NCBI RefSeq assembly: GCF_025698545.1
Contig: NC_068572.1
Coordinates: forward strand, 2,542,001 to 2,606,000
Direction of reading: 5' to 3'
Length of the DNA: 64,000 nt
Source of the DNA: Gossypium raimondii
Taxonomy: Eukaryota > Streptophyta > Magnoliopsida > Malvales > Malvaceae
Made by a program: the position numbers and the translations under genes. Positions 1 to 64,000 of this stretch are shown in pieces. The notes below the pieces were generated by a model. The model saw only the letters and a program-made list of their open reading frames with translations, did no database searches and was not told the DNA's origin. Within the stretch, counting starts at the first letter, position 1. Each line of letters begins with the position of its first letter.

Positions 1-738
1 CATTTCCACAGAAATAGGAAATAAAGAAATCAAAAGGTGATTTTCGATTCTTCTTGTTTTGGTTTTTAGATATTTCAACTTTTTCTTTATTTTTGTTTAC
101 TATTTACTTATACATATAATAAAAATAAAGAGAAAATGGGAGAGACCCACCGGAAATAGGGCTTGAAACGCCAGCAGTGCTTGATCATTGTCGGTTTAAC
201 GCCGCAATGGCAAAGTGACGAGCGGTGAGAAGCCCGATCGACGGAAGACATGGGGGGCATTAAGAGGATTTCTGCTTTTTTTCTGGTGGGGAAGGAAAAA
301 TGAAAAGAATAAAAAAAATGGGTTTAAAATAGATAAATGAAACGGCGCCGTTTTGATGGGGTCAGGAAAGCCCCAAAACGATGTCGTTTTGGGCTCCTGA
401 CCCGAGACTCGACCCGCCTACCCCAGGGGATCCGCGTGTTTTGACAGAAGGGCTAATTGCACGTTTAGCCCTTCCACTTTTTAATTATTTTTAAATCAGG
501 TTTTTTTATATTTTAAATTTACCCCGTTAATTTATTGCGTTTTCAATATTAGTCCCTTCTGAAACTACGTCGTTTTAAAGAAGAAGGACAAATTTCTTTT
601 TTAGCCCCTCCATGTCTCGCACGTATTCAGAGTAGTCCTTCCTCTTTTGTTTATTTGCGTTTTGAGCTCCGAATCTTGTTTTAATATTTAATCTAATCCT
701 TTTGTTATTTTGTTTATTTTCTTAATAAATTTCATATT

Positions 739-742
739 ATTA

Positions 743-783
<41 letters not shown>

Positions 784-785
784 GC
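739..785. repeat. (ATT)n microsatellite
   Basis: Run of ATT trinucleotides followed by a long AT-rich stretch with many TATATA and ATATAC motifs up to about 1300. The open frame across it reads mostly as poly-Asn and is not a gene. Confidence 0.9.
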
Positions 786-1330
786 TTTTATATATATAGG
801 AGTATATCTTTTTCTTTATATTTTTACATATATACTTATATAAATACTTTTTATATTTTATGATAGTTATATACGTATATATGTACATATTTACTATATA
901 TATATATTTTATATAATAATTTTAGAATACATATATACATATATTTTTCATATTTTATAAATTTACGTACACTCGCTTTTATAACGTATATACTTATATT
1001 TTATATATCTTTGTATTTTATAATCTATATACATATGCATGTAAATACTTATATTTTATATCTTATAATTCATATATACATTTTCATATTTTATAATTTT
1101 CATATATTTTCCTTTATTTTTATGTTCATTTATGTATTTATTTATATGTCCATTTTATGCTTTAGTTTATTTATTTATTTATTTGCTATGGTATATGCAT
1201 GATCGATTTATTTTATTTATTCGTTTTTGCTCATATTATTTTTGTTCACATTATCATATTTATTATTTCATTATGCATATTAACATCATACTTCAAAAAA
1301 GAAAATTTTTCTAAATAAGGTAATATTTAG

Positions 1331-1860
1331 CATTTGGAAATTCGAGGAAACGTGCCCTAAGGTGCTGGGTGTCGATTTTTCTCGTTCAACCAAATAGCTA
1401 AATATCCTTCTAAAATTTTTAAAATAAGGCAATGTTTTGCGTTTGGAAATTCGAGAAAACACGCCCTAAGGTGCTGGGTGTCGATTTTTCTCGTTCAACC
1501 AAATAGCTAAATATCCTTCTAAAAATTTCAAAATAAGGCAATGTTTTGCGTTTGGAAATTCGAGAAAACATGCCCTAAGGTGCTGGGTGTCGATTTTTCT
1601 CGTTCAACCAAATGACTTTATATCCTTTTAAAAATTTTAAAATAAGGCAATGTTTTGCGTTTGGAAATTCGATAAAACATGCCCTAAGGTGCTGGGTGTC
1701 GATTTTTCTCGTTCAACCAAATGGCTTAATATCATTTTAAAAATTTTCAAAATAAGGCAATGTTTTGCGTTTGGAAATTTGAGGAACGTACCCTAAGGTG
1801 CTGGGTTTCGATTTCTCGTTTAACCAAATAGCCAAATATCCTCTCGAATTTCAATTCATG
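1331..1860. repeat. five-copy ~109-bp tandem repeat inside the LTR
   Basis: The segment beginning CGTTTGGAAATTCGAG recurs at 1331, 1440, 1549, 1658 and 1768, so spacing is 109, 109, 109 and 110 bp. Each copy contains CCCTAAGGTGCTGGGTGTCG followed by TTTTTCTCGTTCAACCAAAT. The last copy is the most diverged. Related but fewer and more diverged copies sit in the other two LTRs of this family. Confidence 0.95.
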
Positions 1861-2195
1861 TCATCCGAGTTTTTTTTAAGGATCGTATTTTAAATTTCTC
1901 TAAAGTTTTCAATTTTTCGACACTAAGACATTAAGTAATCAACTAGGTACCAATTTTGGGCGTATCGAGGGTGCTAATCCTTCCTCCTGCATAACCGACT
2001 CCCGAACCCGTTTTCCTGAATTTCGTGGACCAAAATCGTTGTTTTAATAAAATTAAATCGTTTATTAAAAACAACCACTTTTTGAGGTGATCTGATCACA
2101 CCTCATCAAAAAGGATCGGTGGCGACTCCAGTTTTCGTTTTCATTTTTCAAAACCCAAGTCGACCCCGTTTTTCATCCAAAAAATAGTGTCAACA

Positions 2196-3265
2196 AAGAC
2201 GATTCCCCTTCATCTTAATCATCGTGCAGTAACATTTCATCCGGTGATTGCATGTAAATATATTTTCTCAAAGGTATTAAGAATGCTATTTTTGCTAAGC
2301 CACCCTCAACCTCATTCTTCTCTCTAAACACATGTTTAATGTGAACCATTTAGGAACGTTTGAGGATAAATTATATTAACAGAACTTGTACCCTTTACAT
2401 TGTGAATAAATTATATAAAGACTTGCCATAAGGCATAAATTAATAAACAAATAATTTCGCCTAAAAAAATTTCGTTAAATTAATCATTCTGACCAAAAGG
2501 AAACTAGTAAAGAGTTCAACTGAAGCACTCTACCAATACTAATTAGGAATGTTGTCACCAACTTAGTCAAACCCCAACTCTTTACTCAACACTTATCTTA
2601 ATTCAATCGCTGATTTGATTCACACAACACCAATTTCAGCCATCCATAAAATATAAATCTATGTTAAACATTATCTCTAGAAATTAAAAACCATTAATTG
2701 AATCCCAAATTTGTAGTTTAGTAATATCGGATGTTGACTCCAAAATTCACTTTTATGGGTTAAAATCATAGTAGCAGTGTGTGAGTTGATGAACTCTTAT
2801 TAATATGAGAATCATATTGTATATGTATTGAAAAGAACATCATAATTAACTGGTCTCAATGTAATGGAATCCTAATAACGTACGTAAGACAAATGAAATC
2901 CAATTTTAAGACAACCATATTAATCCATTGCTGTCAATTATGCTTGTGAAACCATCTTTGTCTGTCAGTTGCAGTCCAATCAATCAAACCTATCTCTATG
3001 TGATCTCAATTGCTATACTTCTTCCCAATTTATATATGCCTTAATTTTCCATTGAGTTCCATTATCAACCTTCTTTCTCCCTTTAAAAACATATGAATGG
3101 TTTCCCTTTTTTAAAGTTTCATCATTATAAATATAATAAGTAAAATCAAAACTCATATATGTCATATACACGATGATATTACAATTGTAAATAATAAAAT
3201 TTAAACATGAATGTTAAAGGATTCAAAACAATGTTTTTGTCTTTAGATGTTTGTAAATTAATTTA
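2196..3265. other. intergenic, no gene recognised
   Basis: AT-rich sequence downstream of the LTR boundary. No long open frame, no recognisable domain and no clear tandem structure. Confidence 0.6.
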
Positions 3266-3269
3266 AACA

Positions 3270-4235
3270 AATTTGGATTCAAATTCTACCATATGCATAT
3301 TTTTATTGGTTTTAAGTGAAAAGAATGAAGTACTCTCGTATAATATTCTTTGTTTTAATTATGGAATGACATTCTCGTAACTTTCTAATTGAGTTGGTGA
3401 CCCAGTTGAGGGTAACACCAACTTAATAGTATATACTAGAAATGTGTATGCGTATGAAATCACAAATTTAGAATACAACTGTCCGTCTAAAAATAACATA
3501 CAATAAATAATGAAACGTATGGTTTGAAACTAATTAATAATAACACATGAAATATGTACGTTATTAAAATGAAAAAATCAGATTAAATTGTTTATCACAG
3601 TGTTGCCATATATCTTGAGTCGATGCCGAGTTAACTTGTGACACCAACTCAATCTAATACACTATTAATATATACAACTGATGTAATAAAGTGTGCATAA
3701 TAAAATTAAAATGTATAAAAATGTTAAAATAAAACTTTAGGTTAGTGGTAAATTAAAGGTTTTAGTATTGCAATTGGCCACCATATGTATATTTTTATTG
3801 AGTTTTTTTTTTAAGTGAAAAGATTAAAATGTCCTCAGATAATATTACTTATTTTAATTACAAAAGGGTATTCTTGTAACTTTCTAGCCAAGTTGGTGAC
3901 CCAGTTGATTATGACACCAACTCAGTCAGGGGTTTTATTAATAGTATAGATATACAACTGATGGAGGTAGTATGCATAATAAAAGTAAAGTGTATAAAAT
4001 GTTAAAATAAAGTTATAGATTAGTGGTACATTAAAAGTTTTACTAATGTAATTGGCGTGGATTCAAATTCCACCATATGTATATTTTTCTTGTTTTTTAA
4101 GTGTAAACATTAAAATACCCTAAAATAATATTACTTATTTTAATTACGAAAATACATTTTCGTAACTTTCTAATCGAGTTGATGATCCGGTTAAAGATGA
4201 CACCAACTTAACCAATGTCATATTAATAATTTCGA
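3270..4235. repeat. diverged direct repeats with a GTTGGTGACCCAGTTGA core
   Basis: Three related blocks lie near 3270-3450, 3745-3945 and 4025-4235. Each has an ACCATATG(C/T)ATATTTTT segment, an ATTACTTATTTTAATTA-like segment, a TTCTCGTAACTTTCTA-like segment and then GAGTTGGTGACCCAGTTGA with ACACCAACT close behind. A partial extra core is at 3626-3660. The same family occurs in opposite orientation inside each unit of the right-hand array (near 49500, 55870 and 61280). Element class is not clear. Confidence 0.7.
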
Positions 4236-4849
4236 TTGTATGTTATAAAATTAAAACGCTTTAATAATTTATTAGAATTTTTATAAAAAATTTAAATGCT
4301 CTTAAGTTAAATAACGATTAATCTCAAGTTTAATGTAATTCGAGATATCTTAATTTTATATAAAATTTAAACTTCAACATGTAAGTTACTGTAATATTCA
4401 TAATTATTTCTTATATACATTGATTTAAATTTCATATTTTTATAATGTATAACCATATTAAATTTAAATTCATTTATACATAACATACTCATGATCTATT
4501 TCTTACTATTTATATAATAAATAATATTCAAAAATAACATAACTTCATTTTTAAACTCAAGACTAATATCGAATCTCATCATATATTTATAATAAAATCA
4601 ATCTTTTATCATTGAAATTAAGCTTTGGTAATCTTTCTCAAGCTAGGATATTTGTACTATATATTACTTTCTAAATAGTATTAATATTATGAGCTAATCG
4701 AACACTAATTCAATTAGATAATGACTAATATGTTATTGTTTTATAAAATAAATTTTATAACTCTTTTAGTAAAATAAACAGCATAAGCGAGATAAAGGGA
4801 TACCCTAATTCAAAACGGAAGGATTATAATCTACCACAAGCACCTCCCT

Positions 4850-5160
4850 AACAAAAGATGGAGGTTCCTCCAATAGATGAAATTAACCGTAGTAACTCCA
4901 AAGCTTCAATTTTGGCCAAAAGATCTGCCACTTTGCGACCGAGGAATATATTTGACACGAACCTCCCTAGATCAAATAAGCAGGTAATGTATCAGTCGAA
5001 GTTCCATCAGCCTACAATTTGTAGCACCACCAGCAATAATAATAATATCAACTAACAGATCATTATCACACTCTAACTCCAACTTCCGAAATCCTTTATT
5101 CTATGCTAAGTGAAGCCCTTCATGTATCGCCCTTACTTCAACTTGAAATATTGTACCTTA
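4850..5160 (-). pseudogene. decayed LINE-type RNase H domain (remnant 1)
   Basis: On the minus strand, stitched frames read FQVEVRAIHEGLHLA, then KLELECDNDLLVDI, then VRVKYIPRSQ and DLLAK. This is the usual order of the C-terminal RNase H-like domain of plant non-LTR retrotransposons: E..A...GL.LA helix, LE.D strand, R...AD.LAK tail. Several frameshifts and stops interrupt it. The plus-strand 65-codon frame over the same bases is a shadow. Confidence 0.6.
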
Positions 5161-6035
5161 AACGCTATAAAATTTATAATATCTTTATACATCTTTTATA
5201 TAAAAATTAAAAAAATACACATATAATTAAACACTATAGTTTTAATGATTTCAAACAAAACCTCATTTATCTTTAAATATATTTGTTATATATATATATA
5301 TAACATTAAACATAAACATGCAGCTCATGCAGTCATTTCAAAATAATGGTCTTCACAAAATATAAATTCAACCCCAATTCTTAAACTTGGACTTCTTTTA
5401 CATAAAAAAAAGTGGGGCACGTAAAGGAATGGAATGCAAGACGCACACGAAGTGAATTTCAACTCTTAAAAAAGAAGAGAAAAACAAAAACAGTAAATTA
5501 AATAGTAATCACAAACGAGTTGGACTATCGTGTCGGATTTATCGTGATTAAGAATATAACGAAGACAACGAGGGGTACAGAAAAAGACAAAACGTGATGT
5601 AATGGGAAAGTAGGTTATTGGTAATGATAGGTGGCAGACATAAAAGAGTAACACAAGTTGACCCTAGAAATTGGAAAAACGTCTTGGAAAGCTAAGGTGT
5701 CGGCATTGAAGGATTGTTTTAAAGTGGGGGGAGGTGGGAGAAGCCATTTACATAGGTTTTTAACACTTTGCTCTCTTTTTGTAAACCAATCTCTCATTGT
5801 GGGGAAGCACTCATGTTCTTTAAGTGGGATGATATGCAGATGCCAATGAAACTTCGTCTTGTTATTTCATGTAATAGGGGTCAAGATACACGAGGCACCA
5901 ACACGACATGTATTTATATATTGGTTTCGTATTCATATTATTGTTATCTCCACATGAATATGGTTCATTGTATTCTAGGATCATGGCTGGAGATTTTTCT
6001 TGGTAATTTATGTTAAATGTAATTTGCCGATTGAG
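5161..6035. other. intergenic, no gene recognised
   Basis: Contains a TA run near 5288-5302 and several short open frames of 60-80 codons on both strands, none with recognisable domains or codon bias. Nothing supported as a gene. Confidence 0.5.
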
Positions 6036-6183
6036 TCTTTGGGTGGGTTTGGATGGGCGGTGGGATGCGGTGCAGTTCGTTTAGCTTACTTTTTGTCTCA
6101 CGTTATAGTATCTAATCTCACCGCCGCCATTGTTTTTACATTAATCACAGGTAAATGCACCGCCTATCTAAATCTACCTTTAG
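6036..6183. mobile_element. short MITE-like element with imperfect inverted ends
   Basis: The left end reads GGTTTGGATGGGCGGTG and the right end, reverse-complemented, reads GGTAGATTTAGATAGGCGGTG. About 145 bp with GC-richer ends than the surroundings. Target duplication is not clear, so the superfamily is left open. Confidence 0.5.
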
Positions 6184-6185
6184 TT

Positions 6186-6345
6186 TGATTGGCATCGGTA
6201 TTGGTGTCAATGTAGGAGGACATAGGTTCAAGTGCACTGAAGCGCATTATCCTCCTATGTAAGAGTTGGGGAGGGGCTATAGTTAGTTCTAGATATTGTA
6301 TTAAAAAGAACAGATATAGTAAGAATCTATAATCAGATTGATGTT
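6186..6345 (+). mobile_element. tRNA-derived SINE copy 1
   Basis: Matches the other SINE copies here: GGTGTCAATGTAGGAGGA, then the B-box-like GGTTCAAGTGC, then ACTGAAGCGCATTATCCTCC, a GTTCTAGATATTGT segment and an AACAGATAT.GT tail. The 5' A-box part is shortened. Confidence 0.65.
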
Positions 6346-7555
6346 TAAAAAAAATTTAATTTAAGCTAAAATATCATAAGCTCTTTTACTTCTCAAAAAT
6401 TTGAAACTTCGTCATTATACTTTTATTTCTAACAAAAAAGAATAACATCGTTAACAATTAGATCTGAATTTCAAATCGAAAAGTAAAGAGACTAAATTTC
6501 TAAAAGTAAAAAAATAAAGGAACTAAATTCTAAATTTTCAAAGAGTAAAATGACTTATAGCATATTTTAATCTGTTTTAATTATTTATAATATATAATAT
6601 TATTCAAGCCTAATAAGTCCAACACAATAATTAAAGTAGAAATAACTCAATTACAAATAACCCAACTAAGTCAATTAAAATTTTAAAAAAATTAAATCGA
6701 TTAATCAATCGACTTAAAGTCAGTTTAATTATGTTGATTCTTGAACTTTAAATTAATTGAATCGGATTTTATAAATTATGGTTAATTAATTTGTTTTAAT
6801 AACAAAATAACGAAAAACCAAATTCACAATTTAATGTGGTTAAAAGAATCCAAATTTCACCATTTAGAAAAAAAATGATAATATAATATTTTGTTGTGAA
6901 TTATAATAGGATGGCAAAGCTTTAATAGTAATGAGATTAGCATGACTCGAACCTAAACTACATCTAGAGCAGTGAACAACCTAACAATCAGACTAACACG
7001 GGAGTCATAATATAATATTTTAAACACTTATTAATTTGTTGAATTCTTGAATATCAAAAGCTCGAAAAAGATTTACGTTCAAAAAGAATATTGGAAAAGA
7101 TATTAACTTTTTTAAAGAAAAAAGATGGATGGATGAGGTTGGGTTATATGCTTCACTGATTTGGATTTAGTTTCGGATAAAGTTTCAATCCAATCCCAAT
7201 TACAATCTAATGATTAAAAGTTATTTTATTTAAATTTAATTACTATATTTATATAAAATTATTTATTTATCTTTAATATTAAATAAATAATTCAAGTTTA
7301 AGGATTAATTACATAAAAATTGAACTGAAACTAGGTAAACTTTAATAAAATATCAATTTTAAAAATATAAAATATTAATTTATTAAATTCAATAATATTT
7401 AAAGAATTTTAAGTTTATTACTACATAATCCTGTAATAAATACATGAATTCGAAAATAATCATCCATATAAATAATAAAATTATAATTATTTAATTAATT
7501 AATTTATCTGTTAAAATTAAGATTGATTTTCAAAATTATAATTTTTACTTATTTC
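6346..7555. other. intergenic, with a possible SINE-like patch at 6905-7003
   Basis: AT-rich. On the minus strand, 6905-7003 contains GTTAGGTTGTTCACTGCTC followed by a B-box-like GGTTCGAGTCATG, which would fit a degraded tRNA-derived SINE of another family. The rest has no recognisable feature. Confidence 0.35.
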
Positions 7556-7559
7556 TTGA

Positions 7560-7682
7560 GGTATCTACTAAAGTGAACTCAGTAACTAATTCTCCGCATT
7601 CTATAGGCCTATTAAGGGGTAGATGCTAGCCATGAGTTTTAAAGTTGCTCCATACCCGGGGCGAGAATCGAGCCCTCGACCA
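7560..7682 (-). repeat. dispersed SINE-like repeat, family 2, copy 1
   Basis: Minus-strand sequence starts near GGTCGAGGGCTCGATTCTCG and includes GGAGCAACTTTAAAACTCAT and TACCCCTTAATAGGCC. A second copy of the same order lies at 28375-28490. The GGCTCGATTCTCG stretch resembles a Pol III B box. Confidence 0.5.
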
Positions 7683-7831
7683 AAAAAATTTATATTTTTT
7701 TAAAATTACAGATTATGTCAATAATTATCATCAAAATTAATTATTATAAATATTAAATTAAATAATCAACTCAAATCAAATAAATTCCCTCATACATCAA
7801 TTTCCTAAAACTACCTATAACCTCTCATCTA

Positions 7832-7908
7832 CCATTAAATAGGAGAATAATACGCTTTAATGTATTCAAACCCACGTCCTCCTGTACTGACAATTACAAC
7901 TCAATCTG
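7832..7908 (-). mobile_element. tRNA-derived SINE fragment
   Basis: Reverse complement reads GATTGAGTTGTAATTGTCAG, AGGAGGACGTGGGTTTGAAT and TAAAGCGTATTATTCTCCTA. These are the head, B box and mid region of the SINE family seen at 18180 and 42064. Confidence 0.6.
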
Positions 7909-9125
7909 CCCCTCGTATATAAATTTTTACATTAACATTTTAATCAAGACTTTATCCGCAAAATTATTTTTTTTTATATTTTATAAAAAAGCAATGAGTG
8001 AGAATATTTTTCTATAACTACAATGAGGCTTCAATTGAAGGCCAAAATTCAATGGGCCTTTGGAGAACCAATTGAGACATGGACTCAATAAAATTATAAT
8101 CATTGTTCAAATCAGTATGTTGTTTTTATAATAGTCAAGTTTTTAATAGGATCGATTTTTTTATATTTTATTTTTAATTTTTGAAATAATTTTTCACTTA
8201 ATGTTTCAAATTTTAAGTAAAATTATAGTTATTTCATATAATCAGACCTAATAATTAGATTTTATTGAATAAAATGACCTTAATTTAGATATTATTTTAA
8301 TAAAATATTTAAGTTTCACATAAAAATATATTAATCATATTTTATTAAATAAAAATAACTTTTAATAAGCGAAACTAAATATATCAATTAAAAAATCATT
8401 TTTTTCTTTTTCTTTTCAAAGCAATTCAAAGTTTAGTGTACTAATTCATTTATTTAAATTAAAGCATAGAATTTCTCTATCAAACATAGTAAGTTCGAGT
8501 TATAATGATTGTCTATTTATCGTGGGTGCAACAGTGAATTGTTTTTGTTAAGAGTACGTCCATAAAAATAATATTAGAGCTCATGTTTGATAAAAAAAAC
8601 ATTAAGTTTCATCTATATTAATTATTTAATTTAATATTTATAATAATTTATTTGGATAATTGTAAATTATAAGAATCTTATTCATTTGATTGCAAAATAA
8701 TGTGAATAGGCACACCCACTCTGGGAAGCTCAATGAGCTGTCGAACATTTTTTATAATATAAGCAGCATGAAACCCTGGATTTTCGACATGAATAATGGT
8801 ACAATAATTTAACTTAAGTTACCATAATATATATAGTTTATTTACTTTATTATAAAGTTTTGATTTGTCATTTAATGCCTTTATTCTACTAAAAATTTGA
8901 ATGAGAATTGGACCATATAATTTTGCTTTAATTAAACAAACATCCATTTTCCTAAAAAAAATCATTACAAATTTTATTTTTTTTCCCTTTTTTTAATACC
9001 ATATTTAAAACTTCAATGAATTGATACAATATATTTAAAATATATTAGTTAAATTATAAACATGTATATTTTTTATAACAAATTAAAAATAATTATCAAT
9101 TATGAAATAATAGTAGTAGCAGCAG
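7909..9125. other. intergenic, no gene recognised
   Basis: Very AT-rich, with poly-A and poly-T tracts. No open frame of interest. Confidence 0.5.
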
Positions 9126-9129
9126 GGTT

Positions 9130-9600
9130 AGCAACCATTGAAGGAGTTTCATGAAAGACTCAAATATCAATAGGAAAACCTTTCATCAGTCTAGCCAAAA
9201 TACGAGGAGCACAATTTGCCTCCGTTAGTATCTGCTTGATATCCACTCTCCACTCACGTCCGCACAATTCTTAAATTCACAACACCAAATCTCGAATGCC
9301 TTCTGGCGCTACTTTGAATACCTTTGATAGCTAGAGCACAGTCAGTTTCAACAATAATATTTTCCCAATTAGCATCCTACGCTAATTGGAGGTAACCATA
9401 AATTTCACAAAGCTCAACTTACTCTACACTACATCTATCAATATTTCTTCCGATTCCCCACATTCATCTGCCATGCTCATCGTGTGCCACTACTGTCGAG
9501 CAAGCTAGTCCCAAAGTCGAATTACAAGCGTCATCAGCATTTAACTTAAAAGAATCAGGAGGCAATGGAACCCACCTTTGATCCCTGAATACAAATACTT
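9130..9600 (-). pseudogene. decayed LINE-type RNase H domain (remnant 2)
   Basis: Minus-strand translation gives WVPLPPDSFKLNADDACNS, then GRWMWGIGRNIDRCSVE, then ANWENIIVETDCALAIKGI, then a short run ending RILARLMKG. This is the typical RNase H-like tail of plant LINE ORF2 (WVPP...KLN.DG..., G.W..G...N.G..S..E.E...I..GL, VE.D...A). Stops and at least one frameshift make it non-functional. No upstream reverse transcriptase is visible. Confidence 0.7.
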
Positions 9601-9962
9601 TTAAGACTCAATAAGAAAGTTTTAGAATTCGAGGACTAATTTCAAATTTAGGCAATAATTGGAGGACAGATTATTGAATTAAGACATGTGTGTCTACAAG
9701 TAAAATAATTAAAGTTAAAAGAGAAATAAAAGAAAAAATAGTAGGGTAGGAATGGGTGCAAATTTAATTGAAGCCACATAATAATAAAATAAGGGGAAAT
9801 GGTGGTTAAAGTGGTGGTTAAGTGAGGTATGACTTTCATGATGTTTACATCTTTCCTTACCATTCATTTATTAATCTATAAATTCTAAGTCCAACAATCC
9901 CATTCACTCTTTTTCTTCTATTATTCCCCACCAAACAAAATTAATTTATAATCAATATTGTG

Positions 9963-10135
9963 GATTGAGTCTTAGCTCGATTCGTTTATATATTGTTATA
10001 AATATAGAATTATATAAGTTTGAGTGCGTTAAAGCGCATTATCTTTTTATTTATGGGTTAGGAATGGACTATCGGCAGTTCTAAATATTGTGTCAAAAAT
10101 AACAGATATGATCAAAACTTGTAATGAGATTATTC
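9963..10135 (+). mobile_element. tRNA-derived SINE copy 2
   Basis: Starts GATTGAGTCTTAGCTCGATT (A-box-like TTAGCTCGATT), then GTTTGAGTGCGTTAAAGCGC, TTTATGGGTTAGGAATGGAC, GTTCTAAATATTGTGTCAAA and ATATGATCAAAAC. Ends in a poly-A stretch near 10135. Confidence 0.7.
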
Positions 10136-10159
10136 AAAAAAAAATTTACAATCAATACT

Positions 10160-10620
10160 AATTTATTAATGGGTAAACTATATCTAAAGTCATTAAATTA
10201 TTAGTAACCTTGTATTTTGGTAATTCAATTTCAATAAGTTACAAAATAGTCACTAAACCATTTGAAAGTTTTCATTTAAGTCATTGGGTTGTTAAAATTG
10301 TTGTTGCATGGCCTTCTCCGTTCTCACTTCTAGCACTAATCGAAAGGGTAAACTTCCCAATACAATTTAGTGTTTTTTTTTTTTATCTTTATGAAATAGC
10401 TTCGAATGTCATGAATCTACAAAGTAAAATTACTTTCTTCTTTTATCTCTGACACTAACAGTCAGATTAGCTTGGATCTGGGTTATATTCTTTTACTCGC
10501 CGATAGGTAATGTTCCACCATACCGATCATTAAATCGTCGCTCGGAGCTCACTGACCAAACTTAAAAAAAAAAATAAATTAGTGAGTTAAGCAAAAATTG
10601 AAAAACCAAATTATGATTTA
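10160..10620. repeat. dispersed repeat, likely non-autonomous element
   Basis: Begins GGGTAAACTATATCTAAAGT and contains ATTTGAAAGTTTTCATTTAA and CATTGGGTTGTTAAAATTGT. A diverged relative lies at about 20430-20640 (TTTGAAAGTTTTTATT, GAGTTGTTAAG). The 80-codon plus-strand frame here has no domain. Confidence 0.4.
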
Positions 10621-12289
10621 AGCCTCAATTAATGTTTTTGTCTTTTGAAGTTTAAAACATATTTTGAGTAAGATTTACTTTAAGAAATTAGAAACATGAT
10701 TCATGTTGAAGTTATTTTTGGTGACATTCAATTCAAGATACAGATGTTCAAATTATTATTATTATTTATTAAATATAATGAATAAGTGAAATTAATAAAG
10801 ATATATTAATTACCATCTTTTATGATTCTCATCTGACATTTAATTAACCAATAAATGATGAATATTTGGGAATTTTTAGCGAAATAAATCAATATTCCAG
10901 TAATAATTAATAATAATTAAAATACTCTATTATTCATAGTTACCCAATCCTTAAATAAGAAAAAATACTTTTCTTGACTCGAACTCACATTTTTTTGTAT
11001 GCATGGACAATAATATCAATAGCAACTGAACTAAGACTTAATCTGCGAATCTTATTATTACTTAACACACACCACTCACTAAACTTTTAATTTCCTTAAA
11101 AACCTATTATTTGTATAATATTTTAAACTTTTACAAAGTATTATAAATTTTAAAATTTTTAAATATAAAGCTACTTTTAAACTTTCCTTCAAGCAAAAAT
11201 TTTAAAATAATTAATTTATTATTTTAAACCTTTTATTATTTATATTATCCGATATAATTAATTAATTTATAATTTTTATAAATTATCATTAGCTATTTTC
11301 TTCTAATAAACGGGAAAGAAAATAAAAAAAAACATTTTAAATAACACTTTAATTAATTTTTGCAACTACCGAAGCTTACTTTTTAATTTTTGTTGAGCTT
11401 TTATTACCTGTTTCTACTCCTTTTTATGATATCATACAATCAACCATTAAAATTAAAACACGTCAGTCAAAGTGACCTATTGCATTGGCGTGGAGAGCTT
11501 TGATTGGTTTCTGAGCAATAAAATGTTTGGCTCTAAAAGCACCAGATAGAACCTCCTGCTTTCTGAAGTCTGAACCAAACACCGTATCACGTAAATAAAA
11601 ATTTTGTATATAAATACTGAATTTTTAGGTCAAATTCTGATTTGGTCATTCTATTATACTTAAATTTGAGATTTAGTCATCTTGGTTTAATTTAACACAA
11701 TTTAATCTCTACTTTTATAATATAATTAATTAGTTCAAATAGTTAATGTCGTTATCTTTTTCAATTAAAATGCTAACTTGAATATTTTTTTAAAAGAAGA
11801 GCACCATTCGAATAAAAAAAATCGATGGCAACAAGGACAAAGCTAGAAATACTATTAACGTTAATTGAAATTATCCTTTATGTTCCAAAATATCGATACT
11901 ATACGGGAGTCTGAGATTACATTGGACTAGAACAACTTTAGATAAAATCCACACATAGTGAGATTTAAGTAAAAGTAAATCTTAACAAAGCCTACATATG
12001 ATTCACACAATGTAAGATTCGAACTCGAACGCTTAAAGTTTGACTTAAGTAAAATTTCCTTATTTCTTAATATTATTGTAAAATATTTTAACGGAAAAGG
12101 ACCAAGACCTTGGCTAACCCCTATCTTCAGTATGATAAGTTTGAAGAGATATTTTTTCTTTAAAAAAATCATATCAAATTTTTATGAAATTTTGCTAAAT
12201 TAAAATTTTATCATACTAGAGGGACCAAACTTCAAATTTAACCTTTTTAAAAATTATGTGCACAATTCCAATTTATTTAAGAAAAATAA

Positions 12290-12334
<45 letters not shown>

Positions 12335-12400
12335 GGTAAAAGAGAAAGGAAAAGAAAGAAAGACGAAAGAGGGAATGGAGGAATAATAGAAATCCTTTGT
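10621..12400. other. intergenic, upstream region of the SNARE-like gene
   Basis: AT-rich, no supported genes. A (TAA)n microsatellite lies at 12290-12332. A TCTTCTCTTCTC tract at 12405-12427 probably belongs to the leader of the next gene. Confidence 0.5.
12290..12332. repeat. (TAA)n microsatellite
   Basis: About 14 TAA/ATA units upstream of the SNARE-like gene. Confidence 0.9.
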
Positions 12401-12653
12401 ACGTCTCTTCTCTTCTCTTCTCTTCTCTGTCTGTTGTTCTTTCTCTTCTTTGGCTTAGCCATGTCTCTGCTTTCTCTATAATTTCCTTAGCAAAGAAGAG
12501 AAAGCAAAGAAATCAAAGTAAACAAGTGAAAACCCACAAAAAAATTCAAATCTCTTGTTAGTGTTTTTTTTTTTTTTGGTGTGTGTGTGTGTGGTTGCCC
12601 GTTCAAAAAAAGCGAATTATTTTTGGGTTTTAAGCTGTTGAACGGTGAAGAAG

Positions 12654-15126
12654 ATGATGGTTGCAAATAGTTTTGATTTGTGGAAAAAAGATGCCTTCTT
12701 TTCTGCAGCAGAAGAGGTTCAAGAATCTGCTGATATGTATGTTATTTTCTTTTTAATTTTAAATTTCATGCCTTTTTTTAAATTTACTGGGGTTTGGTTG
12801 GTGACATGGGTTTTATTTGTGCTTCTTAGATGTTTGTTTAATTTCAAATAATTGACTGTTCAATTTTTTTTTTGGGGGGGGGGGTTTAAAGGTTCCTTTT
12901 TTGTTGTTGGGTTTCTACTAAATGTGCTATATTTCCTAATTTTCATGCTGATATGTATGTTCATGCTTATGTATATATATATATATATATATATCTGTTG
13001 AACCAGGGAAAACATATAATTAAAGGTTCCATTTTTGGTGGAAGGTTATATGCTTGTGATTTGAAAACTTTAATGGAAATTTTGTAATGCTTAATGTTAT
13101 GAATCAACCACTTAATAAGGTTTTTGTATATATAAACAAGTTTAAGCTTCAAACATATATTTTTTAGAATAATTACTTCATGAAGTCTTTGAAGTAATTT
13201 AATGGCTTCTGTTGGTTTTTTTTTTCCAGAATGGAATCAGCATATAGAATGTGGATCAAAGAGAGGAAAGAAGGGCTAAGAACTGGTGATTCTGTTGAAC
13301 TTTGTAGAGAACTGCAAACTGCATTAGGCACAGCTAAATGGCAGGTTTGTCTTTTCTTTCTTTTGATTTTAAGACATCTATGTCACTCGGATTTTGGTCT
13401 TTGTTGGATGCGGGTGCATGTTTGACTAGTAATATCTCCATATCGATGCCTTTTATCTATTTCTAAGAAGCTTACTCATGTTAGTGTTTGCTTCATAAAT
13501 TTTGTATGCTTAATTCAGTTGGAGGAGTTTGAGAGAGCAATAAGGTTGAGTCATGGACATTGTAGCGATGATATTACAGCAACTAGGCACAAACAATTTA
13601 TTTCTGCAATCGAGAGTCAAATTTCCCATGTAGAAGCAGCACTAAAAGAAGCATTTATCGAGGAAGGGAAGCAACCACTTCGGTGGGTTAATTTGGATGA
13701 AGAAGAATGTGATGATTTAGCAATCTTCCTTTCCGGGACTTCTCCAAGCTTGTTGCAACCGTCTACAAAGAACACTCTTTCAGAGAATTGCCAAAAGAGA
13801 AAAGACACAGATTCTAACAATGCTACTTGTAATGGAGATACATCTGAAGTGCAGATGACGAAAGTTTTTAAAGATTCCGGTAAAGATGCCGAGTGTATCA
13901 TTGATGTAGAAGATGGTGAAAGTTCAGGAAGGTCAAATGACGTAAGTTGTGGACTAGAGAGAACAACTGGTACAAGAAAAACATGGTGTTCACCAAATCT
14001 TGGCACATTGAACATTGTAATCGCCGATAAATACAATGATAGGACCAAAACCAGGTCAGGCATCGAGTCCACACCTAAAGAAAAAGGATCGAAGCCTTTC
14101 TTCCGTAAGCAAAGGTGTGGAGATCTTCCTCAGGCCAAAGGTGCTTTTAATTTATTCTATCAGGTACGAATCACGGAAGGAGCATCATTTACTTATTTCC
14201 TTTTTATCTTGATTTTATGCTATGCTAAGTACTCGGGGAGTATACTAATTGTAATATGTCGCAGCGCTTTGGCTGGATCAGTGGGTTATTGAGACATCTC
14301 CAAAGTCCGGTGCACTTGCAATTTAGTTGCTCATTGCAACTTACACTTGCTTTACTGATAGCTATTTTTCTAATTGGTAAGTTATTCTTTTCTATTTCAA
14401 GCAGTCGAGGACTTTTTATGCTTGAAAGAGTGTCATTGTATATGCTTATAATAGATTGTTTATCATTAGTCACTCCAGGTTTCTTGTGATAGATGCTGTC
14501 TTTGGCTTAAAAATGCAAAAAATCGATTAAAAATCCGACAGCATGCTTGTTTCTATTCCTTTCAATCGGGCTCTGCTCCATATAAGAAATTTTCAGTTGA
14601 TGAATCCGGTGTTTATCAATTACAAGCTAAGAACTCGAAGCACTTTCTTGAGATGCCAATAATTATCTTTTCATGCTTTCAACACACCCACTAACTCCGA
14701 AGTGTTTTAGTTTAACATCGCTTGTAGAAAAATATGCATTTTTAACAATGACCAAATTAGTGTTGTTTATATGTGTTTTTGCTTGAAGCCAAGGTGAATT
14801 TTGTGAAGTAGTTTTGGTCCATTATAGTATCAGTATGATCAAGCTGCAAGGATATATATATAATCTGGCATTTTAATCCATACCCTGATTTACTTTTAGT
14901 AATGGTTGGTTCTGTTTTGGACAATGTTTAGGATTAAGAGTCATTGAAGTGCTCTTGAACTTTCACAAATTATTATCGTAAATTTCATAGGGACTGTAAA
15001 TTTGTGAATTATCCTAATGAGATAACATTTATTCATGATTTTGTACTACTGAAGGAATATTTCTTATGTTCTTTTTTTTTCTTTCAACAATGCACTGCAG
15101 TGCCTTTTGTGCTTTATTCGAGTTGA
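12654..15126 (+). CDS. syntaxin-6 N-terminal-domain, tail-anchored SNARE-like protein
   Basis: Exons 12654-12736, 13230-13344, 13519-14163, 14265-14376 and 15101-15126 join in frame with GT-AG introns to 326 aa. The N-terminus (NSFDLWKKDAFFSAAEEVQ, then ESAYRMWIKERK and the ELCRELQTALGTAKWQ helix) matches the three-helix syntaxin-6 N-terminal domain of plant SYP6-like proteins. Residues 100-280 are Ser/Asp-rich and without a coiled coil. The C-terminus (about 304-324) is one hydrophobic helix ending VPFVLYSS, as in a tail anchor. No Qc-SNARE heptad region precedes it, unlike SYP61. Plants have a family annotated 'syntaxin/t-SNARE family protein' with this layout; a Golgi/endosomal trafficking role is inferred. 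ATG 12654 or 12657 are both possible. A short upstream frame (ATG 12460, six codons) may lie in the leader. Confidence 0.85.
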
Positions 15127-17240
15127 GAGCAAGTGGCTGTTATGTGCTGTTGATCAAGACAAGAGGTAAGTCTATTGCCTCGGAATGCAGTAACTCAATT
15201 TTTTGTTATACTTGGTGTGGAAACTCGTTTTTCATTATATGCCGTGTAGTTGGAGATACTGGACTTAAGTCAGTTCTCTTTCGAGGTGGTGCTAATGTGC
15301 TATAATTTAGAACAAATTTGATCTTTTAATAATTGGGAGTGCATGGTACCAGTTGTTGCCTGAAGAAATTTAACCTGACAACTTAGACATAGAAACTCGA
15401 CCTGATCAACCTAAACCTAAACCTGAACCCAACTCTATACTTCCGACTATGAAAGTAAACAAACAAAACCATTCCAACTTGAACCCAAATCCGAAACTGA
15501 CCTGAACTAGAAACGACCCAATCTTGAAATGATTTAGACCTGAAATAATCTTAACAAGTAACCCAACGTGACCTGAATGTGCAGTGACTAGAATCCAAAA
15601 TGACTCAAAATCATGACGATTAGGCCTAAATGACTCGAACCCGGAACAATGTGAACCCCAAAATGACTTGAAAATTTTAGATTTCGAATTTATTGGACCC
15701 AAAACGAACTCAACTTGCCCAATTGAGAAGACTAGAAGAAATGCATCAAACACACACGCACAAAAAAAAAAAAATTCTGGCTTCCCTTGTGGGCAGGATT
15801 AATTAAATAGTAACCACAAGGCAATATTTGGCTGCTATTATTTGGTTTCAGCTTTCTCCGTTGTCTATATTTATTGCAATTAATGAGGTAGCATTCATTA
15901 TAGGTTAAAATATGCTCCAAATCCTTGTTCTTCTTGTACATTTAGAATTTAGTCTCTCTGCTTTTATTTCTAGGAATTTAGTCCCTCTACTTATTGGGTT
16001 TAGAAATTTAGGTCCAATTCGTAGCATTGTTATAATTATGCTGTTAAATTTGCTGGTGTAACATTTTAAAATAAAACAATACTCGCTTGGTAGCCATGCA
16101 ACAAAAATGAGTAACGTTGTTAATAATTGAACTTCCATTTTTAAATTTAGAAGGACTTGGAATATATTTTAACCTTCATTATATCCGCATCCACGATAAA
16201 TGCAACAAGACCACAATTTAAATCCTTGCTTTTTAGTCATTCTACTTGAGGTTGGGGAACTTGTTTTGTACGACGGGAGGAGGGAGAAGTGAATATTGGT
16301 GATTTTGGTGTGGTGTGGATTCTAGTTTCACATGACATGTCCCAAAAGATTAAAGTCTTGATTAGTTCTTAAATCGTTTTCCCCTTCGGGTGTTGTATCT
16401 ATTCCCCCAGGCTTCGGATTCCCTTTGGAGGCATACATTGCGAGCTTTAACCTCTTTCCCAGTCATTTTCAAGATCTGGGTGAAACTTCATCTTGAGCTA
16501 AGCTTGAACAAGAAAGGTTGGTTGCCATCTTCATTGCTACACTGTAAATGCATTGATAGTCTTTTATATAAAAATATATATATATGGTTGAAGGATTTTT
16601 TGGTAGCATAGAGAGGGTCTGGAACAGTCAATTCTCATGTGAGCTAAGCTTTCATGTGCTTTAAATAATAAATATTTACATTAAGTAAGAAGGGGTGTCA
16701 GTTGTAGCATTATGAACTTACCCTACCTTTGTAAAGCAAAAAAGGATGCTTTGCCCTCACATTTACTCCAAATTAATATTTGAAAGGCTTGTTTCTGTCC
16801 TTCATTGTTGCTTCAAATTTAGTGCAATTTGTTGTCATGTTATGTGCTATCAATTCATTCACCTTTTCTTGTTTGAAAATTTTTAATGTCTATTGGGTTG
16901 GTGCATTTTTTCCTTTACTTTGAAGCTTCAACTTTCTTTACTTTCAGTGTCTAAAAGGTATTTCAATCCATTTCTTGCAACAATGTTCCGGGATTTGGGG
17001 TTTTTTAGATTTTACAAGTGAGTTGAGAATGTAACAAGTGTTAGATTTATTTATACATTTAATATTTTTTGCTATGCCCTATAAGATGTTTGTCACACGC
17101 TAAACCTATTTGTGAAGTCTTAAAAACTCCACATGCGATGTAGGGAATAATTATCCAGAAGAACTAAATTTAAATAAAAATTTTGTGTATTATTACACAT
17201 AATTAAAATACACAAATTACACTACATATTAAATTAAAAT
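15127..17240. other. 3' flank with degenerate GACCC-type repeats
   Basis: 15380-15700 is an irregular, roughly 20-bp-scale repetition of (A)ACC(T/C)GAA..TGAC words, a decayed simple satellite. 15900-16140 carries TTTAGTCTCTCTGC / TTTAGTCCCTCTAC repeats typical of dispersed plant repeats. A possible non-coding exon of the preceding gene (acceptor CCCCCAG near 16412) cannot be confirmed. Confidence 0.4.
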
Positions 17241-18175
17241 GAAAATTCATATTTGTTGTTCCCCTACTTAAACTTGAACACATGGTAGCACGAGGAATGG
17301 CTCGGTGAGTACTCGCGGATGGTCCTCTGCCTTGTACCCTCAATGGTGGCCATCTGTGTACTTCATGTCAACCGCTTTTATCCTCCTAGGGGAGACCACT
17401 GAAAGACAGCCAAGACATAACAACCTCATACTACTTTAATAAAGAAAATATTAGAGCAAGACCACACACTACTACACTTGACAACAACTAACATGTAATA
17501 GGCCTGCCATCTAGTCGGCCACATGAGCAACTTACCATACGTATTGTTGGTGACCAAACAAGAGAAATACCAAGGATTTTCTTCTTCGGGCATTCTACAT
17601 GTTAGCTAAGCATCTACCAACCTTCTCCTGTCCTTGGACCTTCCTCCTCCTACTCCCTTTTTCCCCTAACCTTCTATTCTGACTCTCTGCTTATCATATG
17701 TGAATTAGTCTCGCAGTCTTCACTGTCATCTCCCTATTTCTTCATTGTTGGTTTCCTGTATCAACCATATCTTATAATATCTATACTTGATGTACTTTTA
17801 TGTATATCAAATTAATTGGAATATTTTTTTTCCTTCAATAAAAAACTAAATCATGCTGTAATACGTAAATGTCACCTTTTGGTTGAGAATGCAAAGTAAT
17901 GATAATTGTTCTTTTATGAGAAAATAATAAATTATTAACCACCGAATTCCAAATAAATATAAAAGCAAAAATACAAAAGTGACGATATTATTTCTCTTTA
18001 AATATTACAAAATCAATATTCTTTGATGAGCTATGGCACTATATATTAATGTTAGGGCCGGGAGTCTCGTGACATACTCCAGTATTTCATTGAAGTAAAA
18101 ATTAAAAAAGAATAATTTAATTAAAGTAATAAAAAATTAAAATAAAAAGATCAATATTTAAAAATAAATTATATA
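17241..18175. other. GC-richer block of unknown origin
   Basis: 17250-17700 is less AT-rich than its surroundings and has no long open frame on either strand. I could not assign it to a gene or element. The remainder up to 18175 is AT-rich with no feature. Confidence 0.35.
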
Positions 18176-18179
18176 TTAT

Positions 18180-18312
18180 CGATTGAGTCTTAGTTCGATT
18201 GGTACGAGCATTGTTGCCAATATAGTAGAATGTGAACTTAGTGCGCTGAAGCGCATTAATAGTTCCAGGTATTATGTAAAAAGGAACAAATATAATCAAA
18301 ACCTACTATGAG
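18180..18312 (+). mobile_element. tRNA-derived SINE copy 3
   Basis: Starts GATTGAGTCTTAGTTCGATT and continues GGTACGAGCATTGTTGCCAA, AGTGCGCTGAAGCGCATTA, a shortened middle, GTTCCAGGTATTATGT and AACAAATATAATCAAAACCT. It lacks the CCTATTTATGGGTT segment present in other copies. Confidence 0.7.
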
Positions 18313-19315
18313 ACTATTCAAATATATATATATATATATATTGATTATATCTTTTAATTTAAATGATAGTGATAATTTTTAAATTTTTAAAAGAAAAGAA
18401 TTATTTATTTATTACACAATACATATAAATTAAATATAAATATACTCCAGCAACTATTTTTGTAATAAATAATTATTTGTTAAATATTAATTACGATACA
18501 TAATGTTTAAAAATATTAAATTAATCTTTTCATAGCATTCTTTCTCCTAATAATAGAAAGTAAGAAAGGCATTATCACTATTATTCAGTACACAAAATTA
18601 GTAAAATAAAAGTAAATGAAGGTTGAGGTCTTGGATCGGTTTTGTGTTTTATTATTTAAAATTGCGATGTCTGGGTTTTTTAGTGTGTATGTTGTATCAA
18701 AGGCATAGCTAGTGAGGCTGGTAAGAGTCTCGACCTCTTTAAAATGAAAATTTTTTTATTTAGATATTTTAAAGTTTTTAAGTTAATAAAGGTAAATTTA
18801 TGTTTTGCCTGCCTAAAAATCGTAAACATTTGATTTAATTCTTTAAAATTTATAAAGATATAAACTAATGATGAAATTATATTTTACTATTGTAAAAAAT
18901 ACAATTTAGTTTCGCCTCCTAAAAGATTTTATGACTTCGTCCCTACGCTATGTGTTGTATTGATTAAATTCTATCTTGAAATTGATCGGACATGTATTTG
19001 TAGTTGAATTTGTATTTATATTAATAAAACTTTATAAAAATAAATATAATATACTATAATGACAATAATAAAATAAAGATATTTATTTATAAAAAATAAA
19101 GCATTTATATTTTTTAAAATTTCATATACATAAATACATATTTATTCTTTAAAGATGCCCACCGTAGACTTAAGAAATTGTAATGATCATGATAATTATT
19201 ATTAGTATTTTGATATGGAATTACCAAAATGCCCTACCATTCATAAAAATTAGCAGGGTAAAAATGTACATAAGAAATTGCATGAACCATAATTAATCTC
19301 CTAATCTCAGTATTA
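18313..19315. other. intergenic, no gene recognised
   Basis: A (TA)n tract at 18325-18342 and AT-rich sequence follow. The end is the 3' flank of the minus-strand gene at 19316. Confidence 0.5.
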
Positions 19316-20038
19316 TCAGGCATGGGACAAGTGAAACGACGACGTTACGGCAACGCTAGTATAATCCCTGCAACTCAACGCTTTTAACAAACACCAAGAA
19401 GAAGAACCCTTGTCGGAGCTCCGGTTATCACCCATCTTTTTGCCGTCATCGGGAAACATAACTGCCGGATTCCGACGGAATTGCCGACTTTTTATATCTT
19501 TAAGCTCCATTTCCGGCGGAAACTTAACACTCCCAAACATGAAAACGTACCACCTTGGCTTAACCACCTTTTTAGGCGAAGAAACCTCGGGTTTAGAGTT
19601 CCTCTCCGCCATATCAGACCGATGAAGCTTCGGCTTTTGGTAATCCAAAGAACGACTATTCCTAAGAAGAACAGCTCTGTTTTGGGTACGTAACTCGGAA
19701 AGTGACTCGGATCGTTTGCGAAAAAGTACATGGCTTTGAGTTTGACTCGGAAAGTATTGTTGTTGTTGTTGTTTCAAAGGAACGAGCTTGCCACCAAAGA
19801 TTAAGTCGTCGGCCGGGCACATATGGGAACCGTTTTTGTCGCTGAAGAACTCGAAAAATTCTGGGTCGTACTCGGATGATGATTTCTGGGTTCGGGTATG
19901 CTTTAAATTAGGCAAATGATCATTTGTAGGACTGTTTTTGGTATCTAAATATTCTAAAGGAAGATCACAAAGAGAAAGTGCTTCTTCATCTTCTTCATGA
20001 AGAACTTGGATACTAGTAGTAATGTCTTCTTCTCCCAT
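19316..20038 (-). CDS. plant protein of unknown function with FFEFF...CPADDLIF motif
   Basis: Single uninterrupted frame of 240 aa from ATG at 20038 to TAA/TGA at 19316. The N-terminus is acidic (MGEEDITTS...HEEDEEALSLCDLPLEY). Residues 58-88 read DPEFFEFFSD, then MCPADDLIFGGKLVPLK, followed by a Q5 run. The middle is basic and Ser-rich (FRKRSESLSELRTQNRA); a short conserved-looking block WYVFMFGSVKFPPEM lies near 163-178. The E/F-rich patch plus PADD.IF.GK..PL recalls plant proteins of the DUF1645 / membrane-associated kinase regulator type, but I cannot assign a family firmly. No signal peptide or membrane segment. A TATA-like TATATATAAT lies on the minus strand about 75-90 bp upstream (20114-20125). 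Frames in the other phases here are shadows. Confidence 0.75.
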   Translation of the reverse strand: MGEEDITTSIQVLHEEDEEALSLCDLPLEYLDTKNSPTNDHLPNLKHTRTQKSSSEYDPEFFEFFSDKNGSHMCPADDLIFGGKLVPLKQQQQQYFPSQTQSHVLFRKRSESLSELRTQNRAVLLRNSRSLDYQKPKLHRSDMAERNSKPEVSSPKKVVKPRWYVFMFGSVKFPPEMELKDIKSRQFRRNPAVMFPDDGKKMGDNRSSDKGSSSWCLLKALSCRDYTSVAVTSSFHLSHA

Positions 20039-20690
20039 TGTTTTTGATTGCTTAAGAGAAAAAAAAAAAGAGGGAAAAGCTCGGGAGAGAATGAATTGGT
20101 CGGCTAAGGAGAGTATTATATATATGAAAAAAATTTATGAATTTTGTTTTTAGTTTAATTGATTCGCGTAAGTTGGAAGAGAAGGAAAAGTAAAGAGAGA
20201 TGGGGAAAAGTTGTTTATTTTTAGATGGCTTTTATTGAAGTTGAAATGTAAGGGGTTATTGTTCGTATATAGCTTCTAGACGATAATGTAAGAGTATGAC
20301 AAAACAAATGATGAGGAAAACAAGGATAAACATCTAGAAACTGATTAAAAAACATATAAAAGGATAATAGGAAGCCTAGTAATCGGAGAACTTCATGTTG
20401 TTTGTTTTGGTTATTTAATTTTAAAAAATTATTAAATTATTATTAAATTATTTGAAAGTTTTTATTAATTTACTTATCATTGAGTTGTTAAGTTTTATTT
20501 TTTTTTAAATAAGTTTAACTAACGATCTTCACGCAGCAATTTGACGATCATAACACATCGGCAAGTAGAATAATATACCTTAAGTCCAAGGCAATCTGAT
20601 GGTCAATACCAGAGATTGAAAGAACAGAGTTGTTTAGATTTTGATTCTTAGATTCATGACATTAAAAGGAAACACTAAATTATATAATAA
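20039..20690. other. promoter side of the minus-strand gene, then repeat-like DNA
   Basis: 20114-20125 holds a TATA-like run on the minus strand. 20430-20640 is a diverged relative of the repeat at 10160-10620. Confidence 0.45.
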
Positions 20691-20697
20691 TAAAAAA

Positions 20698-21144
20698 GTA
20701 AACTACAAAAATAGTTATTTTTGTTTGCCTCATGTTACATTTTAGTTACTTATGTTTAAAATATTACGTTTTAGTCACTTACATTACTGTTTTGTTACGA
20801 AGTGGTCATTTTACCGTTAAACTCTGTTACCTCCCTAAGGTAGTCCTACATGACCGTCTAAATGAGTTTTAAATGCTAACTTGGATGTCCAACTACTGAG
20901 ATGAAAATAAGTTTTTGATTAAATAAATTTAATTTGGACTGCCACAGAGGACATCCAAGTTGTCATTTAAAACCCATTTAGACTGTCATATAGGACTATC
21001 ATTAGGGAGGTAATAGAGTTTAACGATAGAGTGACCACTTCGTAATAAAACGATAACGTAAATGACTAAAACGTAACATTTTAAACATAAATAATTAAAA
21101 TATAATCTAAGATAAACATAAATAACTACTTTTATAGTTTACCC
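20698..21144. mobile_element. MITE with long (~200 bp) terminal inverted repeats
   Basis: The left arm GTAAACTACAAAAATAGTTA... and the right arm, reverse-complemented (GTAAACTATAAAAGTAGTTA...), pair along about 200 bp with small mismatches, e.g. GGACTATCATTAGGGAGGTA on the right against TACCTCCCTAAGGTAGTCCT on the left. Only a short AT-rich loop near 20900-20935 separates them. Possible TAAAAAA flanks both ends, too simple to prove a target duplication. No coding capacity. Confidence 0.85.
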
Positions 21145-22389
21145 TAAAAAATTAAAAAGAAAACTTTGATTTAACACAAACTGTATAAATAAAGAACACA
21201 AAAATTTTAACCATGCACTAACTTAAAATGAAGATTTCGAATAATTGCATTTGAGGGTAGTTTGCTAGCAACGTCTGTTGTTATGCCCCATGGGCAATAA
21301 GCCGTGGATGGTACGACCTTTGTGTTTGTGGAGTGGGGGGGATTGATTCTCGAGCTTTCACCTTCGTCATCAAGAAAGTTGACATGACGTATAACCGTTG
21401 CTTGGCTTTTAAGAGTAGGCTTGCATGAATGGTTGATATTTTAGCACGTTTGCTAAACTTCTCTCCCTCAAATGGATTTGGCTTGTGGAATTGTACTTTG
21501 TATCATGCGTTGAGGAATTAGTTTACGTACTTTAATCTAATAATTCTAGATTTTGTATCCCTCAAATTTTAAAATATCAATTTGATTTAAAGAATAAATT
21601 TAATATATCAATTTCCGGTCTATAAACTCTTTTAAATTTTAAAATTTAAGCCTTACCTTAAATGAACAAAATCATAAATTTATCAGATAAGATTTTGAAA
21701 AAACAATTATTTAACGAATACCATTAAAAAGTGTTAGACTAATGACAAAATTGGACTAAGTACTAAACTTTCTCTAGAGAAATACTCTCATTGTTGTTCA
21801 TACGATTTACATTTACGCTAAAGGAAAAACTACACTATACATTGCAGTCTCCCTTTTTTTTTTAAAAAAAATGGAGAAATTTCACAGGGTTGATTTAGGT
21901 CCCCTTAACATCAAAATTCAAGTTGGTCGAAGTCAATTTTCAGAAGCAGCAATAAATGCAATATGTGAAATGTCAAAATACCAATTCTCCGCACCAATGA
22001 AAGCAATCTCTTAAAAAAGATTCCAAACTTGAAACTATCCATTCAGAAGAATAAAGAAAGTTACAACGTAAGAATAACGGCAACATTTGGTTGTAATTTT
22101 GAACCTTCCTTGGCCGGTTCATACAATGTAAAAACTAAAAAAACTAAACCAATGAAATATACCCCCTAATACTCTTAATTATATTGTCATACATAAATTA
22201 CATGAATCAAGAATTAAAAAATCCTTCATATTGCAATGCAAAAGAATCATTAATTTCCACCCCCTTTTTAAAAGGTGATGTTTTCTATTCAAGCTTATTT
22301 GGCCCAAACAATATGGCGTCCGCTTGTGTATTATATATAATATATATGAAGCCATTTCTTTTCTTTCTGCATTTTCATGGTGTAGTAAG
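21145..22389. other. 3' flank of the P450 reductase gene, no separate gene recognised
   Basis: 21240-21500 is GC-richer and might be a third worn retroelement fragment, but no frame gives a convincing domain. From about 22000 to 22389 the sequence is probably the 3'UTR of the minus-strand reductase gene. Small frames at 22184-22474 overlap its last exon and are shadows. Confidence 0.4.
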
Positions 22390-27175
<4,786 letters not shown>

Positions 27176-28374
27176 TTGTTACAGAAAATTAAAGAACCGT
27201 TAATGCAAAAGACAAATGGAGGAGAAATTAGGGGCGGAGGAGATCTCTGATCGGCTTTAATGAAATAAATAAATAAATAAATAAAATTTGGCGTCGTTGA
27301 GAGTTTGGTGGTAGTTGAGAGTTGTGAGACTAATAGAGAAGGTGGGTTAAAAAGGGAGGCAAAGCAAAGCGGCAGACCCAGGTGACAAATGGAGGAATTT
27401 CTTTTTGGTTTAAAATATTAAGTACTTGTCTATATTTTAATTATTATAAATTTTTAATATGCTTCATTATGTATTTTGTTAGATTTTCTTTGATCCGTTT
27501 TTTTATAGATAAAATTCTGCATATTACTCCGTATTTTATATAATTTGTGAATTTAATTTTTATATTTTAATTTAATCAATATTAATTTTTGTTTTATTTG
27601 AATTATGAAATTTCAAACTTATTTAAATTAATAAATTTAAAAAGTAAAAAATTTTAAAAATATAAGACTAAATCTACAACTTAATAGCAGAATTTAATTT
27701 TTTATTATATTTTATATATATTAATTGTTTTTGATCATAAAAGTTTAACTTTTTATTATATTATATATATTAATTGTTTTTACCATAAAAATTATCGAAT
27801 TTATAAATGAAGGAAGCCAACGCCTACCAACCTATACTAGTCACCCACCTAACACCAAAGTTAACTCTGGTTAGATACTTCTTTTGCCAGATAACCACGG
27901 TTAGATTTAATGATTGAAGCGGCGCCGTTTCGCTTGAATAAATTCAAATTTGTATACGGAAATATTGATACGTATGTAATTGTGACTTTGTGACACACGT
28001 GACAGATTAAGTTATGTAAAAGCTTACGATAAGCAAGCAATCAAGCATCGCGGTGAAAAAATATTTATCGGAGTTAGAATTATAAAATTTTTGAAAGATA
28101 ATTTTAATATATTTTAAATTATAATTTTATTAGTTTGAAGGAATTAAATACGTTAAAAATATAATTTTATCATTGATTATTTTATTATTTTTAATATAGT
28201 TAAAAGTTTTATTTATTTTAGGAGATCAAGAGCTATATTTCTAATTAAACGAAGTTTTAAAACATAAATAATATGCATTAATTCTTGGATCGACAAGAAA
28301 ATGCATTTAGCATATAGTATATTATCACATTTTATTAGATATACATATATTTTAATTTTTCAAGATATTTATTA

Positions 28375-28490
28375 GAGTGAGCTCAGTAATTAATTTTTTG
28401 TATTTTATAGGTCCATTAAGATGTAGATGTTAGCCACGAATCTTAAAACTGCTCCATACTCAAAATAAAAGTCTAACTCTCAACCGCTCA
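28375..28490 (-). repeat. dispersed SINE-like repeat, family 2, copy 2
   Basis: Same segment order as 7560-7682: GAGCTCAGTAATTAATT, TTATAGGTCCATTAAG, GTAGATGTTAGCCACGA, AAACTGCTCCATACTC. More decayed at the B-box end. Confidence 0.5.
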
Positions 28491-29842
28491 TTAAATATAT
28501 TGATATAAATATATTTTATGGGTTTGGATATTAATTTTTAAATTTCAAAGAGTAAAGCTAAAGATGTGCTAACTTTCATTTTTATACTATTTAAGGAATT
28601 ACGGGGTTTAGCCTCTTTCTTTCCCGAAAAAGAAATTGAAAGTTTTAGTTAGAGCTCTCCAATTTCTAAATTTCTCTTTGAGTCTTTTTAAATTTTTTAA
28701 AAATTGTAGTTAGGGTCTTCCAAAATTTTGTCCATTTTCATTTAAGTCTTTAAAACTTTTAAATGTTTTAATTAAAATTATCAGAAAATTTAATCATTCT
28801 CATTAAATCCTTTAAAATTTTGAAAATTTCAATTAGCCACAACTATCGCACCATTAAGATTCACCACGATTACGTGTCAATTCTCTAATATTGCATATGG
28901 AGTCTAGACAGTCCACAAATAAATATACCAAATATTTTTATATTCTATTTATAAATTGATGAAAAATCTTAATGTTGCATTTGGATAGAAAATTTTAAAT
29001 TTATTGAAGAAATTTGAAATTATGGTTTTTAAAAGTAATTTTAAGTTATTAGAAATTAATAAAATTGAAAATAATTACAAAAAATGTAAAAAGAAAAATA
29101 CATTTATAGAAAAATATTTAACATGAGTATCATTATATTTGTAAAATATCTAAATATTATTAAGGAAATCATTTGATAAACTGCTAATATATTAAATACT
29201 CAGCTTATCATTAATGGTATAAAATATAAAATATAAAATATATTAAATTTAAATAAAATGATATTTTACTGTTTAAATTTTTATTTTATAGTGAAGACAT
29301 ATAAATTAAATGAAATTGGAAAAATATATTTTTAATTTCTTTGTAAATTTTAAAATTCTCGATTTTCTTTATTTTGAGACAAATAAATTTATTTTTATTT
29401 AAAATTTTAAAATTTTGAAGAGATTTTAAAATGTTATAATTTATATGGGCTTATTAACTCTGGGCTGTTCTTTCTTAACCAAAGATTTGTGGGTGACAGA
29501 AGCCCAAACTTCATATTTCTTACCCAAAACAAGCCCAAAGTGTAAAGCTATTTCAAAACGCCGCCGTTAGACTTTTCCTTCCCGCTTTCGGTCAAGAGGG
29601 AAGAAAAAGAATCCTCGCTTTTTCATGCATCAACCAATAAGATAATTCCACGTAAACAAACTCAATTAAGCTGGCCACGTTAACGCGCATCTTCGCGGTT
29701 TCTCTCAACATTAAAAGTCAAAACCCTACTTATTATTATTATTCTTATTATACTGTATTCGACGATTCAAAAATTTGTCTATTAAGCTTAAAATATCAGG
29801 TCTTACATCTCTCTATTCTTTTTTTTTAATCCACGTCTCGTT

Positions 29843-29868
29843 ATTATTATTATTATTATTATTATTAT
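29843..29868. repeat. (ATT)n microsatellite upstream of the E2 gene
   Basis: Run of ATT units about 150 bp before the E2 start codon, probably in promoter or leader sequence. Confidence 0.85.
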
Positions 29869-30013
29869 TTTAATTATTGATTTAAATATCGATTATAAGC
29901 AGAAATCTGGTAAATGTTTTGATTTTTGAAAAAAAATTAAGGTATTTGATTTTGAATTTAAAGTATTGGTTTGTATTTTTTATTTTGAAAATAGAAGGGA
30001 TTGAATATCGGTG

Positions 30014-33000
30014 ATGTTGGGCGCTTTAAGGAGAAAAGTTGCGATTGGAGGCTCGTCAGCCTCGGTTAGAACTTCTAAATCTAAGTTTTTTTGAATAGTA
30101 CTTCGTTTAAGTAAAGCCCTTGGATTTTTTTAATTTATTTTTTCAATTTTTTTCAGGTATTAGGGAAAGCGATTCGGCCAGGTATTTCAGCATCTAGAGT
30201 TTCTGTCAATGTTGGAGAAGAGGTAAATATTCGAGTAATTCATGCTTATAGTTCATTTTTATTTGAATTTTGATCGATCTTATTTTTCTTTTATTTGTAA
30301 TTGATGTCGAACATGCTTGATTTGTTTAGGCTTTGTCTCAGTAAATGCTGATATAAACTAAGAAGATAGTAAAGAATGCAAGATTAACATTTTTTTTTGT
30401 TTCCTTTTCTTTTAATATATAAAGAATAATTAGTGAAATTGTAATTGCAATTCAAACTTAGTCCTGTCATTTTGAAGGTAAAAACCTTGCATTTTTTCAT
30501 TAATTTATTAGTTGCTTTACGCTTGCTATTTTCACTTTTGGAAGCAAAGAGTTAAAAATTAAGTAGTTAAAGCCATGTTACCCGGATTTTTCATTTTCTC
30601 GAAAGTATGTGTTGGACACCTATGCTCGACGTATATTATATGGTCCTTCAAATATATGAAACCACTCTTAAAAACTCGAGCATACTTGTATCAAACACAT
30701 GTCCCAATCAGACACTCATCCCGTTTCGAATAATTCAGAGTACAAGCAATAATCAAATAGAAGCTTTTGTGTTTTTTTAATCATTTTGGATTTTTATTCA
30801 TCATTCATCCAGTAGTAAATATTCTCGGAAGATTTGAATTTCATGTGTTTGAACAGATTCTATTACTTCAGCCTAGAGGAATTGCCCATGTCCGTAACTT
30901 TTCTCATCTCATTCTCCCAGGTAAATCTTCTGGGTGGTTTTGTTCTGATGTTGGCAAAATTTTGTTAGTTGCCTCTGTTATTGAATGAAAACTATTTCAT
31001 GATTATTACAGGTTGTTCTGTTGGTTTAGCAAAGACAAGGTTAGTTTGTTCTGAACTTTCTAATGCACTTGTGGTAGGAATTCCACTATCACTCATTTAT
31101 CATTAGTTCAGACTGTGAGGGTATGTGTTGACTGCTGTATTAATCTCAGGATGTTTGTATGTCCAATTACCGTATGTATATATATTAATAGAAGGACCAT
31201 TTCGATGCAAAATAGTCCATCTCATTGTTGTTTATCACGAAACTAGGTTAATTAGGGCAATTAGAAAAGGAAATTTTATGCTCATATACATACATATACT
31301 TTAAAGTTCTTTCAATCAATTTGCTGCTTCTCAGCACTTCTTTCCCCTGACAGCTTTTCTTATGTGCAGGGATGTCTTTTCTAGCATTCAGTCAGAGACT
31401 ATCATGCAAAAGTCATGCAGGGCTTTCTCTTCTGGAGGGGGTATGATATTGATTAATTTACTTAATGATATTTATTTTGCTGAGGCTTTTTATCATTTTT
31501 CTGTTATTGTTTTATTTTAAACCATTATTAATACATGGGTGTGTTCTTTTGGTTAAGAATTTGTTTCCCATGCCTTAGAAGTGTTAATTTGATCACCACA
31601 TAACCTGGAATATACCTTTAACATCTAAATATTATCAAACCTGTTTTTTGGTTTGCAGTTGGGCAGCCCAAGGTGTCTGGTCAAGAGTTACTAGATCAGA
31701 GGCAATATATGAAAATAAGAAAATAGTTTTAGTTCAGAAATTCTTATAAAATTTCTCTTTGGAAAAATGTGAGGGCATAGCATGAAAATTTTGGCTGTAA
31801 TTTAGTTGTATAATGATTTGGAGTAGAAATTCTATGGTACAAGATTTGCACCTCTGCCTTTTTTGGCATTTTTATTCATTTTTCACTTGCAAAAGTACAT
31901 ATTGTTGAGGAGTGGGTGTCTGCTTGAAAATGACTGTGCATTCCTTTTAGTTCTTTATTATCTTAAAAATAAAAATATTTTGGCTTCCCGAATCAACTTG
32001 TGCAGGGGATCTGGTCGATGTTGTTGTCCCTTTTATGGGAGAATCAATTAGTGATGGCACTTTAGCAACATTCTTGAAAAGTATGTTTTCTACTAATTTG
32101 ATTTCCATCCATCACTCTGGCACACTTTTTTTCATTGTTGTAAGTGCTTGATTTTGGGTATATGTGAATTGAATTTTCGAGAGCAGAACCTGGTGATTCA
32201 GTAGCAGCTGATGAACCAATTGCTCAAATAGAAACAGATAAGGTACTATTCTTCACCTTTTCTTGTATCAGAGAGATATGTGTTTATTCCACTAATACTG
32301 CAGTGTTTATTTTCATCAGGTAACAATTGATGTTGTCAGTCCCCAAGCTGGTGTGATACAAGAGGTAATTTTTCAACAATTTTGGATCTATGGATCACAC
32401 TTGCATGCATGCATGCATGTATCTAGCTTGTTGGTCATTCCTAGATTCTTTCCATTCCGTGTCGTGACTTGTAATGTTTTTCCAGTATGTAGCAAAGGAA
32501 GGAGATACTGTGGAAGCAGGTGCCAAGATTGCTGTCATTTCTAAGTCTGGCGAAGGAGTAGCACCTGCTGCTCCTGCTGAAAAGAAATCAGAAAAAGCTG
32601 CTTCCAAGCCATCTCCTCCAGCTGAATCTGTGAAGGAAGATAAGCCAAAAGCTAAAGTTGAAGCTTCTCCTGCTGCTGAGAAGCCTAAACCCCGTTCTTC
32701 TCCACCTCCCAAGCAAACTGCTACTGAACCTGTACTTCCACCGAAGGAAAGGGAAAGAAGAGTAAGTCTTTTCATTCTGTTTATATCCAAATTATAACTT
32801 TGGTGAAAAATTATGTTAGCATCATAGAAAAGAATCCTGAATGTATTGCTTCATGATTACAGGTTCCAATGACAAGGCTTAGGAAACGGGTTGCTACACG
32901 ATTGAAAGATTCCCAGAATACTTTTGCAATGTTAACAACGTTCAATGAAGTTGACATGTGAGTTCTTTTTTGCCACATACATTAGTTCTTTGTATCAGGT

Positions 33001-34608
33001 GTTAATCACCCTGCCTGCCTGTGCTACCCGACTTTCTGAACCATTTCTATTTGTCCGTACTTAACATTTTGCTTCCCTTTTTCAAAACTAATTTCTGTGA
33101 ATTTGTTGAGAGCACTTTATAAAGGCTATGGTGTGTTCATGATAAATCTGACTCCATGAATTTGTTTACTTTTCTTATTGGTTTGCTTCGTGTTGCAGGA
33201 CTAACTTGATGAAGCTCCGATCTGATTACAAGGATGCTTTTGTTGAGAAACATGGTGTCAAGTTGGGATTTATGTCGGGATTTGTTAAAGTATACAATGA
33301 TTTGTTCTTGAAAGGCTCACATAGGCATTGCTGGCCTGCCTTTACCATAGCCTTGGTCTCTCGTTTTTTCATAACCGTTACCTGTTTTTTGTTTCAGGCT
33401 GCTGTTAGTGCACTTCAACATCAGCCTATTGTAAATGCTGTAATCGATGGGGATGATATTATTTATAGAGATTATGTAGATATCAGCATTGCTGTTGGTA
33501 CTCCAAAGGTTATCTTTCTTCTTGATTGTCTTGCTTTAACATTCTTTTTATTTTCCAAATTGCAGTTTAGCCATTCAAATAACTTGCTGAACCTGGGATT
33601 GTCAGTCTGTCTCTCAACATTTTATCTTGGCTAATTTCGAAGAAATTTATAAAGCTCTGGGTTTTATGCGTGTAAAAATTATAGAAATTAAAAAGTGAAA
33701 GCATTTATGAAAGTTGGAAAGAGTAATCAATAGGTTCAAAAGTGACCTTTGACAATTAAAGAGCACTATAGATTTGTTCAAGGGATATTTTAGATTGCTC
33801 AGATTTTTCATTTTTCTTGAAGTATTCACGTCACTTGTGTCAAATCTATATCACGACATAAGAATAGAAATATGAACCACCTAGGACCCTCCAAGTAACG
33901 CTGTTATTTTTTACTTGTTTTTGTTATTAATTAAGATGCTTTATCTATTCCATGCCAAGTAAGAAAATGTGATTTCTCGAAGATTAGACGTGTCTTTTCT
34001 CATTTTGTTTCGCTTTTTGTTGATGTTAAGCTTTTTGGTCCTTTTATCTTTCCTTCTAGGGGCTTGTCGTTCCGGTAGTCCGTGATGCTGACAAGATGAA
34101 TTTTGCTGAGATAGAGAAAACAATCAACAACCTTGCTAAGAAAGCAAATGATGGGACCATTTCAATTGATGAAATGGCTGGAGGCTCATTTACGATATCC
34201 AATGGTGGTGTCTATGGCAGTCTTTTGAGTACCCCCATCATCAACCCTCCTCAGGTTCGTGGTTGCAAACTATAAACTGTATGAACGTAGACATACTTGT
34301 AGATGTATGAGGGTTCAATACATGTGACTTAATCCGTATTGGTGGAGGTGTTTGGTCACTTTCAAGTTTCTCGTTTTCAATTTTTGCTTGTGGACTAAAC
34401 TGTTCTTTTTCTGCAGTCGGCGATCTTGGGCATGCACTCAATCGTGTCCCGACCAATGGTTGTTGGAGGTAATGTATTGCCGAGACCAATGATGTACATT
34501 GCACTCACTTATGACCATAGGCTGATTGATGGAAGAGAAGCAGTCTTCTTTTTACGACGTATCAAGGATGTTGTCGAAGACCCTCGGAGGCTGCTACTCG
34601 ATGTCTAA
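30014..34608 (+). CDS. dihydrolipoyllysine-residue succinyltransferase, E2 of 2-oxoglutarate dehydrogenase, mitochondrial
   Basis: Transfers the succinyl group from the lipoyl arm to CoA in the TCA cycle. Fourteen exons: 30014-30064, 30157-30222, 30857-30920, 31012-31039, 31370-31440, 32006-32080, 32187-32242, 32320-32364, 32486-32761, 32863-32957, 33199-33289, 33398-33508, 34060-34254 and 34417-34608. They total 1416 bp, 471 aa. The N-terminus [17 protein letters not shown] is basic and Ser-rich, as in mitochondrial presequences. The lipoyl domain spans about 95-170 with lipoyl-lysine motif IETDK (Lys137). An Ala/Pro/Lys/Glu-rich linker (~165-240) follows, then the acyltransferase domain from [20 protein letters not shown] to the end, with SGFVKAAVSALQ, GTPKGLVVPV and active-site DHRLIDG (His442, Asp446). 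No clear peripheral-subunit-binding domain, as expected for plant E2o. It looks intact. Confidence 0.97.
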
Positions 34609-35450
34609 AAGGCCTAAATAGCAACTGCCGTGATAATTTTCATGCTTTTTTTTCCGGCACACTTAGCATTGGATGTATATCTCCTATCTAAATGAACACG
34701 AATAAATGCCTGAAGTTTTGCAGGGTTTCATTTGTTGATTCACCCGTAAACGAGTTCCAAAATCGCGGCTGGCCATCGTTGAACTGTTCTCGAGTTTGCT
34801 GATGTGGCAACTATGGTGTTCTTTCTATTTTGCACTAAGTTGTTTGAAGTTCCGGTATAGAAAGGGTGGGCATAGTACCACTGCTAGCTTAATGTATTAC
34901 CCATAAATCAAACATTTGTGACACTTTTAAATGTGAAAAAAAAAAATCAGACATGGACAGTTTGAAATTATTATTGGATTAGTGTTATTTAGTTTATACG
35001 TATGAGAAGTTGGCGAGCTTTCTAAAATTAAGTTTTCAGTCAACTTTAATTATACAAATTATTACAATTTTGTAATGTTCTGTAGTTGTACAATTACATA
35101 AAATATTATTCAATTACATGATTTATTATAACATTTATTACAATTTGAGTAAATTACATTAATAGTACCCAACCATGAAATTTTTCTTAAATTACAAAAT
35201 GATTATCTAATTATTTAATTTTGTCTTTTGATCCTTAGATGGCTAAAGTAAAAATGAAGTAACAAGAAAAAACAAAATTGAATAGTTGAATGATAATTTT
35301 ATAATTTTTTATAGTTGAGTGATCAGAAAAAAAATTTACTGATAGTTGAATGGCCAATTTATAATTTTTCATAATTAAGTGACGAAAAAAATTGAAGAGT
35401 TGGAATGGAAATTTTGTGATTTTATTTTTTAACAAACAACTTGCAGCTAA
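34609..35450. other. 3' flank of the E2 gene and dispersed repeat
   Basis: Probably 3'UTR to about 34900. 35220-35420 contains an about 60-bp motif repeated three to four times (GTTGAATG/GTTGAGTG with TTTATAATTTTT.ATA), a diverged 'sequence-variation' type dispersed repeat. No gene. Confidence 0.45.
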
Positions 35451-35454
35451 GGCT

Positions 35455-35665
35455 TAGTTTAGGAATACTTCTTAAAAATACTTTTGAGAAAAAATATTTT
35501 TAGAGAAGCTAAAATTTTCAGCTTTTTAAAAATACTTTTGAGCTAATTTTAACTTCAGAAAATATTTTTCTCTTAAAAAGCAGTTTGTTTAGACCACTAT
35601 TTTTTCAAAAATAATTTTTATCTCAAAATATTTCTTAAAAACAATACTAAACGCAACTTAAATTA
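35455..35665. mobile_element. short MITE-like element
   Basis: Left end GTTTAGGAATACTTCTTAAA. Right end, reverse-complemented, GTTTAGTATTGTTTTTAAG. Interior has AGAGAAGCTAAAATTTTCAG and ACTTTTGAGC words common to short plant hAT-like MITEs. No coding capacity. Target duplication not resolved. Confidence 0.55.
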
Positions 35666-37315
35666 CTAAACGCCAGGCCATAAAATTCTATGAATCCTTT
35701 TATCTGCTTTCCTCCAAAATCGTATGTGGTCAGGCATTGTAGATTTTCCAGCATCTTGAAGCCTAACAGGACAAGATCATCTGATTGGTTGCGCTCATAT
35801 GGGACCATCAATCAAGACAATATCTAAATCCCAAAATGGAGAGGTACCCAAGTTTCGAGTAAACGTCAATCTAATTTTGCAAGTGAGCAAAGGAAAAAAC
35901 AAGTATTCGGTCGATTCCATCGTATTCGCGATGGGATTTGTCCATCACAATTTTAGGTGTCACATGCACTAACGTCCTGAAAATATGTCAAATTCTAAGA
36001 TTAAAAAAAAAACGTAATGATTTATTTTTTTAATTAAAAAATTATTTTAATTTTTCGTTTCTTTTAATTTTTAATTTTACGTTGTTTATCAAATTATTTT
36101 TAAAATATTTATTAACTTTGATAATATAACATGCACTTAAAATACCATGTGAACAAGTATTTAAATTTTTTAAATTTAATAAATATTTTATATTTTTAAT
36201 AATTCTTATATTTTTAGTAATTTTTAAAATTTTATATTTTAAAAATCAATTAATTATTAATGTGTTGACATACATGTCGCATCAACAAAACTAACAAACA
36301 TTAAATTTTCTATTCATTTTAATGTGATTTAACAAATAATAAATTTAAATGTAAAAAAAGCTAAAATAATATTTTTGTAAAATTAAAACAAAAATTAAAT
36401 AAAAAGAATATGTTCAATTTTATTTGAATCAATTTTGCTCTCCTCCATAAAACCATACATTCATGAATCAAATTTAGACTCAAATCTACTATAGTATCAA
36501 AGAAATCCCCATTTCAAAATTCAACACAAATCCTTTGGCAGCATTTAAAACTTATTACTTAAAATTAAACTATTTAAAATATACTATTCATAATATATAT
36601 TTAAATCTATAAATTTATTAAACATCTATTTAATAATAATTTTAAAATTCTTAAAATACATTTTTCTTTTTTATTTTAATATATCTTAAATCTCAACTAA
36701 TTTATCTATAATATAGATATTAAATTATTATTTATATAATAAATAAATTTCAAATTTTAAATCTATATTCAGAAAACATTTAAGCGTCAATAATATATAA
36801 GATTGATATAACTAGAGACCTGATAGGTACCGACCCCTCAATAGAAAATTTCCATTTAGACCTTTAAATTTTTAAAATTCTAAATTAATAAAAGTAAAAT
36901 TACACTTTAGTCTCCCAAAAGTGATAAAAATTTAATTTAATTCTTTAAAATTATAAAGATATATACTATTAAAATAATAAAATTACATTTCTACTATCGT
37001 AAAAATTATAATTTAATTTCTACCCTTCTTCTCCGCTGAATTTATCGAGGAGCAACGTACCTTTCAAACAATATGGTAGATTATAAAATATGTAACCTTA
37101 GCTCTCATAAAAGCTAAAATTAAGTTGCATCATTAATTATAAGTATATAGCAAGTAAAATTCTTTCCCAATAAAAGCTCCTACCACACCCAACATTATAT
37201 TTACATGCAAATTATCATTAGATACTAAATCCCACTCTCTTATTTTTATAAGAGTAATACTTAGCACTGCATATTATACATACCAAAGGGGTTTAAATGT
37301 TGAATAGTGATTACT
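35666..37315. other. intergenic, no gene recognised
   Basis: AT-rich. A moderately GC-richer stretch at 35690-35960 has no frame of note. The right end is the 3'UTR side of the aspartic protease gene. Confidence 0.5.
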
Positions 37316-41700
<4,385 letters not shown>

Positions 41701-42063
41701 TTCTAGATCCTTTTTGAGGTGTGTCTCTCAACTATCCACTCCTTTTGTTTCCCGATTTTTCTTCTTTTCTCAAGTAAGAGAGAGTTTAATTGGTGGATTT
41801 CTTGGAGAATCATGACCGTACACGTGGAGAGTGATTACAGGCTATTCATTATAGCGGTTCATTTATTTTGTTTTTTTTCCTTGTTGTGTAAGAAATGGAG
41901 AGCGTGATTGAGTACGGCTGAGTGTATGACGATTTTGGGTGAGGGAGCGATTTGATAGAACCATAATGACTGGATTGTACATATGGGCCCTTGCATACTA
42001 AATGGGATCATTTTTGTTATACGGTAAACCCATAAAAAATAGATCGAAATATGAAAAATATAT

Positions 42064-42230
42064 GCCGGTTGAGTCTTAACTCAATTGATATAGACATTGT
42101 TATCAATGTAGAAAATATGAATTCGAGTGCGTTCAAATGTATTATTATCCTATTTATGAGTTGGGAGAAATTATGTCTAATTTTAGATATTATGATAAAA
42201 AGAGCAAATATAATGAGATTGTTAAAAAAA
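42064..42230 (+). mobile_element. tRNA-derived SINE copy 4
   Basis: Starts GGTTGAGTCTTAACTCAATT (A-box-like), then GATATAGACATTGTTATCAA, B-box-like ATTCGAGTGCGTTC, CCTATTTATGAGTTGGGAGA, ATTTTAGATATTATGAT and AAATATAATGAGATTG. Ends in an A-run near 42228. Confidence 0.75.
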
Positions 42231-42339
42231 TTTGTATGAGCTGTCATAGATAAATATATTTGTTTAATTGAAAATTTTATATTTTAATTTTTTAAATAGT
42301 TGGTGATTTTTAGGATAAATAGGTAGTTTTTTTAAAAGG

Positions 42340-42923
42340 CTTAATGACAAATTTGGCCACTAATATTTACATATTTTGTCAAAATGGCTTTAATTATATT
42401 TTAATCTTTTTTGCCATCAACCTTTGTTCTTTTTGCAAATTGCATTTTCTAATAGATTTGATAGAAGTACAGTTAAAAAGTTAACGGGATGATTTGAAAT
42501 TTCATACGTGGAATATTTTTAATGAGACGTAATTTATTACTTAAATAACTCAATAAAATAATTACATGTGGAAATAATAAAGTAAATAATTCATGAAGTT
42601 AAAATTTAACTCTTAATTTTAAAACCTTTTTAGATAATTATATTTATTTTTAATTTAAGAGTTATTTTTAAAATTTCATGTATGATTTATTTATTTTATT
42701 ACTTTTCATATGTAATTATCTTATTGGGTTACTTAAGTAATAAATTACATCTCATTAAAACATTTCACATCATCCACGTTAATATTTTTAACGGTACTTT
42801 CAACAAATTTATTAAAAAAACAGTTTGAAAAAAACAAATGTTGATAGCCAAAAAAGGCTCAAAAATATAATTAAGGTCAATTTGACAAAATATGTAAACG
42901 TTAGTGGCCAAATTTGTCATTAA
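42340..42923. mobile_element. MITE with long terminal inverted repeats (~580 bp)
   Basis: Left end TTAATGACAAATTTGGCCAC with TTTACATATTTTGTCAAA. Right end, reverse-complemented, reads TTAATGACAAATTTGGCCAC with the same continuation. Pairing goes on through most of the element (e.g. ACGTAATTTATTACTTAA left, TTAAGTAATAAATTACATCT right). Flanks share TTTAAAA, which may be a target duplication. No coding capacity. Confidence 0.85.
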
Positions 42924-43790
42924 ATATTTAAAAAAAACATAAGAAATGAATGTTAGTTGAAAAGTGAATGTGATAGTTGAAAATAAACCACTTTTAATTT
43001 TTTTAATTTAATTTTTTATGAAAAAAGTAAAATATTTGAATAAATATCTTTCTAAAGTTTTCATTCTTGATTCAAAAGCTATCCAACTTAAAACACAAAT
43101 CGCTCAATTTTTCAAACTAAAACTTTGCTTTGTCAATGGTGGTATTTATTGATCACGACTTCTTCAACGTTTTTTTTTTTTGGCTTTTATTTTATTTTTA
43201 ATTTCAGTTCACATTATTATAGTTTTGTTTGTAGTTTTAAGGTATTATTTTGTCTATATTTATCGAGATTTTTGTTTTACTCACTTTGTTTTCTTTGAAA
43301 GCAATTTTTAATTTCTAGTCAAGTTTTGACATATATATATATATATGAGGTTTGTCAATCTAAAGGTGTCGCTAAATTTATTAGGAATCATTCTCAAAGA
43401 ATTTTATTATGATAGATCATAGTGATGGTGATTAATCCAATATGATGAGGAAGAAGATAGGTCATCTGAGACTTGCCATTTTATGCATCACTGATGCGAT
43501 GGGTCTCCCAAGGCTTTTGGCAATTGTTTCTTATTTGACTGTTGTTCATCATCAGGCTGATTTGATGATAGCAGGGTCATGCAAATTTCAATGATTTAAT
43601 CAAATTGATATATCTCTAGTTTGTTTTTGAATTATTCCAATGTTGCAGTTACTGTTAGTTTGTCTTTCTCTTTTTTTAGATGATTTTTCTAGGCATGACA
43701 TTTGTGCATTAGTTTGTAGTAATTTATTTATCGTTTGTATAACATGTTACGTCTTTATAGTTTTATTGTTCATAGTTCCTATTAGAGTTA
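42924..43790. other. intergenic, no gene recognised
   Basis: Includes a (TA)n run at 43331-43344 and a GC-richer patch at 43365-43620 without a convincing frame or RNA structure. Confidence 0.45.
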
Positions 43791-43794
43791 CCCA

Positions 43795-43893
43795 TAAATA
43801 GGATGATAATACGCTTCAGCGCACTCGAACTCACATCCTTCTATATTAACAACAATGTCCATATCAATTGAGTAAAGACTCAATCAATTATTT
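43795..43893 (-). mobile_element. tRNA-derived SINE copy 5 (5' part)
   Basis: Reverse complement reads GATTGAGTCTTTACTCAATT, GATATGGACATTGTTGTTAA, GTGAGTTCGAGTGCGCTGAA, GCGTATTATCATCCTATTTA. It covers the head and body, and the 3' tail is missing. Confidence 0.75.
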
Positions 43894-44665
43894 TCTATTT
43901 TTTTAAAATATTAATTAACACGTCCACAACCACATACATAATCTTGTTTAATTTTTAAATATTAAGTTTAAATTGATTACGTTAAAAATAATGATACTAT
44001 ATGATGTATGGTACTTTTCTTTAAATATGTCATGAGAATGTCAATTTTTTTAGACAACTGTATTTTCAAACTTGATTTTATTTTGCTAGTCAAAATTATT
44101 TTAATAATTTTAATTTTTTCAAACGATATATTTTAGGTGACCAACACATGCACATCTGACTAAAATATTAACTCCATAAAAAAATTTTATGATAAATAGG
44201 CAGTTTTAAAAAATTAATATGTGAGAGAAATGGATGTGATTGTTGAAAATAAATTATAATAGGTTTATTATTTAAATTTGTCTTTAAGAAAAAAAAGGTA
44301 AAATATTTAAACCAGATTTATTTTTATTTTAAGATATAAGTGGTGTCATTTTCTCATGATATCAATTCAGTTAAGAGTTTTATATATAATAAAGAAATAG
44401 ATACGATATGACATGTTTAAACACAACTTTTAATGTTCATGTTGTATCACGGTTTTAAAATTTTATACATGTGAATTTCAAGTCATGATTTATTAGTCGG
44501 GTGTTCAAATTTCCCAAAAATAATATGGGTTCGAATCACTGTTGTACCAAAACTTTGAATTCTAAATTAGTTTTTTGAGTTCCAAAATACTCCCTTAATT
44601 ATTATTTTATAATTTTAAATAAAAAGCTAATAAAATCAGTTGGTTAAATCAGTTAATAGAACCAG
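43894..44665. other. intergenic, no gene recognised
   Basis: AT-rich. A worn relative of the GTTGGTGACCC repeat (GTGGTGTCATTTTC, GATATCAATTCAGTTAAG) lies near 44340-44380. Confidence 0.4.
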
Positions 44666-44671
44666 TTGATC

Positions 44672-45208
44672 AAATTAGAGGTGCTTATAGGGCCTAAGCA
44701 TGATATTAATATAATTTATGTTTGCCCAAGCTCTGTCCGGCTAGAAATATTGGTATAAAATTTTGTCCAAACTTACTGCTCATATTTGCAAAAAGATAAC
44801 CTAAGCCCATTTTAGGCTCGCCCATATTATTTCTAAATTTATTTTTTTTAAATATTTATTTTATATTTATTTTATTATTTAATAATTTTATACATTTTTT
44901 ATTTATTGAAAATTTTTATATAGTCATCTTAACATTATTTTATTGTTTACATTAGAGTAGTATTATATATTTAGTATAGGTTTATTTTTTTAATGTGTTC
45001 TAAATTACATAATATATAAAAACAACTTAATATAAAATATTATAAATTTAAAAATGGATCGGGCTGAACTTGGGCATTGAATATTCAAGCCTGAGCTTGA
45101 CCATATTTTAAACAAGCCAAATATTTTTACCCAAATTTTCCTAAATTACAAGTGTGCCTTCAGGCCTGGGTGGATAGTCAAGCCTATGAACAGGTCTAGG
45201 TCAAACTA
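44672..45208. mobile_element. inverted-repeat element with GGGCC(T/C)AAGC words
   Basis: Left end GAGGTGCTTATAGGGCCTAA, right end reverse-complemented CCTAGACCTGTTCATAGGCTT, with internal CCTAAGCCCATTTTAGGC against GCCTGAGCTTGACC. This arrangement matches common plant MITE-like repeats with GGGC(T/C)CAAGCC themes around an AT-rich core. Ends are worn and no target duplication could be set. Confidence 0.45.
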
Positions 45209-46151
45209 ACTACTGCAATTAACAATCAACCAATTACCAAACAGGACCTTATTTAAAAGCGTTTAGCAAAATTTACATGACAACTGAAAGCTTATATATG
45301 TAAAATGACAAATAAGAGCATGACATTTTTTTTGTTAAGTATTTATTTGTTTATAATACTTTAGTCTTTATTGGGTGAAATTATTGAAATAAAATACTAT
45401 TACCAATGAATTAAAACATCCATTATGGAAATTAATTAGTGAATATTTTTGAAAATTTAAATAAACAAATTTCTTAAGTTTCTTATTTGCAAATATTAAC
45501 CTTGTGGAAATTGATAAATATTAATAATGTATCAATATAATTGAAAATTATATTCTTAGTCATAATTATGTCATGTTCTTAGTATGTAAATTAGTGATAA
45601 TTATGTCACACTCTCAGGTAGCATTTTGCGCAAGTAAATTAAAATTAAATTAAGATTACATAAATATTCAAGGATGAATGGGCTCGATTGAAAATTTCTT
45701 GCGGCAATGTTGATTTTTGTAAATTCAAGATGGATTTTTTTTTTCTTTAGATTTACTTTGGAGGTGAAAGTGAAAATGAGAGGATGAATGTTATTGATAT
45801 CTTGACATCTCTATTAGGTTTGAGAGCATGTGACAAAAGGAGTAATTTTTTTAACAAGCATGGTCAAATATGTCATTTCACATATCTCATCCCCAACTTT
45901 AGAGGTTTTAGCTCATTAAGTTCTTACAAACCTCTATCCTCCAAACCCTATAATTAGAGGGTTTGACTACACAATCTAATTTTATTTGTTCCCAATTTAG
46001 TAAAAAATAAGTCTAAAACTCTATATCCACATATTTTCTGTTTTTTTTTCTTTAAATTACTAATTAACGGCTATGGAATGTTCCACGACCACATACAGAA
46101 AATCTTGTTTTAGTTTTCTGTTGGTCATTCAAGAAAGCTGAAATGAAAAAG
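45209..46151. other. intergenic left flank of the array
   Basis: AT-rich with no recognisable gene. It ends at GAAATGAAAAAG, the unique sequence abutting the first base of unit A. Confidence 0.5.
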
Positions 46152-47072
46152 TAAAACATGAACAATTTTCCAAGATGTAGATATGAATGTTGAATCAAAC
46201 TGGTTGATTTCCAATTTCTGTAAATTAGGTGTTAAAGAAATTGATTTAGTCATTGTAATAAATATCATAAATTGCGGAGACTAAGGAAAATCCAATAAAA
46301 CTCTAAAGAAATTCAATAAAAATTTCCAAATTTTGGAAAAAGGATCTTAAAATATTATAAAATTAAAAATATATATTAGATTTTTTAATAAAACGAATTT
46401 ATCAGTTAACAATTCAAAAACAATAAAATTTCCTCTTTCTTTCTTTATTTGCAAAAATACAAAATATAAAAATTCAAAAATTCATTAAAAATTATAACAA
46501 AAGATATATATTTATTAGAAAATTTTAAAAACTATATTAATTAACAGTTCATTATCTAAAAGAGTTTTTCCTGACACTTCTCTTTTGTAAGTTTTATTAG
46601 AAAAATTCGTCTTTCTACAAATTCTTTTAGATTTTTATTGATTTATTATTTAAACAGTTAAAGTGATATTATACCATTTAAAAAATATTTCAAAAAATCT
46701 GTTCCTTAATGATTTTTAATGAATATTATTGTTTTTCATTTTAAATAAATTTATTTTTATAATTTTAATGGATTTCATGAATTTTTTTATTTTTTGTATT
46801 TTTGATGTTTTGAAAAATATTTATTTTACCTTTTTTAATGATAAGATGTCATGTTATTATTTACTGAATGTGCATGAGATCTATGCACCGATAGTGTATC
46901 AAATATTTTCTCATAAAAAAAGACAATTAGAATTCAAAAGAAAAAAAACTAAAAATAAATAAATTATAAAATAAAGAAATTTGTTTGTTTATGTTTTTTT
47001 TTTCAAAATTGTAATTATACTTAATTTAATTAAATTGGAAAAGTTATTAGATGTAAATGAGTGTATAATATG

Positions 47073-49408
47073 TGTCGAAACTGTTTTTTTGAAAACAAAA
47101 ATTTAGTTGTCGACTTTAAAAATAAAACTGGAGTCGCCACCGATCCTTTATTAAGGTGCGATCGGCCCACCTTAAAAATAATTTTGGTCTGCGAAATTTG
47201 AGAAAACATGTTCGGGAGTCAGTTACGCACGAGGAAGGATTAGCACCCTCATAACGCCCAAAATTGATACCAAATTGATTTTTTTAATGCCTTGGTGTCG
47301 AAAATTTGAAAAGATTTTAAAAGGAAACTTTTTTATTTCACGAATGGATTAAAATAATAAGACAATTCTTATTTCAAAGAAATAAAACACCACACCCAGT
47401 GAGTTAGGGCACGATGTTTTTAAATCTTCAAAATACCCGAATATTACCTTTTGTTCTTGAAAATTCTTATTTCGAGAAGTCAAAAATATCATGACCAGTA
47501 AGTTAGGACCCAACATTTTGAATCCCCGAGAATAAGCTTCATTTGAAATTTGTGAATTTATTGCAAAACAAATACTTGGCTCTCTAAATTCATCGAAAAA
47601 TAATCGCAATCCAATAAGTTAGGACACGATCTTTCACGAGAATCATGAATGCCAAATATCTTGGAATTTATAAAATAGGATGATTTAAATACTTTGAGAA
47701 AATCAAAATATATATTTTTAAAATGGATGCTAAAAAGGGTTAAGGTACAACATGGAACAAACACTTTAATTTAAAATGTAAATGTAAATTGTAAAAATAA
47801 AATAAAAGTATAAAGATATGCATATGTGTATATATTTTCGAAATAAAAATGTATAAGTATATATATGTAGGTAAACCATGAAAATATGTGCACATTTAAA
47901 TGCTTATGTATAGATGTACAATATGTATATATAAAATGATAAAAATATTTACAATGATTTTAAAGAAAAATGTGTACATAAATATATTATAGAAAATGTA
48001 TGTGTATTTTAAATGTGGGAGCGGTGAAGATAAAATAATAATAAATAAAATATGTACATGTGAATCAATAAAATAAAATATAAAATTATATATACATATA
48101 TATTTACAAAATAAAGAATGTGTAAGTATGTATAAAATATGAGCATGTGAAAGAAAAATAAAACTATAAAAAGAAATTTTAAAAATGTGCGAACGAAATG
48201 TATGCATGCATGTATGTTATACATAAAATATGCGTATGTATGAATGAAATAATAACAATAATAATGTTAATAATAATAACAATAAATAAAATAAAATAAA
48301 GGTATAGCATAATTATGATAAGACACTAAAATGGATTAAATTGAATTAAAAACGAAAAAAATGGGGTAGATTTAGAATAAATTTAAAAAGAAAGGACCCA
48401 CTTGAACGCGCGCGCGACAACGGAGGACCAAAAGGGGAATTATCCCATCCTTCCAGAACGCAGCGCAGCGGGGGACCCAATTGAAACAAAAATAAAACAT
48501 GCGGCCCAATTTCTAAAATAAGTAAAAATGATTTAATTGAAAAGCGTTGCAAAAAAGGAAGGGCCAATTGCGAAATAGACCATGTGACGTCAGAGCGCGC
48601 GGATCCTCCCCTTCGGGTCGGGTCACCGCGCGGGTATGGCCACCTGAACGGCGCCGTTTTGCTAATACAATTTAAAACAAATTTTTTTTTTAAAAAATTT
48701 CATTTGTAGCATAAAGGAAAGAAAAGAAAACAAAAAAAAAAAGAGAGCCAAAAGCTCTGCTAGGGTTTTCAACCCCTTCTCCGCGCCGCCGCCGTTCTCA
48801 ACCAACCGGCCAATTCAAATCCCGGCCATTCCAGTCCCGATTCAGGCGAAGCAAGCTCGGGTTTCAACGGCGTATCCTTGAAGGTGATATTCCCTTTTTA
48901 TTTTTTTGTTTAATATACAAAAATTCAGAAAATAAATAAAACAAACAAAAAAAAACTAAGATGAAATTCACCTCTTTTGATTTTATTTCACTGTTTTTCC
49001 TTCAATTTACAGTATTCTCTCTGTATTTTTTCGATTTTCTTGTGTATATCCCCCTTTACAGAATTCTAAATGGCCTTTTAAATAGCCGAAAATGGGAAAA
49101 AATGAAACCAAAATCTAAAGAAATCCCTTCTGTTTCTCTTTGTTGGCCGGATCTTTTGCTATTCTCTTTCGCTTGTTGCAGGTACGTGCTTGTGGGGAAG
49201 GTGCGAGATTCGCGACAGCGCGATGTGCGGGATTGACGCGCAAAGTCTGCGGAGCGAGGGCGCGAAGATTGGCGAGGCCGTTCTTCTTGTTGAACTTCTT
49301 GCTAATGACCTAGGGTTTTTTGATGGTTTCGCTTTGGGCTAGCGGGCTAGGGTTAGGTGTTGGGCCATTCTAGGTTTAGTTGGGCCCGGGCATTGTTGGG
49401 TTTGTACA
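47073..49408 (+). mobile_element. solo LTR (2336 bp) in array unit A, TSD ATATG
   Basis: Begins TGTCGAAACTG, ends GTTTGTACA, and is flanked by ATATG at 47068-47072 and 49409-49413. Unit C carries the unoccupied site at 61178-61182, which proves both boundaries. Contains ACTGGAGTCGCCACCGATCC near the start, three 'GTTAGG' internal repeats spaced 109 and 106 bp (47403, 47512, 47618), and a palindromic AACGGCGCCGTTTT near 48648. No internal retroelement genes, so an LTR-LTR recombination product. Confidence 0.92.
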
Positions 49409-51138
49409 ATATGCTTTGGATGTATTTAAAAAAATTAAGGTTGTCGCACTATTTTATTGGTGTCTAAAAATCATAGATTTTAGGATCATACTATATTATT
49501 TATTAAGCCACTAACCGAGTTGGTGTCACCCTCAACCGCGTCACCAATTCGGTCAGAAAATTACGGAAATGCCCAGTAATTAAAAAATATTATTCAAATG
49601 TATTTTACCCTTTTCATATTAACAAAAACTAATTAAAATATGCACTAATTAGATTTGTAAAATATTAAATTTATCACTCAACTAAAGCGTTATTTTAATG
49701 TATTTTATATATATTTTATTTTAATATACTCAATTTATTGTCTACATTAATTGTATAAATAGTTTCATACCATACGTTTCATTATTTATTGTATTCTAGT
49801 TTTTAACAAACATTTGTATTTTAAATATGTGGTTTACACATCATACGCATGTGAAAATTTTTAATTTTTACAGATCATTCTATGAATATTAATAATCCAC
49901 CGAACCCTTGAATCGAGGATAATATATTTTAAACTCACTTAAACCCATATTTTTAAATATTGTAATAACAACTATGTCAACTAAATTGAGAGTAAATTAT
50001 CATTTTTGTAACAAATAGGAAAAAATATTAATTTCATGATATAAATTTAATTAAATGATGTGACTTTTTTTAGAAAAATAAAATGTAGTGTTTTCAAGAC
50101 ACATGACATGGTCAATCTATCTCATTTAATTTGTGAATATGTTATTGATTAGATTGAATGAAATAATTTAATTTTTTTTCAAAGTTTTACAAATAAAATT
50201 ATAAGTATACGTTCGAGGAACCACAAATATCAAACTATAACAATATGTATTGTTCGAGGAATCACAAATTAAAATTAAATTTAAATCATTACAACACAAC
50301 GGAATAAGAACTTGTACAATCTAGACTAAAGGCAACAAACTATACTAAAACTCACATATGATGATAAAAATTAAGCATAGAACCCGAACTCAATATGATT
50401 TAACCTCGAATTAAAAACCCGAAACTCGTAATTCCCTTCATAATCCTGTCCAAAAATTTTGTTCGCGTAGTCTTTATTAAAACGGTCATAACTTAAGCTC
50501 CCAAACTTAAAATCGAGTGATTCAAAGTGCGTTTCGAAGCTAATAGATAGATCTTCGAATGCCATGAAGATATCTTAACCAAGAATCCCAACCAAAAATT
50601 CATCACAAGTATGATGATATCCCAAAATTGAGAATTGACAGCTTGAGTAAATGGAATTTAATAAATTCCCTATCATTAGGACACAAAGCATCTGCCTTCA
50701 CTAACTGAACCAAGGCCTTATTGGCACAATTCAAGTTCTTTTAATTTATAATGAGCCGAGTAAACATATTACATCTTTTAAGAAGACTATATCGAACTTT
50801 TAAATTAATATTAGATACCGTTTAATCAAATATAACACATAAAACTATTAAATCTTTTTCCAACAATGACAAAATTAATATTTTCCCCTAATTTGAAAAT
50901 TCTATCCAATATTTTTCCCCTCATTTGAAATTTTGCATGCTTCTACCAATCTTTTAACAAGACAATGTCAAGATATGGTTTAATCAAATATATCTTGTAA
51001 AATTAACAAATATTTTTCTAACAATGACAAAATTAATATTTTTCCCTAGTTAATTTGAAACATATATATGCAATACTTTTCCCCTCATTTGAAATTTTGC
51101 ATGCTTCTACCAATCTTCCTCAAAAGTCAAAGACCCTC

Positions 51139-51245
51139 ATCTATAAATACATTATGTTCTAACGTAACATTGCTTGTGAGGCAGTTTTATTATTGGTTTC
51201 TACGTAGGTTTTTTTTTTTGGTTTTAGAGAGAGGAAAGAACATTA
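51139..51245 (+). promoter_or_regulatory. core promoter and leader of the tau GST gene
   Basis: A TATA box TATAAATA at 51142-51149 stands about 100 bp before the ATG, with an AG-rich leader (GAGAGAGGAAAGAACATTA) right before it. The same block is present in unit B (60187-60290), where the TATA box reads TATGAATA. Confidence 0.7.
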
Positions 51246-52893
51246 ATGGGAAAGAGTGAGGTGAAGCTTTTAGGTGCATGGCCAAGCCCCTTTATGTTGA
51301 GGGTGAGAATTGCTCTTCACCTCAAATCTATCAACTACGAGTTCATTGAGGTAGATTTATTGGGACCCAAAAGTGAGTTGGTTCTTAAATCCAATCCTAT
51401 TTATAAGAAAATCCCAGTCCTGTTTCATGATGATAACACCATCCTTGAGTCTCAAATCATTCTTCAGTACATCGATGAAGTTTGGCCTAATGCCCATTCC
51501 ATTCTTCCTTCTGATGTCGCTCAACGAGCTGATTCTCGATTTTGGGTTGCTTATTTTGATGATAAGGTTTGTTTATGTAACATTGATGATCTTAGATGGT
51601 GTGTCTTCAATAAATTTATGCTAGGTTTGGTGGAAATTTTTTTTTCACATATTTTAAGACACGAGTTAACAATAAATTAATTTTATTTGCTCATGATTTT
51701 TTTTCAATAAAGGGGAGGAAGTTTATTATTATTATTATTATTATTATTATAAATTTACTCATATTTTTAATTTCAATTAGTTTAAATTTGTACTAATTAT
51801 TTTTATGTTATGACAAATTATTTTAATGCCTATGAAAACTTGTGGTTAACTTTTTCTGTTAATGACAATAAAAGTACCATGAAGATCTCTGTACTATCAC
51901 TTGGATTGTATTTTGCACTAAAAAAATGGGCAAACTAATCCTTATACATTAGATTAAAGAGTAAATTGAAATAATTAGACAATGACATGTAGCATGTGAC
52001 ATGCCAAGTGTTCCTCATACTGACATATACAGACCGATTTTTAACAGCATAAATGCATGAAAATTTTCATATAGAAGGATCAGTTTACTCTTTGATTTAA
52101 TAGATATGGATTAATTCGCCCATTTTTTTAGTAGAAAGTAAAATGCAATCTGACTCCTAGTACATGATCACTATGATACTTTTACCGTTAGTGACTTATC
52201 TATGGCTCTTTGATCTAATATATTTGATTGAGTTGATGTCACATATTAACCAAGTTTAACTCAATTGTAAAATTACCAAAAACCCATTTCTTATACAAAG
52301 TAACAAATATTATTTAGATAGTATTTATATCATTTTATAGTTTGATAAATCTAAATATATATATATATATATAGATGATAAAAATTATAAGATTTAAACC
52401 CAAAACATCTTAGCTTTTTCTATATCAATTTTATTGTTTTAATCACAATCATATTTAATATTTATATTAATTTTTTATAAATTTGTTACAGCTCGTCCCC
52501 GCCTTGATAATAGCATTGGCCGCTAAGTCAAAAGATACAAAAAACGCAGCAATAGCCGAACTGGAACAAGGGCTGCTGCATTTGGAAGAAGCAGCCTCGA
52601 CAAAGTTGAGCAAAGGGAAAGCTTTGTTCGGTGGGGAAAATCTTGGGTACATGGACATTGCATTGGGTCCCTTCTTGGTCTGGATTGGGATTATAGAGAA
52701 GCTTAATGGGGTCAAGCTGCTCAACGAAACCAACACCCCGTCGTTGCTTCGTTGGGCTGATAGCTTCTTTTCTCATGCAGTCGTGAAGACTGTTTTTCCT
52801 GAAGCTGAAAAGCTTATAGAATTTGCTATGAAGCTTATACCTGTCTTGAGAGCTAGGCCTGAGCTAAGGTTGCTGCTCGGAATTAGTGATTAA
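51246..52893 (+). CDS. tau-class glutathione S-transferase
   Basis: Conjugates glutathione to electrophiles; plant cytosolic detoxification and stress enzyme. Two exons, 51246-51566 and 52492-52893, give 240 aa; one intron at this site is the rule for tau GSTs. The N-terminal thioredoxin fold has LLGAWPSPFMLRVRIAL with likely catalytic Ser14, KKIPVL with cis-Pro57 and LESQIILQYIDE with Glu68/Ser69 binding the glutathione gamma-Glu. The C-terminal helical domain includes FWVAYFDDK, GENLGYMDIALGPFL and SLLRWADSFF. No signal peptide. The ~925-bp intron contains a MITE (51858-52195), a (TTA)n run (51723-51750) and a TA run near 52360. The start codon is exactly where the upstream array unit ends. 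The gene looks intact; substrate is unknown. Confidence 0.96.
51858..52195. mobile_element. MITE inside the GST intron
   Basis: About 110-bp inverted arms: left AAAAGTACCATGAAGATCTC, GATTGTATTTTGCACTA, AAAAAAATGGGCAAACTAAT; right reverse-complemented AAAAGTATCATAGTGATCAT, GATTGCATTTTACTTTCTA, AAAAAAATGGGCGAATTAAT. A diverged relative lies near 53360-53530 beyond the gene. Confidence 0.8.
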
Positions 52894-53806
52894 TCAGTGA
52901 GGATATTACCGAGTTCATAAAATTTGAAGGTTTGTAATGTTGGGTCACTGTTGTGCTTTGAATTTATAGACTAATTAATGTACTGTTTAATAAGCAAGGA
53001 TGTATTAGAGGTCCATAGTGATTATTTTTAATTGTTCTTGGTCTTTTGTATTATTTCGAGTTGAAATGTGATTCAATATTTGATACGTAATAATAAGATA
53101 AAATTATTTATATTATGATTTAGGGTATTAATTTTTTCGACTAAAAAATTGCTCTCTAATTCAACCACTAGTTTCCTTTTATCAATATAGGATAAGATGC
53201 ATTATTCATATCAAAATAATTGATATATAAGGTTTATTAGTAAGTGTTAGTGTAGTAATAAAACACGTTACGTTCATTTGAGAAGAATATAGATTCGAAC
53301 TTAGGAGATAATATTGTTGAAGTAAATAACTATGAACCCGAATATGAATAGTAATTCGAATGGTAAAAGCACTATGAAGATCTTTATATTAAGAGTTGAA
53401 TTATATTTTATCTCCACTATTAAAAAATTGGTAAATTAATTTTTGTACAAATTGTTCTTTCTATTAAAAATTTATCAATTTTACGGTTAAAATTAGTTCA
53501 TGTGCACTAGTATAAAGTACACATAGCACGCCATATATTATTTGTTTGGTTATCTTATCAATTACGCCAGTTTGAAACAGTAAAAATGAATAATTTAATA
53601 AGAAAATCAATTCACACTTTAATATAAAATATTTTTTTAAATAAAGTGATAAAACCCCAGCTGTATTTAAAAAAAAAACAGCAGCTAATTTCAAAGTATG
53701 GTATGTCCTTTGGAATAGCGTTTCTAACAAAACCTACTTTCTGCTAAATTATTGGGATTGCTTGGATTCTAAGCGAAGTCTCATTATTCGATCACTGTAC
53801 TTCACC
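52894..53806. other. 3' flank of GST and spacer
   Basis: 3'UTR probably to about 53100. 53360-53530 resembles the GST-intron MITE (AAAGCACTATGAAGATCTTT and ATTAAAAAATTGGTAAATTA). No other gene seen. Confidence 0.5.
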
Positions 53807-55365
53807 ATGGAACACCACTTCACCCAACTCGACGACGGAGCCTCCGCCGACGTCAAACCGGCGTCTAATTTCGGAGCGGCGGTTGCGACGGTGCTCCTAG
53901 CTTTGCTTTTACAAATATTTTGGCGTTGCTGTCGCTCAATTTGCCGTAATCATGTCAAGAAATACAAGTTTTCTTCTTCTTCCGCCGCCGCTAACATGGA
54001 CCGGTCGATAATCGCCGCCGTGGAGAAGATCCTTAAATACACGTTTAAAGACAAAAGACTCCTGAAAGAAGCCTTGACGCACTCTTCGTGCCGCGAAGAC
54101 ATGTCGTACGAAAGACTGGAGTTCATTGGGGACGCGGCGCTCGGCTTGGCTGTTGCTACCCATTTCTTCTGTTGGGAACCGCGACTGGACCCTGACCAGC
54201 TTACGCTGCTCCGAAAAAAAAGTGTAAGCAACGAGAGACTGGCGCTTGTGGCGGCTAGGCATGAGCTTGACCGGTTCGTCAGGAGCAAAGACACTGCTCC
54301 TCTTAACCGCAAAGTAAGCAGAAACTGTTAATTCTCCTCCAATTTTCAGTTTTTTTTTTCTATGTTTATTCACTTTTTTTTCATTAATACCTTTTATTGT
54401 TTTAAAACATAATTTAATAAAATTTGTACTCCAGAATTTGCTTTAAAGAGCATTAAACTCCTTAATATCGAATTAATCTGATTTTTCTAAAATTTATCGG
54501 ATTAATTTGATTTTAAAGAGAGAGAAAAAAAACAAGTCCAAAGGTTCTTGATAGCTTACAATAAGTTTTCTTATCCTTATATATAAAATATACGCCGTAA
54601 TGTGTTAGTATTTGTTAGGCCTATTCTCTTTATTCAATTCAATTAGATGTTAATTTAATGTAAATGAACCATAATTATGTAAACCTATTTATAATATATA
54701 ATTTAATTTAATGTAAAATTTTTAGATTTGGCAGGAAAAGACTTTTAGCTGGGCACACTTTTTCGCTCAATCAGCAAAGCGCGTCTAACTGGACGCATTT
54801 TCTTTCTCTATCCACGATTTGTTTAGAGTTTCTTTTAGCTTTTTAGGGTTAGAGTTTAGAGGTTTTTTAAAGATTTTTGTTTAGGTTTTGTAATGGTTTT
54901 TAAAATTTAGGGTTTAAGATTTATGAAATTATTATTTTAGGATTTTTTTAAATTTTTAATATTTTTATATATTCTTTAGAATTTTTTTTATGATATTTAT
55001 ATTTGGTGGAAAATATAAATTTTAGAATTGTTTTCAGCAGATGTGACAGTAAAGCGCATCCAGTTGGAAGCGTTTCTTTGTCAAATATGTTGAGATGCAT
55101 TTTCCTTCTCTCCCAAAATCAATCTAATCTGATAAATTTTGAAAAACACACCTAATCCGATAATTTTTCAAAATTTTCAGCATTTTGGGTTATTCACTCC
55201 GGTAGAGCTATATAATTTCAATTAATCAAAATGTAATACATTAAGCCCATGGTATATATATCTTATTGGCTGAAGGTTAGGGAGTACGTAAAGGCAGTTA
55301 AACAAGGAGATGATCATAAAAACTTGACAGTTCGAAGTCCAGATATTTTGGCCGATATTGTTTAA
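53807..55365 (+). pseudogene. RNase III-like gene (RTL type), broken in exon 2
   Basis: Exon 1 (53807-54313, 169 aa) ends at donor AAA|GTAAGC. Exon 2 starts after GCTGAAG at 55276 and reads VREYVKAVKQ, then SPDILADI before the repeat unit begins at 55361; the frame then meets TAA at 55363. Visible: hydrophobic segment ~22-39, then from Met64 an RNase III fold with YERLEFIGDAALGLA (101-115), the family signature bearing metal-binding Glu/Asp, and SNERLALVAA. In plant RNase III-like proteins the ADIV block is followed by an E(S/A)..A..Y.D helix with the last catalytic residues; it is absent here. Without it, cleavage is not expected. Start could also be Met at 53996, which would drop the hydrophobic segment. 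The missing part could lie beyond the window. Confidence is high for the family and the break, lower for the whole-gene fate. Confidence 0.85.
54314..55275. other. intron 1 of the RNase III-like gene
   Basis: About 960 bp between donor and acceptor. It contains a worn repeat with AAGCGCGTCTAACTGGACGC (54777-54796) and AAGCGCATCCAGTTGGAAGC (about 55053), two inverted-looking related words. No genes. Confidence 0.55.
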
Positions 55366-56612
55366 ACAGTTAAAGTGATATTATACCATTTAAAAAAATA
55401 TTTCAAAAAAATCTGTTCCTTAATGATTTTTAATGAATATTATTGTTTTTCATTTTAAATAAATTTGTTTTTATAATTTTTAATGGATTTCATGAATTTT
55501 TTATTTTTTTGTATTTTTGATGTTTTGAAAAATATTTATTTTTACATTTTTTAATGATAAGATGTCATGTTATTATTTACTTGAATGTGCATGAGACCTA
55601 TGCACCGATAGTGTATCAAATATTTTCTCATAAAATAAATAAAAGACAATTAGAATTCAAGAAGAAAAAAACTAAAAATAAATAAATTATAAAATAAAGC
55701 AAGTTGTTTGTTTATGTTTTTTTCAAAATTGTAATTATATTTAATTTAATTTAATTGGAAAAGTTATTAGATGTAAATGAGTTTATAATATTTAAAAATT
55801 AAGGTTTTCACACTATTTTATTGGTGTCTAAAAATCATAGATTTTAGGATCATACTATATTATTTATTAAGCCACTAATCGAGTTGGTGTCACCCTCAAC
55901 CAGGTCACCAATTCGGTCAGAAAATTACGGAAATGCCCAGTAATTAAAAAATATTATTCAAACATATTTTAGCCTTTTCATATTAACAAAAACCAATTAA
56001 AATATGCACTAATTAGATTTGTAAAATATTAAATTTATCACTCAACTAAAGCGTTATTTTAATGTATTCCATATTTTTTATTTTAATATATGCAATTTAT
56101 TGTCTACATTAATTGTATAATTAGTTTCATACCATACGTTTCATTATTTATTGTATGCTAGTTTTAACAAACATTTGTATTTTAAATATGTGGTTTACAC
56201 ATCATACGCATGTGATAAAATTTTTAATTTTTACAGATCATTTCTATGACTATTAATAATCCACCGAACCCTTGAAACCGAGGATAATATATTTTAAACT
56301 CACTCAAACTTATATTTTTAAATATTGTAATAACAACTATGTCAACTAAATTGAAAGTAAATTATCATTTTGTAACAAATAGGAAAAGAATATTAATTTC
56401 ATGATATAAATTTAATTAAATGATGTGATTTTTTTTGAAAAATAAAATGTAGTGTTTTCAAGACACATGACATGGTCAATCTATCTCATTTAATTTGTGA
56501 ATATGTTATTGATTAGATTGAATGAAACAATTTAATTTTTTTTTCAAAGTTTTACAAATAAAATTATAAGTATATGTTCGAGGAACCACAAATATCAAAC
56601 TATAACAATATG

Positions 56613-59272
56613 TGTCGAAACCATTTTTAAATTTAAAAAAACGGGGATCGACTTTAAAAAAAATAAAATGGGAGTCGCCACCGATCTTTTATTAAGGTGT
56701 GAACGGTTCACCATTAAAATGATTTTTGGTCTATGAATTTCGAGAAAATAGGTTCGGGAGTCGGTTACGCACGAAGAAGGGTTAGCACCCTCGTAACGCC
56801 CAAAATTGGTACCGAATTGATTGTTTAATGTCTTAGTGCTGAGGATTTGAAAAGATTTTAAAAATACGATCATTTTAATGTTCAAATTTGAATAAACCAA
56901 ATTGAATAACAAGATCACTCATTTTGAGGAAATAAATTGCTACACTCAGTGAGTTAGAGTGCAACAATTCAATCGTCAAAATTAAGTATTTTCAAATTTT
57001 GAAATGAATTTTGAAGAGGTTGTTCGGTCATTTAAGTCAAACGAGAAATCAAAATCCAGTGAGTTAGGTTTCGATTTCTCGGAGTTCTTAAACATCAAAC
57101 ATTGCCTTTATTTTAAAATTGGGATAACAGAATGTCACATCCAGTAAGTTAGGATCTGACATTTTGAAATCTTAGATGCTTAGTTTTAAAATGCTATGAT
57201 TTTAATAAAAGAAGCACATGGCTACCTAATTTATCGAGAAAAATTGGAACCCAGTAAGTTAGGGCACAATTCTCTCGAGAATCTTGGATGCCAAATGACT
57301 TAAAAACTTATGGTTAAACAATTTCAATGTTCAAATCAACTCCAATATTTTAAACAAATGAAACACAATTGGACAATAATGTGCGATATAAAGGGGATAA
57401 CACATAAACCCAATTTAATTTATATATGAAAATAAAAAAACAAACTATTAATCTATCTTACAAGGTGCATTAAACAAAAACATGGAAAATAATACATATT
57501 GGGTATATATATAAAATGAAAGATTTAATTCAAATGGTAATATACATATAAAAGCTGAAATAAATAAAATATAATGGAATAGGGCTTTAAAATACAAATT
57601 ATTAACTCAATGATGTAAAATCAATATAAAACAAAATAATTTATTATATGTCAATGATAAAATATAAAATAACAATTAAAAAACATACAAAATTATAATT
57701 AGAAGAATAAGACAAATATAAGATAACTTAAAATAATAATACCTAATAGCTTTAAAACAACAATACATAATAAAATTAAAACAATTATACATAATAGATT
57801 TAAATGAATGTACATAATGAATTTAAAATAACAAAACCAGTTCTATAATGTTAAATTTCTAATAATAATATACAATAAATTAAAATTAATAATAAATTTT
57901 AAATAACATTACGCTTTAGCATCAAACTATTATTAGAATTTAAAATGAATACATCAAGAATAATGGAACAGCAAATAATTAAATAAAGATTAAAAAAAGT
58001 ATCCAAACAAAGTAAAGGATTAAATCAAAATCAAAACAGAACTGGAAGGAGGAAAACGAAAATAAATCAGAATAGAGGGCCAAAATCGTGACGCGCGAAT
58101 AATATGAGGACCGAATGGGAAATATTCCCCTTCCCCAAAACGCAGCGTCTTTAGCATGGACCAAAGCATAATCAAGTCGAACATATGGGACCAATTTAAA
58201 AAATAAAGAAACATCAGATTTAAACTACGAAACAAATCAGAGGGACTGATGGCGCAAATATCCCCTCCAAGACCAAAACGCCTGGGTCTTACCACGCTCG
58301 GGTCGGGTCATCGGGTTATGGCCAAAAACCTTTAAACGGCATCGTTTTAGGGCCATTGAAACAGGCCCTAAACAGTGCCGTTTTCCGCACTATAAAAGAC
58401 CCCTCCTAACCCTAAAACCAGTCTGTTGACACACAGACACCAGCCCTCAACCCTCTGCGCCGCTTTAGCAACGAAAGCCTCCCCCTCGCCTATTCAATCT
58501 TGGCCTGGACGGAGGGGGATTCGGCGACGCACAGAACCAAGTAAAGTTTCTAAACCCTTTCCCCTTTTATTTTATAAGTATGCCTATGTATGATTAATAG
58601 TGAACAAAAAAAAAACAATCAGAAAGGAATTGAAAAGAGAAAAAAGAAGAACCTTTTCTTGGTATTGATTTTGTTTTTTTTTACCGTATGCGTGAGTCCC
58701 CTTACAAATGCTGAAATGGCCTTTTTATGGCCGAAAGTAACAAAAAAAATGAAAATTACAAAAAGTGTATTTTCGTTTTTCTCTTATTTTCTTTTTCTTT
58801 TTGCTGTTATTTCTCTTTTTCGTTCCTTTTTGCTGCCTCTATTGCGTTGCTCGTTTTTGTCCTTTGCAGGTGTCGTACGAAGCAGTGGACGTGTGCGTAT
58901 GGAGGAGAGAGGCGTGGAGGCTTGGTACGTGGAGGTGGCGCACGTGCGAGGGCAAATTGCTGCGGCGCTGGATGCTGCGTTGCTGCCCTAGGGTTTCTGA
59001 TTCTCTTTGGTGTTGGGTTGGGTTGAATTAGGTTTTGGGTTAGGTATCGGGCCACTGTAACTGGGCCAATCGGGTTTAGTGTTCTGGTTATAGGCTTTTG
59101 GGCCTACTTGGATTTAGGCCTGCTAATGTAAAAGAGACTAGACTGTGTTATTGGGTAATTTGGATTGGGCTATTTTGGGCCTACTATTAAAAAAAGCTGA
59201 ACATTTTATTTATTATATATATTTCTAGGTTTTAATACTTGGGCTCGAGCCGGGCAAAAATGGGCTCTTACA
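56613..59272 (+). mobile_element. solo LTR (2660 bp) in array unit B, TSD ATATG
   Basis: Begins TGTCGAAACC, ends GGGCTCTTACA, flanked by ATATG at 56608-56612 and 59273-59277. The unoccupied site is seen in unit A (50243-50247) and unit C (62008-62012). Same family as 47073-49408. Internal GTTAG repeats at 56953, 57063, 57148 and 57258. A TATA box TATAAAAG at 58391-58398, preceded by AACGGCATCGTTTTAGG and GTGCCGTTTTCC, marks the likely U3/R promoter. No internal genes. Confidence 0.92.
58391..58398 (+). promoter_or_regulatory. TATA box of the LTR promoter
   Basis: TATAAAAG in the middle of the solo LTR, downstream of GC-rich paired words and followed by CCCCTCCTAACCCTA. Position and context fit a U3 core promoter; activity is not shown. 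Confidence 0.55.
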
Positions 59273-60095
59273 ATATGTATTGTTCGAGGAATCACAAATT
59301 AAAATTAAATTTAAATCATTACAACACAACGGAATAAGAACTTGTACAATCTAGACTAAAGGCAACAAAATATACTAAAACTCACATATGATGATAAAAA
59401 TTAAGCCTAGAACCCGAACCCAATATGATTTAAACTCGAATTGAAAGCCCGAAACTCGTAATTCTATTCATAATCCAGTTCAGAAATTTTGTTCGCGTAG
59501 TCTTTACTAAAACAGTCATAACTTGAGCTCCCAAACTTAAAATCGAGTGATTCAAAGTGCGTTTCGAAGCTAATAGATAGATCTTCGAACGCCATGAAGA
59601 TATCTTAACCAAGAAATGCCTGGATCCCATCTAAAAAGTCGTCGAAAGTCTCATGATATCCCAAAATTGAGAATTGACAGCTTCAGTAAATAGAATTTAA
59701 TAAATTCCCTATCATTAGGACCCAAAGCATCTGCCTTCGCTAACTGAACCAAGGCCTTATTGGCACAACTCAAGTTCTTTTAATTTATAATGAGCCGAGT
59801 AAACATATTACGTCTTTTAAGAAGACTATATCAAACTTTTAAATTAATATTAGATATCGTTTAATCAAATATATCTCATAAAACTAACAAATCTTTTTCC
59901 AACAATGACAAAATTAATATTTTACCCTAATTTGAAATATCTATGCAATACTTTTCCCTCATTTGAAATTTTGCATGCTTCTACCAATCTTTTAACAAGA
60001 CAATATCAAGATATCGTTTAATCAAATATATCTCATAAAATTAACAAATATTTTTCCAATGATGAAAAATTAATATTTTTCCTAGTTTGAAAATA

Positions 60096-60113
60096 TATAT
60101 ATATATATATATA
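60096..60113. repeat. (TA)n tract in unit B promoter region
   Basis: TATATATATATATATATA, expanded relative to the short CATATATATGC at the same place in unit A (51061-51070). Confidence 0.85.
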
Positions 60114-62222
60114 TGCAATACTTTTCCCCTCATTTGAAATTTTGCATGCTTCTACCAATCTTCCTCAAAAGTCAAAGACCCTCATCTATGAATACATTAT
60201 GTTGTAACGTACCGTAACTTGTGAGGCAGTTCTATTATTGGTTTCTACGTTTTTTTTTTTTTTGTTTTAGAGAGAGGAAAGAACATTAATGTAAAACATG
60301 ATCAATTTTCCAAGATGTAGATATGAATGTTGAGTCAAACTGGTTGATTTCCAATTTCTGTAAATTAGGTGTTAAAGAAATTGATTTAGTCATTGTAATA
60401 AATATCATAAATTGCGGAGACTAAGGAAAATCCAATAAAACTCTGAAGAAATTCAATAAAATTTCCAAATTTTGGAAAAAGGATCTTAAAATATTATAAA
60501 AATTAAAAATATATATTAGATTTTTTAATAAAACGAGTTTATCAGTTAACAATTCAAAAACAATAAAATTTCCTCTTTCTTTCTTTCTTTTTTTGCAAAA
60601 TATAAAAATATAAAAACTCAAAAATTCATTAAAAATTATAACAAAAGATATATATTTATTAGAAAATTAAAAAAATATTAATTAACAGTTCATTATATAA
60701 AAGAGTTTTTTTCTGACACTTCTCTTTTGTAAGTTTTATTAGAAAATTCGTCTTTCTACAAATTCTTTTAAAGTGATATTATACCATTTAAAAAACATTT
60801 CAAAAAATCTTTTCCTTAATGACTTTTGATGAATATTATTGTTTTCATTTTAAATAAATTTGTTTTATAATTTTAATGGATTTCATGAATTTTTTATTTT
60901 TGTATTTTTTGATGTTTTGAAAAATATTTATTTTACCTTTTTTAATGATAAGATGTCATGTTATTATTTACCGAATGTGCATGAGACTTATGCACCGATA
61001 GTGTATCAAATATTTTCCCATAAAATAAATAAAAGACAATTAGAATTCAAAAGAAAAAAACTAAAAATAAATAAATTATAAAATAAAGAAAATTGTTTGT
61101 TTATGTTTTTTTTCAAAATTGTAATTATACTTAATTTAATTAAATTAGAAAAGTTATTAGATGTAAATGAGTGTATAATATGCTTTGGATGTATTTAAAA
61201 ATTAAGGTTGTCACACTATTTTATTGGTGTCTAAAAATCATAGATTTTAGGATCATACTATATTATTTATTAAGCCACTAACCGAGTTGGTGTCACCCTC
61301 AAACGGGTCACCAATTCGGTCAAAAAATTACGGAAATGCCCAGTAATTAAAAAAAATATTATTCAAACGTATTTTAGCCTTTTCATATTAACAAAAACCA
61401 ATTAAAATATGCACTAATTAGATTTGTAAAATATTAAATTTATCACTCAACTAAAACTTTATTTTAATTTGTTTCATATTTTTATTTTAATATACGCAAT
61501 TTATTGTCTACATTAATTGTATAATTAGTTTCACACCATACATTTCATTATTTATTGTATATTACTTTTTAACAAGCATTTGTGTTTTAAATATGTGGTT
61601 TACATGCATACGCATGTGATAAAATTTTAATTTTTACGAATTTCTATGACTATTAATAATCCACCGAACCCTTAAAACAAAGGATAATATATTTTAAACT
61701 CACTCAAACCCATATTTTTTAAATATTGTAATAACAACTATGTCAACTAAATTGAAAGTAAATTATCATTTTGTAGCAAATAGGAAAAATATTAATTTCA
61801 TGATATAAATTTAATTAAATGATGTGACTTTTTTTTTAGAAAAATAAAATGTAGTGTTTTCTAGACACATGACATGGTCAATCTATCTCATTTAATTTGT
61901 GAATATGTTATTGATTAGATTGAATGCAACAATTCAAAATTTTTTAAAGTGTTACAAGTAAAATGATAAGTATACATTCGAGGAACCACAAATATCAAAC
62001 TATAACAATATGTATTGTTCGAGGAATCACAAATTAAAATTAAATTTAAATCATTACAACACAACGGAATAAGAACTTGTACAATCTAGACTAAAGGCAA
62101 CAAACTATACTAAAACTCACATATGATGATAAAAATTAAGCGTAGAACCTGAACCCAATATGATTTAAACTCGAATTAAAAGCCCGAAACTCGTAATTCC
62201 CTTCATAATCCCGTTTAGAAAT

Positions 62223-63703
62223 TGATACGACCCCGCCCCGGGAACGCTCTTGGACTAGCTCCCAAAGTGTTGCTCACAATCCATTGCGAGTTGAAGTAGT
62301 TCGATCCCAGCTGGTTGAGCTTAATTTAGCTCAAATCTTAGCTCAATGAGCTCGAACCAGCTCATTTTCAGTTCATTTTTAATTTATGTTTTTATATAGA
62401 TGCTGGAATAAAATTAAGTGCGTTGGTTTAATTAGTTATTCAGTTTAAATAATTAATTTGTCATAATCTAGACATAATAATTAAATTAAGTGTTTAATTA
62501 TGCTTTTAATTAATTATGAGTGTTTTAAATATGTGCTAAGCTATTACAAAGAATTAATATGTTTTGTCGAATTTAATGTGCAGAATTTTAATGTTATTTG
62601 CTGCCAAATTTATTGTGTCTAAAATGCATTTGATTAGTTTGCTGCAGGTACACTACACTTGGACGTTTTAGGTGCATGAATGGAATTAAAAGAAGATACA
62701 TGCAAGGGACGACAGATGCATGTTTGGGGAATTAAAGTTAGCTGCTGTTTGAAGTCTTTTAGGTGACCATTCAGTCAAGGGAGCTGTTGTTTGAAGTCTT
62801 TTAGGTGACCATTCAGCCAAGGGAGCTGCTGTTTCATGCTTCCAAGATGTCCATTCGGCTGAACTTATTTCATTCACATTGCTGGACATATTTTCACATG
62901 TATTGGCTGTTCATTTTCAAGCTTTCACACCTTAAAGGACTGCTCAGTATCTCCTTAATTACTGGTCACTTTTCAGCAATAGTTGCAACTTAAATAAGCT
63001 CCTTTATGCACATCAACCGAATCTATCTGCTGCCATGCATTTTCCAAGCTTCCAAGTATATTGGTTATTCTAGAAGCTGACCATTGGAGCTCCCTATTCA
63101 GCTGAACCTTACCAGCAAAATTAAATGAATTTTTAAGAAAAACATTTGACTATTCAGCTAGCTTAGTCCTTGCTTATAAATAGTTGAAAATTTCATTTTA
63201 TAAAGGACTTTTAAACCTTAATGAATTGCTGTCAATTTGTGGAGAGATTTCTTCTCTTAAATTTCGTCCAAAAACTTTATTGACTTATCTAACTAGTTAG
63301 TGACGTCAACCCATTTTTGTTCAACCGAACTTATCACGATTTCGGTGGTGTTCATCCTAAATTATACCAAGGTTCCTATCTATTATAGATAGTGGGTCGA
63401 GGTTTCCCTATCCATCTCATAAACAACTTTAGAACCTATAAGTTTCAGGTCAACCTTCAATTGAAGTGTTGGTTCACTCTTGTTCTTAAGTTACCATTTT
63501 AATTCTAATTACCGAGTTTTCTTTTATTTTACAACCAAGCCTCAATAATTCGATTAGCCATCTTATTCTTAAGCCTATCCTTGACACCCTTAAACCACAT
63601 TTAGCCTAACATCCGACTTCATTCCATCTCAAATGATTCTTTTTTGTTTTAACGATTGGGCAACTATACGACTCGGATTAATCAACGAGGCCGGGGCGTA
63701 TCA
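62223..63703 (+). mobile_element. solo LTR of a second family (1481 bp) in unit C, TSD GAAAT
   Basis: Begins TGATACGACCCCGCCCCGG and ends GCCGGGGCGTATCA, so the tips are inverted (TGATACG / CGTATCA). Flanked by GAAAT at 62218-62222 and 63704-63708. Unit B shows the unoccupied site at 59483-59487. Unrelated in sequence to the two TGTCGAAAC LTRs. No coding region. A three-copy 42-bp tandem repeat lies inside. Confidence 0.92.
62741..62866. repeat. three-copy 42-bp tandem repeat in the second-family LTR
   Basis: GCTGCTGTTTGAAGTCTTTT, GTGACCATTCAG... repeats at 62741 and 62783, and in diverged form at 62825 (GCTGCTGTTTCATGCTTCCA). Because 42 is a multiple of three, the minus-strand frame shows a repeated 14-residue word, which is not evidence for a protein. 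Confidence 0.85.
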
Positions 63704-64000
63704 GAAATTTTGTTCGCATAGTCTTTACTAAAACGGTCATAACTTGAGCTCCCAAACTTAAAATCGAGTGATTCAAAGTGCGTTTCGAAGCTAATAGATA
63801 GATCTTCGAACGCCATGAAGATATCTTAACCAAGAAATGCTTGGATCCCATCCAAAAAGTCGTTGCAAGTCTCATGATATCCCAAAATTGAGAATTGACA
63901 GCTTCAGTAAATGGAATTTAATAAATTCCCTATCATTAGGACCCAAAGCATCTGCCTTCGCTAACTGAACCAAGGCCTTATTGGCACAACTCAAGTTCTT

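Follow-up and report, generated by a model that had tools for sequence, protein, structure and literature searches.

A truncated RNase III-like copy at a repeat junction in a tandem GST cluster of Gossypium raimondii, with an unbroken paralogue nearby

Introduction

Active RNase III enzymes carry four acidic catalytic residues (positions as in bacterial RNase III), and truncated tandem duplicates are part of the birth-and-death evolution of clustered genes. According to PMC4687873, Arabidopsis RTL1 combines a single RNase III domain with a single dsRNA-binding domain (dsRBD), Glu89 and Asp96 being part of its catalytic site, and acts as a virus-induced general suppressor of siRNA. The GST family of two cottons is the subject of PMC4751282. 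No report on RNASE THREE-LIKE genes of Gossypium, or on tandem duplication of RNase III-like or dicer-like genes there, was found in our literature search, which covered a limited collection. Here we describe a locus of Gossypium raimondii in which an RNase III-like copy, designated c1, ends at a junction with a repeat, and we compare it with two further copies on the same chromosome, designated c2 and c3.

Materials and Methods

The window, that is, the whole stretch of 64,000 nucleotides analysed here, corresponds to C8:2542001-2606000 of an assembly of 750.8 Mb in 281 contigs. Flanks of 30 kb on the left and 60 kb on the right were added, and coordinates above 64000 continue the window numbering rightwards. 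The layout of the array was obtained from a self-comparison of these 154 kb and from inspection of the joins.

Results and Discussion

Both further copies lie to the right of c1, with c2 starting 21.4 kb away and c3 32.2 kb away. The four exons of c2 (75229-75717, 76534-76680, 76851-76984 and 77290 on; limits read from the sequence rather than from transcripts) form an unbroken 314-codon frame with RNase III and dsRBD parts. The RNase III domain matched Pfam PF00636 (Ribonuclease_3) at 82.8 bits against a cut-off of 27 (3.3e-23), while the C-terminal dsRBD-type match, to PF14709 (DND1_DSRM), was barely above its cut-off (26.2 versus 25.7 bits; 1e-5), and the DCL1 (PDB) stretch aligned to this dsRBD scored 6.9 bits with an i-Evalue of 41, which gives no support by itself. 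These were the only families matched within the 314-aa frame, and c2, with a single RNase III domain, a single C-terminal dsRBD and neither a Dicer helicase nor a PAZ match in the frame, resembles the RTL1 type described in PMC4687873; it differs from RTL1 in having an N-terminal hydrophobic stretch and in the weakness of its dsRBD match. By domain content, c2 can be placed among the RTL-type plant RNase III proteins. In contrast to this type, c1 is without a dsRBD and without one catalytic residue.

The first exon of c1 (RNase III-like, RTL-type; 53807-54313, plus strand) is an open frame that runs from an ATG at 53807 to a GTAAGC donor at 54314, and encodes an N-terminal hydrophobic stretch and the initial half of the RNase III domain, which includes the ERLEFIGDAAL motif. 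It is followed by intron 1 (54314-55275, plus strand; 90.7% identity to c2 and 94.7% to c3) and by a truncated exon 2 (55276-55365, plus strand), which encodes VREYVKAVKQ...LADIV before a TAA, is derived from the gene up to 55361 and consists of repeat in the remainder. The initial annotation had placed exon 2 in frame with exon 1, with the frame closing at TAA 55363-55365, and this was confirmed, as the two exons read through as one frame of 198 codons ending in ...RSPDILADIV. The spliced 198-aa product matched Pfam Ribonuclease_3 (1.2e-15), and no dsRBD match was found in it among the Pfam models. The region 5' of c1 (53000-53806, plus strand) directly follows the GST gene of unit A and is collinear with the upstream region of c2 (74441 on). 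In exon 1, in intron 1 and in what is left of exon 2, c1 was 90.7-96.5% identical to c2 and c3; together with the repeat identity between units A and B (95.8% and 96.6%, see below), this shows that the match is not due to chance. As a separate observation, the hydrophobic stretch near the N-terminus of the c1 protein reads AAVATVLLALLLQIFW (53876-53923), and the same stretch was seen by eye in c2; it is possibly a membrane anchor.

The similarity of c1 to both paralogues stopped at 55361, and the similarity to the GST-upstream repeat took over directly after it, position 55362 being equivalent to 46650 in unit A. At this junction (55361-55362, unstranded) the two sequences share, by eye, a single base, T at 55361. 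The proposal that an RNase III-like gene is cut at an array junction was therefore borne out by direct observation, since c1 matches its paralogues to 55361 and the repeat thereafter, and the switch, previously put at 55360/55361, had been located to within one base. A 42-bp sequence spanning the junction occurred once in the 750.8-Mb assembly (at most 2 mismatches allowed), and the reversed pattern, used as a control for this search, gave 0 matches. Tandem arrays with similar units are typical sites of misassembly, and the present locus is such an array, so the junction could have been made by an assembly misjoin of paralogous tandem copies. We consider this improbable, as C8:2512001-2666000 is free of N bases throughout, the units differ by ~3-7% and each carries its own insertion. 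Moreover, the joined sequences share one base only, and homology-driven misjoining would not be expected there.

At the position equivalent to the junction, c2 reads LADIVEALAGAVYLD and then continues with exons 3 and 4. Alignment with DCL1 of PDB identified the LADIVEALAGAVYLD block as the one containing the second acidic pair, which we take, from bacterial RNase III, to be a catalytic Asp and Glu. In c1, the ERLEFIGD motif and the Asp of this pair are retained, and the frame then ends as LADIV and a stop, such that the Glu of DIVEAL is lost and the set of four acidic residues of an active RNase III is incomplete. The expectation that the lost part holds the remaining catalytic residues thus proved correct for the second catalytic Glu (Glu193 of c2), and beyond this residue the remainder of the RNase III domain is missing from c1 as well, as is the dsRBD. 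The residues corresponding to Glu89 and Asp96 of RTL1, taken from the spacing of the motif to be Glu96 and Asp103 of c2, have both been kept in c1. With the last part of the domain gone, the fold of c1 is probably destabilised.

Whether the missing end survives elsewhere was addressed by an assembly-wide DNA search with the 853-bp 3' half taken from c2, which gave at least 48 matches (40 of 390 candidates scored). Two of the matches scored, c2 and c3, covered the 3' half in full, and the other 46 were pieces of ~40-140 bp. In c2 and in c3 the 3' half is still attached to its own 5' half; it was not found at c1, and no orphan 3' half was present among the matches scored in the whole assembly (40 of 390 candidates). 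The initial annotation had advised looking for the rest of the domain to the right of the window, and such 3' halves are indeed there, in c2 and c3. The suggestion that the end of the gene had been relocated did not hold, given that the full 3' half was seen only in these two copies, each with its own 5' half, among the candidates scored, although a remote fragment may have escaped this search. A DNA search with c1 itself gave at least 56 matches (40 of 437 candidates scored), including c1, c2 (C8:2617231 on) and c3 (C8:2627970 on), and the matches elsewhere, among those listed, all fell inside the segment of the query that is intron 1. The third copy is broken: its exon 1 contains several frameshifts, the LADIV Asp found in c1 and c2 is changed to Ala, a stop takes the place of the fifth-last codon of the c2 frame, and its similarity to c1 and c2 starts just 86-92 bp 5' of the ATG.

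A search of the same assembly with Pfam Ribonucleas_3_3, in which all 23 candidates were scored, gave matches at 13 places, c1 and c2 included; the window holds one of the 13, the truncated c1. Seen from the window, the array might therefore appear to have interrupted the only such gene of the genome, with a small-RNA/dsRNA-processing function lost or its end moved. This is extremely unlikely, because the frame of c2 is unbroken ~21 kb to the right and no orphan 3' half was among the matches scored; loss of a sole copy is ruled out by c2, provided that c2 is not itself an artefact of the assembly, and the earlier view of c1 as a dsRNA-processing gene inactivated in the sense of a gene loss had to be given up. 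As the same chromosome carries a full-length copy at a distance of ~21,000 bases, c1 most likely represents an ordinary duplicate that has died and not the loss of a function, and we infer that it is without function. For annotation, c1 should be recorded as a truncated paralogue and c2 as the gene; more generally, a gene that seems destroyed inside one window may be a spare copy, with the full gene just outside.

The array that surrounds c1 consists of three units, all on the plus strand. Unit A (46148-53011) contains the repeat R (46148-47072 and 49403-50446, with an insertion between at ~47073-49422) and a two-exon GST gene (start at 51246, stop at 52891-52893), directly followed by c1. The product of this gene matched Pfam GST_N (2.6e-17), and its C-terminal matches were below their cut-offs. 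Unit B (55361-60291) starts within R, at the equivalent of 46649, carries an insertion at ~56614-59269, and runs through the GST upstream region to the start codon of the GST gene, where it ends without any GST coding sequence. Unit C (60288-64000 and beyond the window) comprises R, an insertion at ~62224-63700 and the GST upstream region, and continues beyond the window with a GST gene from 64498 (both exons open), a Mutator-like element and c2 from 75229. When the sequence from 36000 on was compared with 55000-123999 at a threshold of E 1e-8, nothing matched within 36000-46147, and the sole match obtained begins at 46148. The gene order R-GST-RTL is common to units A and C, which means that the RNase III-like gene is part of the array unit; the idea of a repeat array invading a gene from outside was accordingly not upheld. 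The repeat R was also considered as an inserted mobile element and not favoured: in a search that gave at least 81 matches (40 of 1411 candidates scored), those reaching query bases 1-265 of 1200 were all in this locus among the matches listed. Also among the matches listed, dispersed repeats of other chromosomes were similar to inner parts of R (from base 266 onwards, mainly 495-870).

The similarity between units differed by segment. In the left part of R, identity was 386/403 (95.8%) for A-B, 386/401 (96.3%) for A-C and 384/405 (94.8%) for B-C, and the closest partner of unit B is undecided for this part. In the right part of R, unit B was closest to A (A-B 791/819, 96.6%; B-C 775/815, 95.1%), and in the GST upstream part it was closest to C (B-C 773/796, 97.1%; A-B 738/794, 92.9%). 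On these identities unit B reads as a mosaic, cut at both ends, and the pattern would be accounted for by exchange between tandem units, which leaves such traces. Apart from 55361, we observed a second junction at 60288-60291, where unit B breaks off at the GST start codon and unit C follows with its left end, so that the GST upstream region of unit B stands without a gene.

We consider it very probable that a tandem cluster of R, GST and RTL has been reshuffled, that 55361 is one such break, and that c1 is a truncated paralogue (pseudogene). Such a cluster would grow and reshuffle through unequal exchange and illegitimate recombination, and the break at 55361 would have joined the 5' half of the RNase III-like copy of unit A to the middle of the repeat of unit B. 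What remained would be a truncated paralogue that has lost the second catalytic Glu together with the last part of the RNase III domain, and the dsRBD as well, with the sister copy c2 retaining the complete gene. As to the event itself, a tandem duplication may have ended at this point, or a deletion may have occurred in a formerly longer array, two possibilities that the data do not separate. With one unbroken and two broken copies, a mosaic unit and a junction sharing little sequence, the cluster resembles other birth-and-death duplicates and has no feature that distinguishes it from them, the combination of GST and RNase III-like genes in one unit being, in our own judgement, merely an unusual pairing. 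The history of the cluster is one of ordinary birth-and-death evolution of tandem genes. If c2 works like Arabidopsis RTL1, turnover of copy number in this cluster could affect RNA silencing.

Mutator-like elements have long terminal inverted repeats and a 9-11-bp target duplication. The 8.2-kb element between the GST gene of unit C and c2 (~66250-74440) was recognised from its terminal inverted repeats of ~230 bp (66255-66487 versus 74434-74214 inverted, 86%), from a 10-11-bp target duplication, ATGTATTAGA(G), found on both sides of the element and once in unit A, and from frames matching Pfam DBD_Tnp_Mut and PMD (plant mobile domain). In all three respects it is like MULEs that carry a plant mobile domain gene. 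The empty target site is directly visible in unit A at 53000-53010, which shows that unit A represents the uninterrupted site and that R-GST-RTL is the shared order. The element did not cause c1 to be truncated; it is a bystander.

Before the junction, c1 and c2 differ with a dN of 0.042 and a dS of 0.040, from 5 synonymous and 18 non-synonymous changes that are few and unevenly spread; taken as a whole, this divergence shows no mark of constraint. In c2 numbering, codons 1-115 hold 3 non-synonymous and 1 synonymous changes, codons 164-191 hold 3 of each, and codons 116-163 (the end of exon 1, 54170-54313) hold 12 non-synonymous and 1 synonymous, too few for a claim of selection. At most of the codon 116-163 sites readable in c3, c1 and c3 share a state other than that of c2. 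Selection on c2 at these codons was considered and dropped because the paralogues did not clearly polarise the sites: of the six other paralogue rows used for comparison, L001 and L006 conflict at some sites and L008 is partial, and the minus-strand rows L003, L005 and L007, translated in an unsuitable frame, are not valid comparisons. In windows of 150 bases, 7 of 432 compared bases differed over 53750-54199, against 23/149 (15%) in the adjoining window on the left and 11/150 (7%) on the right, and all other windows ranged from 1.5% (the leftmost, 2/133) to 22% (17/76). Distances differ by segment because of exchange between units. The simplest reading of the low divergence over 53750-54199 would be a gene-conversion tract; constraint is also possible.

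Expression of c1 is possible: its frame shows no damage before the junction, and it has kept the upstream region and exon 1 as well as the splice dinucleotides on either side of intron 1. With its high similarity to c2 in the 5' part, an expressed c1 might influence the intact paralogue, either by serving as a partner without catalytic activity or by giving rise to regulatory RNA. This is very unlikely, however, with dN about equal to dS relative to c2 and a fold that is probably destabilised without the domain end. The specific version in which a transcribed c1 yields an RNase III subunit without dsRBD and second Glu, or an siRNA-yielding transcript, and so damps c2, has an even slimmer prospect; if true, the plant would have a brake on an RTL-type enzyme that had evolved locally. 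The reading of c1 as a truncated, dead paralogue is preferred.

Two minor observations concern the rest of the cluster. Downstream of c2, a fragment containing the second GST exon alone was found at 78384-79358. The insertions of units A and B have similar sequence close to the left end (217 columns, 84%), and by eye they look like LTR-type elements.
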